Shown one piece after another: positions 1-64,000 of a stretch of 64,000 bases of DNA; position 1 is the first letter of the stretch; the number at the start of each line of letters is the position of its first letter. Both the position numbers and the translations under genes were made by a program. The stretch comes from Balneolaceae bacterium (GTDB lineage Bacteria > Bacteroidota > Rhodothermia > Balneolales > Balneolaceae): assembly GCA_017795005.1 (NCBI GenBank), contig CP051242.1:3216119-3280118 (forward strand), given 5' to 3'. The notes beneath the pieces are model-generated. The model had not been told where the DNA came from. It saw nothing but the letters and a program-made list of their open reading frames with translations, and made no database searches.

Positions 1-900
1 ATGTGTACTATTTTTAGGTTGAAGATTATTTTGGATTACTAATGATCCTTTACTTTGAAATATCTTGATGAAAAGTGGTTTTCTTGTAGAAATCTCATTG
101 TGCTTCACTGCATTTTCGATAATCAATTGAAGAGTAGCCGGAGGTATTGTATAGGTTTCCGGTTTATCAATCTCTACTTTATAATTAATCTTATCGTTAA
201 ACCTCACTTTTAACAAGAAAATATACTTCTCAATAAATTCCAGCTCTACTGAAAGATCAATTAGCTCCTCCCTCTTTGTTGATAAAATATATCTATAAAC
301 GGCACTGAGCCGATCTAAATATAATCGTGCTAATTTAGGGTCGTCTTCTATTAATGAGCTAATTACATTGAAATTATTAAATAAAAAATGCGGACTTACC
401 TGTGCCTGAAGTGCTCCTAATTTAGCTTTTATATTTTCCTTTTCGAGAAACTGATTTCTTATTAAAGAACTCTTCCAATCCTCAAAAATAACTTCAGAGT
501 TAACAAATCCTGCAATTAAAAAAGAGAAAACTATTGCGAAAAGGTTGTATTCCAGAATACCAGGCCACCAAATTTGCATCGACCAAATGTATTTATAAAG
601 AATGACCATAAAACAGGTAACAACCAGTGGAGTGAAAATAATAGTTGAAAGTACCTCAACTGCTCCCCGCAAAAGTATTTTTTCTTTCCACCCTAAATAC
701 CCTTCTAATACGCTACTTTTCAGATTATGAAACTCAAATATTGATACTAAGATGCAGAAAACAACCAATGTATACTGTATATGCGCATAAAGTGTTATTT
801 CACTTATTTGATAACCCCTTATTAAAAACAGAAGTAAATATGAGGGCAACGCAAAAAGTAGCGATAAAAGAAGCCTATTTGTGAACGTATTAAATTTCAA
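1..900 (-). CDS. LytS/YehU-type sensor histidine kinase, 3' part cut by window edge
   Basis: Membrane sensor kinase of the His_kinase (PF06580) type, which normally phosphorylates a LytTR response regulator. It was found by translating the minus strand. Four hydrophobic segments lie within the first ~155 residues, followed by a linker and the phospho-acceptor motif QAQVSPHFLFNNFN (compare the family consensus QINPHFLFNSLN). Near the window edge come the ATP-binding N-box IIENAVKHNE and VIQNNLQPK. The Gly-rich end of the ATPase domain lies beyond position 1. No ATG is available between the preceding stop and the first membrane helix, so a TTG at 898-900 is the best start. The gene follows the beta-propeller gene by 18 bp in the same direction. 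The expected LytTR partner would be to the left of the window. The family is confident; the start is less so. Confidence 0.85.
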   Translation of the reverse strand, partial: MKFNTFTNRLLLSLLFALPSYLLLFLIRGYQISEITLYAHIQYTLVVFCILVSIFEFHNLKSSVLEGYLGWKEKILLRGAVEVLSTIIFTPLVVTCFMVILYKYIWSMQIWWPGILEYNLFAIVFSFLIAGFVNSEVIFEDWKSSLIRNQFLEKENIKAKLGALQAQVSPHFLFNNFNVISSLIEDDPKLARLYLDRLSAVYRYILSTKREELIDLSVELEFIEKYIFLLKVRFNDKINYKVEIDKPETYTIPPATLQLIIENAVKHNEISTRKPLFIKIFQSKGSLVIQNNLQPKNSTH

Positions 901-918
901 TTCGAATTCAACTGTTCT

Positions 919-2199
919 TTAAAGCTTAAAGATATTAATAACCGGCCATGTTTCTGAATCTGGTTTATATTCTTTTGTATAAAATCCCCAGGGACTGTTC
1001 CCAATGAAGTAAAATTCACCTCCCATGAATACCCCCATTGTTGGTTCACTAATAGAATTACGGTTCTGATCAATAATTTCAATTTCCTGAAGATCTCGTT
1101 TGCCACTGTTCTTAAGATTTATTTTAGCTACTCTTCTAGGGTTTGTTCCATTTTGAAGGAGCACCAAATTGTCACCCGAAAGATGTAAACCATCCGTTCC
1201 CCTTGTAATGGAATTATTCTTACTGAGAATTGGAGAAATACTTTTTGAGTCTAATTCCATTTTGTAAACACCTAATATATAGTCAGAAAAATAAAGGTAC
1301 TTCCCATCTTCAGAAAGGTCTAAACCTTGTAAATTCCACAAGATATCAGACTCAAAAAACAAGGAGAGTTGTTGTTCAACATGATCTAATTTATAGATGT
1401 GAGGAGATGCAGAATCTGAAACATATATAGTTCCGTCTTGTGAAATCGCCAGTTCTCCAAAAATATGATTCGTTTCAGTTTCAGCTTTATAAGCTTCAAG
1501 TACATTGCCGGAATTTAAATCAATTTTTAAAAGAGCAGACTCTCCTTCAAATGCTTCTTTATGTCCTTTAAATTCAGAAAGTGAAGCTGTAGTAACCCAA
1601 ATAATCTCAGAGTTCTGTGGATCTACTTTTATTCCAAAAGCTCCCCAAAAACCCTGAGCTGCAATATCACTTACTAATTTTCTATCTTTTCCATTATGAT
1701 CGTAGGAGACTATTCTTCCATTATGTACGTCAGTAAATAAAAATCTTTTTCCTTGTTCATCATATGCCATTCCTTCGGGATGAAAACCAACCTCTTCTAT
1801 ACTGAATACCGTTTTACTTGAACTTTTAGGTTCAGTATTACTTAAATATTTCTCGTTTACTTTTTTAAAATATTCTGTTTTTCTGAACTCTGCGAAATCT
1901 TCATCTTCAAGAAATTCACTGGATGCATTAAAAATAAATCTCTTCTCTAACGTATTTGCGACTTGCTCAAAATTATTAACCTTGCTATAAGCTATAGCAA
2001 GATTGTACATAATAACAGGGTGATTAGGTCTCAGAGAATCTGCTTTTTGAAAAGAGGCCAAAAATTCGGAATAATTCTGATTTTTGTAGTGAGTAACCCC
2101 CTGATTATAATAATCTATATAGGTCTGCGCCAGTGTATTCGAATTAGTCAGAATGAAACAGAATACAAGAATTGTTAAGTATAAGTGTGATCGAACCAT
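919..2199 (-). CDS. Secreted TPR + SMP-30/NHL-like beta-propeller protein
   Basis: The 426-residue protein has a clear N-terminal signal peptide (hydrophobic residues ~5-22, ending TLAQ). A TPR-like pair of helices follows at ~28-90 (YNQGVTHYKNQNYSEF, then NLAIAYSKVNNFEQV). From ~125 a six-bladed-type propeller resembles SMP-30/gluconolactonase, with phrases such as HPEGMAYDEQGKRFLFTD, DGTIYVSDSASPHIYKLD and LQGLDLSEDGKYLYFSD. SMP-30 proteins are calcium-dependent lactonases, but many relatives only bind ligands, so the reaction is not assigned. It probably acts in the periplasm or on the cell surface. It lies directly upstream of the histidine kinase, so the two may be co-transcribed and the propeller may supply a signal to the sensor; that link is inference. 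Confidence 0.7.
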   Translation of the reverse strand: MVRSHLYLTILVFCFILTNSNTLAQTYIDYYNQGVTHYKNQNYSEFLASFQKADSLRPNHPVIMYNLAIAYSKVNNFEQVANTLEKRFIFNASSEFLEDEDFAEFRKTEYFKKVNEKYLSNTEPKSSSKTVFSIEEVGFHPEGMAYDEQGKRFLFTDVHNGRIVSYDHNGKDRKLVSDIAAQGFWGAFGIKVDPQNSEIIWVTTASLSEFKGHKEAFEGESALLKIDLNSGNVLEAYKAETETNHIFGELAISQDGTIYVSDSASPHIYKLDHVEQQLSLFFESDILWNLQGLDLSEDGKYLYFSDYILGVYKMELDSKSISPILSKNNSITRGTDGLHLSGDNLVLLQNGTNPRRVAKINLKNSGKRDLQEIEIIDQNRNSISEPTMGVFMGGEFYFIGNSPWGFYTKEYKPDSETWPVINIFKL

Positions 2200-2452
2200 T
2201 TACATCTCATTTAAAATTATTTTTTAGAATCTACTTCATATTAAATTTATTAGATTCCGTTTCAGACAGATAATGTGTTAATTCAGAGTTCTTTATCCAT
2301 TATTAGTTTGGAAGACAACGGTTGTAATGGCATTTCCTCATCCGGCTAAATCCACTTCTATCCCAAAAATTAACTCATTCAAATCCTTTTTTTTGAGTTC
2401 AAATAGCTGAATTGGATAGTTTTACATGATTCATGAGTTAAAGATATATAGT

Positions 2453-3553
2453 ATGAAGTCTGTTTTTTATGTTTTCCTACTTTTAATAGTAGGATGTGCT
2501 GATTTAAACTCTGCTGATTCCCCTGAGGAACCGCCTAATGAAAATACCTGTACGGAAGGAGATCTTATAGTATGCAGGCTTACTAACGGGATGATTTTCG
2601 AAGTATACCTTCCTGATAACTATGTAGAATCACAACAGTATCCTTTGATGTTTTTTAATGATGGAGAATCTGCATTCAAACTATTTGGTCTTAATGCCAA
2701 TACAATAATTGAAGACTTGATTAGCAAGAATGAAATCGAACCAATTATTGCGGTAGCGGTTTACGCAAATGGAAACAGAAACGACCTTTATATTCCCTAT
2801 GATGATGAATGGATCACATTTAACTGGGGACCTTATAATTCACAATCTGAAGAATACTATCAGGAACTAATTAATACACTTATACCATTTCTGGAAGAAC
2901 GCTTTAGTATAAATAAAAGTGAAATTGGGATAGGAGGAGTTTCCCTTGGTGGGTTAGTTTCCACATGGATGGGACTTAAGTATCCAGAAACAATCAAATA
3001 CTCAGCAAGTTTCTCCGGTTCTTTTTGGGTGGATGATTATAAAATTTTCGAAGAAGTAAAAAGTGTTGGATATAACCCTGGGAACAGGTTTTGGTTTGAT
3101 ATCGGAGCAACAACCGGAGAATGGAATTACTATGTACCTCTTTATTCCGCATTAGACAGTGTTGGCTCCGAACCGGGAGTACAAAGTTTTTATTTTGAAG
3201 AAAAAGATGCTGAGCATTCTTTTTTATACTGGAGAGATCGGCTTGAATTCCCGCTAAAAGTCTTTTTTGGAACTACAGAACCCACTGAACAGGAATTGAA
3301 TGTAATTCTGGAATGCATTGACAGTTCATCAACGCCGGGACTTAGGTTCAGAAGAATGAATCCAGTCATTACCTTATCGAATGGAGTTAAATATTCTTTA
3401 GCTCATGCAGCATCCTATACTTTAGTTGAAGGAGATGGGCTTTTGGGGAGTGAAGGAAGCTTTAATAATGACTCGGGAGAAGAGTTAGCAGTAATGGTTA
3501 ATTATAAATCCTTCAGTAATGAAGTTACTATACCTGCATCTTTTTGTAATTAA
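2453..3553 (+). CDS. Lipoprotein alpha/beta-hydrolase, esterase D/Fes-like
   Basis: Predicted outer- or inner-membrane lipoprotein with an esterase domain of the putative esterase (PF00756) type. The start at 2453 gives MKSVFYVFLLLIVGC, a good lipobox with Cys at 15; an upstream ATG at 2426 would bury the signal peptide behind nine polar residues. The mature part has RLTNGMIFEVYLPDNY, the nucleophile elbow GGVSLGG, a later Asp-rich stretch and a candidate catalytic His in KDAEHSFLYWRDRL. Such proteins hydrolyse carboxyl esters, including siderophore or feruloyl esters; the substrate is unknown here. The last ~85 residues, after the hydrolase fold, are not recognised. The gene is alone on the plus strand and converges with the doxX gene. 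Confidence 0.7.
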   Translation: MKSVFYVFLLLIVGCADLNSADSPEEPPNENTCTEGDLIVCRLTNGMIFEVYLPDNYVESQQYPLMFFNDGESAFKLFGLNANTIIEDLISKNEIEPIIAVAVYANGNRNDLYIPYDDEWITFNWGPYNSQSEEYYQELINTLIPFLEERFSINKSEIGIGGVSLGGLVSTWMGLKYPETIKYSASFSGSFWVDDYKIFEEVKSVGYNPGNRFWFDIGATTGEWNYYVPLYSALDSVGSEPGVQSFYFEEKDAEHSFLYWRDRLEFPLKVFFGTTEPTEQELNVILECIDSSSTPGLRFRRMNPVITLSNGVKYSLAHAASYTLVEGDGLLGSEGSFNNDSGEELAVMVNYKSFSNEVTIPASFCN

Positions 3554-3581
3554 TGCAATAACTATACAATCATGAGTAAGT

Positions 3582-4004
3582 TCAAACCCTATTTTTTTTA
3601 AGCATATTTTTCAGATTAAACACCTTACTTCCATTTAATAAGAGAAATAAAGAACCGGCAAGCATCATAATTGCAGGGAAAGCACCTGGATATGTATCAT
3701 TTCCGAGATGTACAACAGATAGCGCAATTATGAAATTAACAATCATTACTAAAGCTGCCAGGCGAACCTGAAATCCGATTATATACATGATACCACAGAT
3801 AAATTGCGCATATACAGATATTATTGCCGATACGGTTGGAAAAGGAAAACCAAAATTGCTAAGGAATATTGAAAACTCCATCATTCTTTCCCAAGAAAAG
3901 ACATTATCCTGAGTTCCGTAAATAAGGTGAAAACCTACTGATAACCGAATGAATAATTCTGAGTAAATAGAATATTTTTCGATATGCTGATCTAATTTAT
4001 CCAT
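3582..4004 (-). CDS. DoxX family membrane protein
   Basis: A 140-residue integral membrane protein with four hydrophobic helices, typical of DoxX (PF07681). It opens with a short polar segment, then IRLSVGFHLIYGTQDN and the helices FPTVSAIISVYAQFICGIMYIIGF, VRLAALVMIVNFIIALSVV (read in parts) and FPAIMMLAGSLFLLL. The length fits the family. DoxX proteins are linked with quinone or thiosulfate redox processes and with oxidative-stress complexes in some bacteria, but no specific role can be given here. The gene starts 7 bp after the M20 peptidase stop, in the same direction, so it is probably the last gene of an operon that begins with the GNAT or peptidase gene. Confidence 0.8.
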   Translation of the reverse strand: MDKLDQHIEKYSIYSELFIRLSVGFHLIYGTQDNVFSWERMMEFSIFLSNFGFPFPTVSAIISVYAQFICGIMYIIGFQVRLAALVMIVNFIIALSVVHLGNDTYPGAFPAIMMLAGSLFLLLNGSKVFNLKNMLKKNRV

Positions 4005-4011
4005 CTTTGAT

Positions 4012-5583
4012 TTAGTTTATTTCACTAGTCAAAATTGAAACAATGGTTTTTATTCCATCGAAGTAATTGCCAAGCCTTAAATTTTCATTTGGGCTATGTT
4101 GATTATTATCGGGATTAACCAAAGGAACAAGAACGGCGGGTATATCTAATTCATTAATGAAAAAAGAAAGAGGAACACTACCTCCGCTGATTCTAATCTG
4201 AATTAATTCTTTTTGATGAGCATCATGAACTGCTTGTCTAAGCCAATCTCCAATTTTAGAATCAATAGGGGTACGAAACGGGAACATTAATGGACTTGCC
4301 TGAAAGTAAAGCGGCTTTTTTATCCTGAGCATTTCCTCTTCCGTTGGTATATGATCCAATATAGTAAAGCCTTTATCCCCAATGTGATTTTTGACTAAGT
4401 CTATCAAGCTGTAACTATCTGTTTCAGGAACAGTTCTTATATCCATTTCTATAATAACTTTGTCCGGAACTATTGTTCTTGTCTCACTGTCAACCCAGCC
4501 TGATTTAATCCCCAGTACAGATAAAGATGGATACTGAATGGACTCTTGGTAACTTCTTCCTACTTTCTCCGGATCGGCAAACCCTGCTCTTTTTTGAATA
4601 CCTAATTCATCATCCGGAACGGAGTTCATAACTCTTTTCGCTTCTTCATCTATTTGAATACCATCATAAAAGCCAGAAATAATAACTTTTCCATCCTCAT
4701 CTTTCATACTTGCTAACAATTCTGCCGCTCTGAAAACCGGATTAGGCGCATAATTCCCAAAATGACCGCTATGCTGAGGTTTTGATGGACCATAAATTTC
4801 CATTCTCAATCTCGTAATACCTCGAACTCCATACAATAACGTTGGAAGTCCTGAGTCATGCATCGGACCATCAAATACTACCAGATAATCAGAAGTCAGT
4901 ACGTTTTTATGATCAGAAACAGCCGGAGCAAGAAAAGGTGAACCCTTTTCCTCCATACTATCAAGAATAACCTTAATATTAAATTCAGGCTGGATTCCTT
5001 TAGCCTGTAACACTTGCAAAGCAGATAAAAACATGGCAATTGGACCCTTATCATCAGAAGCAGATCGTGCAAAAATCCTCCAGTCTTCTTCCATATTTTT
5101 TATTTCGAAATCTTTAACTGGAATCCATTCTTCTCCAGACTTTGTTTTGACAACAGGGAGATGGGGACTCTCCTGATTCCATTTTGACGAATCGACAGGT
5201 TGCCCATCAAAATGCATATAGAAAAGTACCGTTGGTAACTGTTCGCTCACTTTTTTTTCAGCAAAGAATAATGGAAGAGCCTGGGTTTCCAGAATAGATG
5301 TTTCGAAATTCAATTCTTCAAATCTCTGCGTAAGCCAGTTTAGGTTTTCATCGATCTGGGCTGGATAATTTGCATCATTAGGAATAGAAAGGAAGTCTTC
5401 AAGTAGCTCAAAGTGTTCCGTTTTGATTCTGGAATCAACCGACTCATAAATAGAATCGATGAAGCCTGACTGAGCCATGATTCTTGAATTTATAGTTTGC
5501 ATAAAAACTAATATCAAGAGTATCAACTTGACAGTTTTTCCTATTTTTCCCTTCCTTATAATTCCACTAGTCCTGATATCCAT
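4012..5583 (-). CDS. Secreted M20 family metallopeptidase (carnosinase/CNDP-like)
   Basis: A 523-residue dinuclear zinc peptidase. A hydrophobic segment near residues 18-30 ending NSRIMAQ is a signal peptide, so the enzyme is exported. The M20 ligand set is visible: FYMHFDGQPVD (H124, D126), the bridging Asp in SASDDKG (~177-178), the catalytic Glu pair in DSMEEKGSP (~211-212), FDGP with D238, and the C-terminal His in NNQHSPNENLR. The lid domain lies between ~255 and 385. Full length suits the dipeptidase/CNDP branch, which cleaves dipeptides such as Xaa-His. Downstream doxX follows closely; a GNAT gene ends 14 bp upstream. The broad family is confident; the substrate is not. Confidence 0.85.
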   Translation of the reverse strand: MDIRTSGIIRKGKIGKTVKLILLILVFMQTINSRIMAQSGFIDSIYESVDSRIKTEHFELLEDFLSIPNDANYPAQIDENLNWLTQRFEELNFETSILETQALPLFFAEKKVSEQLPTVLFYMHFDGQPVDSSKWNQESPHLPVVKTKSGEEWIPVKDFEIKNMEEDWRIFARSASDDKGPIAMFLSALQVLQAKGIQPEFNIKVILDSMEEKGSPFLAPAVSDHKNVLTSDYLVVFDGPMHDSGLPTLLYGVRGITRLRMEIYGPSKPQHSGHFGNYAPNPVFRAAELLASMKDEDGKVIISGFYDGIQIDEEAKRVMNSVPDDELGIQKRAGFADPEKVGRSYQESIQYPSLSVLGIKSGWVDSETRTIVPDKVIIEMDIRTVPETDSYSLIDLVKNHIGDKGFTILDHIPTEEEMLRIKKPLYFQASPLMFPFRTPIDSKIGDWLRQAVHDAHQKELIQIRISGGSVPLSFFINELDIPAVLVPLVNPDNNQHSPNENLRLGNYFDGIKTIVSILTSEIN

Positions 5584-5597
5584 TTAGCTATTCTTAT

Positions 5598-6083
5598 TCA
5601 TTGGTTTATGAAATCCGATTTTCTCATTTCCATTCGATATAAGTCTAATCCTTTTCCCCAATACTCTTTTTCTTTTTTAACAGTGGTAAATCCAAACGAA
5701 CCAAAAAACTTATATGCATGCTGGGAAGTCTCTGTTCTTAAAACCTCTACTGTCTTCATTTCCGACAGAAGCTCCAAAAGAAATGTTACCGCTTTCTTTC
5801 CAAGCCCGTTGCCCACATAATCAGGGTGAAGAAAAATCCAGGATATTGATCCGACCCTACCAGTTTCATCGATTCTAAAGCCCGCACCACCGGCAATATG
5901 TCCTTTATATCTTATTGTGAAATATTTTTTAGAATCAGAACGTAAGTAATTCTTGAAATCCTGCTCCTCACTTGGCGCGAAATATTCAGGGATGTTTAAT
6001 CTGAAGATGTAAAGTATTTTTCTAAGATTACTATCCTCATACTTATCAATATTGAATTGCAATATAGATTTTTGGTTATACAT
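5598..6083 (-). CDS. GNAT family N-acetyltransferase
   Basis: A 161-residue cytosolic acetyltransferase of the GNAT fold (PF00583). The central beta strand and acetyl-CoA loop read SISWIFLHPDYVGNGLGKKAVTFLL, where VGNGLG is the pyrophosphate-binding signature. The C-terminal half has the usual YKFFGSFGFTTVKKE helix-strand pair. The N-terminal ~45 residues form the substrate side and contain YFAPSEEQDFKNYL, a pattern common in small GNATs of Bacteroidota. The acceptor is unknown. The gene is 14 bp upstream of the M20 peptidase and could be the first gene of that operon. It was chosen over the opposite-strand 70-codon frame inside it, which lacks family features. Confidence 0.85.
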   Translation of the reverse strand: MYNQKSILQFNIDKYEDSNLRKILYIFRLNIPEYFAPSEEQDFKNYLRSDSKKYFTIRYKGHIAGGAGFRIDETGRVGSISWIFLHPDYVGNGLGKKAVTFLLELLSEMKTVEVLRTETSQHAYKFFGSFGFTTVKKEKEYWGKGLDLYRMEMRKSDFINQ

Positions 6084-6201
6084 CTTTCTTTATCAATAGC
6101 ACCTTTTGTTTCAATATATATTCTATAAGTTTTAGCTTAATCTACTAACGTCTTCATTTTAAGTTTTAGGAATAACACGCTGAAAAGTCCTATTTCAAGA
6201 G

Positions 6202-7446
6202 TTAATACTCCAAGTAATTTCTTGTTTCCCTTGTAGCGCTCTTCAATGTAGTCATAAGAACTGCATCGTATCTCATTAGTAAATCGATAAAACTACGATC
6301 TAAATTTGGGATAGAAATTTCGCGATTATAAAGAGCCTTTTTAATTGCTCTTAAATCAATAATTGTCCACGAATCTTCTTTTTCATGCTCAAACAAAAGT
6401 TCATATTCCGGTACAAATTCTAACCGATCAACTTTTTCACCAGTGCTTCTGATATAGTATCTACCGGCAAGGGCAATATTGAAGGCTTTCGAGTTGTTAA
6501 GTAGAGCAATCTCATATAAGGTATTTCCTAAATCGTAAATTGTATTTGCAGTTCTTCCATATACGGTGTGCATGCTTCCCATTTTTAAAATCATTTTAGG
6601 AAATTCATTTTCCTTTTCTGCTTCCCGATAGTAGTTTCTAAAATACCTCCTCATTAAAATTGCTCGTTCATTATTAGCATCAAAGCCACTGAAGTAATAA
6701 ATCATCCATGATTCTTTGATCGCAGTACTTATCTCTTGTACTTTTCCATTTTTTTTGGATGACTGATCCAGGAAAGAGTTGATATACTCATCCTCAAGCA
6801 AGTTTTTAAATTTTATCTCATCATCAACTGAATCCTGTAGGAATGTATACAATCTTTCTTTTGCTTGGTTATATAGGTTTCTATAACCCTCATCCCTTTC
6901 CTCCGCTGGAACTATTTTATAAATCTCGTCAAACAGAAACTTAGGAGCTGCTAAAAATTCCTGATCTAATCCCCACGTTTCGAACCCAAGTTCATATGCC
7001 TTCTCAAGCATTTCCACCTCATCTAACACATCAAAAAAGGGAATAGGATTTGTAGCGGGACTTACAATGGGATCATAGTATTTATAAAATCTGGCTAGAG
7101 AGTCTTTTCCATTTTCATGTTGCAAAATTGATCTGAGAATTTCATTAGAATAAGGTCCGATTTCCAATCCTAAGTATTCATATCCATTTCCTTTTGCAAG
7201 TGGCAGAAAAGATGATAAAAATAAGGGAGTTTGTTCATTACCATGTAATTCTCCAATCATAAAGAATTGCGAGGATTGCAGTTCTTTCTCTAAAAAAAAC
7301 TTCCCCGACCCAGTTATTCTATTCTCTTTGATTTCAAAATAATAGCTATGCTTAATAATTAAAGAATCGAGAGAATCATGTTCCTGAGCAATTGAATTAA
7401 TGGAACTTCCTAAAAACAGGAAGAAAAGATAAAACAACCTATGCAT
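6202..7446 (-). CDS. Exported GELHG protein, possible erythromycin esterase/ChaN-like superfamily
   Basis: A 414-residue protein with a signal peptide (hydrophobic residues ~3-17, then INSIAQ). The recognisable motifs are FMIGELHGNEQTPLF at ~45-60, then YLGLEIGP, and near residue 290 LKMGSMHTVYGR. This His/Glu spacing recalls the erythromycin esterase-like, ChaN and TIKI superfamily, where a GE-x-H motif and a late His build the active or haem-binding site. The likeness is by eye only and the function is not assigned. The middle region is rich in acidic and aromatic residues (YKYYDPIVSPATNP). It is transcribed away from the lysine aminotransferase gene; no operon partner is evident. Confidence 0.5.
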   Translation of the reverse strand: MHRLFYLFFLFLGSSINSIAQEHDSLDSLIIKHSYYFEIKENRITGSGKFFLEKELQSSQFFMIGELHGNEQTPLFLSSFLPLAKGNGYEYLGLEIGPYSNEILRSILQHENGKDSLARFYKYYDPIVSPATNPIPFFDVLDEVEMLEKAYELGFETWGLDQEFLAAPKFLFDEIYKIVPAEERDEGYRNLYNQAKERLYTFLQDSVDDEIKFKNLLEDEYINSFLDQSSKKNGKVQEISTAIKESWMIYYFSGFDANNERAILMRRYFRNYYREAEKENEFPKMILKMGSMHTVYGRTANTIYDLGNTLYEIALLNNSKAFNIALAGRYYIRSTGEKVDRLEFVPEYELLFEHEKEDSWTIIDLRAIKKALYNREISIPNLDRSFIDLLMRYDAVLMTTLKSATRETRNYLEY

Positions 7447-7553
7447 ACCGTTTTAGTATATATACTACTCACTAATTCAGTATTTGATTTATAATTATTA
7501 ACGAAATGCTACTAAAAGTTGTCAAGTAGTCACTTTAATGAGTTTAATTTTTC

Positions 7554-7631
7554 TTAGTCCAAAAGCGATCCTTTTTAAATCAAAAAAGCCCTTCCAGTAA
7601 TCTTTTGATCCAATTCTCGCTCGTGGACTAA
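7554..7631. other. Structured inverted-repeat element in divergent promoter region
   Basis: In the 293-bp gap between the GELHG gene and lat, the outer arms TTAGTCCA (7554-7561) and TGGACTAA (7624-7631) pair perfectly. After a 2-nt internal loop on both sides, AGCGA (7564-7568) pairs with TCGCT (7617-7621). Inside, ATCAAAA pairs with TTTTGAT. The result is a three-part hairpin of 78 nt. It could be a leader structure, a protein-binding element or one more miniature repeat; no homologue was seen elsewhere in the window. The rest of the gap is AT-rich and shows no further gene. Confidence 0.4.
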
Positions 7632-7739
7632 ATGCTTAATTAGTCAAAATAGCCCTATAGAGTTTAAACGCTATTGAGGCAATTTGCCTTATTTGGTAGC
7701 TTTACTTCTTTATAATTAAGCACAGATTTTTACTTAAGA

Positions 7740-9089
7740 ATGCAACACACTACATCTATTTCACCGGACAATGTCCGGTCAATTTTAAGCAGACATTTAC
7801 TTACTGACGGATATGATATCGTATTAGATCTCGAAAAAAGCGAGGGAGCTTATCTTTACGATTCTAAGAAGGGAAAAAAGTACCTGGATTTCTTCACTTT
7901 CTTTGCTTCAAATCCTCTTGGGATGAATCATCCTAAGATTGCTCAGGATCAAGAGTTTGTTGCAAAACTTGGTCGTGTTGCCATAAATAAACCATCCAAT
8001 TCAGATATTTATACAGAAGAGATGGCAGAGTTTGTTGATTCCTTTAGTAGAATAGCTGTACCTGATCATTTACCTCATTCTTTCTTTATCTCCGGAGGAT
8101 CCCTTGCTGTTGAAAATGCCATGAAAGTAGCCTTTGATTGGAAAGTCCAGAAAAACTTCCAAAAGGGATATCGTGAGGAAAAAGGGCATAAAGTTCTTCA
8201 TTTTGAAAAAGCTTTCCATGGTCGCTCGGGGTATACCTTATCCGTAACAAATACCGTTCACAATAAAGTAAAGTACTTCCCAAAGTTTGATTGGCCACGT
8301 GTGATAAGTCCGGCTATGGAGTTTCCTTCCACTCCAGATCGGGTTGCTGAAGTTAAAAAACAAGAATATTTAGCTATTGCACAGGCAGAACGTTATTTCG
8401 AAACGTTTAAAGATGACATAGCATGTATTCTTATTGAACCAATCCAGGGAGAAGGAGGAGACCGACATTTCCGTCCACAATTTCATGAAGCACTTCGCCA
8501 ACTGGCTGATAAATATGAAGCGCTTCTTATTTATGATGAAGTACAAACAGGTGTTGGAATGACAGGAAAATTCTGGGCTCACGAACATTTCGTTCAACCA
8601 GACATCATTTCTTTTGGTAAAAAAGCACAGGTTTGCGGCGTACTTGCTGGTCCCAGAGTAGACGAAGTAGAAACTAACTGCTTCAATGTTTCCTCCCGGA
8701 TTAACTCAACATGGGGCGGAAATCTGGTTGATATGGTTCGTTTTGGAAGAATTCTGAATATTATTGAAGAGGATAATCTGGTTGAAAATGCTACTACTGT
8801 TGGAAATTATCTTCAAACCCGTTTAGAAGCATTTGCTGATCAATATGAGCATATGTCTAATCCACGTGGTAAGGGATTATTCTGTGCAATTGACCTGCCC
8901 GATTCGCATTCCAGAAATGCTGTAATCAAAGAATGTGTGAATAATGGTTTGATGATACTTGCTTGTGGAGACAGAACGGTTCGTTTCCGACCACCACTTA
9001 CCGTTACTACGGGTCAGATTGATGAAGGATTAGATATTCTGGAGAAAGCATATAAATCCGGAATAGAAAAGTGTCCGGTATTTGATTAG
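7740..9089 (+). CDS. lat: L-lysine 6-transaminase
   Basis: PLP-dependent class III aminotransferase that moves the epsilon-amino group of lysine to 2-oxoglutarate, giving 2-aminoadipate 6-semialdehyde (which cyclises to piperideine-6-carboxylate) and glutamate. The 449-residue length matches the LAT family. The PLP lysine lies in SFGKKAQVCGV (K294 most likely), a stretch characteristic of LAT rather than of ornithine or GABA aminotransferases. Other supports are FFISGGSLAVENAMKVA, FHGRSGYTLSVT, the Glu/Gln loop IEPIQGEGG and LIYDEVQTGVG. No piperideine-6-carboxylate dehydrogenase is next to it, so whether it serves lysine breakdown or osmolyte/secondary metabolism is open. It is monocistronic, followed by a repeat element. 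Confidence 0.92.
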   Translation: MQHTTSISPDNVRSILSRHLLTDGYDIVLDLEKSEGAYLYDSKKGKKYLDFFTFFASNPLGMNHPKIAQDQEFVAKLGRVAINKPSNSDIYTEEMAEFVDSFSRIAVPDHLPHSFFISGGSLAVENAMKVAFDWKVQKNFQKGYREEKGHKVLHFEKAFHGRSGYTLSVTNTVHNKVKYFPKFDWPRVISPAMEFPSTPDRVAEVKKQEYLAIAQAERYFETFKDDIACILIEPIQGEGGDRHFRPQFHEALRQLADKYEALLIYDEVQTGVGMTGKFWAHEHFVQPDIISFGKKAQVCGVLAGPRVDEVETNCFNVSSRINSTWGGNLVDMVRFGRILNIIEEDNLVENATTVGNYLQTRLEAFADQYEHMSNPRGKGLFCAIDLPDSHSRNAVIKECVNNGLMILACGDRTVRFRPPLTVTTGQIDEGLDILEKAYKSGIEKCPVFD

Positions 9090-9111
9090 TGCCTCACATT
9101 CTTAGTTATAA

Positions 9112-9235
9112 GTCTCCCCTTTAGGGGAGTACGCCGAAGGCGGGAGGGGTGTCCATAAAAGGTACAAAACTTAGATAGACACCCTCCGTATTGTTTCACT
9201 ATCGCTCAACAATCCGCCTCCCTCAAGGGAGGAAT
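9112..9235. repeat. Five-stem intergenic repeat, copy A1
   Basis: This element fills most of the gap between lat and the SDR gene. Stems in order: CTCCCC/GGGGAG (9114-9129), CGCC/GGCG (9132-9142), a central stem GGAGGGGTGTC (9143-9153) with GACACCCTCC (9178-9187) around a 24-nt loop, ATTGTT/AACAAT (9190-9213), and CCTCCC/GGGAGG (9217-9232). The order hairpin-small hairpin-long stem-small hairpin-hairpin is shared with the elements at 10034 and 28004. It resembles a pair of inverted REP sequences (BIME) and may also stop transcription of the converging genes. Confidence 0.7.
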
Positions 9236-9242
9236 CCATTTC

Positions 9243-9962
9243 TCAAACTAACTGATGGCTTTCGGGCTGCATTACAATTTCATTAACAACTGCAGTACCG
9301 GGAGCCATTACGGCTGATAAAACAGATCTTGCTACATCTTTTGGACTTAGCATCATCTCCTTTTTTACCCTCATATCAACACGATCATCATCCCAGAAAG
9401 GGGTATCAACGCCCCCAAGATAAAAGAGAGTAAACTTTACTTTTTCTCTTCTGAGTTCTTCAACCAATGCTTTGGTAAATCCCTGAATAGCAAATTTGGA
9501 AGCAGCATATACGGAAACATTTTTCATTACATATTTACCCATTGTACCAGGGAACATAATTACATTTGATGGTTCATCACTTTTCATATGTTTCATCACA
9601 ATCTGAGTTACCAGAAATGTTCCATAGACATTCACATCTATAATTTCCCTCGCATCCTCAGGGTTTATCTCTTTAAAAGGCTGGATCAACCCTTGCCCAA
9701 ATGCATTAACCAGTACATCTATTTTACCAAGACTGCTTTCAACTTCTTCCGCCATAGTTTGAACTGAAGAACTATTAGTGACGTCTACGGCAATGGCGTA
9801 AGCGTCTCCTCCTCTCTCATTAATTTCTTTTGCTACTTCTTCTGCTTTAGATTTATTTCTGGCGGCTAATACAACTTTCGCTCCGGCACCGGCTAACTCT
9901 CTGGCTGTAGCGGATCCGATTCCTCCCGAACCGCCAACGATAAGTACGATTTTTCCTTTCAT
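9243..9962 (-). CDS. SDR family NAD(P)-dependent oxidoreductase
   Basis: A classical short-chain dehydrogenase of 239 residues. The cofactor loop is GGSGGIG (10-16), the adenine-ribose contact region reads LAARNKSKAEE, which suggests NADP(H) preference by its Arg-Asn rather than an Asp, and the active-site pair is Y152 and K156 in VYAASKFAIQ. The Asn of the tetrad is in VNVYGTF (~111). The usual catalytic Ser position carries FPGTM, so T140 probably takes the role of Ser, which is uncommon but seen. Substrate unknown. The gene stands alone between two copies of the five-stem repeat and converges with lat. Confidence 0.85.
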   Translation of the reverse strand: MKGKIVLIVGGSGGIGSATARELAGAGAKVVLAARNKSKAEEVAKEINERGGDAYAIAVDVTNSSSVQTMAEEVESSLGKIDVLVNAFGQGLIQPFKEINPEDAREIIDVNVYGTFLVTQIVMKHMKSDEPSNVIMFPGTMGKYVMKNVSVYAASKFAIQGFTKALVEELRREKVKFTLFYLGGVDTPFWDDDRVDMRVKKEMMLSPKDVARSVLSAVMAPGTAVVNEIVMQPESHQLV

Positions 9963-10033
9963 GCTCCGTATATCTTTCTTGATGAATAGTCACACGGTAA
10001 AATGCAGAAAGTGGTATGGTTCGTTCCCTTTAC

Positions 10034-10176
10034 TTGTCCCTCCTTGGGGAGGGACAGAGTTTCGACTATGGAGAAACTCAGGGAGAGGACAGTGGTAACC
10101 CGGAGTTAATAGCTACCACTGTCCTCCCTCTGAGTCCAAACAAGTTTGGACTCTGTCTCCCCCAAGGGGAGACAGT
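10034..10176. repeat. Five-stem intergenic repeat, copy A2
   Basis: The 331-bp gap between the SDR gene and the KAP-like gene is largely this element. Stems: TGTCCCTCC/GGGGAGGGACA (10035-10056), GAGTTTC/GAAACTC (10057-10079), the central stem GGGAGAGGACAGTGGTA (10081-10097) with TACCACTGTCCTCCC (10114-10128), GAGTCCAAAC/GTTTGGACTC (10132-10153) and CTGTCTCCCC/GGGGAGACAG (10153-10175). The layout equals A1 and A3 although the small hairpins differ in sequence, so the structure rather than the sequence appears conserved. Confidence 0.75.
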
Positions 10177-10202
10177 TTAATCCCCTTCATTTTCTATTAG
10201 TT

Positions 10203-10229
10203 GTCACTTCGAGCAGAGCGAGAAATCTA
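10203..10229. repeat. Solo half of the GTCAT/GAGC repeat family (B0)
   Basis: The stretch beginning GTCACTTCGAGCAGAGCGA and ending AGAAATCT has the same order of words (GTCA, GAGC, GCGA, AAATCT) as one arm of the inverted repeats at 14362, 25000 and 26469. No matching second arm follows, so it looks like a decayed or solo copy. It lies 65 bp before the KAP-like gene. Confidence 0.45.
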
Positions 10230-10293
10230 GAGAGTTTAAATATTAGTACTTGCCTATACTTCAAATAAATAGGACTTTAAGAGAAAAATAAAG

Positions 10294-12003
10294 ATGAATA
10301 TAGACTACTCACTTTCTGAATTTATTAAGTCTAAGCTCCCACAATCTCTTATTTTGAAGGGTAGTTGGGGAATAGGAAAAACATACTATTGGAATCAATT
10401 CATAAGAAAGAATTACTCAATTATTTCAAAACCTTCATATGCCTATATTTCACTTTTTGGAATCAATAACCTAGACGACTTAAAGTTTCAACTATTTCAA
10501 AATTCAATTAACACAGAATTAGTCAAAAATGAATTCCAAAAGTTCACTTTAGGGAATAAAATTAAAAGTTTAGTTGATAAAGAGGACATTGGGAGCAAAG
10601 CTTTTAGTATTGGTAAATACTTTTCAAATTATAAAGAGCTTTTTGGGCAATATTCGATTGCAATTGAAAAAATCGCATTCCAAAATTTTAGTAATACTTT
10701 AATTTGTTTTGATGATTTAGAGAGAAAAGGGTCAAATATTGAAATCAAAGAGATTTTTGGCCTTGCTAGTTTTTTAAAAGAACAAAAGAATTGTTCAATA
10801 ATCTTTATTGTAAATGATGATCAAGTCGATGAATTCTCTGAAGATTATCAAAAGTATAAAGAGAAAACCATTGATAGAGAAATCGCTATAAATAGATCCA
10901 CAAAAGAATGTTGTGTGATCATTTTTGATTCGCATCCATACCAAGAAATAATATTCAAATCGGTAAAAATTCTGGGTATTAACAACCTTAGAATTTTAGA
11001 CCGGATTAAGCTATTTATTGATCATTTTCTAAAACTATTGCCTACAGGTTTAGAAGCAGAAACAATAGAAGAACTTATAAAATCAATCATTCTTTTTATT
11101 TGGGTTAAGTTTGGATCGTCAGATTATGCTCCTTCCATAAATATCTTGCAACGATATACGAAAATGCCATTTGGTTCTATGATTCTAGATAAAGAAGGAA
11201 TTGATGAAAATGATGAGAAAAAATGGCGCCCAAAAATTCAAGAGTATGGATTTTCAGTCTTTACAGAATATGATGAAATCATATGGAATTATATCGATAA
11301 AGGCCTTATCGCTAAAGAGGAATTTGAATCTAAGGTAATCGAGAGAGATCGAGTATTTCATAAACAAAATAAATACAAACTTATTAACGAGGCTTGGGAT
11401 TTATTTCATAACTCATTTAAAGATAATGAAGATGAATTTGTGGCAAAACTAACTAATGCTATTTTAGAAAATATTAAAGTAGGTTCAGTAAGTATTTCCA
11501 ATATTAATTCAGCGTATTCAGCTTTAAAAGATTTAAATAGAGTAAAAGAGGCAACACTAATCTTAGAACAATATAAGCCACTCCTATCCAAATTTACCAG
11601 GAGTGAAATTGTTAATTCATTAAGATACTCTGGAGGTGAGCTTGAAGAGGAAATTCACGTGCTTATAGATGAAACAGCTAAGGAAGACAAAAACAGCCAT
11701 ACCTTCCAATCTATACTAGATGAAGTTGCTTATGAAAATGGATGGGGAGGACATGTCACTGAATTTCTTAAAAATAAATCTGTGGATGACTACTTTAATT
11801 TCTTCAAAGAACTGGAATCAGAAAAGCTTTCGGCATATATAAATTTTTGTCTACGGTTCGAAACATTTAGGAATCCTAGTCCTGAAGGATTGGAGATAGT
11901 CAATAAAATGAAAGAAGCCTTGAAGCTCATATTCAACACTTCAACTCTTAATTCTATAAGGGTATCAAAAATCTATAAAATTAATCCTAAAAAAAATCCC
12001 TAA
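10294..12003 (+). CDS. KAP-like P-loop NTPase, probably horizontally acquired
   Basis: A 569-residue protein with one P-loop NTPase domain in the first ~200 residues. Walker A is GSWGIGKT (23-30), followed by [14 protein letters not shown], a phrase typical of KAP/STAND-like ATPases. Walker B is LICFDDLER (136-144), and a sensor-like strand IIFIVNDDQ (~170-176) follows. The remaining ~390 residues are helical and charged with no recognised domain, and no membrane helices are seen. KAP NTPases occur in phage-defence islands, often with variable C-terminal effectors. The gene is visibly more AT-rich than its neighbours, has no operon partner, and its stop overlaps that of purL by 4 nt. A defence role is inference; the P-loop is certain. 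Confidence 0.75.
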
Positions 12004-14225
12004 ACCTCCATCGCCTTAGAAATCACATTCTCGTAAGTAGATTTCATATCAGCCACATTTAATTCGCCAATCCCTTCTAAAGAAAGTGTTTCGCCTTTAA
12101 CCTGACCAAGATTAGTTATTGGAATCCCGGCACCTTTGAAGTGAGAATTAATAGTTTCCAGATTTTCCTTTGAAACAGTAATAACCACACCAGATTGTGC
12201 TTCACTAAACAAGACTTCATGTTTTGAACCGGAAAGTGATTCCACATTTACAGTGGCTCCTAATCCTCCATGAATTGCCATTTCAGCAAGTGTTATTGCC
12301 AGACCACCATCAGAAATATCATGTGCAGCTGTAACAAAACCTGCTTTGATTGCAGAAAGAAGCGCCTGCTGTAACTTTACTTCAAATTCTATATCCAGTT
12401 CAGGAGAATCACCGGTTGTTAATCCATGAATTACTTTCAAATATTCAGTTGCTCCGAGCCCTTTTCGATCGGCTCCGATATATAAAATAATATCGCCTTC
12501 ATTTTTGAGTGAAGGTGTAGTGGTGTGATTTTCAACATCTTCAATTAACCCTAGCATGCCAATAATCGGTGAAGGGAAAATAGCAGCATTTGGATTTTCA
12601 TTATAGAAACTTACGTTTCCACCCGTTACAGGAGTGTTAAGCGCTTTACAAGCATCACCCATACCAGCAAGTGCTTCTTTGAAGGTCCAGTACACTTCAG
12701 GTTTATATGGATTTCCAAAATTCAGGCAGTTCGTAATTGCCAGTGGCTGACCGCCTGAACAAACTACATTTCTTGCAGATTCCACGACTGCAATTTGTCC
12801 GCCTCTTCTTGGATTTAAGTACACATAGCGTCCATTACAATCCGTTTTGGCAACTAATCCACGCTTGGTCCCTTTAATTCTAATTACGCCTGAATCCGAA
12901 GCGCCGGGAGCTGTTACAGTGTTAGTTCTAACAGTAGTATCATATTGCTCATGAACCCATTTCTTAGAAGCTATATTTGGTGAGTTCAATAACTTCTTGA
13001 TGGTTTCTATATGATCTTCCGGGTGATTCAGTGAATCAATATCAAAATTCTGAGTTTCTTCAAGATATGCCGGTTTTTTTGTCTCCCGAATATATTGAGG
13101 AGCTCCTCCTCCAAGTACAAGATGTTCAGCAGGTATCTCTGCTTTTACTTCACCATCTTTCATGTAGGTAACTTTATCCCCATCTACGACTTCACCAATC
13201 ACAACACCATGTAAATCCCATTTCTCGTAAATATCTATGATTTCCTGCTCGCGACCTTTTTCAGAAACAATCAGCATACGCTCCTGACTTTCAGAGAGTA
13301 ATAACTCATAGGCAGTCATTCCATCTTCACGAGCCGGGACTTTGTCTAAATCCACCAACATCCCCTGTTCCCCTTTGGCGGTCATCTCGCTGGTTGAACA
13401 GGCTATACCAGCCGCACCCATATCCTGCATTCCTATAACTGCGGCGGTTTTAAGAGCTTCCAAACTAGCTTCCAATAATAATTTTTCTGTGAATGGATCA
13501 CCTACCTGAACACTAGGACGTTTTGCTTCGCTTTCTTCACTAATCTCTTCAGAAGCAAAGGTTGCTCCATGAATTCCATCACGACCGGTACTCGCTCCTA
13601 CTATGATTACCGGATTTCCAATGCCTTTTGCAATTGCTGATGCGGTTTCGCCAGCTTTTACAATCCCGATACTCATTGCGTTTACTAATGGATTTCCTTC
13701 ATAGCTCTCATCAAAATACACTTCACCCGCAATTACCGGAACTCCGAATGAATTTCCATAATCACCAATTCCTCTAACAACCCCATCTAACAAAAAGCGA
13801 ACACGAGGTTCATCCATACTTCCAAAACGGAGTGAGTTCAAACTTGCTATTGGGCGGGCACCCATGGTAAAAATATCTCTGTGAATTCCGCCAACTCCTG
13901 TAGCCGCTCCCTGATATGGCTCTACCGCTGAAGGGTGATTATGACTTTCAATTTTGAAGGCACACCCAAGACCTTCTCCGATATCAACCAATCCGGCATT
14001 TTCTTCACCTGCTTCTACCAATAAATGCTCTCCATCTCTCGGTAATTTTTTTAGCTCAATGATTGAGTTCTTATATGAGCAATGCTCACTCCACATTACA
14101 GAATACACTCCCAATTCTGTAAATGTGGGTACCCGACCAAGCCGGGTTTTTATCATTTCAAATTCTTCTTCATTTAGTCCGTGTTCTAATGCGAGATCGA
14201 GCGTTACTTCCGGTTCGTTAGCCAT
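12000..14225 (-). CDS. purL: Phosphoribosylformylglycinamidine synthase subunit PurL
   Basis: Fourth step of purine synthesis: ATP-dependent conversion of FGAR to FGAM using ammonia from the PurQ glutaminase. With the start at 14225 the product is 741 residues, the usual size of small PurL that works with PurS and PurQ. N-terminal [22 protein letters not shown], the conserved [17 protein letters not shown]-site [34 protein letters not shown] and the C-terminal HDISDGGLA are all present (quoted in parts). An upstream in-frame ATG at 14306 would add 27 hydrophobic, non-conserved residues, so 14225 is preferred. purQ and purS are not in the window. It converges with the KAP-like gene. Confidence 0.95.
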
Positions 14226-14361
14226 GAATGCCGTTGAGTGTGAGTTAGATTTTAAGAAGGATGAAAATACGAGCTTTTTAGAAAAGATGAGGAAGATGTT
14301 TTCCACAGAAATTGTGGATAAGGTGAGGCAACTGCTTACCTATTCGGAGATATAATTTGAT

Positions 14362-14480
14362 AAAGGTTGTCATGCTGAGCTTGACTCAGCATCTGTGGAG
14401 AGAACAGCGTTGCTCCAGATAAGAGTCAGGTTAAGTATCTCCCTCTACAGATCCCGGATCAAGTCCGGGATGACAACTTT
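14362..14480. repeat. GTCAT...ATGAC inverted repeat, copy B1
   Basis: Outer arms AAAGGTTGTCAT (14362-14373) and ATGACAACTTT (14470-14480) pair. Within the left arm TGCTGAG-CTTGA-CTCAGCA forms a hairpin, and within the right arm CCCGGA-TCAAG-TCCGGG forms another. Between them ATCTGTGGAG pairs with CTCTACAGAT (one G-U pair). This is the most regular member of the family and lies in the 610-bp gap between purL and the Rrf2 gene. Confidence 0.7.
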
Positions 14481-14495
14481 AATATGTGTTGATAG

Positions 14496-14729
14496 AGTAA
14501 TCACGCGCAGGTTGGTATCCAATATTCTATATCAACTTCCCCCCTCGATTCTGATTTTTCTTTTATAAAATTAAGAGCCTCGGGGTCTTTGGAATTCAAC
14601 TGTTACCCCGGAATAAATCCCGGGGCTAATTTAATGTCGATGTTTCAAAATCTTAAAGATCTTCCTTTGAATAAATATTTAACCGCATTTGTTAAACAAG
14701 TGAATGGTTTCAACCCTTTGAGCTATTGA
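14496..14729 (+). pseudogene. Orphan open frame, possible gene remnant
   Basis: After a TAG at 14493 this frame stays open for 77 codons to a TGA at 14727. The only ATG codons are late (14634, 14640) and would give about 30 residues beginning MSMFQNLKDLPLNKYL. The translation reads like protein in places (SDFSFIKLRASGSLEF, NPLSY at the end), but no family is recognised and no ribosome site is seen. It also contains a hairpin, CCCCGG/CCGGGG near 14606-14624. It may be the tail of a decayed gene, or chance. The rest of the purL-Rrf2 gap holds only repeat B1 and the operator near 14788. Confidence 0.2.
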
Positions 14730-14787
14730 AGATTTCTTGCAGAAATTTTTCCACTTCCATTGCATCTGATTCAGAACATGCTTAAAA

Positions 14788-14821
14788 TCTAATATCGATA
14801 TTAGAATATGAATATTAGAAT
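14788..14821. promoter_or_regulatory. Probable Rrf2 operator / promoter of the cbb3 locus
   Basis: TCTAATATCGATATTAGA at 14788-14805 is a perfect 18-bp palindrome. The half-site ATATTAGAAT (14798-14807) repeats directly at 14812-14821, 14 bp away, just before the Rrf2 start at 14836. A related word TATTAGAA recurs at 21156-21163 ahead of ccoG. Rrf2-family repressors commonly bind such AT-rich dyads at their own promoter, so autoregulation is likely; binding itself is inference. Confidence 0.55.
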
Positions 14822-14835
14822 TAAATACATTATCT

Positions 14836-15291
14836 ATGAAACTAGTCTCACAAGGCGCTCAATATGCAATTTCGGCGATAATCGCGATCTCAAAGCATCC
14901 CGATGATGTTATTTCTGCTTCCGAATTATCCCGCTCTTTGAATTGTCCTGCCGCGTATCTATCTCAGATTCTCGCAAAATTAAAAGCTCCGGGAATACTC
15001 GGCTCTCAGCGGGGTCTTAATGGCGGTGTTTTCTTAGCAAGACCTCTTAAAGACATTTCTGTCTATGATGTAATTGCTGCGATTGATGGTGAGGTATTTT
15101 TCTCTTCCTGTTTTATGGGTATTGATGGTTGTGGACATATAGAACCATGTCCCTTTCATAACTTTTGGTCGGTAAAAAGAGGCGAAATTCAACAATGGCT
15201 TAAAAGTACTTCTTTTGCAGATGCAGATAAAGTTATGAGTCAGGCCTGGTTCAATGAAAGGCTTTCTTTTACTAATGGAGCCGTTTTCTAA
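14836..15291 (+). CDS. Rrf2 family transcriptional regulator with three-Cys cluster site
   Basis: A 151-residue winged-helix regulator (PF02082). The recognition helix region reads ISASELSRSLNCPAAYLSQILAKLK and the wing LGSQRGLNGGVFLARP. Three cysteines, C92, C99 and C105 (SSCFMGIDGCGHIEPCPFH), lie in the position where IscR, NsrR and RsrR bind an Fe-S cluster, so the protein is probably a redox, nitric-oxide or oxygen sensor. Its stop overlaps the ccoI start (TAATG), placing it as the first gene of the cbb3 oxidase operon, which it very likely controls. A strong palindrome lies just upstream. The exact signal cannot be deduced from sequence. Confidence 0.88.
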   Translation: MKLVSQGAQYAISAIIAISKHPDDVISASELSRSLNCPAAYLSQILAKLKAPGILGSQRGLNGGVFLARPLKDISVYDVIAAIDGEVFFSSCFMGIDGCGHIEPCPFHNFWSVKRGEIQQWLKSTSFADADKVMSQAWFNERLSFTNGAVF

Positions 15292-17735
15292 TGCAGCCGG
15301 AAGTTCTCATAGAGTCAGAGTCATGCTTTCATTGTGGTGAAAGTACTAAAGATGTAAGATTCACTTTTGAGGACAAAACTTTTTGCTGTGAGGGGTGTCA
15401 AACCGTTTACCAAATTCTCCATCAGAATGATTTGTGTACTTACTACTCTCTGGATAGGCAACCCGGAAAGACTATTCATACCGGAATTGAACGCAAACGT
15501 TTTGAATATCTTAAAGATCTGGATGTTCAGCATAAGCTCATCGATTTTAAAAAGGAAACAACTGCTTCAGTAAGCTTCTTTATCCCAAGCATCCATTGCA
15601 CATCATGTGTATGGCTTCTGGAGAACCTGCATAATATTGATGAAGGCATTCTGAAAGGAACCGTTAATTTTTTAAAAAGAACGGTTACGCTGGTTTTTGA
15701 TCAATCAAAAACGGATTTACGTTCTGTAGTTGAGTTGCTTACTACAATCGGGTATGAACCGGATTTAAAACTTGATCATCTGAAAGAGAAGAAATCCGGA
15801 GCAGTTGACCGAAGATTATGGCTAAAGCTTGGCGTTGCGGGATTTTGCTTTGGGAATATTATGCTATTCAGCTTTCCTGAATATTTGAAAATGGACCAAT
15901 CAGGATCTTCTGAAATGTTCCGATACTTTTTCGGTGGGTTAAACATCGCACTTGCTCTCCCTGTACTTTTCTTCAGTGGTATAGATTATCTCAAATCGGG
16001 ATGGGCGGCAGTTAGTCAAAAGGGAATTAATCTTGATGTTCCAATTTCAATCGGTATGCTTGCCTTATTTGGGAGAAGCTTATTTGAAATCCTAAGCGGA
16101 ACCGGTGCCGGATATTTCGATTCCTTTACCGGATTTATCTTCTTTTTGCTGATTGGGAAAGTGGTCCAGAAGAAAACCTTTGCTCAATTATCCTTTGACC
16201 GGGACTATAAATCTTATTTACCTATTTCAGTAATCCGGTTAAAAAATAAGGATGAAGAATCCATTCCGGTAAACAAACTCGAAATCGGAGATCATGTTCT
16301 GATCAGAAATCAAGAGCTAGTCCCTGCCGATGCTGTTAATATGACTGAGTCTATTCAGATTGATTACAGCTTTATAACAGGTGAATCAGAACCAGTTACT
16401 TTAAGCTGGGGTGAACAGGTTTTTGCAGGTGGAAAAATCATTGGGCAAACTGCTGAGCTTATTATATCAAAAAAAGTTGAACACAGCTATTTGACTCAGC
16501 TCTGGGAGAACGAATCTTTCGCTTCTAAAGAAGAAAAAAGCATTAGTTCGTTTGCGGATAGAATAAGTCCTTTTTTTACTTATACAGTAATTGGAATTGC
16601 TCTTTTATCTTTATTGATTTGGCTGGAACTATCCCCTTCCCGGGCATTTAATATTTTTACAGCGGTATTAATTGTTGCATGTCCATGTGCTTTAGCTCTC
16701 TCCACTCCTTTCACACTTGGTTCAACCATTAATATTCTTGCTGTGAATGGTTTCTATTTGAAGAATACTTCTGTAATAGAAAAACTTTCCGCTATAGATA
16801 CTCTGGTATTTGATAAAACAGGGACTATCACCGACTCGAACAATGCAGAGGTAGAGTTCATAGGAGAAAGTCTTAATAGAAAAGAGCTTGAAATGCTTTC
16901 TTCTACATTCAGAAACTCATTTCATCCTCTTTCTCAGGCAATACACAAAAGTCTACATGTAAATCATGAGCTAAAACGAAGTTACTTCCATGAAATCCCC
17001 GGAAAAGGAGTTATTGCTTCCTTTGAAGATGACTGGCTTTATGTAGGTAGTCTGGAATTTATAAAAGAAAAGATACCGACTCTGGAAGCGGACTCTATAT
17101 CCAAAAATACAATTGGATCTACCGTTCATATAGCATTTAATGACGAGTATAGAGGGTATTTCAGAGTTTTACAAGGATACAGAAATGGTCTTAAAAAGCT
17201 ATTGAACAACTTTGACCAAACAGGAAAAAATGTTCATTTACTTTCAGGAGATAACGAAAAAGAAAAAACAACCCTGTATCAATTATTCCCCAATTGGGAT
17301 GAAATGAGATTTAACCAATCTCCGATTGATAAATTAACCTTTGTTCAATCATTTGAAAAAAGTGGTGCAAAACCGGCCATGATTGGAGATGGCTTAAATG
17401 ATGCCGGAGCTCTTAAAGCCAGTACTTTTGGGATAGCTGTTTCAGATAATAAGAGTTCTTTTTCTCCGGCTTGTGATGCCATTATTGATTCCGAAGCTCT
17501 TCGTTATCTAGATACTTTTTTCAACTTCAGCAGCTCTTCTTTAAAAATTATTAAAGCAAGTTTCGTGCTTTCGCTGATGTACAATGTTATTGGACTCGGA
17601 TTCGCAATTACCGGACATCTATCACCTTTGGTGGCTGCTATTTTAATGCCTTTGAGCTCCGTATCCATTATGGTTTTTACCACACTATCTACCAGAATAG
17701 TAGCAAATAAAATAGGCTTAAAAATATGGGCGTAA
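15291..17735 (+). CDS. ccoI: cbb3 oxidase copper-exporting P-type ATPase CcoI
   Basis: P1B-type ATPase (814 residues) that moves copper out of the cytoplasm for assembly of the CuB centre of cbb3 oxidase. The N-terminus has a Cys-rich zinc-ribbon-like segment (CFHCGE, FCCEGCQ) typical of CcoI/FixI, then a heavy-metal domain with IHCTSCVWLLENL (C103, C106). Membrane helices follow, with the ion-binding CPC motif at 464-466, the phosphorylated D508 in DKTGTIT, the HP-type segment around SFHPLSQAI and the hinge MIGDGLNDAGALKAS. It overlaps the Rrf2 stop by one base and the ccoS start by 10 nt, so translation is coupled. Confidence 0.95.
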   Translation: MQPEVLIESESCFHCGESTKDVRFTFEDKTFCCEGCQTVYQILHQNDLCTYYSLDRQPGKTIHTGIERKRFEYLKDLDVQHKLIDFKKETTASVSFFIPSIHCTSCVWLLENLHNIDEGILKGTVNFLKRTVTLVFDQSKTDLRSVVELLTTIGYEPDLKLDHLKEKKSGAVDRRLWLKLGVAGFCFGNIMLFSFPEYLKMDQSGSSEMFRYFFGGLNIALALPVLFFSGIDYLKSGWAAVSQKGINLDVPISIGMLALFGRSLFEILSGTGAGYFDSFTGFIFFLLIGKVVQKKTFAQLSFDRDYKSYLPISVIRLKNKDEESIPVNKLEIGDHVLIRNQELVPADAVNMTESIQIDYSFITGESEPVTLSWGEQVFAGGKIIGQTAELIISKKVEHSYLTQLWENESFASKEEKSISSFADRISPFFTYTVIGIALLSLLIWLELSPSRAFNIFTAVLIVACPCALALSTPFTLGSTINILAVNGFYLKNTSVIEKLSAIDTLVFDKTGTITDSNNAEVEFIGESLNRKELEMLSSTFRNSFHPLSQAIHKSLHVNHELKRSYFHEIPGKGVIASFEDDWLYVGSLEFIKEKIPTLEADSISKNTIGSTVHIAFNDEYRGYFRVLQGYRNGLKKLLNNFDQTGKNVHLLSGDNEKEKTTLYQLFPNWDEMRFNQSPIDKLTFVQSFEKSGAKPAMIGDGLNDAGALKASTFGIAVSDNKSSFSPACDAIIDSEALRYLDTFFNFSSSSLKIIKASFVLSLMYNVIGLGFAITGHLSPLVAAILMPLSSVSIMVFTTLSTRIVANKIGLKIWA

Positions 17736-17908
17736 TTCTACTTCTAATCGCTTTCAGTTTGCTTGTTGCGCTCACTTTTTTGGGAGCTTTCTTCTGGGCA
17801 GTTAAAAGTGGCCAATTTGATGACCCACAGACTCCGGCAATTCGCATGCTGTTTGAGGACAAACCTGTTTCGACAAAAAATAAAACACTAACTAAAAAAA
17901 TGGACTAA
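17726..17908 (+). CDS. ccoS: cbb3 oxidase assembly protein CcoS
   Basis: A 60-residue single-helix membrane protein, MGVILLLIAFSLLVALTFLGAFFWAV (read in parts) followed by KSGQFDDPQTPAIRMLFED. The helix plus the SGQFDD-P-xx-xx-R tail is the CcoS signature. CcoS is needed for cofactor insertion into the catalytic subunit. It starts within the 3' end of ccoI and ends 3 bp before ccoNO. The assignment is firm from motif and position. Confidence 0.93.
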   Translation: MGVILLLIAFSLLVALTFLGAFFWAVKSGQFDDPQTPAIRMLFEDKPVSTKNKTLTKKMD

Positions 17909-17911
17909 GCC

Positions 17912-20098
17912 ATGGCTATGGACACGTTTCATTATGACAACAAAATAGTACGCAATTTCGGGATTGCTGCTATGGCATTTGGTATCATCGGTTTTCTTGT
18001 AGGACTGATTGTTGCTTTAAAATTAATATATCCTGACTTCCTGGGTTTCATTCCGGAACTATCTTATGGTCGACTCAGACCTCTGCATACGAATGCAGTG
18101 ATTTTTGCATTTGCAGGAAATGCTATTTTCTATGGAGTGTATTATTCCCTTCCAAGACTATGTAAAGCTCCAATGTGGAGTCCTTTACTAGGACAAATTC
18201 ATTTCTGGGGATGGCAGGCCATTATTCTCTCTGCAGTATTAACACTTCCTTTTGGAATTACTACTAGTAAGGAATATGCCGAGTTAGAATGGCCAATCGA
18301 TATCGCTATTACCTTAATTTGGGTGATTTTTGGAGTGAATATGATCATGACGATCTTAAAGCGCCGGGAAAAACACCTATATGTTGCCATATGGTTCTAT
18401 ATAGCCACTTTTGTAACGGTAGCTGTACTTCATGTAGTAAACTCGTTTGAAGTTCCGGCAGGACTACTAAAAAGCTATTCTTTATATGCAGGCGTTCAGG
18501 ATGCCTTGGTCCAATGGTGGTATGGGCATAATGCCGTTGCTTTCTTTTTAACAACTCCATTTTTGGGGATTATGTATTACTTCATTCCCAAAGCTGCTAA
18601 CCGACCTATATTTTCATACCGTTTATCAATTGTTCATTTCTGGTCATTGATATTTATTTATATCTGGGCTGGACCGCATCACTTATTGTACACTTCTCTT
18701 CCTGGCTGGGCTCAGGCTTTAGGAACGGTATTCAGTCTTATGCTTATTGCACCGTCATGGGGAGGTATGCTTAACGGACTTCTAACCCTTCGCGGGGCAT
18801 GGGATCGTGTACGTGAGGATCCGGTATTAAAATTTCTTGTAGTTGGTGTTACTGCTTATGGTATGGTGACTTTTGAAGGCCCGATGCTTTCCATAGCTAA
18901 TGTAAATGCTATCGCTCACTATTCAGATTACATTATAGGGCACGTTCATAATGGTGCACTTCTTTGGAATGGTGGTTTAACCTTTGCGATGCTTTATTAC
19001 ATCACTCCAAAGATTTATAAAACTGAATTATTCTCTGTTAAGCTTGCCAATATCCACTTTTGGTTTGCTACACTCGGTGCCATTTTCTATGTAATCCCAA
19101 TGTATTGGGGTGGAATTACACAGAGTTTAATGTGGAAGCAATTTACAGCTGAAGGATTCCTTCAATATCCAAACTTCCTTGAAACAGTTGTTCAAATCAT
19201 GCCAATGTATGCTTTAAGAGCTGTAGGCGGTAGTTTATTTATTCTTGGTGCTGTTGTCGGAGTTTATAACATCGTAAAAACGGCAATGCAAGGTAGCCTT
19301 GAAGCCGAAGAAGAAGCTCAGGCTCCCGCAATGATTGATCCTACTGATGGACATGAAACTAAGTGGCATAGAAAACTTGAGGGTCGCCCTCTTAAATTTA
19401 CTGTGTTAGTGTTAGTAGCAATTCTTATTGGTGGAATAGTAGAATACATGCCAACAGCTTTGATTGATTCCAATATCCCAACTATTGAAAGTGTGAAACC
19501 TTACACTCCTCTCGAAGTTGCAGGTCGTGATATTTACATTGCTGAGGGGTGTAACAATTGTCATTCTCAAATGATCCGACCATTCCGTTCAGAAACGGAG
19601 CGATACGGAGAATATTCCAAAGCAGGCGAATTTGTATATGATCACCCATTTCTCTGGGGTTCAAAACGAACTGGACCTGATTTACATAGAATTGGAGGAA
19701 AGTATCCCGATTCCTGGCACTTAAGACATATGTACGATCCTAATTCCACTTCTCCCGGATCCATTATGCCCGCCTATCCCTGGTTGCTGAAAACGGAAAC
19801 TGATATGGAGAGTATTCCGAACAAAATTAATGCTCTCCGAACCGTTGGAGTACCTTATGTGGAAGGTTATGAAAACATTGCCATAAGGGATGCCAAAGCT
19901 CAGGCTGAGAAAATTGCAACCGGGCTTCGTGAAAATGGCTTCGGTGAAGTTGAAGGAATTGAAATCACTTCCGAAAAAGAGATAATTGCTCTAATCGCAT
20001 ATCTACAACGACTTGGGGTTGATATTTCAGGTAATAACGATCCATTTGCGGGACTTCCTTCCGATAGCAGAATGGGCGCTAACATTAAGGAGAACTAG
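17912..20098 (+). CDS. ccoNO: cbb3 cytochrome c oxidase, fused subunits I and II (CcoNO)
   Basis: One 728-residue polypeptide joins the catalytic haem-copper subunit CcoN (about 1-480, twelve or more membrane helices) to the mono-haem cytochrome subunit CcoO (about 505-728). CcoN shows LHTNAVIFAFAGNA, WWYGHNAVAFFLT (the CuB/His helix), IWAGPHHLLYT and HVHNGALLWNG. The linker enters a helix (VLVLVAILIGGIVEY) and then the haem site CNNCH (C547, C550, H551), with further CcoO blocks SKRTGPDLHRIGGKYP and IMPAYPWLL. Fused CcoNO is known in Bacteroidota, so this is a natural arrangement, not an assembly error. The complex reduces oxygen at low tension and pumps protons. Confidence 0.96.
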   Translation: MAMDTFHYDNKIVRNFGIAAMAFGIIGFLVGLIVALKLIYPDFLGFIPELSYGRLRPLHTNAVIFAFAGNAIFYGVYYSLPRLCKAPMWSPLLGQIHFWGWQAIILSAVLTLPFGITTSKEYAELEWPIDIAITLIWVIFGVNMIMTILKRREKHLYVAIWFYIATFVTVAVLHVVNSFEVPAGLLKSYSLYAGVQDALVQWWYGHNAVAFFLTTPFLGIMYYFIPKAANRPIFSYRLSIVHFWSLIFIYIWAGPHHLLYTSLPGWAQALGTVFSLMLIAPSWGGMLNGLLTLRGAWDRVREDPVLKFLVVGVTAYGMVTFEGPMLSIANVNAIAHYSDYIIGHVHNGALLWNGGLTFAMLYYITPKIYKTELFSVKLANIHFWFATLGAIFYVIPMYWGGITQSLMWKQFTAEGFLQYPNFLETVVQIMPMYALRAVGGSLFILGAVVGVYNIVKTAMQGSLEAEEEAQAPAMIDPTDGHETKWHRKLEGRPLKFTVLVLVAILIGGIVEYMPTALIDSNIPTIESVKPYTPLEVAGRDIYIAEGCNNCHSQMIRPFRSETERYGEYSKAGEFVYDHPFLWGSKRTGPDLHRIGGKYPDSWHLRHMYDPNSTSPGSIMPAYPWLLKTETDMESIPNKINALRTVGVPYVEGYENIAIRDAKAQAEKIATGLRENGFGEVEGIEITSEKEIIALIAYLQRLGVDISGNNDPFAGLPSDSRMGANIKEN

Positions 20099-20100
20099 TC

Positions 20101-20292
20101 ATGTATAAAGAAGTACTTAGAACTATGGAAGGTGTAGAAATCTTCCCAAGTATCTCCCTCATCTTGTTTTTTGCATTCTTCATTTTGCTTGTCACCTATT
20201 TGGTAAGAACTGGAAAACAGCATTGGGAAGAAGCTGCAAATTTACCTCTTGAATCAGATGAAACTATTAACCAGAAATTCACACAATCATGA
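20101..20292 (+). CDS. ccoQ: cbb3 oxidase CcoQ-like small subunit
   Basis: A 63-residue protein with one helix (SLILFFAFFILLVTYLV) followed by a basic-aromatic stretch RTGKQHWEEAANLPLE. Size, topology and position between ccoNO and ccoP match CcoQ/FixQ, which stabilises the oxidase complex. It starts 2 bp after the ccoNO stop and overlaps ccoP by 4 nt. CcoQ is weakly conserved, so the call rests mainly on context. Confidence 0.85.
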   Translation: MYKEVLRTMEGVEIFPSISLILFFAFFILLVTYLVRTGKQHWEEAANLPLESDETINQKFTQS

Positions 20293-20891
20293 AGATCTTA
20301 GACGACGAAAAGGACAAACTGCTTGACCATGAGTATGATGGCATTCGCGAACTGGATAACCATATGCCAGTTTGGTGGCTATGGTTATTCTATTTCACTA
20401 TTGGCTGGGGATTTCTGTACCTGCTTTACTATCAGTTTACAGATGTAGGTCCTGATCAACATGAACAGTATGAAATGGAAATGGCTGCTGCTGCGGAAAA
20501 ATATGGCAATTCCGGAGACGAAGCAGATAGTGATCTAGCAGTAGTTTCATGGGAATTCGAAATGGACGCTGCATCAATTGAAAATGGTAAAGCGATTTAT
20601 ATGAGTACCAATAATCTCTGCTTTACTTGTCATGGTAATGCCGGAGAAGGGTTGGTTGGACCCAACCTTACCGATAAATTCTGGATTCATGGATGCTCAG
20701 CTAGTGAACTTGCGGCTAATATAGCAAATGGATTCATGGACAAAGGAATGATGCCTTATGGAAGTAATGCTCCGATTTCGGAGGAAGATATGACTGACTT
20801 AATCAGCTATATAGCTTCGATCCAGGGAACAAGTCCTGCTAATCCTAAAGCAGTTGATGAAACCAGAGCTTTAGAGTGTACCATTGAATAG
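20289..20891 (+). CDS. ccoP: cbb3 oxidase cytochrome c subunit CcoP, mono-haem form
   Basis: Subunit III, which passes electrons from a soluble cytochrome c to CcoO. The N-terminal CcoP domain has DNHMPVWWLWLFYFTIGWGF (helix ~28-50), then a periplasmic cytochrome domain with one haem site CFTCH (C111, C114, H115) and an axial Met candidate in KGMMPYGS. Proteobacterial CcoP usually carries two haems and ~300 residues; this 200-residue version has one, which is usual in Bacteroidota. The pre-cytochrome linker is acidic and Ala-rich. Confidence 0.93.
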   Translation: MKILDDEKDKLLDHEYDGIRELDNHMPVWWLWLFYFTIGWGFLYLLYYQFTDVGPDQHEQYEMEMAAAAEKYGNSGDEADSDLAVVSWEFEMDAASIENGKAIYMSTNNLCFTCHGNAGEGLVGPNLTDKFWIHGCSASELAANIANGFMDKGMMPYGSNAPISEEDMTDLISYIASIQGTSPANPKAVDETRALECTIE

Positions 20892-20899
20892 GAGAAATC

Positions 20900-21097
20900 A
20901 TGTGTCTGAAATTTGATCCGGTTGAGCAAAAACTTAAACAGACCTGTTCGGGCACCTGTAAAAATAAGTGTGGCTTTAAGCATGATGAAGATACTGGTCT
21001 AACACGATCTTCATCTGCAGGGCCTAAAGTAGTTCAAATTGAAAAAGGAGCATCTGGTACCAATCAATACCAAACATCTCCTTTTTTGAAGAATTGA
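20900..21097 (+). CDS. Small Cys-rich protein in the cbb3 operon, function unknown
   Basis: A 65-residue, soluble-looking product with cysteines at 2, 16, 20 and 24 (CSGTCKNKCGFKH) and a Ser/Lys-rich tail. It begins 8 bp after the ccoP stop behind a GGAGAA ribosome site, which supports real translation. There is no signal peptide or helix. The C-x3-C-x3-C spacing with a nearby His could hold copper, zinc or a cluster, which would suit a metallochaperone for oxidase assembly; that is inference. No known family is recognised. A short gap with a hairpin separates it from ccoG. Confidence 0.7.
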   Translation: MCLKFDPVEQKLKQTCSGTCKNKCGFKHDEDTGLTRSSSAGPKVVQIEKGASGTNQYQTSPFLKN

Positions 21098-21129
21098 GTA
21101 GTAATTATTTATTGAGATTATCGATGTCC

Positions 21130-21163
21130 GAAACCCATAGTTATTGGGTATAAAGTATTAGAA
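21130..21163 (+). promoter_or_regulatory. Hairpin and Rrf2-like half-site upstream of ccoG
   Basis: ACCCA and TGGGT pair around a 7-nt loop (about 21133-21149), followed by TATTAGAA at 21156-21163, the same word found twice in the probable Rrf2 operator at 14798-14821. This may be a second control point within the oxidase locus, or simply a weak processing site. An AGAGGA ribosome site for ccoG follows. Confidence 0.3.
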
Positions 21164-21175
21164 ATAGAGGAAAAC

Positions 21176-22630
21176 ATGGCATCCGTTGAAGAAAGACGCA
21201 TTACAAAGGATAAATACCGAGACCATCTTGCTACTGTAAATGAGAAGGGCGGCAGAAACTGGATCTACCCCAAAAAGCCAACTGGCAGATACTATACCGC
21301 TCGTAATATTGTAGCATTCTTACTGTTGGTATTTTTCTTTTCCGGACCTTTTATCGAGATAAATGGTCAACCACTTTTGATGATCAATATTCTTGATCGT
21401 GAATTTGTGATTTTTGGAGTACGGTTCTGGCCGCAGGATTTACATCTGCTTGTTTTTGGGATGCTAACATTTATCATCGCAGTAGTACTTTTTACCGTTG
21501 TATTTGGTAGACTATTCTGTGGATGGGCATGTCCACAGACCATTTTTATGGAAATGGTATTCCGACGAATTGAATACTGGATTGAAGGTGATGCTTCAGA
21601 TCAAATCAGATTAAAAAAAGCCCCCTGGAATGCTGAGAAAATCCTCAAGAAAACAAGTAAGCACGCAATTTTTTATGGAATGGCATTTCTCATCTCAAAC
21701 CTTTTTCTCGCTTATGTAATTGGAAAAGATGACTGGTTTAAATTGATAACGGATCCACCCTCACAACATTTAGCTGGATTATCGGCCATGATCGTGTTTA
21801 GTGGAGTGTTTTACGGTGTATTTGCCTTTATGCGCGAACAGGTTTGTCATTTTGTTTGCCCTTATGGAAGAATGCAATCTGTAATGCTTGATAATAACTC
21901 CATTAATGTAATGTATGATTATGTGCGTGGGGAGAACAGGGCTCGGGTAGGAGACCGCAAAAAAATAGAAACCGGAAAAGCTACACTTGCAGATCTTGGT
22001 TTTGATGAAAATGCATCCTTCGGAGATTGTATAGATTGTTATCAGTGCGTTAAAGTATGCCCGATGGGTATTGATATAAGAAATGGTACGCAGCTTGAAT
22101 GTGTGCACTGTACCGCTTGCATTGATGCGTGTGATCATATCATGGATAAGATAGATAAACCCAGAGGGTTGATTCGATACTCTTCTGAAAATGCGATTCG
22201 AAAAAAAGAACGGAAAGTGATCAATCCGAGAGTAATCGGGTATAGCTCTGTTTTGCTGGTCCTGTTAACTACTTTTATTGTACTAATGAGTTTAAGAACA
22301 GATTTGGAATCAACGATTCTGAGGGAACCCGGAACGTTATATCAGGAATTACCTGGAAATAGATTCAGCAACATTTATGATATAAAAGTGATTAACAAAA
22401 CCTTTGATACAGTTGATTACAATCTTGCGCTGATTTCACCACCGGGTGAAATCGTTTCACTGGGAATGATAACAGGAATTGAAAGCCAGAGTATTGCAGA
22501 AGGGAGATTTATGGTCCAGCTTTCTGATTCTGTACTAACTGGATTACAAACTGAATTAACCTTTCAGGTAACATCCAATAACAAGATAATTGAAACGGTA
22601 AAAACCGGATTTTTAGGTCCGGCAAATTAA
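21176..22630 (+). CDS. ccoG: cbb3 oxidase accessory ferredoxin-like protein CcoG
   Basis: A 484-residue membrane protein of the CcoG/RdxA/FixG family, a copper reductase involved in oxidase maturation. It has several helices, a NapH-like FGRLFCGWACPQTIFMEMVFRRIEYWIEG block, the conserved HFVCPYGRMQS, two ferredoxin cluster sites (CIDCYQCVKVCPMGIDIRNG and CVHCTACIDACD, read in parts) and a C-terminal Ig-like periplasmic domain from ~370. Order and length match the family. It precedes ccoH by 11 bp. Confidence 0.95.
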   Translation: MASVEERRITKDKYRDHLATVNEKGGRNWIYPKKPTGRYYTARNIVAFLLLVFFFSGPFIEINGQPLLMINILDREFVIFGVRFWPQDLHLLVFGMLTFIIAVVLFTVVFGRLFCGWACPQTIFMEMVFRRIEYWIEGDASDQIRLKKAPWNAEKILKKTSKHAIFYGMAFLISNLFLAYVIGKDDWFKLITDPPSQHLAGLSAMIVFSGVFYGVFAFMREQVCHFVCPYGRMQSVMLDNNSINVMYDYVRGENRARVGDRKKIETGKATLADLGFDENASFGDCIDCYQCVKVCPMGIDIRNGTQLECVHCTACIDACDHIMDKIDKPRGLIRYSSENAIRKKERKVINPRVIGYSSVLLVLLTTFIVLMSLRTDLESTILREPGTLYQELPGNRFSNIYDIKVINKTFDTVDYNLALISPPGEIVSLGMITGIESQSIAEGRFMVQLSDSVLTGLQTELTFQVTSNNKIIETVKTGFLGPAN

Positions 22631-22641
22631 AAATAGGAATT

Positions 22642-23091
22642 ATGAAAAAATTAGACTGGGGAAAAGGAATAGTTATAGCTGTTGTCTTATTCATCATTGG
22701 CACATTAAGTATGGTGAGTTACCTGATCAGCCTGGATTTCTATCTCGTAAACAACAATCACTATGAAGAAGGTGTCAATTATCAAGAGACTATAGACAGC
22801 AAAGAACGAGCAGAAATGCTTGATGAACAGGTAGTAGTACTTTTTGACGAAGAACGAGTAGCCTTAAAAGTATTATTTCCAGAGACGGTTTTGGAGAATG
22901 CACAAGATGGAACAATTCAACTGTATCGCCCAAATGACTCATCTAAAGACTTAATGCTTCCCATTCAATTTGACGGCGGTTCAACTCATGTAATCCCAAT
23001 GGAAAGAATGGATAAGGGTAAATGGATATTGACTGTAAAATGGAAAATGAACGAACTCGATTACCAAAAAGAGGAAGTAGTAGTAATTTAA
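22642..23091 (+). CDS. ccoH: cbb3 oxidase assembly protein CcoH/FixH-like
   Basis: A 149-residue FixH-domain protein. The N-terminal helix (IVIAVVLFIIGTLSMVSYLI) leads to a periplasmic beta domain with YLVNNNHYEEGVNYQETIDS, the Y-Y/Q-E...I pattern of FixH, and the terminal WILTVKWKMNELDYQKEEVV. FixH/CcoH works with CcoI and CcoG in oxidase assembly. It follows ccoG directly and is 1 bp from the next gene. Confidence 0.88.
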   Translation: MKKLDWGKGIVIAVVLFIIGTLSMVSYLISLDFYLVNNNHYEEGVNYQETIDSKERAEMLDEQVVVLFDEERVALKVLFPETVLENAQDGTIQLYRPNDSSKDLMLPIQFDGGSTHVIPMERMDKGKWILTVKWKMNELDYQKEEVVVI

Positions 23092-23092
23092 C

Positions 23093-23800
23093 ATGGAACT
23101 CTGGACTGCTCTTTTACTAGGTTTTGCAGGCAGTTTTCACTGTGTGGGAATGTGTGGTCCTATTGCTATGGCAATTCCTAAAGCAAGTTCATCGTTTTTT
23201 GGTTTAACAGTGCGGTCGGTTATCTATAATTCCGGCAGAGTGCTTGTATATGCTTTGTTTGGATTATTCTTTGGTTTGCTTGGCACTCAAATCACCATAG
23301 CTGGTTTTCAGGGATGGATTTCTATTCTTCTTGGTGGTACGATTGTAGCCACTGTCTTATTGAATAAATATTACAGGAAAACACCAAAACCATTCCTTTT
23401 TGAAAGACTCACCCATTCGGTTTCAACATACTATGGAATATTAATTCGTAAAAAATCAGTCTTAGCATTATTTGGAATGGGAGTATTAAACGGGTTACTC
23501 CCTTGTGCATTTGTTTACTCGGGGTTAGCCGTAGCAACTCTTACTGAATCAGCAACACATAGTACAATTTACATGACTTTGTTTGGAATCGGCACTTTTC
23601 CCGCTATGTATTTTATGCATTTGGCGCCGACTATTCTTTCTCTTGATTTAAGAAACTCGATCCGGAAGTTTATTCCCTACATGGCATTTTCGTTAGGACT
23701 TTTTTTAATGGTGCGCGGAGCTGTTCTTCAGGACCTAAGTCTTCCAGGAATTATCGCAGAAAGTGTCGAGAGCTTTTGTGTGTTTCCCGGCACAAATTAG
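23093..23800 (+). CDS. SafE/TauE-like membrane protein of the cbb3 locus
   Basis: A 235-residue, six-helix protein of the UreH-like (PF13386) branch. Diagnostic is the first helix with GSFHCVGMCGPIAMAIP, a Cys-x3-Cys pair in the membrane, and the second-half repeat GVLNGLLPCAFVYSGLAVA. Such proteins end many cco operons and are thought to handle copper or thiol electrons for oxidase assembly; the label sulfite exporter is only a superfamily name. It closes the operon and converges with the first Gfo/Idh gene, overlapping its stop by 4 nt. Confidence 0.85.
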   Translation: MELWTALLLGFAGSFHCVGMCGPIAMAIPKASSSFFGLTVRSVIYNSGRVLVYALFGLFFGLLGTQITIAGFQGWISILLGGTIVATVLLNKYYRKTPKPFLFERLTHSVSTYYGILIRKKSVLALFGMGVLNGLLPCAFVYSGLAVATLTESATHSTIYMTLFGIGTFPAMYFMHLAPTILSLDLRNSIRKFIPYMAFSLGLFLMVRGAVLQDLSLPGIIAESVESFCVFPGTN

Positions 23801-24987
23801 AAAACCCAATCATCTTTCCATTCAACAACTTTTTTAGAATCCATGGCTTCATTTGCCATGCTTACCAAAATTGAGACATTGGCTCCTGTTCTAACATTCG
23901 AATCAGGCTTACTTCCGGTATTTATTGAATCCCTGAAATCAACTAACGCCTGAAGAGTGGCATCCATATCATCAGCAACTGTTATAGGAGCTCCTTCGCC
24001 CCGTTCCCATGCTTCCGATGTAGCCCCAGAAACACCATCAACCAAGCCGGTTTCTCTAGCTTCATCCAGATTTTCCAGATACACTTTTGCTCCTCCAAAG
24101 TTGATGATCAACGTACCTTTCTTTCCCTGGACTTTGATTTGATATCTCTCATACGAATTTGTTGTTAGACTGGTGAATTTAGCATTCATCCCCCCCGGAT
24201 ATTGCATCATAATATGCACGTTATCATAGGTTTCTCTTCCATCCTGCCAGAAATCAATTCCACCAAATCCCGATACATATTTTGGTGTTTCACCGGCTAT
24301 CCAATTACAGATATCTATTTGATGTGAACAAAGCTCAGCTGTTAAACCGCCTGAAAACTCTCTGTACATGCGCCAGTTAATCATGCGCTCCCACTTAGGG
24401 TCTGGCACTGGCCGTCTCCAGTCAGCATTTCGATTCCATTGACATTCAATAGATTCAACATGTCCTAAGTATCCACTATGAATTATTTCCACAACTCTGT
24501 GGTATAATCTGCTACTATGATATTGATGACCTACCTGGAAAACAGGATCATAGTTTTCTACTCTCTTTACTAAATCTATTGCGGGTTGAATCCCTTTTAT
24601 CATGGTTTTTTCACAATAAATATGCTTACCCGATTGCAATACTTCTTCCAATACTTCATCATGAAGTGCGTAGGGTACTGCTATGATAATAGCATCGATA
24701 GAATCATCGTCTAGGATACGTCTGTAATCTTCGTATCCGTTCGCACCATTCGTCGCATTATTAATACAATCTTCCAGCCTGAATGGGATTATATCGCTAC
24801 AAGCAGCCACCTTCAAACCATCAATATCTTTGATAAGTTGAGATAAACCTGTTCCCCTATCGCCGGTTCCAATAACACCAATATTAATATCATTGAATGA
24901 CTTTGAACGGTACACCCCCGCAAAACCTGACGTAAGTGCTGCTGCCCCAACTAAACCTGTACTTTTTATAAAGTCTTTTCTTTTCAT
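23797..24987 (-). CDS. Exported Gfo/Idh/MocA family oxidoreductase, EKT variant
   Basis: An NAD(P)-dependent sugar oxidoreductase of 396 residues. The N-terminus KRKDFIKSTGLVGAAALTSG resembles a Tat signal with a K-R variant of the twin Arg. The Rossmann loop is GVIGTGDRG. The family EKP motif reads YCEKTM here, with Thr for Pro, and the catalytic-site His lies in CSHQIDICNW. The second domain runs from ~135 to the end. Family members oxidise or isomerise sugars and glycosides, often at C3. It is the last gene of a likely three-gene operon with another Gfo/Idh/MocA protein and a DUF1080 protein. Confidence 0.88.
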   Translation of the reverse strand: MKRKDFIKSTGLVGAAALTSGFAGVYRSKSFNDINIGVIGTGDRGTGLSQLIKDIDGLKVAACSDIIPFRLEDCINNATNGANGYEDYRRILDDDSIDAIIIAVPYALHDEVLEEVLQSGKHIYCEKTMIKGIQPAIDLVKRVENYDPVFQVGHQYHSSRLYHRVVEIIHSGYLGHVESIECQWNRNADWRRPVPDPKWERMINWRMYREFSGGLTAELCSHQIDICNWIAGETPKYVSGFGGIDFWQDGRETYDNVHIMMQYPGGMNAKFTSLTTNSYERYQIKVQGKKGTLIINFGGAKVYLENLDEARETGLVDGVSGATSEAWERGEGAPITVADDMDATLQALVDFRDSINTGSKPDSNVRTGANVSILVSMANEAMDSKKVVEWKDDWVF

Positions 24988-24999
24988 TATTCTAAAATT

Positions 25000-25100
25000 T
25001 TTGTCATTTTGAAGGAGCTAAGCGACTGAGAAATCTAAGAAGTCACTTTAACTTTACTCTTTAGATTTCTCACCGGGATTTCCGGGTTCGAAATGACAAA
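25000..25100. repeat. GTCAT...ATGAC inverted repeat, copy B2
   Basis: Arms TTTGTCATTT (25000-25009) and AAATGACAAA (25091-25100). Inside, GAGAAATCTAAGA pairs with TCTTTAGATTTCTC and the right side holds a CCGG-GATTT-CCGG hairpin. It lies in the 122-bp gap between the two Gfo/Idh genes, so it would form a hairpin in their shared message. Confidence 0.65.
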
Positions 25101-25109
25101 GTTCGAAAT

Positions 25110-26441
25110 TTAAATTTTAGGTTCCCAGCCTTTTTCATACTCTCGTTTCCAGTGCTTCATAGCTTCCGGGTTATTCAAAATTTTACCTGTTTCAGCATCT
25201 ATTTGAATGCTGCCACCCACTTCTTGTGCAATATTACCATAATGACAAATCATAGTAGATATACTTGCATCTTCAATCGGAGCTTTGAGTGTTTCGCCTA
25301 CTCTAACTCCATTGGTGAAATTAATAAAATGATTTACAGTCAGAGCGTCAAAACCTCTGGTATCTGCCGTATTTGAAGCACCTCCACCTTTGGGTTCAAT
25401 TTCTTCTTTAATCAGATTACCTCTTAAATCAAATAGAAGGTATCCGTCCCGATCAAGTAGAATGGTACCATTAGTACCATGAATAAGAGCACCCCTGCCC
25501 CGATTCATAAATGGTTTGCCGTTACAACTTTTACCTTCCCAGTTTATCATTTTACCTCCCTCAAATTCAAAACTGGCATTTTGTGTATCATAAAATTCCC
25601 AATCATCTTCAAAGTGAAAACGCCCACCGGATGATGTAGCTTTGGTAGGAAGATCAACACCAAGCGCCCATCGGCATATATCAATTTCATGCGTTCCATT
25701 ATTATGGATTTCTCCCGTACCCCAAGCTCTGAACCAATGCCAGTTATATGGGTGAACGTTATCACGATATTCTTCTCTTGGAGCTGGCCCTTGGAATAAA
25801 TCCCAATCCAATGTATTTGGGACAGGTACTACATTTCCTTTACCGATCGATCCTCTGGTATTGGAGTACCAGGCTTTTCCGTAATAAGGATTCCCAATTA
25901 TTCCGCCACGTATTTCCTTGATTGCCAGATCGGAGGTATAAGATGATCGCTGCTGATTCCCCATCTGGCATAACTTTCCATATTTCTTCTGGGCTGCAAC
26001 AAGTAACTCATTTTCATGTGGGTTATGGCTGCAAGGTTTCTCAATGTATACATGTTTACCTGCTTCCATTGCCATGATAGCCATAGGTGCATGCCAGTGT
26101 TCTGGTGTAGCTATAGTAATAACATCTATATCATCTTTCTCGAGAAGCTTTCTGAAATCTTTTTCTACTTTTGGAACATATCCAAGTGTTTCCTGGTGCC
26201 ATTTTTTGTGCTCATCAATAATTACATCATCCACATCACAAAACCAGGTTACCGTAGCGTTTTCAACCTGCTGAATAGCTTCTGCATGTGCTTTACCTCT
26301 GCTTCTAACTCCTACAACAGCAAAATTCAGTCGTTCATTAGGACTACCCTTCAGAATTCCGGGGAATCCTAAAGCCATTGCCCCTCCAAGTCCTGCCGTT
26401 GTAGTTTTTTTTAGGAAAGTTCTTCGGTCTAAGTTTTTCAT
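25110..26441 (-). CDS. Tat-exported Gfo/Idh/MocA family oxidoreductase
   Basis: A 443-residue member with a textbook Tat signal, DRRTFLKKTTTAGLGGAMALG. The cofactor domain starts NFAVVGVRSRGKAH, and the EKP motif HVYIEKPCSHNP and GTHEIDICRWALG are intact. A DUF-like insertion in the second domain (NGKPFMNRGRGALIHGTNG) is common in this planctomycete/bacteroidete-type subgroup. The tightly bound cofactor is loaded before export, so it would act on glycosides in the periplasm. It sits between the DUF1080 gene and the second Gfo/Idh gene in the same direction. Confidence 0.9.
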   Translation of the reverse strand: MKNLDRRTFLKKTTTAGLGGAMALGFPGILKGSPNERLNFAVVGVRSRGKAHAEAIQQVENATVTWFCDVDDVIIDEHKKWHQETLGYVPKVEKDFRKLLEKDDIDVITIATPEHWHAPMAIMAMEAGKHVYIEKPCSHNPHENELLVAAQKKYGKLCQMGNQQRSSYTSDLAIKEIRGGIIGNPYYGKAWYSNTRGSIGKGNVVPVPNTLDWDLFQGPAPREEYRDNVHPYNWHWFRAWGTGEIHNNGTHEIDICRWALGVDLPTKATSSGGRFHFEDDWEFYDTQNASFEFEGGKMINWEGKSCNGKPFMNRGRGALIHGTNGTILLDRDGYLLFDLRGNLIKEEIEPKGGGASNTADTRGFDALTVNHFINFTNGVRVGETLKAPIEDASISTMICHYGNIAQEVGGSIQIDAETGKILNNPEAMKHWKREYEKGWEPKI

Positions 26442-26468
26442 GATGTACTAATTGTTTCAAAATTGTTT

Positions 26469-26546
26469 AGTCATTCTGAGACCACTGCCGAAGAATCTGC
26501 ACAACTCAATAACTTTGCAGATCCTTCGCTTCCGCTCAGGATGACT
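26469..26546. repeat. GTCAT...ATGAC inverted repeat, copy B3
   Basis: Arms AGTCATTCTGAG (26469-26480) and CTCAGGATGACT (26535-26546) pair with a single mismatch. The inner stem pairs GAAGAATCTGCA with TGCAGATCCTTC. It occupies most of the 109-bp gap between the DUF1080 gene and the second Gfo/Idh gene. The words CTGAG, GCGAAGGATCT and ATGAC (on either strand) mark the family. Confidence 0.7.
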
Positions 26547-26550
26547 CTTA

Positions 26551-27906
26551 TCAATCTAATCGCTTAATAAAAATATTTCTAAAGTGAACATCATTGCCAT
26601 GATCCTGGAGTAGGATATTTCCTTCTTTCCAGGTACCAAACCCGGGCCATACTTCGTATTTACTTTCATCTACAAGTTGCTGGAACTCCGGTGTATTTCT
26701 GTCATATTCCAGCACTTTTCGTCCATTTAACCAGTGTTCAACATGATTTCCTTTTGATATCACTCTGGCATGATTCCATTCTCCAACCGGATTAATTGGC
26801 TTATTCTCAGCTTTAATTAAATCATACAATGAGGCTACCGTCCGACTTCCCGGTTGAGCCCCTAATTTTGCATCGGGATGTAAATCATCATCCAGAATCT
26901 GGTATTCGAGTCCTATAGATGATCCTTCGCCCTTATTAAGATCAGCGTCTACAAAATATTTTATACCACTATTTGCACCGGGTGTAACTTTAAAATCTAC
27001 CCAAAGCTCGAAGTCACTAAATAATTCTCTGGTAACAATATCACCGGCGTTTACGGATTCTCCTCCACCGGATTCATTAATGGTAATTAAGCCTTCTTTA
27101 TAATCCCATCCGGTTCCTTCGGGAGACTCAGGGAATTCGGCAGATCGGGCTCCTCTCCACTTGTTCATACTTGAACCGTCATACAATAACTCCCAACCCC
27201 AATCCTGTTGACTATGAGTAAGCTTGTTGTACATGTCTATTGCAGGAAGTGCAGTTTCCAATGCATATTTACCTGGATTCTCAGTTATGATTCGAATATT
27301 TCTCCATTGGATTTCAATTCCTTCATCATCATCTGAATAGATACTGTGTACCTGAAGAGCTATGAACCCTTCTGCTGTTCTATCATCTACCAAATGCGCA
27401 ACAGGAATTCCATTTACCCATGTTTTGATGGTATCTCCAATTGCTTCTACTCTGAATTTATTCCATTCCAGATGTTTATATGCTGCCTGAGCTTCAGGCA
27501 TATCTCTGAGTGGATAAAGCCAACCCCGACGGGCTTCGTCATAAATTCCGCCAGTCCATGCCCTTTCAGAAGGGTCAATTTCTACCTGATAACCATGAGT
27601 TCTTCCATTTTCAAATTCCGGAATACTGTTACTTCTTATCTGGACACCGGAATTAGTTTCTGCTGAAAGTTTTACCTCATATTCAAGAATAAAATCAGTA
27701 TAGGTATTTTCCGTACGAAGAAAAGAATTTGGAGTATTTGCTACGGTAGTTCCTTTAATAGCGCCATCTTCGACGGAGTATTCTGCTACTCCTCCAATTT
27801 GCTCCCAACCATTTAGTGTTTCTCCATCAAACAAAGATTGCCAGGGAGCTTGCTGTTGACATGAAGTTAATACGGAAGTGAGGAAGATTAGTAAATAGAG
27901 TCTCAT
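26551..27906 (-). CDS. Lipoprotein with two DUF1080 (3-keto-disaccharide hydrolase-like) domains
   Basis: A 451-residue lipoprotein, signal MRLYLLIFLTSVLTSC with Cys at 16. Two jelly-roll DUF1080 (PF06439) domains follow, at ~20-210 (WQSLFDGETLNGWEQIGG ... NSGVQIRS) and ~233-451 (WELLYDGSSMNKWRG ... NSGIKYFV). Each has the family ends HLEWNKFRVEAIGDTIKTWVNG or WNHARVISKGNHVEHWLNG (read in parts). DUF1080 proteins have been shown to hydrolyse 3-keto-glycosides, products of sugar C3 oxidases such as Gfo/Idh/MocA enzymes. It is the first gene of the cluster. The double-domain form suggests two binding or catalytic sites. Confidence 0.88.
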   Translation of the reverse strand: MRLYLLIFLTSVLTSCQQQAPWQSLFDGETLNGWEQIGGVAEYSVEDGAIKGTTVANTPNSFLRTENTYTDFILEYEVKLSAETNSGVQIRSNSIPEFENGRTHGYQVEIDPSERAWTGGIYDEARRGWLYPLRDMPEAQAAYKHLEWNKFRVEAIGDTIKTWVNGIPVAHLVDDRTAEGFIALQVHSIYSDDDEGIEIQWRNIRIITENPGKYALETALPAIDMYNKLTHSQQDWGWELLYDGSSMNKWRGARSAEFPESPEGTGWDYKEGLITINESGGGESVNAGDIVTRELFSDFELWVDFKVTPGANSGIKYFVDADLNKGEGSSIGLEYQILDDDLHPDAKLGAQPGSRTVASLYDLIKAENKPINPVGEWNHARVISKGNHVEHWLNGRKVLEYDRNTPEFQQLVDESKYEVWPGFGTWKEGNILLQDHGNDVHFRNIFIKRLD

Positions 27907-28003
27907 TGGAAGCGTTTTTATATTTCGTCAGGAATATAATTAATGCTTTCATGAGGGCAAATTTTGGGAAAAATTATCTGGTTTAGTAATCCCTAAGAAA
28001 GGT

Positions 28004-28169
28004 TTGTCTCCCCTCAGGGCCTGCCTGCCGGCAAAGGCAGGGGAGACCGAAATCACGCCTGCTGGATTTCAGAGGGAGGACTGAGGTGACAATTAATTCT
28101 GAAGCATTACCGTCCTCTCCCTGATCAGCACACAAATGTGCTGATCTGTCCCTCTCCGGAGAGGGACAG
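28004..28169. repeat. Five-stem intergenic repeat, copy A3
   Basis: Stems: GTCTCCCCT/AGGGGAGAC (28006-28047, with a CTGCC/GGCAG hairpin inside), GAAATC/GATTTC (about 28049-28070), the central AGGGAGGAC region (28071-28081) with GTCCTCTCCCT (28112-28122), GATCAGCACA/TGTGCTGATC (about 28123-28146), and TGTCCCTCTCC/GGAGAGGGACA (28147-28168). It fills most of the 286-bp gap between the HAD gene end and the DUF1080 gene start and may terminate the HAD message. Confidence 0.75.
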
Positions 28170-28192
28170 TCGAGTCGTTCAAAATTAGTATC

Positions 28193-28894
28193 CTAAACCC
28201 CCAAAGCCTTTTTCAACACTTCAAAGTCATCGAAGCACAAATCCGGCAAGGTTGCTTCCAATTCAGTTGGGTTAGATTTGTACCAGGCTACTTTCCAGCC
28301 GGCTTTAAGTCCGCCTTTTACATCGGAAGTAACGGAATCCCCCACATATAAAATTTTATCTCTAGGAACGCCTGCCAATTCTGTTGCATGATCAAAGATT
28401 TTCGAATGGGGCTTCATCACTCCTACTTCTTCAGAAATGACAATCTGGCTGGTAGTATCTTTAAAACCAAACTGATCAATCTTCATCCATTGAGTTTCCG
28501 CAAAACCATTGGTAATAATACCGGTTCTGTATTTTGATGCAATAGCATCATACGCTTCTTTTGCCCCATCAATCCACTCCCAATGATTCCGGTAGTAATT
28601 CATATATACTTTACCGGCTTCTTCATACAATGATGGTTCCACTCCAAGTTCAACAAAAGTTTCCTCAAACCTTCGTCGATGTAAAATATGACGATTTATT
28701 TCTCCTCGTCCATATTCTTCCCATAAACCCTTATTTATGTGATGATAAGTATCGATTAATTCCTCCAAAGGAATAGGCTTAAAAATCTCAAAATGATCAT
28801 GGACATCAGCCAAGCCATGTTTTTCTGCCTTTTTGTGATCAAGAAGAGTATCATCTAAGTCAAAATAAATGAATTCGGGATTGAGAACTGACAA
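28193..28894 (-). CDS. YjjG-type HAD phosphatase (noncanonical nucleotidase-like)
   Basis: A 233-residue haloacid dehalogenase. Motif I is YFDLDDTLLDH (D12 nucleophile, D14), motif II ITNG, motif III Lys in MKPHSKIFD and motif IV LYVGDSVTSDVKGG. A helical cap lies between ~20 and 90. The length and the cap match the YjjG/YfnB group, which dephosphorylates noncanonical nucleoside monophosphates and small sugar phosphates. It faces away from lemA across a 93-bp gap. Confidence 0.85.
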   Translation of the reverse strand: MSVLNPEFIYFDLDDTLLDHKKAEKHGLADVHDHFEIFKPIPLEELIDTYHHINKGLWEEYGRGEINRHILHRRRFEETFVELGVEPSLYEEAGKVYMNYYRNHWEWIDGAKEAYDAIASKYRTGIITNGFAETQWMKIDQFGFKDTTSQIVISEEVGVMKPHSKIFDHATELAGVPRDKILYVGDSVTSDVKGGLKAGWKVAWYKSNPTELEATLPDLCFDDFEVLKKALGV

Positions 28895-28987
28895 TGGAAC
28901 GGTTTTTGATTATTGTTATATCAAATTGAACATAAATCAATTTGGCTCGTAATACGGGCGCAAAGTTAATCAACTAAATACAAAATC

Positions 28988-29578
28988 ATGAAGGGAAAAG
29001 TAATAATCGGAATCGTGGTAGTAGTTCTTATTGTATTCTTTGGAATAAGCGTGAACAACAACCTCGTTGAAAGGGAGGAAAGCGTAGAAAGCGCATGGGC
29101 ACAAGTTGAAAATCAATATCAACGAAGGGCAGATTTAATACCAAATCTTGTTAATACTGTTCGTGGAGCAGCAGACTTCGAACAGGAAACATTGACTTCA
29201 GTTATTGAAGCCCGAAGTCAGGCAACTTCTATTAATATTAGCGCAGCTGATTTAAATGATCCGGCTAAATTGGAGCAATTTCAACAGGCACAGGCTCAGC
29301 TGAGTGGGGCACTATCTCGTTTATTAGTTTCTGTAGAACGATATCCTGAATTAAGAGCTAATGCGAATTTCAGGGATTTACAGGCTCAATTAGAAGGAAC
29401 TGAAAACCGTATCTCAACAGAGAGAAAGAGATTTAATGATGCTGCACAGACCTATAATACATCCATCCGAAAGTTTCCAACCAGCTTCTTTGCCGGACTT
29501 GGAGGCTTTGAGCGCAAAGCATATTTCGAAGCAGAACAGGGAGCCGAGCAAGCACCAACTGTAGACTTCGGGAATTAA
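28988..29578 (+). CDS. lemA: LemA family protein
   Basis: A 196-residue protein with one N-terminal membrane helix (VIIGIVVVVLIVFFGISV) and a four-helix LemA domain. Conserved words are ESAWAQVENQYQRRADLIPNLVNTV (read in parts), YPELRANANF and TENRISTERKRFNDAAQTYN. LemA proteins are found with TPM-domain proteins, as here. Their role is not settled; links to envelope stress signalling exist. It is the first of a three-gene operon. Confidence 0.93.
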   Translation: MKGKVIIGIVVVVLIVFFGISVNNNLVEREESVESAWAQVENQYQRRADLIPNLVNTVRGAADFEQETLTSVIEARSQATSINISAADLNDPAKLEQFQQAQAQLSGALSRLLVSVERYPELRANANFRDLQAQLEGTENRISTERKRFNDAAQTYNTSIRKFPTSFFAGLGGFERKAYFEAEQGAEQAPTVDFGN

Positions 29579-29580
29579 TT

Positions 29581-29646
29581 TTAACGACGAAAGACGAACG
29601 ACTACCGAAAATGGTGGTCGTTGGTCGACCGTCCATCGTCGTAATT
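29581..29646. repeat. CGACGA-rich inverted repeat, element C
   Basis: The 68-bp gap between lemA and the next gene is almost wholly an imperfect hairpin: TTAACGACGAAAGACG and AACGACTACC on the left pair with GGTGGTCGTT and CCATCGTCGTAA on the right around a GAAAAT loop. Tandem CGACGA-type words mark a different repeat family from A and B. It ends directly at the ATG at 29647. Confidence 0.6.
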
Positions 29647-30093
29647 ATGGCTAAATTTTTATCTAAAGAACAAGAAAAGACAATAGTATCGGCTATTAAA
29701 GAAGCTGAATTAAATACCTCAGGAGAAGTACGGTTACATATCGAACCGAGATGTAAAACAGACAATGCTGTTGAAAGAGCAAAAGAAGTTTTTGCTGAAT
29801 TAGGTATGCATGAAACCGAGTTACATAATGGGGTAATCATTTATGTAGCTACCAAAGATCATAAAATGGCTATCTGGGGAGACAAAGGAATTCATGAAAA
29901 AGTAGGTCAGTCTTTCTGGGAAGATGAAATTGTCCTGATGAAAAAATACTTTCAGGCAGATGACTATGAAAGTGGATTACGTGATGCCATCTTACTGGTA
30001 GGCCAAAAACTAAAAGAGTTCTTTCCTTATCAAAAAAATGATGTAAACGAACTGGATGATGAAATCAGTTACGGAGGAAAGGATCATGAATAG
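29647..30093 (+). CDS. Cytosolic TPM-domain protein
   Basis: A 148-residue TPM-fold protein (PF04536) without signal peptide or anchor. It has FLSKEQEKTIVSAIKEAELNTSGEVRLHIE (read in parts), NGVIIYVATKDHKMAIWGDKG and the Asp/Glu-rich end NDVNELDDE. The start at 29647 is preferred because an upstream in-frame ATG (29611) lies inside the repeat hairpin and adds a non-conserved MVVVGRPSIVVI leader. It lies between lemA and the membrane TPM protein, the typical trio. The function is not established. Confidence 0.85.
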   Translation: MAKFLSKEQEKTIVSAIKEAELNTSGEVRLHIEPRCKTDNAVERAKEVFAELGMHETELHNGVIIYVATKDHKMAIWGDKGIHEKVGQSFWEDEIVLMKKYFQADDYESGLRDAILLVGQKLKEFFPYQKNDVNELDDEISYGGKDHE

Positions 30094-30895
30094 AATCATT
30101 TCTCTTCTCATAGTTTTAGTAGTCTCAGTTCCTGTAGTTGCTCAAAATCTGGATTTCTTACCTGATCGACCTAATGGAATGGTAAATGATTATGCTGATA
30201 TGCTTACTTCATCCGAAGAACAACGTCTGGAACGTAAGCTTATTAACTACAGAGATACCACTACTAATGTTATTGCAATCGCGATAATTGAAAGTCTGGA
30301 AGGAAATTCTGTAGAAGAAGTTGGTACCGAACTTTTCAACAACTGGCGAATGTGGGAAGGGGATCGCTATAATGGAGTGTTAATTCTTATTTCAGAATCT
30401 GATCGTGCCATTCGTATTGAAGTTGGCTATGGCCTCGAAGGTGCAATTCCTGATGTAATGGCGAGTAGAATTATCAATGAAATTATTACACCAAGCTTCA
30501 GAAACCAGGATGTATATGGTGGATTAGATCGGGCGACAAATGCTATGATTCAACTTGCCTCGGGAGAATATGAAGGAACACCGGAAGGATTACGCAGGAA
30601 TTCAGGTGAAGGCGGATTTCCCATTGATGTTATCATAATTATCATCATTATTATCGTTTTCATCGTTTCTAAAGGAGGTCATGGTGGCAGAGGTAACCGA
30701 AGACGAACATTTGGCCCCGAAGATGTTGTAGAAGCACTCTTCTGGAGTCAGGTATTTGGCGGTGGAAGAAAACGAGGTGGAAACTCCTGGGGAGGAGGTT
30801 CAGGATTCGGTTCCGGTGGAGGTGGCGGATTCGGAGGATTCTCCGGTGGTGGTGGATTTGGTTCAGGCGGCGGTGGTGCCAGCGGAGGCTGGTAA
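30086..30895 (+). CDS. Exported TPM-domain protein, YgcG-like, with Gly-rich tail
   Basis: A 269-residue protein: signal peptide (MNRIISLLIVLVVSVPVVAQ), TPM domain ~25-165 (RPNGMVNDYADMLTSSEE, VGYGLEGAIPDVMASRI), a second helix (IDVIIIIIIIIVFIVSK) and an extremely Gly/Ser-rich C-terminus of ~50 residues. The start at 30086 follows a strong GGAGGAAAGG ribosome site and overlaps the previous gene by 8 nt; an upstream ATG at 30056 is less likely. Known relatives are anchored envelope proteins co-encoded with LemA. Confidence 0.9.
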   Translation: MNRIISLLIVLVVSVPVVAQNLDFLPDRPNGMVNDYADMLTSSEEQRLERKLINYRDTTTNVIAIAIIESLEGNSVEEVGTELFNNWRMWEGDRYNGVLILISESDRAIRIEVGYGLEGAIPDVMASRIINEIITPSFRNQDVYGGLDRATNAMIQLASGEYEGTPEGLRRNSGEGGFPIDVIIIIIIIIVFIVSKGGHGGRGNRRRTFGPEDVVEALFWSQVFGGGRKRGGNSWGGGSGFGSGGGGGFGGFSGGGGFGSGGGGASGGW

Positions 30896-30924
30896 ACCAA
30901 TCTGGTTACTTGATTGCATTGAGA

Positions 30925-32139
30925 TTATAGCGCCTGCTCAAGGTCTGAAATTATATCTTCTACATCTTCAATTCCAACGGCAAGTCGGACTAAGCCATCT
31001 GTAATTCCGGCTTGTTCCCTTAGCTCAGGATCCATCACCGAATGTGTCATGGATGCCGGGTGTTGAATCAATGTATCTACTGTACCTAGACTTACAGCAA
31101 GTGTGCACAACTTTACTTTGTTCATAAGTTGTTCTCCAGCATTGAAACCTCCTCTCAACTCAAAAGAAATAACCCCACCAAATCCATTTTCAAATACAGA
31201 GCTAGAAAGTTTATGTTGAGGATGAGATTTTAATCCCGGATACCAAACTTTCTCCACTGCATCATGCGATTCTAAAAACTCTGCCACTTCCATAGCATTT
31301 TCTGCATGTTTTTTCATTCGAAGTGGCAATGTTTTTAGACCTTGATGTAGTAAAAAAGCATCCTGAGGACCTGAAATTCCTCCCATATTTTTTCTAAACT
31401 TGGATAGACTTATTTCTTCGATCAGTTCCTTTTTAAGTACAAGTGCACCTCCAATTACAGTACCGTGCCCCCCAATATATTTTGTTGTGGAATGTGCTAC
31501 AATATCAGCTCCAAGTGTAATTGGACGTAAGTGATATGGAGTAGCAAAGGTATTATCAATCATAACCATTGCATGGTGCTCATGTACTATTTCAGAAATA
31601 AGCTGAATATCACACACTGTCATAGTAGGATTGGCAATGCTTTCCAGATAAATCAGTTTCGTAGTTGGATTCTTTTTCAGCTCGATTTCGAGCATAAATG
31701 GATCACTCAAATCCACAAAAGAGGTAGATATCCCAAGTAAAGGAGCTTCTTCTTTTAAAAACTGACTGGTACATCCATAAAGTGCATCCTGCGCAATTAC
31801 ATGTCCACCTAAAGCAGATGAAATGATCGCCGTGCTAATTGCAGCCATACCACTCCCAAAAACCATTCCCTGATATAACTCTGAATCTTCGAGACCAAAC
31901 GTTTCTAACTCACAAATTGCTCGTTCTAATTGTTCAACGGTTGGATTGCCTAATCTGGAATAGATATGAACGTTATTTTCTCCCTGGAAAGCATCTTTAC
32001 CTTGTTGCACATCATCAAAAACAAATGTCGAGGACTGGTAAACCGGAGCGATATGTGATCCAAATTGATCTCTTTCTCTTTTACCTGCGTGTACAGCTGC
32101 AGAATTAAAACTGATTAGTTTTTTACTTGTGGTAATCAT
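30925..32139 (-). CDS. Trans-sulfuration family PLP enzyme, methionine gamma-lyase-like
   Basis: A 404-residue Cys/Met-metabolism PLP enzyme (PF01053). The PLP lysine is K220 in AHSTTKYIGGHG. The phosphate loop reads VFGSGMAAIS. The loop ALYGCTSQFL keeps the Cys (C123) that marks methionine gamma-lyases (Cys116 of the Pseudomonas enzyme), where cystathionine synthases and lyases have other residues, so L-methionine cleavage to methanethiol, ammonia and 2-oxobutyrate is the favoured reaction. Cystathionine gamma-synthase remains possible. Its start overlaps the stop of an upstream Lrp gene (ATGA), like the mdeR-mdeA pair. Confidence 0.8.
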   Translation of the reverse strand: MITTSKKLISFNSAAVHAGKRERDQFGSHIAPVYQSSTFVFDDVQQGKDAFQGENNVHIYSRLGNPTVEQLERAICELETFGLEDSELYQGMVFGSGMAAISTAIISSALGGHVIAQDALYGCTSQFLKEEAPLLGISTSFVDLSDPFMLEIELKKNPTTKLIYLESIANPTMTVCDIQLISEIVHEHHAMVMIDNTFATPYHLRPITLGADIVAHSTTKYIGGHGTVIGGALVLKKELIEEISLSKFRKNMGGISGPQDAFLLHQGLKTLPLRMKKHAENAMEVAEFLESHDAVEKVWYPGLKSHPQHKLSSSVFENGFGGVISFELRGGFNAGEQLMNKVKLCTLAVSLGTVDTLIQHPASMTHSVMDPELREQAGITDGLVRLAVGIEDVEDIISDLEQAL

Positions 32140-32606
32140 AGTACAGGTATGTTTGATTCTTCTTTAATGGTGCTCAATACAATAGAAGTATGGAGTCGTT
32201 GAACATCCGGAAGTGTTGTAAGCTTGGTTCTCATAAGCTGTTCGTAATCCTTTACATCTTTGGCAACAATGTGCAACAGAAAATCCCCTTCCCCTGTTGT
32301 ATTATAACATGCAAGGATTTCGGGAATAGACTTTACTGCCTTGTTGAATTCATCCATATAGCTAAGTTGATGAACACTAAGAGTGATGGAAACAAATGCG
32401 CTGAATCCCATTCCAACTGACTCCTTATTAACAGTAGCAGAGTATCCTTCAATTACGTTCTGTTTTTCCAGTCTGCGAACCCTTTCCAATGTCGGAGTAG
32501 TAGTGAGATTTATCCTTTCAGATAATTCCTTATTGGATAATCTACCTTCCTTTTGAAGGATGCGGATTATCTTTTTATCGAGTTCATCAAGTTTAATCTT
32601 ATCCAT
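32136..32606 (-). CDS. Lrp/AsnC family transcriptional regulator
   Basis: A 156-residue regulator: helix-turn-helix at ~8-50 (LDKKIIRILQKEGRLSNKELSERINLTTTPTLERVRRLEK, read in parts) and a RAM ligand domain with ILACYNTTGEGDFLLHIVAKD. Family members sense amino acids. Coupled by 4 nt to the methionine gamma-lyase-like gene, it probably controls that enzyme in response to methionine or another amino acid. The gap upstream (to 32715) has no other gene. Confidence 0.92.
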   Translation of the reverse strand: MDKIKLDELDKKIIRILQKEGRLSNKELSERINLTTTPTLERVRRLEKQNVIEGYSATVNKESVGMGFSAFVSITLSVHQLSYMDEFNKAVKSIPEILACYNTTGEGDFLLHIVAKDVKDYEQLMRTKLTTLPDVQRLHTSIVLSTIKEESNIPVL

Positions 32607-32714
32607 ATTCTATTTTATTCTTTAAATAGTATCTCTGATAGACTATATAATCAATAGTAATACTAAAATACAGAATAATATTCTTCTTTATCTGATTAAA
32701 AAGGATTATAAACT

Positions 32715-32750
32715 AAAAAGCCCCGAAGTTTACCATAACTCCGGGGCTTA
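32715..32750 (-). terminator. Intrinsic terminator of the fadE operon
   Basis: On the minus strand AAGCCCCGGAGT pairs with ACTTCGGGGCTT around TATGGTAA, followed by TTTTTAG. It lies 24-59 nt after the acyl-CoA dehydrogenase stop and is well placed to end that transcript. Confidence 0.85.
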
Positions 32751-32773
32751 GACATGTTTAATCTAACTACCAA

Positions 32774-35272
32774 TTAAAAATCAAACTTGTTGAGGCACCT
32801 CCTCTGATTGTAAACCCTTTCCTTTTGGTGCACTTGAGTCTCATTCATATACTCTTCGAGTGTAAACTCGTCTACCTGAATGGCATCGTACCTGGCCTCT
32901 TCAGCTTTTCTGGCCTGGTCAGCTTCTTCTTTAGTGATTATCCCTTTTTCTAATGCGGGGTCAATCAGATTAGGTACTGAGTCTTTTAGGATTTCCCTTT
33001 TCTTCATAGCCACATATATCTTCTTATAAACGGGTGCTGCCTCTGTAATTAGTTTAAGAGTATGCTCGTAACGTCCTACTGCTTCAGCAGGATCTGATGG
33101 CACATATGAACCTTCAGTAATTCGGTCTCGTTGCTCACCGATTGTCTGCATTGCAGAAGCAACTTTATGCCCCAGTTCATCAGAAGGATAAGTTCCAATT
33201 GGATTCAATCTTGACCAAACTCCTGCTAGCCTAAATACCCAGGTTAAACCAGGAACTTTAATTTCTTTCAGGATACCTTCGAAGGCTTGTTGAATTCTGA
33301 AGAAAATATAGTCCATCGCCCATTTGAAATAAATCTCATCTTCCTTTCTCCGACCTTCAGCTTCAAATCTTCGGAGAGTCGCAGCTGCCAAATACATATG
33401 GCTAAGCACGTCCGCATATCGTCCTGCTATTTTCTCTTTCATCTTCAGCGCACCGCCATAAGATCCCAACGCGATATCGGCATAGAAAGCGAAGGAAGCA
33501 GAAGTCCAGGCCAGTTTTTTGAAATACTTTGAAGCCGGACCACTTACCGGAGAACCAGCTAGTCGACCCCTGGTAATACTCAACATAAATGCCCGGGCTT
33601 TATTCCTACCTACATGACCTATATGTGCCCAGAAGTTATCATCAAACCCTTTAGCATCTCCTTCTGTAAGTGCTTTTATTTCATTTAATGCATAAGGATG
33701 ACATCGAATTGCACCCTGTCCAAAAATCATAAGTGTTCTTGTAAGAATATTCGCTCCTTCAACGGTAATTGCTATTGGGAGTGAAATATATCCGTTAGCA
33801 AAAATATTTCGGGGTCCACGGGAAATACCAGCACCACCGACAATATCCATTCCATCATTGATGATTTCACGCATTAACTCAGTGAAGTTATACTTCATAA
33901 TGGCAGTCACAACGGCAGGTTTAGCACCTTTATCCAATCCACCTGTAGTATACTTTCGCGCTGCTTCCATGAAATAAGTATACCCACCAATTCTGGCCAT
34001 GGGCTCTTCAATTCCTTCAAACTTCCCAATGTTCAATCCAAATTGCTTACGAATCATAGCATATGCGCCAACGACTCGGGTAGCCATTTTTGCTCCACCC
34101 AAACTTTGTGCGGGTAGTGAAATACCGCGACCAACTGCCAAAGATTCCATCAACATACGCCATCCGTTTCCTGCTCCTTCAATTCCACCAATTATGGAAT
34201 CAATAGGTACGATAACATTATGTCCATGAGTTGGACAGTTATAAAATGGCACTCCCAGAGGATCATGTCTCTTACCTAATACCACACCTTTGGTATCAGA
34301 AGGAATTAAAGCACAAGTAATACCAAGATCTTCACCTTTGCCAAGCAGGTTCTCAGGATCATTAAGTTTAAAAGCCAAACCGAGAACAGTAGAAATAGCA
34401 GCTAGCGTTATGTATCGTTTATTCCAGTTGAGCTTCAGATATAATTCACCATCTTCTCCTTTAAAAACTTCTCCATGAGAAGTCATACCGCCCGCGTCTG
34501 ATCCTGCATTTGGCTCTGTTAATGCAAAACATGGCATCTCAACACCAGCCGCAAGTCTTGGCAGATAATAATCCTTTTGTTTTTCAGTCCCATAGTGCAT
34601 TAATAATTCTGCGGGGCCTAGCGAATTTGGTACCATTACTGTTGTTGCTAAAGGACCACTTCTCGATCCAAGTTTCGCTACGATGGCACTGTGTGCAGTT
34701 GCTGAGAACTCATGTCCGCCATACTTTTTAGGAACTATTAAACCAAAGAACCCTTCTTTTCGCATATAATCCCAGGCATCTTCATTAAAATCCTTTTTTA
34801 CAAAGACATCCCAATCATTAACCATGCTGCAAAGCGCTTCCACCTGATTATCTAAAAAATCCTGCTCGTCTTTGGTTAACTCAGGGTAAGGTTCATCCAA
34901 AATTCTTTTGAAATTAGGCTTACCTGAAAACAATTCTCCTTCAACCCAAACAGTACCGGCATCAATAGCTGTTTGTTCTGTTTCTGAAATCGTAGGAAGA
35001 AAGTTAAGCACATCCAGTAACTTCATTATTGGCGCGCTTAACAATGTTCTACGAATTGGCTTCACATTAAAAAGCAGAACTAATGCTGAATATGTAATAA
35101 ATAACCAATTAGGTGCTTCCAAGCCTGCAAGCCCGAGATACCCTGCAATAGCCCACAACCAAAGTGGAGCACCTGTATAAGCAAAACCAATTGCTAAAAT
35201 TATTGCTGCTCCAACCGAAGTCCAGAGCGGTATCTCAAATAAAAATCCAAATAATTCTGTTATTGCTTCCAT
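32774..35272 (-). CDS. fadE: FadE-type long acyl-CoA dehydrogenase
   Basis: First step of fatty-acid beta-oxidation: FAD-dependent formation of trans-2-enoyl-CoA. At 832 residues it is of the long FadE kind (E. coli FadE ~814), far above ordinary acyl-CoA dehydrogenases (~380). Residues ~1-75 hold three hydrophobic helices (e.g. WTSVGAAIILAIGFAYTGAP). The dehydrogenase core shows FALTEPNAGSDAGG, YNCPTHGHNV, AVGRGISLPAQSLGGAK and EGANILTRTLMIFGQGAIRCHP (read in parts). The C-terminal DUF1974-like part follows ~570. It is 9 bp downstream of a TetR regulator. Confidence 0.93.
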   Translation of the reverse strand: MEAITELFGFLFEIPLWTSVGAAIILAIGFAYTGAPLWLWAIAGYLGLAGLEAPNWLFITYSALVLLFNVKPIRRTLLSAPIMKLLDVLNFLPTISETEQTAIDAGTVWVEGELFSGKPNFKRILDEPYPELTKDEQDFLDNQVEALCSMVNDWDVFVKKDFNEDAWDYMRKEGFFGLIVPKKYGGHEFSATAHSAIVAKLGSRSGPLATTVMVPNSLGPAELLMHYGTEKQKDYYLPRLAAGVEMPCFALTEPNAGSDAGGMTSHGEVFKGEDGELYLKLNWNKRYITLAAISTVLGLAFKLNDPENLLGKGEDLGITCALIPSDTKGVVLGKRHDPLGVPFYNCPTHGHNVIVPIDSIIGGIEGAGNGWRMLMESLAVGRGISLPAQSLGGAKMATRVVGAYAMIRKQFGLNIGKFEGIEEPMARIGGYTYFMEAARKYTTGGLDKGAKPAVVTAIMKYNFTELMREIINDGMDIVGGAGISRGPRNIFANGYISLPIAITVEGANILTRTLMIFGQGAIRCHPYALNEIKALTEGDAKGFDDNFWAHIGHVGRNKARAFMLSITRGRLAGSPVSGPASKYFKKLAWTSASFAFYADIALGSYGGALKMKEKIAGRYADVLSHMYLAAATLRRFEAEGRRKEDEIYFKWAMDYIFFRIQQAFEGILKEIKVPGLTWVFRLAGVWSRLNPIGTYPSDELGHKVASAMQTIGEQRDRITEGSYVPSDPAEAVGRYEHTLKLITEAAPVYKKIYVAMKKREILKDSVPNLIDPALEKGIITKEEADQARKAEEARYDAIQVDEFTLEEYMNETQVHQKERVYNQRRCLNKFDF

Positions 35273-35281
35273 GATGTTTCC

Positions 35282-35884
35282 TTATGATGTTGTGATCCTG
35301 ACCAAAAATCCCTGAACAATATGTTCGATGGATTCCTCTATAAATTTATTTTTGTCAATTCTGCTATCCAGTCTCTGACTTTGCACTACCGAAATCACTC
35401 CGTGCAACTGTGCCCAAATTGAGTATGTTGCTATCTTAGGCTCTTCCAATTCCATGAGGCCTTCGCTTATTCCCTGTTTTATAACAGACTCTAGCAATGC
35501 GTAGCCTCTTCTAACCTTCCTGAACTTTTCTTTTGGATACCTTCCCATCTCACTCGATAATACCATATAAATTACCTGATATTTTTCCGGGTTAGCCATG
35601 GCAAATGAGACGTACCCACGAATAATTGCTTCAAACTTATCAATGGTAGACAGTTTCTGTGATGCACTTTCTTCGATAGCTACACTTAATTCCTCAACTG
35701 ATTCTTCAATAAGTGTGTGAATAAGGTGATCTTTGTTCTCGAAGTATAAGTAAATACTGGTAGCTGACGCTCCTACTTCCTTTGCAATTTTCCTCATTGA
35801 AAGAGAAGAATATCCCTCCGTAAAAAGAAAGTGCCTGCTTGTATCAAGAATTTTTTCTCTAAGTGATTTCTCTTCTTCGCTCAT
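35282..35884 (-). CDS. TetR/AcrR family regulator of fadE
   Basis: A 200-residue repressor. The helix-turn-helix is SLSMRKIAKEVGASATSIYLYFENKDHLIHTL (read in parts, ~25-55), and the C-terminal TetR ligand domain carries LYVEL-like helices and WAQLHGVISVVQSQRL. The N-terminal residues EKSLREKILDTSRHFLF precede it. Transcribed directly before fadE, and behind a strong inverted repeat, it probably represses beta-oxidation until acyl-CoA binds, as FadR-type TetR proteins do; the ligand is inferred. Confidence 0.88.
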   Translation of the reverse strand: MSEEEKSLREKILDTSRHFLFTEGYSSLSMRKIAKEVGASATSIYLYFENKDHLIHTLIEESVEELSVAIEESASQKLSTIDKFEAIIRGYVSFAMANPEKYQVIYMVLSSEMGRYPKEKFRKVRRGYALLESVIKQGISEGLMELEEPKIATYSIWAQLHGVISVVQSQRLDSRIDKNKFIEESIEHIVQGFLVRITTS

Positions 35885-35891
35885 AAACCGA

Positions 35892-35928
35892 ATTGGTTAA
35901 CAGTGTTAACTTAACGAAGTTAACCAAT
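35892..35928. promoter_or_regulatory. Candidate TetR operator upstream of the fadE operon
   Basis: ATTGGTTAAC (35892-35901) and GTTAACCAAT (35919-35928) are exact inverse copies 17 bp apart, with an extra GTTAAC palindrome at 35905-35910 and a GTTAACTTAAC run. They begin 7 bp before the TetR start codon, a usual site for autoregulation. Confidence 0.6.
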
Positions 35929-35964
35929 CCTGAATGAAAATCAAGAACTGTTTTTTGGATTGAT

Positions 35965-36621
35965 TTAATCCAGAGAAAAAGAAAGGAAGCGAATAGTTCT
36001 TCCTCTTTTCAAATGCATACCCTCATAATATGTTTTAATTGAAAGCTTGGGATCATTAGGGCATTCTCTATATACATCTGAAACATCTCGATGCAAGATC
36101 AAATTTTCTTTACTAATCACATCTTTTGTGAATTCATAGAGCTCCGGGCTATCCGTTTTCAGATTGATGGTTGCACCTTTTTTAAGAAGAGGTCTGTAGA
36201 GTTCTAAAAATTTTGGTGAAGTAAGTTTTTTGCGGTCTTTTTTAAGCTGTGGATCCGGAAATATAATCCAAATTTCATCAATCTCATTCTCAACGAAAAA
36301 TTGATCCAAATGATCGATGTAAGCTCTAAAGAAACGGACATTGTTTATTCCTTCTTCCAATGCTCTATTAGCCCCCACCCACATACGGTTTCCTTTAATA
36401 TCGAAGCCTACAAAATTTTTTTCTGGAAAAAAATTTCCCAGACCTATTGAATACTCTCCCTTTCCACAAGCCAACTCCAAAACAATTGGATTAGCATTCC
36501 TAAAGATTTCAGCATTCCAGGATCCTTTAGGAAATGGATTACTACTATTATAATCGGACCATTCGAACACATTGCTCATGGCCCGGATTTCTTCCATCCT
36601 TTTTTCTTTGATCTTAGGCAT
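35965..36621 (-). CDS. trmB: tRNA (guanine-N7-)-methyltransferase TrmB
   Basis: SAM-dependent enzyme that makes m7G46 in tRNA. The 218-residue protein has the SAM loop LELACGKGEYSIGLG, FVGFDIKGNRMWVGANRA and the family motif IFPDPQLKKDRKKLTSPKFL (read in parts; the usual W after PDP is Q here, as in other Bacteroidota-type TrmB). The C-terminal SIKTYYEGMHLKRGRTI completes the family signature. It is the last gene of a three-gene operon, 1 bp after pdxH. Confidence 0.93.
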   Translation of the reverse strand: MPKIKEKRMEEIRAMSNVFEWSDYNSSNPFPKGSWNAEIFRNANPIVLELACGKGEYSIGLGNFFPEKNFVGFDIKGNRMWVGANRALEEGINNVRFFRAYIDHLDQFFVENEIDEIWIIFPDPQLKKDRKKLTSPKFLELYRPLLKKGATINLKTDSPELYEFTKDVISKENLILHRDVSDVYRECPNDPKLSIKTYYEGMHLKRGRTIRFLSFSLD

Positions 36622-36622
36622 C

Positions 36623-37267
36623 TCAGGGAGATAGTCTTTTTATAGACCAGGATAAATCTTCCTTAGAATATGCAATTCGATCATGAAGTCGGCTTCTTCT
36701 TCCCTGCCAAAACTCAAAATACTCTGGATAGATTCTGTACCCTCCCCAGGTTTCTGGCATTGGAATGTCACCATCACTGAATTTCTTCGCCAACTCATTA
36801 AACCTATCATCGAGATGATTTCTATCAGGTACTATTTCACTTTGATTTGATGCGAGTGCCCCAATTTGACTCATCTTCGGGCGTGTTTTGAAGTATTCTT
36901 CACTTTCAGCTCTTGACAGTTTTTTAGCTTTTCCTTCTATTCGAATTTGCCGTTCAAGTTCTACCCAAAAGAAACATACTGCTACCGAGCTATTACCTTC
37001 TATTTCTGTTCCTTTATTACTTTGATAATTGGTGAAAAAAGTAAAACCTTCTTCATCAAATCCTTTTAGAAGTACTATTCGGTTGTGGGGTTTAGCCATA
37101 GAGTCAATAGTTGCCAAAGACATTGCATTTGGCTCTTTCACTTCTGACTCTAAAGCTTCTCTAAACCAATTTTTGAATTGAGTAAAAGGGTTTGAATCAA
37201 CCTCGGATTCATCCAATGAATGTTGAGTATATTCTTGTCTGATTTTCTTAAGGTTGATTTCTGGCAT
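36623..37267 (-). CDS. pdxH: Pyridoxamine 5'-phosphate oxidase PdxH
   Basis: FMN-dependent oxidation of pyridoxine or pyridoxamine phosphate to PLP. The 214-residue length fits. Motifs: RIVLLKGFDEEGFTFFTNYQSNKG (read in parts), FWVELERQIRIEGKAKKLS, SNQSEIVPDRNHLD and the C-terminal FWQGRRSRLHDRIAYSK, with the Arg-x-Arg and Arg-Leu-His residues that bind PLP and FMN. It lies between the thioredoxin-like gene (4 bp) and trmB (1 bp). Confidence 0.95.
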   Translation of the reverse strand: MPEINLKKIRQEYTQHSLDESEVDSNPFTQFKNWFREALESEVKEPNAMSLATIDSMAKPHNRIVLLKGFDEEGFTFFTNYQSNKGTEIEGNSSVAVCFFWVELERQIRIEGKAKKLSRAESEEYFKTRPKMSQIGALASNQSEIVPDRNHLDDRFNELAKKFSDGDIPMPETWGGYRIYPEYFEFWQGRRSRLHDRIAYSKEDLSWSIKRLSP

Positions 37268-37271
37268 AGTA

Positions 37272-37853
37272 TTATCCGAAGTAATCAGGTTCGTTACCTG
37301 GTTTCCATTTGATATTGCATCCGATACTAGGAATTTGATTCTCTACCGGGTCTTTACCTTCAATCAAAGTATCAATTGCACTTTTAAGATCCGCTCCCGT
37401 TACTTCTTTTCCATTGCCAGGACGACTCTCATCAAATTGTCCCCTATAAACTAGTTTATTTTTCTTATCAAATAAGAAAAAATCCGGGGTACAAGCAGCT
37501 TTATAATCTTTAGCAACTTCCTGTGATTCATCGAATAAATAAGGAAATGGATACCCTTCCTTCTTTACTAATTCAATCATTCTCTCGGGTGAATCATCCG
37601 GATATTTTTCAACATCATTTGAACTAATTGCAATAAATCCAATACCCTTCTGAATATAAGTATTTGCTAACTCAACCAGTTTAGGGTTAATATGTTTTAC
37701 ATATGGACAATGATTGCATATAAAAGCCACCACTGTCCCTTTTGACTTATTGGTGTACTTATTAAAATTTAAAATTCCGCCTGTTACAATTGGCAAAGTA
37801 AAATCAGGAGCTGAAGTTCCAAGCTCCAACATGGTCGATTCGACTGCTGACAT
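37272..37853 (-). CDS. Thioredoxin-fold AhpC/TSA-type protein
   Basis: A 193-residue cytosolic redoxin. It begins TMLELGTSAPDFTLPIV, the start pattern of AhpC/TSA and TlpA-like folds, and then FICNHCPYVKHINPKL, a Cys-x2-Cys site (CNHC) in the thioredoxin position. Later KAACTPDFFLFDKKNKLVYRGQFD (read in parts) includes the cis-Pro equivalent. This matches the ubiquitous thioredoxin family protein of Bacteroidota and planctomycetes; its partner is unknown. It is first in the operon with pdxH and trmB. Start chosen at the only good ATG. Confidence 0.88.
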   Translation of the reverse strand: MSAVESTMLELGTSAPDFTLPIVTGGILNFNKYTNKSKGTVVAFICNHCPYVKHINPKLVELANTYIQKGIGFIAISSNDVEKYPDDSPERMIELVKKEGYPFPYLFDESQEVAKDYKAACTPDFFLFDKKNKLVYRGQFDESRPGNGKEVTGADLKSAIDTLIEGKDPVENQIPSIGCNIKWKPGNEPDYFG

Positions 37854-37923
37854 TTTTTCCTTCTTTTTTACTGCTCAGCTTGATATGCTGAGATAATAGT
37901 TTGTCTTGATGAATTATTTGTGA

Positions 37924-37983
37924 AAATAAGGCTTATTTGAAAGATGATAAAGAGAAAGAGCTATATTATTGATTCGAATAATA
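37924..37983. promoter_or_regulatory. Palindromes in the thioredoxin-like gene upstream region
   Basis: AAATAAG-G-CTTATTT (37924-37938) is a perfect 15-bp dyad 71 bp before the start codon. A second, TATTATT-GATTCG-AATAATA (37964-37983), follows. They may be operator sites or short hairpins of the leader; nothing more specific can be said. Confidence 0.3.
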
Positions 37984-37987
37984 AATA

Positions 37988-38090
37988 GACCACATAAAAA
38001 AACCCGATACCCAAAAGAAAATAAATATAGTGGTCATCTATGTTTAAAAAGCTACTCTCTAATGGGGTATCGGGAAGCTACACCATGTAG
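37988..38090 (-). terminator. Long-loop terminator with possible pseudoknot
   Basis: On the minus strand CCCGATACCC (38074-38065) pairs perfectly with GGGTATCGGG (38012-38003), immediately followed by seven U. The loop is about 52 nt and holds GACCAC (38035-38030), which can pair with GTGGTC (37993-37988) beyond the U-tract, giving an interleaved pseudoknot topology. Upstream, CTACA-TGG-TGTAG (38090-38078) makes a small hairpin. It could simply end the radical SAM message, or be an attenuator or small RNA ahead of the thioredoxin-like operon. Confidence 0.5.
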
Positions 38091-38143
38091 ACGAACAAAA
38101 ACCCGTATTGTTTCCACGAAAATGTTAAATATTTGTAAATGAA

Positions 38144-39202
38144 TTAGAAAAGATCGAGTTGCTCTCCATTCTTCCTTACAAAGTATTTAGTGGTCATCGG
38201 AATTTTTGATTTATTAAATCCAAGTTTCCGGGTTTGGATAGCAAATAAATCCCTTATTTGATGAGAAAAATTACCCTCTCCCCTTATTCTTTTGCCCCAT
38301 TCCGCCTTATAAAGTTTCCCTCCTCTCATATCAAAAAGTCGATTTTTTATTTTCTCCTTTCTGTCTGGAAAATGTTGTTCCAACCAGTCTACAAAAATAT
38401 CTTTTACTTTATAAGGGAGCCGTAGAATTGTATACCCAGCGTAAATGGCTCCTGCATCTTTTGCGGCTTTTAAAATATCCGAGCATTCATGATCTGTTAA
38501 ACCCGGAATAATAGGTGCCACATTCACGCCAACAGGAATACCGGCTTTCGAAAGTCGTTCTATCGCTCTTAGTCTTTTTTCAGATCTGGATGTCCTTGGC
38601 TCCATAATCTCTGTCAACTTTTTATCTAAAGAAGTAATAGAAATAGTAGTGCTAACACAGTTGTATTCTGCCAGTTCTTTCAAATAGTCAATATCGCGCG
38701 TAATAAGATGATTCTTTGTGATTATACCTACAGGGTTTCTGAACTCTTTGAGCACTTCAAGGCATCCACGGGTTAATAAAAGCTTTCTCTCAAGAGGTTG
38801 ATACACATCGGTTATACCACTCATTGCTATAATCTGAGGCTCCCATTTTGGCGAGCTTAGTGTTTTCCTAAGTAATTCCGGAGCGTCATATTTAACAATA
38901 ATCTTTGTCTCAAAATCTAACCCAACAGAAAACCCAAGATATTCGTGATATGGCCTTGCATAGCAATAAATGCATCCGTGCTCACATCCTCTGTATGGAT
39001 TTAAACCTGCATCAAATGGAATATCCGGACTTTTATTAAATGAGATGATATTCTTGGTATCATCTTTGAAAAGCTGAGTTTTTTGAGAGGGCTTCTCTCC
39101 AGTTTCTTCATCAAGTTCATAATCTACATAATGACCTTCGAAACGGTTTATCGGATTATCTGAAGCACCTCTTCCTCTTTTTGGGTTTTGTAATTTCTTC
39201 AT
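38144..39202 (-). CDS. PA0069/Rv2578c-type radical SAM protein (SplB-like)
   Basis: A 352-residue radical SAM enzyme. The cluster motif is in LNPYRGCEHGCIYCYARPYHEYLG (CEHGCIYC, ~73-80, read in parts), with the family start GRGASDNPINRFEGHYVDYE and later IMEPRTSRSEKRLRAIERL and VNVAPIIPGLTDHE. This group is related to spore photoproduct lyase and is widespread in bacteria that do not sporulate; its substrate is unknown, with DNA repair suggested. A 13-bp tandem repeat lies just before the start codon. Confidence 0.9.
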   Translation of the reverse strand: MKKLQNPKRGRGASDNPINRFEGHYVDYELDEETGEKPSQKTQLFKDDTKNIISFNKSPDIPFDAGLNPYRGCEHGCIYCYARPYHEYLGFSVGLDFETKIIVKYDAPELLRKTLSSPKWEPQIIAMSGITDVYQPLERKLLLTRGCLEVLKEFRNPVGIITKNHLITRDIDYLKELAEYNCVSTTISITSLDKKLTEIMEPRTSRSEKRLRAIERLSKAGIPVGVNVAPIIPGLTDHECSDILKAAKDAGAIYAGYTILRLPYKVKDIFVDWLEQHFPDRKEKIKNRLFDMRGGKLYKAEWGKRIRGEGNFSHQIRDLFAIQTRKLGFNKSKIPMTTKYFVRKNGEQLDLF

Positions 39203-39211
39203 TCTTATAAA

Positions 39212-39250
39212 TTATATACACATATTTTATACATATATTTTATACATATA
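39212..39250. repeat. 13-bp tandem repeat upstream of the radical SAM gene
   Basis: TTTTATACATATA occurs twice head to tail (39225-39237 and 39238-39250), and a third, degenerate copy, TTATATACACATA, lies at 39212-39224. The array ends 9 bp before the start codon at 39202 and is in the promoter position, where a change in copy number would alter promoter spacing. Confidence 0.6.
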
Positions 39251-39281
39251 TAATTTACGTGATGAATAATTAATCACAAAT

Positions 39282-39314
39282 AAAAAAAGCCAGACAATTT
39301 GCATGGCTTTTTAA
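39282..39314 (-). terminator. Bidirectional-type terminator after the amidohydrolase stop region
   Basis: AAAAAGCCA (39284-39292) pairs with TGGCTTTTT (39304-39312) around an 11-nt loop; the minus-strand copy ends in a U-rich run. It lies 20-50 nt past the amidohydrolase stop. Confidence 0.75.
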
Positions 39315-39332
39315 ACAAATCCGGATGTTTCT

Positions 39333-40973
39333 TTAAAAAACTTTTTTCCCGGCAACCCATGTTTCCAAAACTTCGATTTTCCAGATTTCACTTGCTGGAG
39401 TTTCAAAGTAGTCTTGGTCAATTAAAATGAAATCTGCCCATTTTCCTTCTTCTAAAGAACCAAGCACTTCTTCCTGATGTGCCGCATATGCTGCATCAAT
39501 AGTAAAAGCTTTTAAGGCTTGCTCTCTGGATAAAGCTTCTTCAGGATACCAACCACCATCAGGATTACCCTGATGATCCATTCTAGTGACGGCTGAATAA
39601 AGCCCAAAAAATGGGTTAGAATGTTCAACTGGGAAATCTGATCCTGCAGCAACTACTGTTCCCTGATCCAGAAAAGTTTGCCATGCGTAACCACCTTTTA
39701 TTCGTTGTGGACCAACTCTGTCTTCTGCCATATTTTTGTCACTGGTAGCATGAGTCGGCTGCATAGATGCGATAATATCCAATTCACTAAATCTGGGAAT
39801 ATCTTCTAAAGCTACTATTTGAGCATGTTCAACTCTATTTCTAAGATTGTAAGCCTGATGCTCGTTCTGGGCAAATTCCAGAGCATCTAGCACCTGCCTG
39901 TTTCCAGCATCTCCAATTGCATGAATATTCGCCTGAAAACCTTTACCTACTACCTTCGATACCATTTGGTTCATTTCTTCCTGACTAACAAATAGTAAAC
40001 CTTTATTTCCAGGGTCGTCAGAATATGGTTGTAACATCGCTGCTCCGCGACTTCCAAGTGCTCCATCTGAATATAATTTCACACTTCTTAGCGCTAACAT
40101 ATTTTCACTGTATGATTCAACAGGCCCATTAGCTGACAGTGTATCGAAAATTGCACCTGCTCCGCTAATCATGCCATATATACGGGTTTTAAGTTTCCCA
40201 TTGTCAGCAAAATCCTTATACATTTCCCATGTATTCACACCTACTCCGGCATCATGAACGGAAGTGATCCCCATTTTCGCCATTTGATCTAAAGCCTTTT
40301 CCAAAGCAAGCTCTCTTTCTCTCTGTGTACTTGGGGGGATTATTGAGTTGATGTAACCTTCGGCGGCGTCAATAAATATACCTGTAGCATCACCAGTGCT
40401 ATTTCTAATAATTTTTCCACCTTGTGGATCCGGAGTATCTTTACTTATTCCTGCAAGCCTCATTGCCATTGAATTTCCCCAACCAGCATGTCCATCAACT
40501 CTGCTTAACCAAACCGGTCTGTCTGAAACCACCTGATCGATATCTTCTGCAGTGGGAAATTCATTCTCAGGCCATAAAGTTTGGTTCCATCCACGTCCCT
40601 GGATCCATTCTAAATCAGGATTTTCTTCGGCATATTCACTTATTTTTTCCAAGGTTTCATCCAGAGTTGGGATGCCTGCCAGGTTTACCTGTAATTCCTG
40701 AAAACCTAAACCCATTACGTGTCCATGAGCATCTATCAACCCGGGAAGTAATGTTTTTCCTTGTCCATCAATTATATTTCCTGAATACTTTTGTAAAAGT
40801 GCATCATTCCCTGTTTCCAGCACCTTTCCATCACTAAATACCAGTACAGAAAAATTTTTTATTGAATCCTGAGAAAATGTATATCCATTAACGTTTTCCA
40901 AAATAGTTACTTGAGATTGTTGTGAGCATCCAGCTATTATGATGCTCAAAAAGAGGACGACTAATTTCTTCAT
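39333..40973 (-). CDS. YtcJ-type amidohydrolase lipoprotein
   Basis: A 546-residue metal-dependent amidohydrolase (amidohydro_3, PF07969), anchored as a lipoprotein by MKKLVVLFLSIIIAGC (Cys at 16). The metal motif is GLIDAHGHVMGLG, followed by QGRGWNQTLWP, DGHAGWGNS, LYSDGALGSRGAAM, the His of HAIGDAGNRQVL, VEHAQIV and the late Asp in AAGSDFPVEHSNPFFGLY (read in parts). YtcJ-type enzymes hydrolyse amide or imide bonds; the natural substrate is generally unknown. It is not clearly in an operon with the NUDIX gene 46 bp upstream. Confidence 0.9.
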   Translation of the reverse strand: MKKLVVLFLSIIIAGCSQQSQVTILENVNGYTFSQDSIKNFSVLVFSDGKVLETGNDALLQKYSGNIIDGQGKTLLPGLIDAHGHVMGLGFQELQVNLAGIPTLDETLEKISEYAEENPDLEWIQGRGWNQTLWPENEFPTAEDIDQVVSDRPVWLSRVDGHAGWGNSMAMRLAGISKDTPDPQGGKIIRNSTGDATGIFIDAAEGYINSIIPPSTQRERELALEKALDQMAKMGITSVHDAGVGVNTWEMYKDFADNGKLKTRIYGMISGAGAIFDTLSANGPVESYSENMLALRSVKLYSDGALGSRGAAMLQPYSDDPGNKGLLFVSQEEMNQMVSKVVGKGFQANIHAIGDAGNRQVLDALEFAQNEHQAYNLRNRVEHAQIVALEDIPRFSELDIIASMQPTHATSDKNMAEDRVGPQRIKGGYAWQTFLDQGTVVAAGSDFPVEHSNPFFGLYSAVTRMDHQGNPDGGWYPEEALSREQALKAFTIDAAYAAHQEEVLGSLEEGKWADFILIDQDYFETPASEIWKIEVLETWVAGKKVF

Positions 40974-41019
40974 GTTTATAATTTGTTATTACTGATTGTA
41001 CAATGAAAGGAATATCAAA

Positions 41020-41445
41020 CTATGATAATTCCTTAAGCAGGGGGAGCTTTTTCAGTGCTTCGGGTTTAAGTGAAATGTCAACAATTTCATGCCCATGAAA
41101 AAACTTAATTTCTTTAAGAATTTGTTTATTTCCATGTTCCGGATCACTTCCTAGATTAAGTTCCCCATCCAGTTTTTCAACCCTAAAGTAGAATTCAACA
41201 GCGTGAAAGTTATTTTGAATTACCTCATTATAAAATAAAAATTCATGCACATTTATTCGGATACATGTCTCCTCAAGGAATTCTCTTTTTAACGCTTCCT
41301 CCATTTTCTCCCCAAACTCAACACCTCCTCCAGGCGGCATCCAGATATCAGAATTTGTAACAGGAGAATTAAGCCTAACCAAAAGAAGTTTACCATCTTC
41401 GACTAAAAGGCCGCAAACACGTACTCTTAGTTTTCCTTCATACAT
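41020..41445 (-). CDS. NUDIX hydrolase
   Basis: A 141-residue NUDIX protein with the start at 41445, 4 nt after the pyrG stop; the longer frame from 41499 would run back into pyrG and adds a basic non-conserved leader. It begins MYEGKLRVRVCGLLVEDGKLLL. The NUDIX box runs GGGVEFGEKMEEALKREFLEET (residues quoted in part) with the Gly, Glu and REFLEE ligands intact. The rest gives no specific substrate. Such enzymes clean modified nucleotides or act on dinucleotides. Tight linkage to pyrG suggests shared transcription. Confidence 0.88.
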   Translation of the reverse strand: MYEGKLRVRVCGLLVEDGKLLLVRLNSPVTNSDIWMPPGGGVEFGEKMEEALKREFLEETCIRINVHEFLFYNEVIQNNFHAVEFYFRVEKLDGELNLGSDPEHGNKQILKEIKFFHGHEIVDISLKPEALKKLPLLKELS

Positions 41446-41449
41446 TGAT

Positions 41450-43165
<1,716 letters not shown>

Positions 43166-43194
43166 TCAATTCCGGCAAAAAATGATTTTTTTAC

Positions 43195-44034
43195 TCACAA
43201 GTTTTCCACAACCTGCTTTAGTATATCTGGCTTATCTGAAAAAATACCTGTAGCTCCTTTTGCAATTATACTCTTCATCGTCTCTTCATCATTTACTGTG
43301 TAAATGAAAAAAGGAATATTATTAGAACTTAGATCTTCAATCCATGAGTCACTTAATTGACGATAACTGCAATTGAATGCATCCACTTTATATTTTTCTA
43401 CCAATTCTGATGGAGACAGATTTTCTGACTGTCTTTTTTCGTATAGGATTGCTTTCGGCATATCCGGATTTAGTTTTTCTAAGTGCTCCATTACCCTGTA
43501 ATCAAAGCTCGAAAAAATAACCTGATTTTCTACTCCGGCTTCTTTAACAATTCTCAAAGCTTTTTCGACAATTCCATTATTGATTTCACTGCTTACAGCT
43601 TCTGTTTTTATCTCAATATTAACAGCGATTTTATCTTTCGTATAAGCTAGAACTTCAGCGAGAGTTGGAAAAGGTTCACCACGAAAATCATTGCTAAACC
43701 AAGACCCGGTCTCCAGTTTTTTTAACTCTTCCAAAGTAAAACCACCAACATTCCCTGAAGCAGAAGTAGTCCTGTCAACGGTTTCGTCATGAATAACTAC
43801 TGGCACTCCATCTTTTGTAATTGATAAATCAAGCTCAATCATTTCTGCTTTCATTTCAATTGCGAGCTTGAAAGCTGAATGAGTATTTTCAGGAGCATAA
43901 AAACTAGCACCTCTGTGCGCAATCACAACAAAACTATCATTATTTGTAACAGGTAGCTCTGGGAGATTGGATTCTTGGGACATAAGCCAACTTGAATGGA
44001 CTAATAATAGAAATAATAGGCAAAAAAATTTCAC
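43195..44034 (-). CDS. Exported glycerophosphodiester phosphodiesterase
   Basis: A 279-residue enzyme that splits glycerophosphodiesters to glycerol-3-phosphate and an alcohol. The signal peptide is MKFFCLLFLLLVHSSWLMSQ. The GDPD motifs are VIAHRGASFYAPENTHSAF, with the catalytic His-Arg, MIELDLSITKDGVPVVIHDETVDR (read in parts) and the late W/F-rich FIYTVNDEETMKSII. It is probably periplasmic and supplies glycerol phosphate from degraded phospholipid. Single gene, upstream of pyrG by 89 bp. Confidence 0.92.
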   Translation of the reverse strand: MKFFCLLFLLLVHSSWLMSQESNLPELPVTNNDSFVVIAHRGASFYAPENTHSAFKLAIEMKAEMIELDLSITKDGVPVVIHDETVDRTTSASGNVGGFTLEELKKLETGSWFSNDFRGEPFPTLAEVLAYTKDKIAVNIEIKTEAVSSEINNGIVEKALRIVKEAGVENQVIFSSFDYRVMEHLEKLNPDMPKAILYEKRQSENLSPSELVEKYKVDAFNCSYRQLSDSWIEDLSSNNIPFFIYTVNDEETMKSIIAKGATGIFSDKPDILKQVVENL

Positions 44035-44150
44035 TTCAGAATATTGAAATAGTTGAAAATAATATGCAGTCCACTATGACTGACTAATATTATAATCATC
44101 TATTCAGATTTAAACCTGAGTTTCCTACCTATTAATAATTTCTTAACTCT

Positions 44151-44501
44151 CTAATTCTGGGAATTAATAACCCTTTTGATTGCCTTATTTAATAGTGAGT
44201 CAAACGAATCTGTGTGAGTGAGAATGTAATACACAAAATAAAGTCCTACTATCGATGTCATGCTTCCAACTACTGTCATAACAGTTGCAATCCAGTCAGG
44301 TTGAATAATATTGAGAACTGAAAGCGCTACCACGCTTAAACCTAAGAATATCTGTGATAGTGCTGATAAAAGATGTAATCCATTAATGGAATGCACTTTA
44401 TCAAAAAACACAGAAAAATTACTCAGGCTACGAGTTGGTATATCAACCCGTATAGAGTTCTCTTGAACTAAAGAATTTTTTTCTTTTGGTTCCTCGTACA
44501 T
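44151..44501 (-). CDS. Two-helix membrane protein of unknown function
   Basis: A 116-residue protein with a polar N-terminus (~45 residues) and two hydrophobic helices (LLSALSQIFLGLSVVALSVL and VMTVVGSMTSIVGLYFVYYI), then a basic tail KAIKRVI. The family is not recognised. It is divergent from rlmB across a 73-bp gap. Normal codon use and a good ATG make it a credible gene. Confidence 0.6.
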   Translation of the reverse strand: MYEEPKEKNSLVQENSIRVDIPTRSLSNFSVFFDKVHSINGLHLLSALSQIFLGLSVVALSVLNIIQPDWIATVMTVVGSMTSIVGLYFVYYILTHTDSFDSLLNKAIKRVINSQN

Positions 44502-44574
44502 GTCCTTACTTTTTAACTAACCACGACAATTGCTTTTCATTATAATAAAAAGCGGGTTTCAATTAAAATTATTT

Positions 44575-45315
44575 ATGTCCAAAACTGAAAACTTTTTCAT
44601 CTACGGTAAAAAACCCGTGGAAGAAGCGTTACAAACCAGACCAAAACAACTGGATAAGATTTTTGTTAAGAATTCATTGAGACCTAACAGCTACAAAAAT
44701 CTTTATGAAACCGCTTCCAAGAACCACGTGCCATTGGTTACCGTTCCTGATGCTAAAATTTTAAATTTAGTTGGAAGAGTAAACCATCAAGGGTTTGTTG
44801 CACAAATGAGCAATATCGAGTATTCAAACTTTTTTGAATGGATTGAAACTCAAGATCTTTCCAAAAATCCAGCGGTCTTACTTCTTGATGGTATTGAAGA
44901 CCCTCATAACCTTGGCGCTATACTTAGAACAGCCGCCGCAGCTGGAATAGAAGCAGTTATTGTACCTACCCAAAACCAAGCTCCGGTAAATGCTACCGTT
45001 TTCAAAACTTCTGCGGGCACGGCTGGAAGGATTCCTATAATTAGAGTCCATGACACAACTCAGGGTTTTAAAGATTTAAAACTCGCCGGTTTTTCAGTTC
45101 TTGGATTGGACGGATCCGCAAAAAAAGAAATTTGGGATGCTGATTTCTCAATACCTGTTGCATTTATTATTGGTAATGAAGGAAGAGGTATTTCCAGGAA
45201 TCTCCTTAAGCAGTGTGATGAGTTAATCAAATTCCCTATGGAGCATAACGTTGAATCGTTGAATGCCTCCGTTAGTGCTGCTCTTATAAGTTATGAATGG
45301 AAAAGAAGACGATAA
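44575..45315 (+). CDS. rlmB: 23S rRNA 2'-O-ribose methyltransferase, RlmB-like (SpoU family)
   Basis: A 246-residue trefoil-knot methyltransferase. The start at 44575 gives MSKTENFFIYGKKPVEEAL, the normal family beginning; an upstream ATG at 44530 adds a hydrophobic leader not seen in the family. The N-terminal SpoU substrate-binding domain (~5-80) leads into the knot: LLLDGIEDPHNLGAILRTAAAAG, FIIGNEGRGIS and SLNASVSAALISYEW (read in parts). It methylates G2251 in E. coli; the site here is inferred. It ends at a shared terminator with ndk. Confidence 0.9.
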   Translation: MSKTENFFIYGKKPVEEALQTRPKQLDKIFVKNSLRPNSYKNLYETASKNHVPLVTVPDAKILNLVGRVNHQGFVAQMSNIEYSNFFEWIETQDLSKNPAVLLLDGIEDPHNLGAILRTAAAAGIEAVIVPTQNQAPVNATVFKTSAGTAGRIPIIRVHDTTQGFKDLKLAGFSVLGLDGSAKKEIWDADFSIPVAFIIGNEGRGISRNLLKQCDELIKFPMEHNVESLNASVSAALISYEWKRRR

Positions 45316-45340
45316 GAGGGGACTAACTACATCTCAAAAT

Positions 45341-45368
45341 AAAAGCTCCAGTTTCCCAGAGCTTTTAT
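45341..45368. terminator. Bidirectional terminator between rlmB and ndk
   Basis: AAAAGCTC (45341-45348) pairs with GAGCTTTT (45359-45366) around a 10-nt loop. With A- and T-runs on both sides it can stop both converging transcripts. Confidence 0.8.
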
Positions 45369-45384
45369 CTGAATTCTATTGTGA

Positions 45385-45816
45385 TTATGCCTGATTTGCG
45401 ACCACTTCGGATTCAGCAAAGAAATAAGCCGCTTCGATTTTTCCATTTTCCACAGAATCTGATCCGTGAATTATATTTTCACCAACACTGTCAGCAAAAT
45501 CCGCTCGTATTGTTCCTGCATCTGCTTCCGCTGGGTTAGTGGCACCGATTAAAGTACGGAAATCAGCAATTGCATTTTCTTTTTCAAGAACCATAGGAAC
45601 ACAAGCACCGCTACTCATAAACTCGCACAACTCCCCATAGAATGGGCGATCTTTATGGACTGCATAAAACCCACCAGCTGTATTCGGGGTTAGTCGGGTC
45701 ATTTTCATTGCAAGAATAGTAAAACCAGCATCCTGAATTCTTTTTGTTACCTCTCCGATTAGTCCTTTTCGAACACAATCGGGCTTGAGAATAGTTAATG
45801 TTCTTTCTATTGCCAT
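45385..45816 (-). CDS. ndk: Nucleoside diphosphate kinase
   Basis: Moves the gamma-phosphate of ATP to NDPs through a phospho-histidine. The 143-residue length fits. [19 protein letters not shown], the active-site H117 in [20 protein letters not shown] (read in parts) and [17 protein letters not shown] are all characteristic. Monocistronic, convergent with rlmB. Confidence 0.98.
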
Positions 45817-45928
45817 TGTTTAGTTTTATTAAAATTTTGTAACAAGCTTTTGAAGCATTACTCTTCAAAAAGCAAATAAAGATAAGGTTTTGATAGATTA
45901 ATAATAGAGCTAACTACCTCTACAAATC

Positions 45929-47779
45929 GTGAGTACCGAAGGACAACAACATTATTTCAATTGGTCAATTCAGCTTAGCGCTACTGCAGACCAATTATGG
46001 CCATTTGTGTCAGATACTAATACCGTATTTCGCTTAATGGGCTTTGCCTCGGTTAAAAAAACTCAACTTTCGAGGTCTGCACCTAAAGGTTTTCTGGGTA
46101 TTACAAATGCCCGGATGAGTTCCTATTTGCATTGGGAACAAGAACCTTTTATCTGGGAACGGCCTTTCCGGTTTGGCACCAATAGGCACTATAAGCTTGG
46201 TCTTTTTAAAAATTTTAAATATCTGGTCGATTTAATTCCGAATTCAGAAGGTACTATTGTTCAAACCCGTTTTTGGATTACCCCTCATAAAAATGGCACT
46301 TTTTCATTTTTAAAATTTTGCTTCGAAAATTTATTAAAAAGAAGGTTCTTTAGAATTCTTAAGGATTTTGATACTTATGCTGAAAAACAAATACTTCCAT
46401 ACGAACAGAATATTCCGAAATCGTTAGTTCGGGGAGCTGAGTCAAAAATCAAAAGCATCGAATCCGAACTTATTGAACAAACGAGAAGAAAAAGGATCAT
46501 AAATCATTTACGCGAGTATATTCGAAAAGCAGACGATGAAGATTTAGTACGGATTCATCCATTTATGCTTGCAGAATATTGGGGGGAAAAAAAATATTCT
46601 GTACTAAACGTATTCCTGCATGCAGCAAAACTAAATTTACTCGATTTCTCTTGGGATGTATGTTGTCCTAATTGTAAAGCTCCTCGTCATAATTTCAGAA
46701 AACTAAAAGAAGCCAGATCCAATTTATATTGTGAAGAATGTGATATTGAGTATGAAATGGACTTCAATAAAAATACCCACCTTGTATTTACAGTTCATCC
46801 ACTTATTCGAAAGATTTCGGATCGAGATTATTCTTTTGGTGATCCTCAATCCACCCCTCATAAGGTTTCTCAACACTTTTTAAATATTGGTGAATCAGCT
46901 TATTTAAAAGTTAAGCTTGAAGAGGGGACTTATATCTTCAAAAGTCATATGCATAAAGGAGAACTAATCCTACATGTACGGGAAGATGGACTTGATACTG
47001 TTTCCCTTATTATGAATGACAATGATTTTGAAGGGCAGGAAGTCACCATTTCACAAAAACCAAACCTCACATTTGTTAATAACTCTTCTAAAAAAGTAGT
47101 CTGTTTTCTGGAGAAGAAAGACTGGAAAGAAGAAGCCACTTACGCTAGTGAGGTTAATTCAGCTCACGATTTCAGGACTTTGTTCTCCCGAGAAGCAATT
47201 AAAGAAGGAGCCAGTGTTAAAGCGACTGGTTTAACTATGCTGTTTACGGATATTATGAACTCTACCGAATTTTATCAGCAGGAAGGAGATGACATGGCTA
47301 TCGGACGGGTTATGAATCATTTTAAAATTATTCAATCGATCGTTGCAGAGGAACGTGGAGGAATAGTAAAAACGATTGGTGATTCGGTAATGGCAGTATT
47401 CAGAGAACCTGTTTCTGCTATTAAAGCTGTTGAACGGATACAGCAAATTTTTTCAGGTCCTGGTTCATTAGGAGATTCTTTCAAGCTTAAAGCAGGAGTA
47501 CATTATGGAGATTGTGTTGCTGTTAATCTGAATGATCGAACTGACTATTTCGGAACTACCGTAAATATTGCTGCACGCCTGGTAGACGCTGCTAAAGAAA
47601 AAGAAGTGGTAATTTCAGAAGAATTCTATAATCATCCGGATGTAAAGCTCTATCTCAATAAGAAAGATAAAGCACTATTTATCAAAGAAAATAAAATCGA
47701 ACTAAAAGGGTTTGAAAATCAGGAATTTAAAGTAAAACAAATACGCCTTGAGCGCCCTTCTCTTCGTTTAGTTGTTTAA
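45929..47779 (+). CDS. SRPBCC + DUF5939 + class III nucleotide cyclase
   Basis: A 616-residue protein starting from GTG. Residues ~10-155 look like a START/SRPBCC lipid-pocket domain (ATADQLWPFVSDTNTVF). Residues ~185-405 match DUF5939, with a zinc-ribbon CPNCKAPRHNF ... YCEECDIEY. The C-terminal class III cyclase (~430-590) keeps all catalytic residues: metal-binding D441 (LFTDIMNS) and D485 (TIGDSVMAVF), adenine-specifying K481, D539, and the transition-state N546 and R550 (VNIAARL). It therefore most likely makes cAMP. No membrane helices, so a cytosolic, ligand-regulated cyclase is inferred. mgsA follows by 78 bp. Confidence 0.85.
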   Translation: MSTEGQQHYFNWSIQLSATADQLWPFVSDTNTVFRLMGFASVKKTQLSRSAPKGFLGITNARMSSYLHWEQEPFIWERPFRFGTNRHYKLGLFKNFKYLVDLIPNSEGTIVQTRFWITPHKNGTFSFLKFCFENLLKRRFFRILKDFDTYAEKQILPYEQNIPKSLVRGAESKIKSIESELIEQTRRKRIINHLREYIRKADDEDLVRIHPFMLAEYWGEKKYSVLNVFLHAAKLNLLDFSWDVCCPNCKAPRHNFRKLKEARSNLYCEECDIEYEMDFNKNTHLVFTVHPLIRKISDRDYSFGDPQSTPHKVSQHFLNIGESAYLKVKLEEGTYIFKSHMHKGELILHVREDGLDTVSLIMNDNDFEGQEVTISQKPNLTFVNNSSKKVVCFLEKKDWKEEATYASEVNSAHDFRTLFSREAIKEGASVKATGLTMLFTDIMNSTEFYQQEGDDMAIGRVMNHFKIIQSIVAEERGGIVKTIGDSVMAVFREPVSAIKAVERIQQIFSGPGSLGDSFKLKAGVHYGDCVAVNLNDRTDYFGTTVNIAARLVDAAKEKEVVISEEFYNHPDVKLYLNKKDKALFIKENKIELKGFENQEFKVKQIRLERPSLRLVV

Positions 47780-47857
47780 AATATTCCTACTTTAATTCTC
47801 ATTTTATTGTAGGTTCAAGCTAATCTCACTCATTTTTAAAGAACTAACTTTTCCGGC

Positions 47858-48349
47858 ATGAATAAGAAGAAAAACCACCATCCTTCGGTTATGGATTCTA
47901 TCAATTCCATGAAACCAAAAAAGAATATTGCCTTAATTGCTCATGATCATAGAAAGTTAGACTTACTCGACTGGGCTGATTACAACAGAGACAGGCTTGC
48001 AGAGCACAATCTATTTGGTACAGGAACAACAGGTTCATTGGTAGCAGAGAAATGTAAACTTCCGGTTTTCACTTTCAAAAGCGGTCCGCTTGGAGGCGAT
48101 TTACAAATTGGAACTGCTATTATTGACAATGAAATTGATATAATGATTTTTTTCTGGGATCCATTACAAGCTCAACCTCACGATGTTGATGTTAAGGCAT
48201 TACTCAGAATCAGCGTGGTTTATAATATTCCACTTGCCTGTAATCGTTCCTCTGCAGATTTTCTGATTACTTCACCTTTAATGGAATCAAAGTATGATCG
48301 GTTTATTGTAGACTACAGTCAGCGCTTTAAGAAGGATTTCGAAGCCTGA
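47858..48349 (+). CDS. mgsA: Methylglyoxal synthase
   Basis: Converts dihydroxyacetone phosphate to methylglyoxal and phosphate, a bypass that relieves sugar-phosphate stress. The 163-residue protein has KNIALIAHDHRKLDLLDW with the conserved His, GTGTTGSLV, the catalytic Asp region SGPLGGDLQIGTAI and MIFFWDPLQAQPHDVDVKALLRI (read in parts). About 20 extra N-terminal residues precede the core. It lies after the cyclase and may be co-transcribed; cAMP and methylglyoxal both belong to carbon-flux control, but the link is inference. Confidence 0.96.
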   Translation: MNKKKNHHPSVMDSINSMKPKKNIALIAHDHRKLDLLDWADYNRDRLAEHNLFGTGTTGSLVAEKCKLPVFTFKSGPLGGDLQIGTAIIDNEIDIMIFFWDPLQAQPHDVDVKALLRISVVYNIPLACNRSSADFLITSPLMESKYDRFIVDYSQRFKKDFEA

Positions 48350-48361
48350 ACCTAAATTTTC

Positions 48362-49420
48362 TTATTTTGACGGAGTGTTCCGGTACTCTTCTCCATCAAT
48401 AAGTAGCGATAGAAATTCTGTATCTGACCAGGAATAATCTTCTCTCCCAAGCCTTACCACCACCAAACCTTCTTCTTCAAGAAGATACATCCTTTGATTA
48501 AATGCTCCGGCCGCCATAGGTATTCTAAATCTGATATCGGGAAAAGGAATATTCAACCCATTATCTCTGTAAAGATAAACCTGAGCATCAGAATTTAGCC
48601 AAAAGGTTAATCCATAGGCATTGTTTACAGATTCGGGTTGAAAACATTCTGATAACAACTCTTCATCCAAAACTTGTGTACCGTTCCAATTCCCGTTGTT
48701 TAAAATCAATAGTCCAAATTTATACCATTCCCTGGCTGTCGAAAAACCACCCCCTGCCAGATATGGCAAACTATTTTTATCTCTTACCCAAAATAAATTT
48801 CTCAACCCAATTGGGTTAAGTGTTTTTCTCTCAAGATAATCGGCAGGATCTTCCTCGATACCTTCTTCCTGTAGCTTTCTGTAAATTGCTTCTGTAAATA
48901 CCTGATAATTACTCTGCCCATAAACAAAGTCTGTTCCCGGATCGAATACTAAATCTGCATCAATTGCATCTTTTGTCTCAGTTTCCGGAATAGAAGCGCC
49001 TCCATACAAAGGAGAATCACCTGATGGCAAACCACTCGTCAAATTCAATAACTGCCTGTACGATATGGTTGACTTGAGTTCATTCGATTGCCATTCCGTT
49101 ATTATATCTGCAACCTTTTCATCAAAACTAAGAAATCCATCACTTATAGCGGAAACTGCTATTGCGCAAGAAAAACTTTTACTTCCACTTGCTAGCAAAT
49201 GCAACTGATTACCATTATAGCCATTCTGATAGTCCTCATAGATCACTTCCCCTTTTTTATTAACAACAAGTAACGCATCACCTTCGTGAGTGACGGAATA
49301 TTCTGAAGCCAAACTAATTCTATCCGATAGTGTAATTGAGTTTTCACTATCTGAACTACAATTCATTATTAAAAAAACAAAGCAGACTAAGTAAATGAGT
49401 TTTCCTTTAATTGAATCCAT
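48362..49420 (-). CDS. Beta-lactamase-fold serine hydrolase, lipoprotein
   Basis: A 352-residue serine hydrolase of the class C beta-lactamase/penicillin-binding (PF00144) type, with the start at 49420 giving [21 protein letters not shown], a lipoprotein signal. Active-site motifs are ASGSKSFSC (Ser-x-x-Lys) and YGQSNYQVF (Tyr-x-Asn). The earlier ATG at 49441 only lengthens the leader. Most such proteins are esterases or D-amino peptidases rather than resistance enzymes, and no claim of antibiotic resistance is made. It is divergent from the DUF255 gene. Confidence 0.82.
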
Positions 49421-49481
49421 AAGTGAGTATTTTATTACCAACGTTTATAGTACACAGAAATACCTTTATCCCCCTAATATT

Positions 49482-51497
49482 TTGAACAGATTAGCTTCCG
49501 AGAAAAGTCCTTATTTACTTCAGCATAAAGATAATCCCGTTGATTGGTATCCCTGGGGGGATGAAGCTTTTAAAAAAGCGAAAGATGAGAACAAACCTGT
49601 ATTTCTTTCCATTGGTTACGCTACATGTCATTGGTGCCATGTAATGGCTCATGAGAGTTTTGAAGACGATGAAATAGCGGCTTTATTGAACGACTCTTTC
49701 ATAAATGTTAAAGTAGACCGTGAAGAACGCCCGGATATCGATAGTACCTACATGACTGTTTGCCAAATGTTGAACGGACATGGAGGTTGGCCTCTGACTA
49801 TCGTTCTTACTCCGGATAAAGCGCCCTTTTTTGCCGCAACGTATATCCCGAAAGAGGCTCGATATGGTCGTATTGGTCTAAGACAACTTATACCGGGAAT
49901 TAATGGCATGTGGACCCATGAACCTGAGAAAATCAAAAAAGCGATATATAGTATTAAAGAAGGTTTTGGGAAGTCTCAACAGTTTGAATCAGGTAACTTC
50001 CCCGGAACAGAGGCATTAGATTATGCTGCCGAGCAATTTTCTGTTCGTTTTGATGACGAATTCGGAGGGTTTGGATCAGCTCCAAAGTTTCCTTCACCCC
50101 ATAACCTGATGTTCTTGATGCGTCACTGGAAACAAACCGGTGAGCAACGCTTTTTAGATGCGGTTGTTGAAACCTTAACCGCGATGAGACTGGGGGGAAT
50201 ATGGGATCATATTGGGTATGGTTTTCATCGCTACTCCACCGATCGGGAATGGCTTCTCCCTCATTTTGAAAAAATGCTATATGATCAGGCTTTATTAATG
50301 ATGGCTTATACAGAAGCCTGGCAAATAACCAGACTACCTTTATTTAGACAAACTGTTTATGAGATAGCTGAATATGTATCCAGAAACCTCACAAGTTCTG
50401 ATGGAGCTTTTTATTCTGCTGAAGATGCAGATAGTGAGGGCGAAGAGGGAAAGTTTTATGTTTGGCAAACCAGCGAGATTGATTCTTTACTAAGTAAAGA
50501 AGAAGCTTCTTTTTTCCGGGAAAAATTCAATTTAAAAGAAGAAGGGAATTTCGAGGATGAAGCAACTAAACAACTCACCGGTCAGAATATCCCCCATCTA
50601 AAAAAAGAATTAGGCGAAAAAGACTCAAAAATTTGGAGTAAAGTCCGTGAAAAACTTTTTGCAGAAAGAGAGAAAAGAATTCATCCCGGTCTTGATGATA
50701 AAACGCTGACCGATTGGAGTTCCTTGATGATTGCTGCTTTCGCTAAGGCAGGAGCTGTTTTTAAGGAACTGAAATTTATAGATAAAGCTGAAACCGCCTT
50801 TGAGTTTCTTAGAAAACGATTAGTACAGGATGGCATACTGCTTCACAGATATAAAGAAGGTGAAGCAGCGATAGAAGGTTTTGCCGATGATTCTGCCTTC
50901 ATGGTTTGGGCTGGAATTGAATTATATGAAGCTACATTCAAAACGAAATATCTTCGGGTTGCGGTTGAGTTAAACCAACAATTGCTTGAGACTTTCTGGG
51001 ATAAAGCAAATGGCGGAATTTACTTTAGTGTAAATGATGACGATCAACCTCTAGGTCGACAAAAACAAATTTATGATGGTGCTGTACCTTCCTCTAATTC
51101 CGTTGCATTTTTAAATTTTATCCGCCTTGGACGCTTTACAGGAAATACTGATTTAGAGGAAATGGCGAATAAAATAGGAGAATGTTTTTCTTCAGATTTA
51201 ATCCGATCTGGCTCAAGTAGTACAATGAGCATGATGGCTCTCCAGTTCCTGTATAATAACCCTAAAGAAATAGTAATATCAGAAGGCAAAAACAGTAGTA
51301 TAGATTTTGTTAATCACTTTCATACTAATTTTAATCCTTTTAAGATTCTACTACTGCGACCATCTGAACACTTTAGAGATATAGAAACATTAGTACCCTT
51401 TCTAAAAAACCAGCCTCCTATCGATAATAAATCTACTATTTATATCTGCAGGAATTATACTTGTGAAAAACCCGTATTTGATATCAGTGAGCTTTAA
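49482..51497 (+). CDS. DUF255 thioredoxin-domain protein (YyaL/SPATA20-like)
   Basis: An N-terminal thioredoxin-like domain with [22 protein letters not shown] (CHWC, read in parts) and [12 protein letters not shown], then a long (alpha/alpha)6 barrel with [20 protein letters not shown] and [21 protein letters not shown]. The family begins M-N-R-L-xx-E-x-S-PYLLQH, which matches a TTG start at 49482 (671 residues). The ATG at 49395 would add 29 unmatched residues and run over the divergent gene start, so TTG is preferred. Members have sugar-epimerase-like barrels; the function is not established. Confidence 0.85.
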
Positions 51498-51516
51498 TTA
51501 TCAAATTTGGTTATTA

Positions 51517-51545
51517 CCAATCCAAAACTCATAGCATTCCGTACT
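51517..51545 (+). promoter_or_regulatory. ECF-type promoter 1, upstream of the sigma gene
   Basis: CCAATCCA (51517-51524), 15 nt, then CGTACT (51540-51545). The same -35-like and -10-like pair at identical spacing occurs at 53056 and 57297. The -10 word CGTA is usual for ECF promoters. It lies 22 bp before the sigma factor ATG, which implies autoregulation. Confidence 0.65.
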
Positions 51546-51567
51546 TAACAACGAACACAATAATTAT

Positions 51568-52182
51568 ATGCTGTTTTTTATTCTTTCCGCCATTGGAAAA
51601 CTCCTGACTCAGAATAATTCCAGAGACAGAGATCTGATGCGACGTATTTCATCTAAAGAACCAGAAGCGCTGGGAGTGTTGTACGATCACTACAACCGCC
51701 TGCTTTTTGGGCTATTGAAGTCTATCCTTAAAAAACATGAAGAGGCAGAAGACCTTCTTCAGGAAGTATTTACTTCTATTTGGGAAAAGGCTGATCAGTT
51801 TGATACCGAAAGAGGAACAGCATACACATGGATTGTATCATTAACCAGAAATAAAGCTATAGACCGTTTGAGATCAAAAGTCTACAAAGAGCAAAAAAAG
51901 CAGTCTACAAGTTTGGATGATGATGAAGTTTTTCATCCTCTTTATTCTAATGAACATAACCCGCTTGAGAATGCTATTCTTTCAGATCGTGCAAAACGTG
52001 TATACAATGCACTTCAGAAACTTTCTGAAAAGCAACGTTCGGTAATTCAGGTAGCTTATTTTGATGGATTAAGTCAATCCGAAATATCAGATGAATATGA
52101 TATTCCGCTTGGTACCGTTAAGACAAGAATGCGGGATGGAATGCTAAAACTAAGAGAGCTTTTAGCTCAGGAGATGACCTAA
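51568..52182 (+). CDS. ECF sigma factor, SigK/RpoE-like
   Basis: A 204-residue extracytoplasmic-function sigma factor. Region 2 reads LYDHYNRLLFGLLKSIL, HEEAEDLLQEVFTSIWEKADQF and TWIVSLTRNKAIDRLRS (read in parts); region 4 reads LSEKQRSVIQVAYFDGLSQSEISDEYDIPLGTVKTRMRDGMLKLRE (read in parts). It overlaps the RskA anti-sigma gene by 1 nt (TAATG). The first ~20 residues are hydrophobic and non-conserved; an internal start cannot be excluded. With its own motif upstream, it probably directs the three-site regulon described here. Confidence 0.93.
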   Translation: MLFFILSAIGKLLTQNNSRDRDLMRRISSKEPEALGVLYDHYNRLLFGLLKSILKKHEEAEDLLQEVFTSIWEKADQFDTERGTAYTWIVSLTRNKAIDRLRSKVYKEQKKQSTSLDDDEVFHPLYSNEHNPLENAILSDRAKRVYNALQKLSEKQRSVIQVAYFDGLSQSEISDEYDIPLGTVKTRMRDGMLKLRELLAQEMT

Positions 52183-52976
52183 TGGCAGATAGTAAAAATG
52201 ACTTCAATTTCGAGGAGCTTTGTGCAGCTTATATACTTGGCTCACTTTCCGAAGAAGAAAAATCTTACTTCGAAGAGTTACTTACCAATGCAAGTTCAGA
52301 GCAAAAGCAACTTTTTGAAGATATGGAAGCAATTGCTGCGGAAATGGCTTTGCTTTATCCTGAAGCAGATCCTTCCCCTTCCATAAAACAACAACTTATT
52401 GAAATGGCGTGGGCTTCTGTTAATAAAAGGAATGGAACTAATATTCTTTATTTAACCCGTTTCAGATTTGCTGTCGCAGCCTCTCTGGTATTTATGATGG
52501 TTTCAATTGGATTACTATTTCAAACTCAGAACCTTAATCAGGATTTATCTGAACAACTGGTACTTGTTAATGAACAACAAAACAGAATTGAAATCCTTGA
52601 GACCGAAGTGGAACAAAAAGAAGAATTACTTACCATTTTAGAAGCGAGAGATGTAGACCTTATTCTAATGGACGGTCTCGAGGTTAATCCTACCGGATAT
52701 GGCAAGGTGGTTTGGGATAAGGATAACGGACAGGCACTACTTCAGGTTGCCAACATCCCAAGAGTTCCAACTGCAAAAGAATATCAGCTTTGGTTTGTAG
52801 TAAATAATCAGCCTATTAGTGCCGGTGTTTTTTCCGTAAATGATCCGAGCCAGGATAACTTCTTTAAGATTTCTGAATTTCAGCAAGGTGGAACAGGTGC
52901 TTTTGCTATTACTCTTGAGCCCGAAGGTGGCTCTCCTCTCCCAACAGGGGATATGTATTTATTAGGAAGCATGTAA
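52182..52976 (+). CDS. RskA-type membrane anti-sigma factor
   Basis: A 264-residue anti-sigma factor. The cytosolic N-terminal domain has EELCAAYILGSLSEEEKSYFEELL but no zinc-binding H-x3-C-x2-C motif, as in RskA. One membrane helix at ~94-114 (FRFAVAASLVFMMVSIGLLFQ, read in parts) is followed by a coiled segment and the RskA C-terminal domain (~165-264: VVWDKDNGQALLQVANIP, YQLWFVVNNQPISAGVF). It holds the sigma factor at the membrane until a periplasmic signal triggers release. Confidence 0.93.
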   Translation: MADSKNDFNFEELCAAYILGSLSEEEKSYFEELLTNASSEQKQLFEDMEAIAAEMALLYPEADPSPSIKQQLIEMAWASVNKRNGTNILYLTRFRFAVAASLVFMMVSIGLLFQTQNLNQDLSEQLVLVNEQQNRIEILETEVEQKEELLTILEARDVDLILMDGLEVNPTGYGKVVWDKDNGQALLQVANIPRVPTAKEYQLWFVVNNQPISAGVFSVNDPSQDNFFKISEFQQGGTGAFAITLEPEGGSPLPTGDMYLLGSM

Positions 52977-53010
52977 CCTTTTAATTTTATTTAATATCTA
53001 ATTATTAGAA

Positions 53011-53047
53011 AAGCTCTGTCTTATATGGATTTGGGCTTTTTTTTATT
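53011..53047 (+). terminator. Terminator of the sigma/anti-sigma operon
   Basis: AAAAGCTC (53011-53018) pairs with GGGCTTTT (53035-53042; one G-U) followed by T residues. It separates the sigma pair from the CHRD gene, which therefore needs its own promoter (at 53056). Confidence 0.75.
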
Positions 53048-53055
53048 ACAATATT

Positions 53056-53084
53056 CCAATCCGTTCATTTAGAGAGGTCGTATT
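53056..53084 (+). promoter_or_regulatory. ECF-type promoter 2, upstream of the CHRD gene
   Basis: CCAATCCG (53056-53063), exactly 15 nt, CGTATT (53079-53084), 50 bp before the CHRD start. It shares words and spacing with promoter 1 and promoter 3. Extended match TATTCCAATCCG with promoter 3's TATTTCCAATCCG. Confidence 0.7.
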
Positions 53085-53134
53085 CTATTATGAAATACCC
53101 AAAAGGGAAAATTATCAATTAAACGGAGAAGTGT

Positions 53135-56100
53135 ATGGAATCATTAAAACTGATACGATCGTTTATACTTTCATTATGTGTCATGCTCTTGGTATTTACT
53201 CAACAAAGCTTTTCACAAACAACTTTTAAAGCATTCTTAAGTGGGAGTAATGAAACTCCATCAATAACCAGCCCTGCTTCAGGAACCATAACCGCAACTC
53301 TTACAGGAACTGAATTGGTTGTTGAAGGAGATTTTGAAGGATTAGTTGGTGACTATTCAGGCTCTCATATTCACCTTGGAATGGCTGGTGAAGCCGGCGG
53401 AGTTCTTTTTTCATTAACCGCTGTTACTAATGTGGACAATAAAGGCGGTACCTATGTAGGCGCCAGTAATACTTTCAATTTAAGTGCAGGACAGGTAGAT
53501 ACTCTTGAAGCCAGGGGATTATACATTAATATTCACACTTCTGAATATGGAGGAGGTGAGCTCCGGGCTCAATTGCAACCTGAAATGGATGCCTATTTCC
53601 GAACTAATTTATCCGGAGCTTTTGAAGTACTTCCGGCAAAGTCTAATGCGACCGGATCTATTGTTATGGAACTTGACGCCGATACATTATACGTATCCGG
53701 CTCTTTCAATAGTCTGACCGGAGATTATTCTGCATCTCACCTTCATATTGCTCCAATCGGAGAAGGTGGTGGAGTTGCTTTCACATTAACTCCAACATTA
53801 GCTGTTGATAATCGGTCAGGCACTTATTTTGCAGCTAACAACAAATTCACTCTTACTGCACAACAGAAACAGGATTTGTGGGACCGCAAATTTTATATGA
53901 ATATACACTCTTCGACTTATGGAGGCGGCGAACTACGGGGACAGATTACTCCTCCCCTAACTGCTTCCTTTTATGCTAAACTTTCAGGAACCGGAGAAAA
54001 ACCTTCCATTAATTCATCCGGAGCCGGAGCAGTACTTATTGAATTATCTGGTGATTCTCTTTTTGTATCCGGGTCCTTTCAGGCATTAGGGTCTGAATTT
54101 ACAGGTGCTCATATCCATACCGGACATGCCGGAGAATCAGGCGGAGTCGCCGTTGCGCTAACTTCTACTTTAGAGCCTGGTAATATGGCGGGTTACTTTT
54201 CTGCTACTGATAATCGGTTTGAACTTACATCACAACAAAAAATAGATTTATTAGCCAGAAAAATGTACATCAATGTACATTCTCAAAATAATACATCCGG
54301 TGAAATAAGAGGCCAGATTTTAGGTGATGCCTCTGCTTATTTCCATACTCATTTACTTGGTGTTCATGAGATACAACCTGTAAATGTACAAGGTATGGGA
54401 AGCACAATTGTTGAGCTTTCCGGCTCAAGAGCAATTGTATCCGGTGGATTTGAATCCTTGTTCGGTGATTTTACGGGCTCGCATATCCATACTGGAAAAG
54501 TTGATGCAAATGGTAGCGTAGCTATTGCTTTAAGTCCTACCACAAATACTGTAAATGGTGTAACAGAAGGTGAATTTGATGTATCTACTAATACATTCAC
54601 TTTAACATCAGCACAGATTGACTCACTTTTTAACGAAAGTTTATATGTGAATGTACATTCATCTAATACTCCTTCCGGGGAAATCCGAGGACAGTTATTG
54701 TTTGATGTCGCTAATCAATATCCTGAACCTCCTTTCTTCACCTCTCCCGGAAATGGCGATCTTGTAGAATTATCAACAACTGCGAGCACTGCACTTGATA
54801 TAACCTGGGGTCATGATGGAATAGATTTGGATGGAAATAAAGTAGTATACATCTGGCAATTAGCCACAGATGAAAACTTCAACAACATTGTAATTAATGC
54901 AAATGTAGGAACTGAAAAGATGTTCTCTACAACACATGGTGACTTCAATATGCTTCTTTCCGATATCGGAGTAGCTTCAGGTGGAGAAACACTACTATAT
55001 CATCGGGTTTATGCCTCTGATGGAAGTGATCTTGCAGTAAGTGACACCCTCGTTATTACAGCACGAAGACCAAATTTTGGTTCAGAAATGTTTGAGATTC
55101 TTTTAAGTGGAAGCAATGAAGTACCTCCAATTACTTCTCCGGCTTATGGAAAAGTATCCGCTTCCTTTAATGGAACACACTTAGTATTAGATGGAGAATT
55201 CGAAGGTTTAACCGGAGAATTTACAGGCGCTCATTTGCACTTTGGGCAGTCAGGACAGTCTGGCGGTGTTGAAATTGCTGTTTCTCCAAATATTAACGTA
55301 GATATGAAAAGCGGAACCTTTGCCGATTTTGATACCAGTTATGCTCTAACCCCGGATCAAGTTTCAAAGCTTCATTCACGGGCATTATACTTGAATATTC
55401 ATTCAAGTGCTTATCCAAGTGGAGAACTTAGAGGACAGGTTGTCCCTAAATCAGATTATTACTTCCGTACAAATTTATCAGGTGCATTCCAGACTCCGGC
55501 GTTTAATTCTATGGGTTCAGGTGCCGCTACGCTTGAACTAGTTGGAGATACTCTACGGGTTTCAGGATCCTTTGCTAACCTTTCCGATGATTATATTGCT
55601 TCTCATATTCATATTGCTCCGGTTGGCAGTTCAGGTCCGGTTTCAATTACTTTAAACCCAACTATTGAAGTTGATAACCGTTCCGGAGTATTCATTGCCG
55701 ATCAAAATCAGTTTGTTCTTAACGCCGACCAAAAAGCAGCTCTTTGGAATAGAGAGTTTTATATAAACATTCACGTTTCAGAACTGGCACTAGCAGAACT
55801 AAGAGGTAACATAACTCCTCCTGTAACAGCAGCATTTTATTCGAGCCTCTCAGGGACTGCTGAAAATGAATCCGTACAAAGTGATGGAAACGGAGCTTTG
55901 GTATTAGAATTAGTGGGAGATTCATTAATCGTTACTGGATCATTCGATAACCTGTTTTCATTATTCTCAGGATCCCATATTCATACTGGGCATGCCGGAG
56001 AAAATGGACCCGTGGCTTTTGTACTTTCAGATCTAATCATGCGTCTGGATCAAAAAGCAGGTCAGTTTATAACCGGAAATAAATTTGGACTTAATGCAGA

Positions 56101-57229
56101 TCAAAAAGAAGCTCTCTTTAATCGCGGAATGTATATCAATGTTCATTCAGATTTATTCTCTGGAGGAGAAATCCGTGGCCAGATTCTGGGTGACGCTACC
56201 GCTTATTTCAAAACAAAGTTAAATGGTAATCATGAAAATGATCCTGTACTTGACGCAGAAGGTTTCGGGGCTGCCAACATAGAGTTCGCCGGAGATCGTA
56301 TTATCGTTTCGGGTGGATTTGATCAATTATCTTCGGCTTTCTCAGGGGCACATATTCATGCCGGACCTGTGGATAACAATGGAGGTGTGGAAATCGCACT
56401 AAGTCCTACGGTTACCGATGATACTACCGGTGTATTCGATCCTACAATGAATACCTATACAGTAACTACCAATCAGGTAACAACTCTATTTTCAGAAGGT
56501 ACTTATCTAAATGTACACTCTTCTGCTAATCCGGGAGGAGAGTTGCGCGGACAGTTGCTTTTTGGTGATAATTTCTTTCCATCTGCTGTTGAAATTACAA
56601 CACCCACAGACGGAGCTGAACTAACGGTGTCAGGAAGTGCTTCAACCACATTTACAGCTGAATGGTCGAAGGCAAATGATCCAAATGGAAATGAACTCCG
56701 TTATGTATGGGCTGTCTCATCAGATTCCGAGTTTGATGAAATTCTCTACATGGTAAATGTTGGATCAGATACTAACGCTACCTTAACTTTTGATGCATTG
56801 GATGGATTATTAGCAGACCTGAATATTGGACTAAATGCTTCCACTACCTTATATCATTCTGTTATGGTAACAGATGGAAGCAATGAAAGCTTTAGTGAGC
56901 CAAAATCTGTGAACCTTACCCGTGGAATGCTTATTTCCAATGAGGAAGAACCGGGTATTGAACCTTTGGTTTTTGGATTGGACCAGAATTATCCAAATCC
57001 ATTCAATCCCTCAACTACAATTAGCTTTACACTTTCTGAAACGGGAAATGCTACTTTGAAAGTATACAATATGCTCGGACAGGAAGTAGCAACACTTGCT
57101 AACGAACGATTAAATTCTGGAAGTCACACTTTCAACTTTGATGCCAGCGCCCTTGCTTCAGGAATGTATATTTACCGTTTACAAGCGCAGAATCAAACCA
57201 TCACAAAACGTATGATGCTTATTAAATAA
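53135..57229 (+). CDS. Giant type IX-secreted protein with eight CHRD domains
   Basis: A 1364-residue secreted protein: signal peptide (~1-28, ending QSFSQ), then (four CHRD domains + one Fn3-like domain) twice, then a T9SS C-terminal sorting domain (1282-1364, LDQNYPNPFNPSTTISF ... ALASGMYIYRL). CHRD starts are near 30, 152, 276, 400, 652, 774, 898 and 1022; the second half begins 622 residues after the first, showing a long internal duplication. Each CHRD has the words LSGxxE, GxHIHxGxxGExG and NVHSxxxxxGExRGQ. CHRD domains occur in chordin and in bacterial surface proteins of unknown function. It is driven by its own ECF-type promoter next to the sigma operon. Confidence 0.9.
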   Translation: MESLKLIRSFILSLCVMLLVFTQQSFSQTTFKAFLSGSNETPSITSPASGTITATLTGTELVVEGDFEGLVGDYSGSHIHLGMAGEAGGVLFSLTAVTNVDNKGGTYVGASNTFNLSAGQVDTLEARGLYINIHTSEYGGGELRAQLQPEMDAYFRTNLSGAFEVLPAKSNATGSIVMELDADTLYVSGSFNSLTGDYSASHLHIAPIGEGGGVAFTLTPTLAVDNRSGTYFAANNKFTLTAQQKQDLWDRKFYMNIHSSTYGGGELRGQITPPLTASFYAKLSGTGEKPSINSSGAGAVLIELSGDSLFVSGSFQALGSEFTGAHIHTGHAGESGGVAVALTSTLEPGNMAGYFSATDNRFELTSQQKIDLLARKMYINVHSQNNTSGEIRGQILGDASAYFHTHLLGVHEIQPVNVQGMGSTIVELSGSRAIVSGGFESLFGDFTGSHIHTGKVDANGSVAIALSPTTNTVNGVTEGEFDVSTNTFTLTSAQIDSLFNESLYVNVHSSNTPSGEIRGQLLFDVANQYPEPPFFTSPGNGDLVELSTTASTALDITWGHDGIDLDGNKVVYIWQLATDENFNNIVINANVGTEKMFSTTHGDFNMLLSDIGVASGGETLLYHRVYASDGSDLAVSDTLVITARRPNFGSEMFEILLSGSNEVPPITSPAYGKVSASFNGTHLVLDGEFEGLTGEFTGAHLHFGQSGQSGGVEIAVSPNINVDMKSGTFADFDTSYALTPDQVSKLHSRALYLNIHSSAYPSGELRGQVVPKSDYYFRTNLSGAFQTPAFNSMGSGAATLELVGDTLRVSGSFANLSDDYIASHIHIAPVGSSGPVSITLNPTIEVDNRSGVFIADQNQFVLNADQKAALWNREFYINIHVSELALAELRGNITPPVTAAFYSSLSGTAENESVQSDGNGALVLELVGDSLIVTGSFDNLFSLFSGSHIHTGHAGENGPVAFVLSDLIMRLDQKAGQFITGNKFGLNADQKEALFNRGMYINVHSDLFSGGEIRGQILGDATAYFKTKLNGNHENDPVLDAEGFGAANIEFAGDRIIVSGGFDQLSSAFSGAHIHAGPVDNNGGVEIALSPTVTDDTTGVFDPTMNTYTVTTNQVTTLFSEGTYLNVHSSANPGGELRGQLLFGDNFFPSAVEITTPTDGAELTVSGSASTTFTAEWSKANDPNGNELRYVWAVSSDSEFDEILYMVNVGSDTNATLTFDALDGLLADLNIGLNASTTLYHSVMVTDGSNESFSEPKSVNLTRGMLISNEEEPGIEPLVFGLDQNYPNPFNPSTTISFTLSETGNATLKVYNMLGQEVATLANERLNSGSHTFNFDASALASGMYIYRLQAQNQTITKRMMLIK

Positions 57230-57254
57230 TACTTTCAAGAAAACAATACGTATG

Positions 57255-57282
57255 GGCCGTTCTGAACAGAACGGCCTTTTTT
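57255..57282 (+). terminator. Strong terminator of the CHRD gene
   Basis: GGCCGTTCTG pairs with CAGAACGGCC (57255-57276), followed by six T. It ends 26-53 nt after the CHRD stop. Confidence 0.9.
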
Positions 57283-57296
57283 ATTACCGATTATTT

Positions 57297-57325
57297 CCAA
57301 TCCGATGTTTGCTCATTTACGTATA
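57297..57325 (+). promoter_or_regulatory. ECF-type promoter 3, orphan (predicted sRNA promoter)
   Basis: CCAATCCG (57297-57304), exactly 15 nt, CGTATA (57320-57325). It matches the two promoters of the sigma factor and CHRD genes but is followed by no protein gene on the plus strand before the terminator at 57374-57408. Confidence 0.65.
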
Positions 57326-57331
57326 TAAGTA

Positions 57332-57408
57332 TGAACTAATTGATTGTTTAACCAGAACTTCATTGATAGAGACAAAGGGCTGTTCCAGAGATGGACAGCT
57401 CTTTTTTT
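57332..57408 (+). ncRNA. Predicted ECF-sigma-dependent small RNA
   Basis: A transcript from promoter 3 would start about 7 nt after CGTATA and end at the stem AGGGCTGTTC/GGACAGCTCT (57376-57401, two G-U pairs) plus the U-run to 57408, giving about 75 nt. It holds no meaningful ORF (only ATG-AAC-TAA). The 5' half is single-stranded and AT-rich, the pattern of an antisense-acting sRNA. Start and function are predictions. Confidence 0.5.
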
Positions 57409-57414
57409 ATGAAT

Positions 57415-57443
57415 AAAAAAAGGCGCATTAAAAATGCGCCTTT
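57415..57443 (-). terminator. Terminator of the DUF4412 gene
   Basis: GGCGCATT (57422-57429) pairs with AATGCGCC (57433-57440); on the minus strand a run of seven T follows. It lies 21-49 nt past the DUF4412 stop. Confidence 0.88.
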
Positions 57444-57463
57444 AAACTTAATTTCTAAGGTGA

Positions 57464-58213
57464 TTAATTGCCCATCATCATACTAAAAATAAATTCCTGA
57501 AGTCCGATTAAATTTACACCAGATGGTATTTCTACCATTGCTTTAGCGATACTGGATTTATTTACATTTGTAACTTCAAAGATTGTCTCTGTTTTACCCT
57601 TTTCGTTCACTTCAATCAGCATTGGAAAGTTTTGAGACTTGAATTCCTGAGTCAGCCTGGAAGTAGATTTACTCATGCTTTCAGGTACATTTTTCCATGG
57701 TTCAGCTAACATACCCCAATTAATATCGATTCCTGAAGTCAACCAAACTGATAATGAGTTATCATTCTCATCATTTTCAATAAGTAATTCAGCACATTCG
57801 AATCCAAGAATAGTTCTGGTTCTATCTGTATAACGGAAATTTGAATCAGTATTTGTATCAATATCAGTATCTCCTCCAGCCATCATACCTGCCATTTGGA
57901 AAAAGCCTTCCAACTCTGTTTTTGTGAATTGTAACGCTTTATTCTCTCCCATTAATACAACAAAGTCTTTTTTGTCATTTCGTATCAATAACCCACTGGC
58001 ATCAAAATCATCAGAAAAACTAACTGACTGATCTCCTTTTAATATGATTCTGTTGGATGTGGCATATAAATTCAACTCGCTTGTTTGTGAAACCCCATTA
58101 CTTTCGCCATATGTTTTCATTGTAACCTGACCTTCAAACTGTGCCAAGACATTTGATGAAAACCCTAACAAGGTCAGCATTGTAAAACCAAATAGTATCT
58201 TTAAAAACTTCAT
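57464..58213 (-). CDS. Secreted DUF4412 protein
   Basis: A 249-residue exported protein with signal peptide MKFLKILFGFTMLTLLGFSSNVLAQ (read in parts). The DUF4412 pattern is clear: FEGQVTMKTYG ..., LYATSNRIILKGDQSVSF, a NYRYTDRTRTILGFECAEL-like segment (here FRYTDRTRTILGFECAELLIE, read in parts) and VWLTSGIDINWGMLAEPWK. Function unknown; the fold may bind lipids or polymers. It is 65 bp downstream of mnmA in the same direction. Confidence 0.82.
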   Translation of the reverse strand: MKFLKILFGFTMLTLLGFSSNVLAQFEGQVTMKTYGESNGVSQTSELNLYATSNRIILKGDQSVSFSDDFDASGLLIRNDKKDFVVLMGENKALQFTKTELEGFFQMAGMMAGGDTDIDTNTDSNFRYTDRTRTILGFECAELLIENDENDNSLSVWLTSGIDINWGMLAEPWKNVPESMSKSTSRLTQEFKSQNFPMLIEVNEKGKTETIFEVTNVNKSSIAKAMVEIPSGVNLIGLQEFIFSMMMGN

Positions 58214-58278
58214 TAATTCTTTTTTTGATTATTAAATACGGTGCAGTTAACGAACGAATAACTGAGTTGTTACGTAAG

Positions 58279-59409
58279 TTAAGCAGTTATAAGATCATCT
58301 AATCCAACGTTCACCTTTTTAATCCAGCCACCCGCCACTACATCATTTCCTTCATAACAAACCACTGCCTGTCCCGGAGTAATCGCTTCCCGACCTGCAG
58401 GGAAATGTACTTTTATTTCATCTTCTCCGGTTTGAGTAATAGTTCCAAGTGCTCCATCATCGTTGTAACGAATAGCTCCGATAATCTCCATTTCCTCTTG
58501 CGGAATCTTGTCGTACTTAATGAGGTTAACTTCTTTTGCGATCAGAGTAGAACTCACCAAATCTTCTTTCTCCCCAATAGTAATAGTATTGGTGATGGGA
58601 TTAATTTCTGTTACATAAACAGGCTTTCCCATAGGAAGATTAAGTCCACGTCGTTGCCCTATTGTGTAAAATGGATACCCCTCGTGTTCTCCTAAAATGT
58701 TGCCATCTTTATCTACAAACTTACCACCTCCTACTTTTTCTTCCAGACCTTCTACCCGATCTTTAAGGAACCTTCTGTAATCATCATCAGGAACAAAGCA
58801 GATTTCATAGGAATCAGGTTTGTTGGCGACATTCAGTAATCCATGATCTTCCGCAATTTGTCGGATTTCTGTTTTTGAATATCCACCTAAGGGGAAAATA
58901 GTTCGAGCTAAATGTTTTTGAGCCACTCCCCAAAGTGCATAAGATTGATCTTTCTTGGGATCAAGTCCTCTTGAAATAACATATCGGTCATTCTCTTCTC
59001 TGACCTGAGCATAGTGACCGGTCGCTATAAAATCACAACCCAAATTATCAGCTCGTTTTAGTAATGCGGCCCATTTGATATGTGTATTACACAATACACA
59101 TGGATTAGGAGTTCTTCCTCCTAGATAATCATCTACAAACCGGTCGATTACCCAGTCACCAAACTCTTCCCGAATGTCTACTATAAAATGTTTAAAGCCA
59201 TGATTTACCGCAATATGACGGGCGTCGTTCATACTTTCAACCGTACAACAGCCAGTTTCTTTCCCTGAATTCCCACCGCTTCGGTGATAATCCCAGGTTT
59301 TCATGGTAATACCTATGACTTCGTAACCTTGTTCTCTGAGCATAACAGCTGCAACTGAAGAATCTACTCCGCCGCTCATCGCTACTAATACTCTTCCTTT
59401 TGTACTCAT
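58279..59409 (-). CDS. mnmA: tRNA-specific 2-thiouridylase MnmA
   Basis: Sulfurates U34 of tRNA-Lys, Glu and Gln. The start at 59409 gives 376 residues, MSTKGRVLVAMSGGVDSSVAAVML with the PP-loop SGGVDSS (read in parts); the 59475 start adds an unrelated leader. The two catalytic cysteines are in NPCVLCN and SYEICFVPDDDYRRFL. FATGHYAQVR, KDQSYALWGV and GQRRGLNLPMGKPVYV are family signatures. Upstream lies the gap with the twin operators of the next gene. Confidence 0.97.
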   Translation of the reverse strand: MSTKGRVLVAMSGGVDSSVAAVMLREQGYEVIGITMKTWDYHRSGGNSGKETGCCTVESMNDARHIAVNHGFKHFIVDIREEFGDWVIDRFVDDYLGGRTPNPCVLCNTHIKWAALLKRADNLGCDFIATGHYAQVREENDRYVISRGLDPKKDQSYALWGVAQKHLARTIFPLGGYSKTEIRQIAEDHGLLNVANKPDSYEICFVPDDDYRRFLKDRVEGLEEKVGGGKFVDKDGNILGEHEGYPFYTIGQRRGLNLPMGKPVYVTEINPITNTITIGEKEDLVSSTLIAKEVNLIKYDKIPQEEMEIIGAIRYNDDGALGTITQTGEDEIKVHFPAGREAITPGQAVVCYEGNDVVAGGWIKKVNVGLDDLITA

Positions 59410-59511
59410 GTAATTTTTACTCTTAAATGACTTGTAAAGATACGGCTTTTTAGAAACAGGTATGTTGGGCTTCAATAGGTTTTAACTATGAAGAACTAAA
59501 ATATAGTCGAT

Positions 59512-59530
59512 ATGAACAAAATTTGCTCAA
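59512..59530. promoter_or_regulatory. Operator 1 (imperfect 19-bp palindrome)
   Basis: ATGAACAAAATTTGCTCAA matches the perfect operator at 59631 in 17 of 19 bases. Its centre is 119 bp from the second, about 11 helical turns, a distance that allows a looped repressor complex. Both lie in the 276-bp mnmA-esterase gap. Confidence 0.55.
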
Positions 59531-59630
59531 ATGTGCCAGGTACAATTGTAAAATTTTATCCTTAAAAGAATAAAAAAGCTTCGATAAGTTGCCTTTCTAT
59601 AAAAAAAGCGGTTACATAGTAAAAATTAAG

Positions 59631-59649
59631 TTGAGCAAAATTTGCTCAA
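59631..59649. promoter_or_regulatory. Operator 2 (perfect 19-bp palindrome)
   Basis: TTGAGCAAAATTTGCTCAA reads TTGAGCAAA-A-TTTGCTCAA and is a perfect dyad 37 bp before the CE15-like start. It would overlap the promoter or early leader of that gene. The regulator is not identified in the window. Confidence 0.6.
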
Positions 59650-59685
59650 AATTTCTATTACTCAGCCAAACTGTTGGAGTTTATT

Positions 59686-62037
59686 ATGATTAAACGTCTA
59701 TGTTCCCTTTTCACACTATTATTTGTGGTGTTTTCTTATAACTCAGTTATCGCACAGGATATGCCCCTCGTCTATGATGTTGAGCATACTGGAGCTGATT
59801 GTCCGGAGCCTCCCTTACTTTCATTTAATCAGTTATCTGATATAAATGCCCTTCCTAACCCTTTTGAGTGGTCTGATGGAAGAAGCGAAATTTCTTATTT
59901 CTCAGATTGGAGATGTAGAAGAGCTGAAATCGCTAAAGAAATCCAGCACTATGAAATTGGCGAAAAACCTGCCCGTCCGGATACGATTGAAGCAAGTTTT
60001 GAAGATGGTATGCTAACTGTAGACGTTACTGTAAAAGGAAAAACTCTTACGCTTACTTCAAATATTAATCTACCTGAAGGTGAGGGTCCACATCCGGTAG
60101 TAATAGGTATGGGTGGAACCAGTCTCCCTGGTGATATCTTCACAAGTCGTAATATCGCTCAAATGAATTTTAATTTTGGACAGGTTACTGCACATACACA
60201 AACCCGCGGGAATGAACCTATTAACGAGATATATCCAGAATTAGAATATATTGGGTCTTATAGCGCCTGGCCGTGGGGAGTTAGCAGGCTTATTGATGGG
60301 CTGGAATTAGTTAAAGATGAGGCTAATATTGATTTAGAACACATCGCAGTAAGTGGATGCTCGTTTGCGGGGAAGATGGCTATTTTTGCAGGTGCTTTTG
60401 ATGAGAGAATTGCACTTACATTTGGAATTGAATCGGGTGGCGGGGGATATACTACCTGGCGTTATTCTGAAGTGTTAGATCGAATTGAAAGTGTGGAAAC
60501 TCTTGCAAGAACAAATTACTCATGGTTCATTCAGGATATGCGACAGTTTTCCGGTGAGGTGCAAAAACTTCCAATGGATCATCACGAATTAATGGCAATG
60601 GTTGCACCCCGAGCACTTTTTGTAACCGGCAACCCTGGTTTTGTATGGCTTGCAGATGAATCAGGATACGTTGGCAGTAAAGCGACAGAAAAGGTATATG
60701 ACGCTTTAGGTATCTCAGATCGTTTTACTTACAGTCAGGTTGGCGGTCATAATCACTGTGCTATTCCAGCTTCTCAACGCCCTGATATTGAAGCGTATGT
60801 AGATAAATTTCTTTTGGGCATAGAAACAGAAACAAATTTATCAACAAGCCCATACACAACACCTCTGGGACCATGGATACCATGGGAAACACCTGAATTA
60901 ACTGTAGGAGAGTCTCTTTTTGAAACAACTTCGTTAGTTTTGCCTGAAAACCAGTCAGCCGGAATTGATACATTCGCCACTTTTTCATGGAATGAATTTG
61001 CTGATTCTGAGAAATACTATTTTCAACTTTCAACAGACGCTACGTTTAAAACTCTTGATGTTGAAGATTCAAGTGCCACAAATGAAATCTTCATAGATAA
61101 TCTGGAAAAGGGCAAGCGATATTACTGGAGGGTTCAAATTAAAGCGAACTCAGGTTCGTTAAGTCCGTGGAGCGCTCCGTTTAATTTTATTACTTCCATA
61201 CAATTACCAGACGTTCCTGAATTAAATCCTGCAACTATTTTCAGAGCTTCAAGACCTAACTTTTATGTATATAGTTGGAATGAAACGGCCAATGCAGATA
61301 GATATAGAGTTGAGATTTCAGAAAGTCCATCTTTTACCAGCCTGGTCGGCTCAGCCAATACTTCGAACACCTCCGCTACTATTGTCGGAACCGAAGAAGG
61401 AAACCGATATTACTGGAGGGTCAATGCTGAAAATATTGCCGGTTCAAGTCCTTGGAGTGAAACTCTAAGCTTCTTTGTTCTTGCACCGCCTGATGATATT
61501 TTAATTGAAGATGCAGGAGCCTCCGGAATCAGAATAAAATGGGATGATAATTCTGATGTAGAAGACGGATACATTATTGAAAGAAAAACAGGGGTAGAGG
61601 GAACGTATGCTGTTGTAGATTCTTTGGATGCCGACATCGAGGAATGGACTGATGCTACAGGTCAAAACGATCACTTTTATAGAGTTAAAGCATATTATGC
61701 TGAAGAAGGATCTGATTATTCAGATGAAGTTTCATTAACTCCGGTTTATACCGAAGATGAAACCGATACACCCGGCAACTATTCTCTAAAACAGAATTAT
61801 CCAAATCCATTTAATCCGGTAACCACCATTTCTTTTGAGTTGGAACAACCAGGATTAACCAAACTCACTGTTTATGATTTGTTAGGACGTGAAATGAAAA
61901 CTCTTGTCAATGAAGTTAGATCAGCCGGGAATCATCAAATACAATTTGATGCGAGTAACTTTGCAAGTGGTATTTATATATACATGTTAGAATCCGGTGA
62001 TTTTAGTCAAACCAGGAAAATGGTTCTAATGAAATAA
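59686..62037 (+). CDS. Type IX-secreted CE15-like glucuronoyl esterase with Fn3-like repeats
   Basis: A 783-codon frame from ATG at 59686, behind a TTGGAG ribosome site; a TTG at 59674 is less likely. Signal peptide, then a CE15-like alpha/beta hydrolase (~25-375) with the nucleophile GCSFAGK (S226), E249 in GIESGGGG and H355 in VGGHNHC. CE15 enzymes cleave ester links between lignin and glucuronoxylan. The usual GCSR has Phe at 227 in place of the oxyanion-hole Arg. Two or three Fn3-like domains follow (~415-700), then a T9SS domain (LKQNYPNPFNPVTT ... ASGIYIYMLE). It is preceded by twin operators and ends at a strong terminator. Confidence 0.82.
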   Translation: MIKRLCSLFTLLFVVFSYNSVIAQDMPLVYDVEHTGADCPEPPLLSFNQLSDINALPNPFEWSDGRSEISYFSDWRCRRAEIAKEIQHYEIGEKPARPDTIEASFEDGMLTVDVTVKGKTLTLTSNINLPEGEGPHPVVIGMGGTSLPGDIFTSRNIAQMNFNFGQVTAHTQTRGNEPINEIYPELEYIGSYSAWPWGVSRLIDGLELVKDEANIDLEHIAVSGCSFAGKMAIFAGAFDERIALTFGIESGGGGYTTWRYSEVLDRIESVETLARTNYSWFIQDMRQFSGEVQKLPMDHHELMAMVAPRALFVTGNPGFVWLADESGYVGSKATEKVYDALGISDRFTYSQVGGHNHCAIPASQRPDIEAYVDKFLLGIETETNLSTSPYTTPLGPWIPWETPELTVGESLFETTSLVLPENQSAGIDTFATFSWNEFADSEKYYFQLSTDATFKTLDVEDSSATNEIFIDNLEKGKRYYWRVQIKANSGSLSPWSAPFNFITSIQLPDVPELNPATIFRASRPNFYVYSWNETANADRYRVEISESPSFTSLVGSANTSNTSATIVGTEEGNRYYWRVNAENIAGSSPWSETLSFFVLAPPDDILIEDAGASGIRIKWDDNSDVEDGYIIERKTGVEGTYAVVDSLDADIEEWTDATGQNDHFYRVKAYYAEEGSDYSDEVSLTPVYTEDETDTPGNYSLKQNYPNPFNPVTTISFELEQPGLTKLTVYDLLGREMKTLVNEVRSAGNHQIQFDASNFASGIYIYMLESGDFSQTRKMVLMK

Positions 62038-62054
62038 ACACACTAGACTTTTTT

Positions 62055-62088
62055 AAGTGACTGGATTAACATTCAGTCACTTTTTTTA
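62055..62088 (+). terminator. Terminator of the CE15-like gene
   Basis: AAGTGACTG (62055-62063) pairs with CAGTCACTT (62074-62082), followed by six more T. It begins 17 nt after the stop codon. Confidence 0.9.
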
Positions 62089-62117
62089 TGTTCAATAATT
62101 ACCCTAAGTAAAAAATT

Positions 62118-62645
62118 ATGAGAATCATTTTATTAGCCCTATTTCTAACATCAACACTCCTTTCTGCTCAGGAAGCGAAACACCCTATTATTGAGAAATA
62201 CGGTGGAATTTATGAAATAGAAAATGCAATTCTTCCCGACTCAGATATGGAGTATGATATTGTTATTGATTTAAAGCTTCTTGACCGTGATAAAGAAAGC
62301 GTTAACCGTGGGTTAAATAATGTAGCCCGAATGATGAATCTTCATGGCCTAGGTGGAGTAAAAGCTGAAAACCTAACTGTTGCTGTGGTAATTCATGGTG
62401 GCGCAACGGATCTTGTATTGACAAACGATGCATATCAAAATCGGTATGAAGTAGATAATCCTAATCTGGAACTTATTGATATCCTGAAAGAAGCCGGTGT
62501 TGAAATCTATGTATGTGGTCAATCACTGCTTTCCAGAAATTATGCACAAAGTGAAGTAAACCCTCAGATTAATATCGGACTTTCAATGCTTACCGTTTTT
62601 ACAACCTATATGCTTAACGGGTTTGCTCCATTGGTTTTTGGTTAA
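62118..62645 (+). CDS. Exported DsrE-family protein
   Basis: A 175-residue protein with signal peptide (MRIILLALFLTSTLLSAQ) and a DsrE/DsrF-like (PF02635) domain: VIDLKLLDRDKESVNRGLNNVARMMNLHG (read in parts), LTVAVVIHGGATDLVL and EIYVCGQSLLSRNY. Secreted DsrE proteins are of uncertain role, possibly sulfur or redox carriers; the lone Cys in VCGQ is the candidate active residue. It converges with the HNH gene and shares stop bases with it. Confidence 0.85.
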   Translation: MRIILLALFLTSTLLSAQEAKHPIIEKYGGIYEIENAILPDSDMEYDIVIDLKLLDRDKESVNRGLNNVARMMNLHGLGGVKAENLTVAVVIHGGATDLVLTNDAYQNRYEVDNPNLELIDILKEAGVEIYVCGQSLLSRNYAQSEVNPQINIGLSMLTVFTTYMLNGFAPLVFG

Positions 62646-63142
62646 GTCATATATAAATATGGCTTCCAGGGATCCTGAACATTGCCATTATAATCTCTGA
62701 AAAATGTAATGGGGATGGGACGATATGGCTTAGACTTTAACTCCATATTTGCCTCTTTAGGAGTTTTATTCCCTTTTTTAACATTACATTTTTCACATGC
62801 AGTAGCGAGATTTTCCCAGGTATCCTGACCACCTCTGCTTTTTGGGAGCACGTGATCGATGGTAAGACTGGATTTCTTTCCACAATACTGACATGTAAAG
62901 TTATCTCTTCTCATAACATTACGGCGAGAGAGAACTACCTTTGTATATGGAATCCTGATATAACTTCTCAGGCGAATGACTGATGGATATTGATAAGCGT
63001 CTCTGGGTGTTCTCAATTCTTTTTGTGGGTCATCATGAAGAAGTTCAGCTTTCTCCAGAAAAAGAAGTTTCATAGAGCGTTGCACCGAGCAAATGCTCAA
63101 AGGTTGATAGTCTTGATTCAGCACAAGTACGTTAGCGTTCAT
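62642..63142 (-). CDS. HNH endonuclease family protein
   Basis: A 166-residue protein with a single HNH domain: NFTCQYCGKKSSLTIDHVLPKSRGG (read in parts) and ENLATACEKCNVKKGNKTP, with two zinc CxxC pairs and the catalytic D-H. The first ~75 residues (NANVLVLNQDYQPLSICSVQRSMKLLF) form the usual N-terminus of the large HNH family in Bacteroidota. Such proteins are widely conserved and of unknown cellular role. No restriction partner is near. Confidence 0.9.
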   Translation of the reverse strand: MNANVLVLNQDYQPLSICSVQRSMKLLFLEKAELLHDDPQKELRTPRDAYQYPSVIRLRSYIRIPYTKVVLSRRNVMRRDNFTCQYCGKKSSLTIDHVLPKSRGGQDTWENLATACEKCNVKKGNKTPKEANMELKSKPYRPIPITFFRDYNGNVQDPWKPYLYMT

Positions 63143-63221
63143 ATTACATCCTGTTTTGGATTGGAGTGTTTATATGTAGATGACTTTCTTTCGAAGAGAA
63201 TACAGGATATGAACAATAAAA

Positions 63222-63258
63222 AAGGCGTACCCGCTTTGAGCAAGTACGCCTTAGTATG
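63222..63258 (-). terminator. Terminator of the PiT-like membrane protein gene
   Basis: AAGGCGTAC (63222-63230) pairs with GTACGCCTT (63244-63252); a U-rich run follows on the minus strand. It ends about 26-56 nt past the stop at 63278. Confidence 0.88.
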
Positions 63259-63277
63259 ATATATTTTGACTTCAATT

Positions 63278-64000
63278 TCAATAGCCGATCATGTTTAATA
63301 ACTCTTCCCTAACATCGGCATTAATGGAGATGGCCAGAAGTATGGAAACCAAAAGGCCGAACAAGGCATACGAAAGATCTTTAAAAATCATTTTAAGAAC
63401 CTTAGGCATTGGTTTACCCAAATCAAGTTTATCCATAATACTCATTCCCAGTTCCCGACCAGCAAGTAATCCTAGAAATACCCAGGTTGTACTCATAGGC
63501 ACCGTACTTACGGTAAGTTTATATGTAAGCAGGATTGCGTAAATAAAATCGATAATAGTTGCAGAGCGAATATCAGTTACTCGTGATTTCTCGGTAACAA
63601 TCTGCTGAATCTTATCCCCGCGAAGGTAAAATAAAAGTCCTAACCCAAAGAAAATGAATAAGGCGAAAGCAAGAAACTGACCGATATCGAGAGATCTTGG
63701 AAGATAGACAGCTACATTAGCGGCATCCTGCATCACCCAAGCAGCCCAAAGTGAGCCCGAAGTAATCCACTGAATTGGGGTCCAAAATTTTGCCGGCTCA
63801 GTTTTTGAAAATCTTTTCTCAAGTGATTTTGTAACGGCAATCCAGGTAATTAAACCTGCCGCTAAAGCTAATCCATATCCACTTAGACTTTTTCCCAAAA
63901 CGGAAGCTATGGCTTCGGCATCCGTTGCAAAACAACTTAGTAATAAGAATGTTGTAGATACCGGCATTCTCATTCTGGTAAGAATAAGTAAGAACACAGG
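63278..64000 (-). CDS. PiT-like integral membrane protein, 5' end outside the window
   Basis: At least 241 residues of a multi-helix membrane protein open at the window edge; the GTG at 63997 is an internal codon, so the true start lies beyond 64000. Two repeated motifs, MPVSTTFLLLSCF and VPMSTTWVFLGLLAG, echo the P-x-S-T-T loops of PiT phosphate transporters, which consist of two inverted repeats. Helices follow each. The similarity is by eye and the substrate is not assigned; the charged GKSLSGYG loop is also PiT-like. Confidence 0.55.
   Translation of the reverse strand, partial: PVFLLILTRMRMPVSTTFLLLSCFATDAEAIASVLGKSLSGYGLALAAGLITWIAVTKSLEKRFSKTEPAKFWTPIQWITSGSLWAAWVMQDAANVAVYLPRSLDIGQFLAFALFIFFGLGLLFYLRGDKIQQIVTEKSRVTDIRSATIIDFIYAILLTYKLTVSTVPMSTTWVFLGLLAGRELGMSIMDKLDLGKPMPKVLKMIFKDLSYALFGLLVSILLAISINADVREELLNMIGY

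Follow-up and report, generated by a model that had tools for sequence, protein, structure and literature searches.

A predicted SigK-like ECF sigma factor regulon with two candidate small RNAs in a Balneolaceae bacterium and its relatives

The DNA analysed here, a 64,000-nt stretch of a Balneolaceae genome (the window), in all likelihood carries the core of an autoregulated regulon of an ECF sigma factor and its RskA-type anti-sigma factor, to which a gene for a secreted CHRD protein, a predicted small RNA beside it (sRNA1) and a second, distant small RNA (sRNA2) would also belong. The promoter-like sites, their conservation, their co-occurrence with the sigma gene, and the conservation and structure of the two RNAs were observed at the sequence level.

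Three identically spaced sites in the window

The motif CCAATCCR-N15-CGTA was found on the + strand at 51517, 53056 and 57297; the window has no other copy, and 100 dinucleotide shuffles of it yielded none. In the whole genome (G000; 3,747,071 bases in one contig, the window being C1:3216119-3280118), CCAATCC-N16-CGTA was confined to the same three positions; a wider pattern gave three further matches, all with 17-base spacing, and two matches when read backwards as a control. Window scan, shuffles and genome search thus bear out the three identically spaced sites reported in a first-pass annotation. Its placing of the first two upstream of the sigma and CHRD genes also held, the ATG codons starting 25 and 53 bases, respectively, past the ends of the sites. 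A fixed 16-base spacing and a CGT-type second block fit ECF promoters, and the SigK-like ECF sigma factor encoded at 51568 very probably uses the sites in the window as promoters.

Table 1 Features of the predicted regulon, in window positions except for sRNA2, which is given in genome coordinates
Feature	Position	Strand	Evidence
Predicted promoter of sigma/anti-sigma operon (autoregulation)	51517..51543	+	CCAATCC-N16-CGTA; orthologous place in 14/14 loci
ECF sigma factor, SigK-like	51568..52182	+	Sigma70_r2 and Sigma70_r4; best solved match SigK 4NQW, E 3.7e-25
RskA-type anti-sigma factor with one membrane span; start overlaps sigma stop	52182..52976	+	RskA_C, E 4.5e-21
Predicted promoter of CHRD gene	53056..53082	+	CCAATCC-N16-CGTA; 12/13 orthologues (one mismatch in L017)
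Secreted protein with eight CHRD domains and type IX sorting tail	53135..57229	+	CHRD (eight stretches), Por_Secre_tail
Terminator-like hairpin closing the CHRD unit	57254..57277	+	Hairpin search
Predicted promoter of sRNA1	57297..57323	+	CCAATCC-N16-CGTA; present at 7/7 sRNA1 copies
sRNA1 gene, predicted	57330..57411	+	Conserved core, covarying hairpin, model matches, fold z -2.97
sRNA1 conserved core GATAGAGACAAAGG, last bases entering the terminator stem	57365..57378	+	Comparison of copies
sRNA1 intrinsic terminator hairpin	57374..57404	+	Hairpin search, covariation
sRNA2, predicted	G000:C1:3713536-3713631	-	Fold, paired changes, location beside pcuAC/sco1

A SigK-like sigma factor and its RskA-type neighbour

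The sigma protein (204 aa) contains Sigma70_r2 and Sigma70_r4 above cut-off, that is, regions 2 and 4 only, as in ECF sigma factors. In the anti-sigma protein a hydrophobic stretch lies near residue 96 and the zinc motif is absent; the stretch was present in 14 of 14 orthologues, as in an RskA-type neighbour with a membrane span. The window sigma scored 152.1 bits with the NCBIfam SigK model NF007228 (cut-off 226) and 179.8 bits with the best subfamily model, NF009172 (cut-off 222), passing neither. Cysteines were absent from 12 of the 14 sigma orthologues, including that of the window, and L018 and L019 have a single one at residue 90; the cysteine pair 133/183 of the SigK/RskA (ECF19-like) system is not seen. 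The available text of PMC7509140 gives this pair for 94% of ECF18 and 56% of ECF19. By eye only, the N-terminal FEELCAAYILGSL...EEEKSYFEELL of the anti-sigma factor resembles the AS19-1 helix signature in the available text of PMC7406223. Judged by sequence, the pair is termed SigK-like and is not filed under SigK or ECF19. The CHRD protein encoded downstream is 1364 aa long.

Conservation of the sites at orthologous loci

A contig scan with the sigma factor returned 15 loci, 13 of which were kept (L007-L019, 68-91% identity; records of Balneola, Balneolaceae, Gracilimonas and one Rhodothermia), and L020 and L021 (33 and 28%) were left out. The gene order DUF255 thioredoxin-like homologue, sigma, anti-sigma was found in 13/13 loci, with a CHRD gene in 12 (absent in L016), a DUF4412 gene in 12 (absent in L017) and mnmA in 10 of the 13 in the listed part. 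Both strands of the window and these 13 loci (305,774 bases) contain 33 matches to CAATCY-N16-CGTA, which precede all 14 sigma genes, 12 of the 13 CHRD genes and all seven sRNA1 copies; none lies elsewhere. The first-order Markov expectation was 0.87 matches (15 simulations). The CHRD gene without a match, that of L017, has CCATCC in place of the first block. The motif therefore passed the conservation check before orthologous sigma and CHRD genes that had been proposed with the first-pass annotation.

The ten fixed motif positions agree by construction; what counts as independent is the share of orthologous genes with a site. Among 43 collected sites in five classes, the spacers were only 36-46% alike, the position following CAATCY, free in the pattern, held a purine in 43/43, and the two bases preceding CGTA were T in 34 and 31 sites.

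In 58 relative genomes, a sigma match of at least 61% identity was found in 10, the next best being 51%. The site precedes these closest orthologues in 10/10 genomes, 46-50 bases from site start to ATG; the two locus sets are not independent, since seven of the ten genomes (G001, G011, G014, G018, G019, G026, G028) share contigs with L007-L019. That the motif might be a two-part operator of a transcription factor instead of a promoter was also considered, as a spaced operator and a promoter look alike in sequence; this is very improbable given the constant distance to ten sigma genes, a sigma factor as the nearest regulator, and the ECF-like spacing and second block. Ten further homologues (43-51%) had a strict site in five loci and none in the other five; in three (G012, G021, G049) it precedes the sigma gene itself, in G005 it follows the anti-sigma gene, and in G030 it is divergent. 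No site was found in the loci of two homologues at 39-44% with an internal stop. G002, of the window's genus, has a sigma match of only 39% with an internal stop.

Over whole genomes, the short motif was no commoner than its backwards control (G000 8/10, G001 14/15, G014 11/6, G028 8/8, G018 7/8; sum 48 vs 47). Such counts were rejected as proof of a large regulon because they equal the control; the targets kept are sites at orthologous genes or at genes found independently. The same equality might be read as a sign of a functionless chance repeat, but the probability of this is negligible: the three exact copies occur only here, and chance is contradicted by 33 of 33 matches at orthologous places.

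A predicted small RNA gene behind the third site

The third site had been called an orphan. No reading frame of at least 60 aa follows it in the stretch examined, so that this part of the claim stands, and 51 bases past its end begins a 12-pair hairpin (57374-57404) that resembles a terminator and has a T run; the site is thus an orphan only as to a protein gene. By sequence, a conserved small RNA gene has its predicted promoter at the third site. By analogy, the start of sRNA1 was placed ~7 bases past CGTA, and its end was set at the T run, giving ~80 nt; the fold z of the window copy was matched by 1 of 200 shuffles.

The sRNA1 unit consists of the motif, a TAGAGAYAA core, the hairpin and a T run. 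It lies after the CHRD gene in three loci (window, L007, L008) and between the anti-sigma and CHRD genes in four (L009, L010, L014, L015), all Balneola, where the CHRD gene keeps a second promoter motif of its own. Presence on either side of CHRD, with a separate CHRD promoter, speaks against a leader or a 3' remnant of the CHRD gene. In the seven copies, 96.1% of the pair cells of the hairpin were kept and seven cells were changed on both sides, each reached by 0/500 shuffles. The number of pairs changed on both sides (four; reached by 48/500 shuffles) is not striking, and that of further pair types (eight; 361/500) is not above chance. Row L008 of this alignment is shifted by one base.

The covariance model R1 scored the seven copies at 54.7-75.5 bits and the other seven loci at no more than 28.8 bits, so that sRNA1 is missing by this model from 7/14 loci with the sigma gene. 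The match at 28.8 bits, in L017, has no motif in front and was rejected. Under strict filters, G000, G001, G014 and G028 reached at least 54.7 bits among the 58 genomes and the next match 31.6 bits. Matches at E<=1 occurred in 39/58 genomes; below the four strong ones the best had 31.6 bits and none was taken as sRNA1, most matches below ~32 bits looking like plain terminators. On the sigma plus anti-sigma tree (partly weak, midpoint-rooted) the presence of sRNA1 requires two changes, and its history may be one gain with losses or two gains. Rfam gave no match at gathering score in eight loci, and in the window stretch only chance-level matches below gathering scores.

A second candidate RNA at a distant fourth site

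Four of the eight short-motif matches in G000 lie within mechanically called frames; the other four precede the sigma gene, the CHRD gene, sRNA1 and sRNA2. The fourth site (G000:C1:3713628-3713653, - strand, locus L089) lies 0.43 Mb away with no protein gene behind it. Two of the four promoter-like sites of this genome thus precede predicted RNA genes, not protein genes. Flanking sRNA2, Pfam searches identified PCuAC and SCO1-SenC, with DUF411 on the other side. The corresponding loci of G001 (L097) and G014 (L106) show the motif, a hairpin 1 with paired changes, a constant hairpin 2, CCGAATAACTCA and a terminator. The fold z-scores were -5.1, -5.3 and -6.0, and four of the seven pairs of helix 1 were changed on both sides, a number reached by 16/500 shuffles in this comparison of three sequences.

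The model R2 scored sRNA2 of G000, G001 and G014 at 99-111 bits. In G019 the score was 32.2 bits, and this copy was accepted not for its score but for the constant string CCGAATAACTC and an upstream CAATCC-N16-CGTA. Three genomes of genus g5 scored 46-49 bits and have the string, which is constant in all seven genomes; in 7/7, sRNA2 adjoins pcuAC and sco1 homologues. In g5 it is preceded by GGGAACC and a CG-type second block, not by the sigma-type motif, and these genomes are without a close sigma orthologue (best match 1e-17 to 6e-19). R2 matches at E<=0.1 were obtained in 27/58 genomes; those in G057 (40.7 bits), G020 (38.9) and G023 (31.7) are without the constant string in the stretch examined and were rejected. 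In Balneola G018 and G028 (L121, L124) an RNA with the same neighbours and motif forms a different hairpin and was not counted as sRNA2 (R2 score in G018, 28.0 bits). No motif was found after DUF411 in G008, G011, G026 and G023. G002 gave no R2 match at E<=0.1 and an R1 match of 24.4 bits.

As in known ECF-sigma-dependent sRNAs, a sigma-type promoter motif lies directly upstream of sRNA1 (7/7) and of sRNA2 (four of seven genomes), and each is, by sequence, a short independent gene with an intrinsic terminator and without a coding frame; no common reading frame was found among the seven copies of sRNA1 or the three of sRNA2 examined. The idea of an exclusively local regulon needs correction in view of the fourth promoter-like site and of further distant putative targets in relatives.

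Further putative targets in related genomes

The gene to which the motif led in G001 and G014 encodes a lipoprotein with repeats of DUF7282. This domain was detected by profile search in 6/58 genomes, all six among the ten with a sigma orthologue; four of them did not come from the motif. By hand arithmetic this co-occurrence has a chance of 210/40,475,358 ~5e-6, a figure that assumes independent genomes, which they are not, and a 61% line set after the list had been seen. CAATCT-N16-CGTA precedes the DUF7282 gene in 6/6, 66-75 bases from site start to ATG (L145 by eye). No DUF7282 gene was found in G000 or G002. In G018 and G028 it is DUF4331 genes (L125, L129) that have the motif upstream.

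CHRD matches were found in 37/58 genomes and 30 loci were compared. The strict motif is present at eight of them, all from genomes with a sigma orthologue; the other 22 (21 genomes without an orthologue plus the second CHRD gene of G000) have none in the scanned span, with the frame start outside the stretch in three and unclear in four. G008 has the sigma and DUF7282 genes and no CHRD match.

Several candidates were downgraded: a DUF4402-like gene (L107/L110), in which the spacer is conserved too and no purine follows CAATCY; a plastocyanin-like gene (L127/L128) and a histidine kinase (L119/L122), also without the purine; L091, L096, L101 and L126, found in one genome each; and a response-regulator-like gene (L104/L114), which has the purine and whose two copies are 29% alike.

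These distributions bear on the alternative that the promoters, if real, serve chiefly another ECF sigma factor, or several whose specificities overlap, with the sigma gene next to them being only one more target. G000 has 14 sigma-like matches to the window sigma, g5 keeps sRNA2 without a close orthologue, and the strict sites at five of ten more distant sigma loci, three of them before the sigma gene itself, suggest a specificity common to a wider family. We nevertheless consider this unlikely, as the motif stands before all ten closest orthologues and co-occurs with them at the DUF7282 and multi-CHRD genes, and the promoter-like sequence of g5 differs. The first-pass proposal that the adjacent ECF sigma factor reads all three window sites therefore gains strong support from conservation (14/14 sigma, 12/13 CHRD, no stray match in 305,774 bases), with the amendments that the third site would be an sRNA promoter and the regulon wider than local.

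Searches for pairing partners of the RNAs

The complement of the sRNA1 core matched 18 times in four genomes, three of the matches being the sRNA gene itself, and no start-proximal match on the sense strand recurred in another genome. One place was common to L204 and L206; it coincides with the beginning of an ABC-type gene and is on the opposite strand. For neighbouring genes, duplex energies (100 letter shuffles each) gave isolated z values of -2.6 to -3.4, for DUF4412 in the window, the sigma gene in L007 and mnmA in L010 and L015. Neither the seed-complement search nor the local duplex energies with neighbouring genes gave a consistent target across loci.

This result, together with the commonness of terminator hairpins and the terminator-like look of most weak model matches, would fit non-regulatory products: short by-products, terminator relics or carriers of tiny proteins. 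Such an origin appears rather unlikely, because all seven sRNA1 copies have a conserved unpaired core and a promoter motif, sRNA1 changes side of CHRD, the copies examined have no common frame, and the sRNA2 string is kept in seven genomes.

Proposed circuit and known counterparts

We infer that the sigma factor reads the sites and that both RNAs are produced, and likewise how the RNAs act and what kind of signal is involved. An envelope signal would remove the membrane anti-sigma factor, as its family suggests, and the sigma factor would direct RNA polymerase to CAATCYR-N13-TTCGTA promoters, transcribing the sigma/anti-sigma operon, the gene of the secreted CHRD protein, sRNA1 and, beside pcuAC/sco1, the distant sRNA2; relatives would add the DUF7282 lipoprotein and Balneola the DUF4331 protein. 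The two RNAs would most likely base-pair, allowing a sigma factor that can only activate to lower other mRNAs, as the sigma-E sRNAs do in enterobacteria.

A more speculative extension, possible yet doubtful, is that the main output of the regulon may be post-transcriptional, since half of the sigma factor's promoters in this organism would make RNA. In the same tentative vein, sRNA2 could link envelope stress with the delivery of copper or the assembly of cytochrome oxidase, and sRNA1 could be a module that swapped the side of CHRD together with its promoter. As one genus retains sRNA2 under another ECF-like promoter, the RNA, not the sigma factor, might be the lasting regulatory unit.

Small RNAs under ECF control are known in Proteobacteria, such as the sigma-E-dependent MicA, RybB and MicL of enterobacteria. 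Like these, the regulon proposed here would combine an ECF sigma factor with short RNAs of the trans-acting type that end in intrinsic terminators; unlike them, it has another type of sigma/anti-sigma pair, and no sequence relation is seen (no Rfam match). The principle of an ECF-dependent sRNA is thus already known, and what is new would be two RNA families (no Rfam match) in a SigK-like regulon. A literature search at listing level on Bacteroidetes, Balneola/Balneolota, Bacteroides and Flavobacterium found no sRNA circuit controlled by an ECF sigma factor, nor was the CHRD domain or DUF4331 found linked with a sigma factor; work pairing SigK with CCATCC was unrelated. The prediction offers a concrete sigma-plus-small-RNA circuit for a little-studied bacterial group, with a sigma/anti-sigma pair, one promoter without background in the loci examined and two new RNA families in one regulon, and it ties the uncharacterised secreted domains CHRD, DUF7282 and DUF4331 to that single regulon.

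Among the closest described systems is SigK/RskA of Mycobacterium tuberculosis (ECF18/ECF19). According to the available text of PMC7509140 and PMC7406223, it likewise has an ECF sigma gene adjoining a gene for an RskA-type membrane anti-sigma factor, autoregulation and secreted-protein targets (mpt70/mpt83 for SigK). SigK is also the best solved structure match of the window sigma. The two differ in that the window sigma falls below the NCBIfam SigK cut-off, has none of the two cysteines of SigK and would have other targets. The passages available from the same two accounts (PMC7509140, PMC7406223) make no mention of an sRNA, whereas the regulon described here has predicted ones. In the related Bacteroidota, Flavobacterium psychrophilum has a conserved sRNA, Rfp18, and a computed ECF-type promoter motif, SM6; Rfp18 is a different RNA, and the available text of PMC9723704 states no tie between it and an ECF sigma factor. 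Pos19 of Rhodobacter sphaeroides is likewise an RNA of an ECF sigma regulon, being RpoE-dependent, but is described in the available part of PMC5036791 as a small coding RNA of 219 nt, whereas sRNA1 and sRNA2 are predicted at ~65-90 nt without a common frame.

Putative targets of the CAATCY-N16-CGTA motif in relatives and at CHRD genes

At two loci carrying more distant homologues of the SigK-like ECF sigma factor (L033 in genome G005 and L035 in G030), the promoter-like motif lies upstream of other lipoprotein-like genes, and the regulon therefore seems to swap its secreted targets. The best sigma matches in G015 (L042) and G002 (L043) showed 44% and 39% identity, respectively; each is interrupted by one stop codon, suggesting that these are possibly decayed genes.

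The genome containing the window, G000, encodes a second CHRD protein, and the motif was not found at its gene in the span scanned. At the orthologous locus L007, a reading frame separates the anti-sigma gene from the CHRD gene, and the motif remains with the latter. Inspection by eye showed a short inverted repeat of the CCCAA...TTGGG type in the CHRD leader of the window (53083-53134) and in those of L008, L018 and L019, where it may perhaps form a 5′ hairpin.

Features at CHRD loci outside the window, and one protein within it
Feature	Position	Remarks
Second CHRD protein (L194)	G000:C1:3110724-3111164	frame 1743 aa; window's own genome
Secreted protein	window 59674-62037	GCE_fung (glucuronyl esterase) and fn3 domains, type IX sorting tail
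373-aa reading frame	L007:10562-11683	between anti-sigma and CHRD; without homologue in window

The predicted structured RNA sRNA2 and its position in relatives

sRNA2 was retained in G006, G024 and G033 (L133-L135) though a close sigma orthologue is absent, and a conserved GGGAACC...CG sequence upstream of it at these loci looks like another ECF-type promoter. In the Balneola genomes G018 and G028 (L121 and L124), a different RNA with two hairpins lies downstream of the motif at the sRNA2 position. Its predicted fold gave z = -4.0 (L121) and -3.5 (L124), and it could be a version of sRNA2 that has diverged, or else belong to a third family of RNAs.
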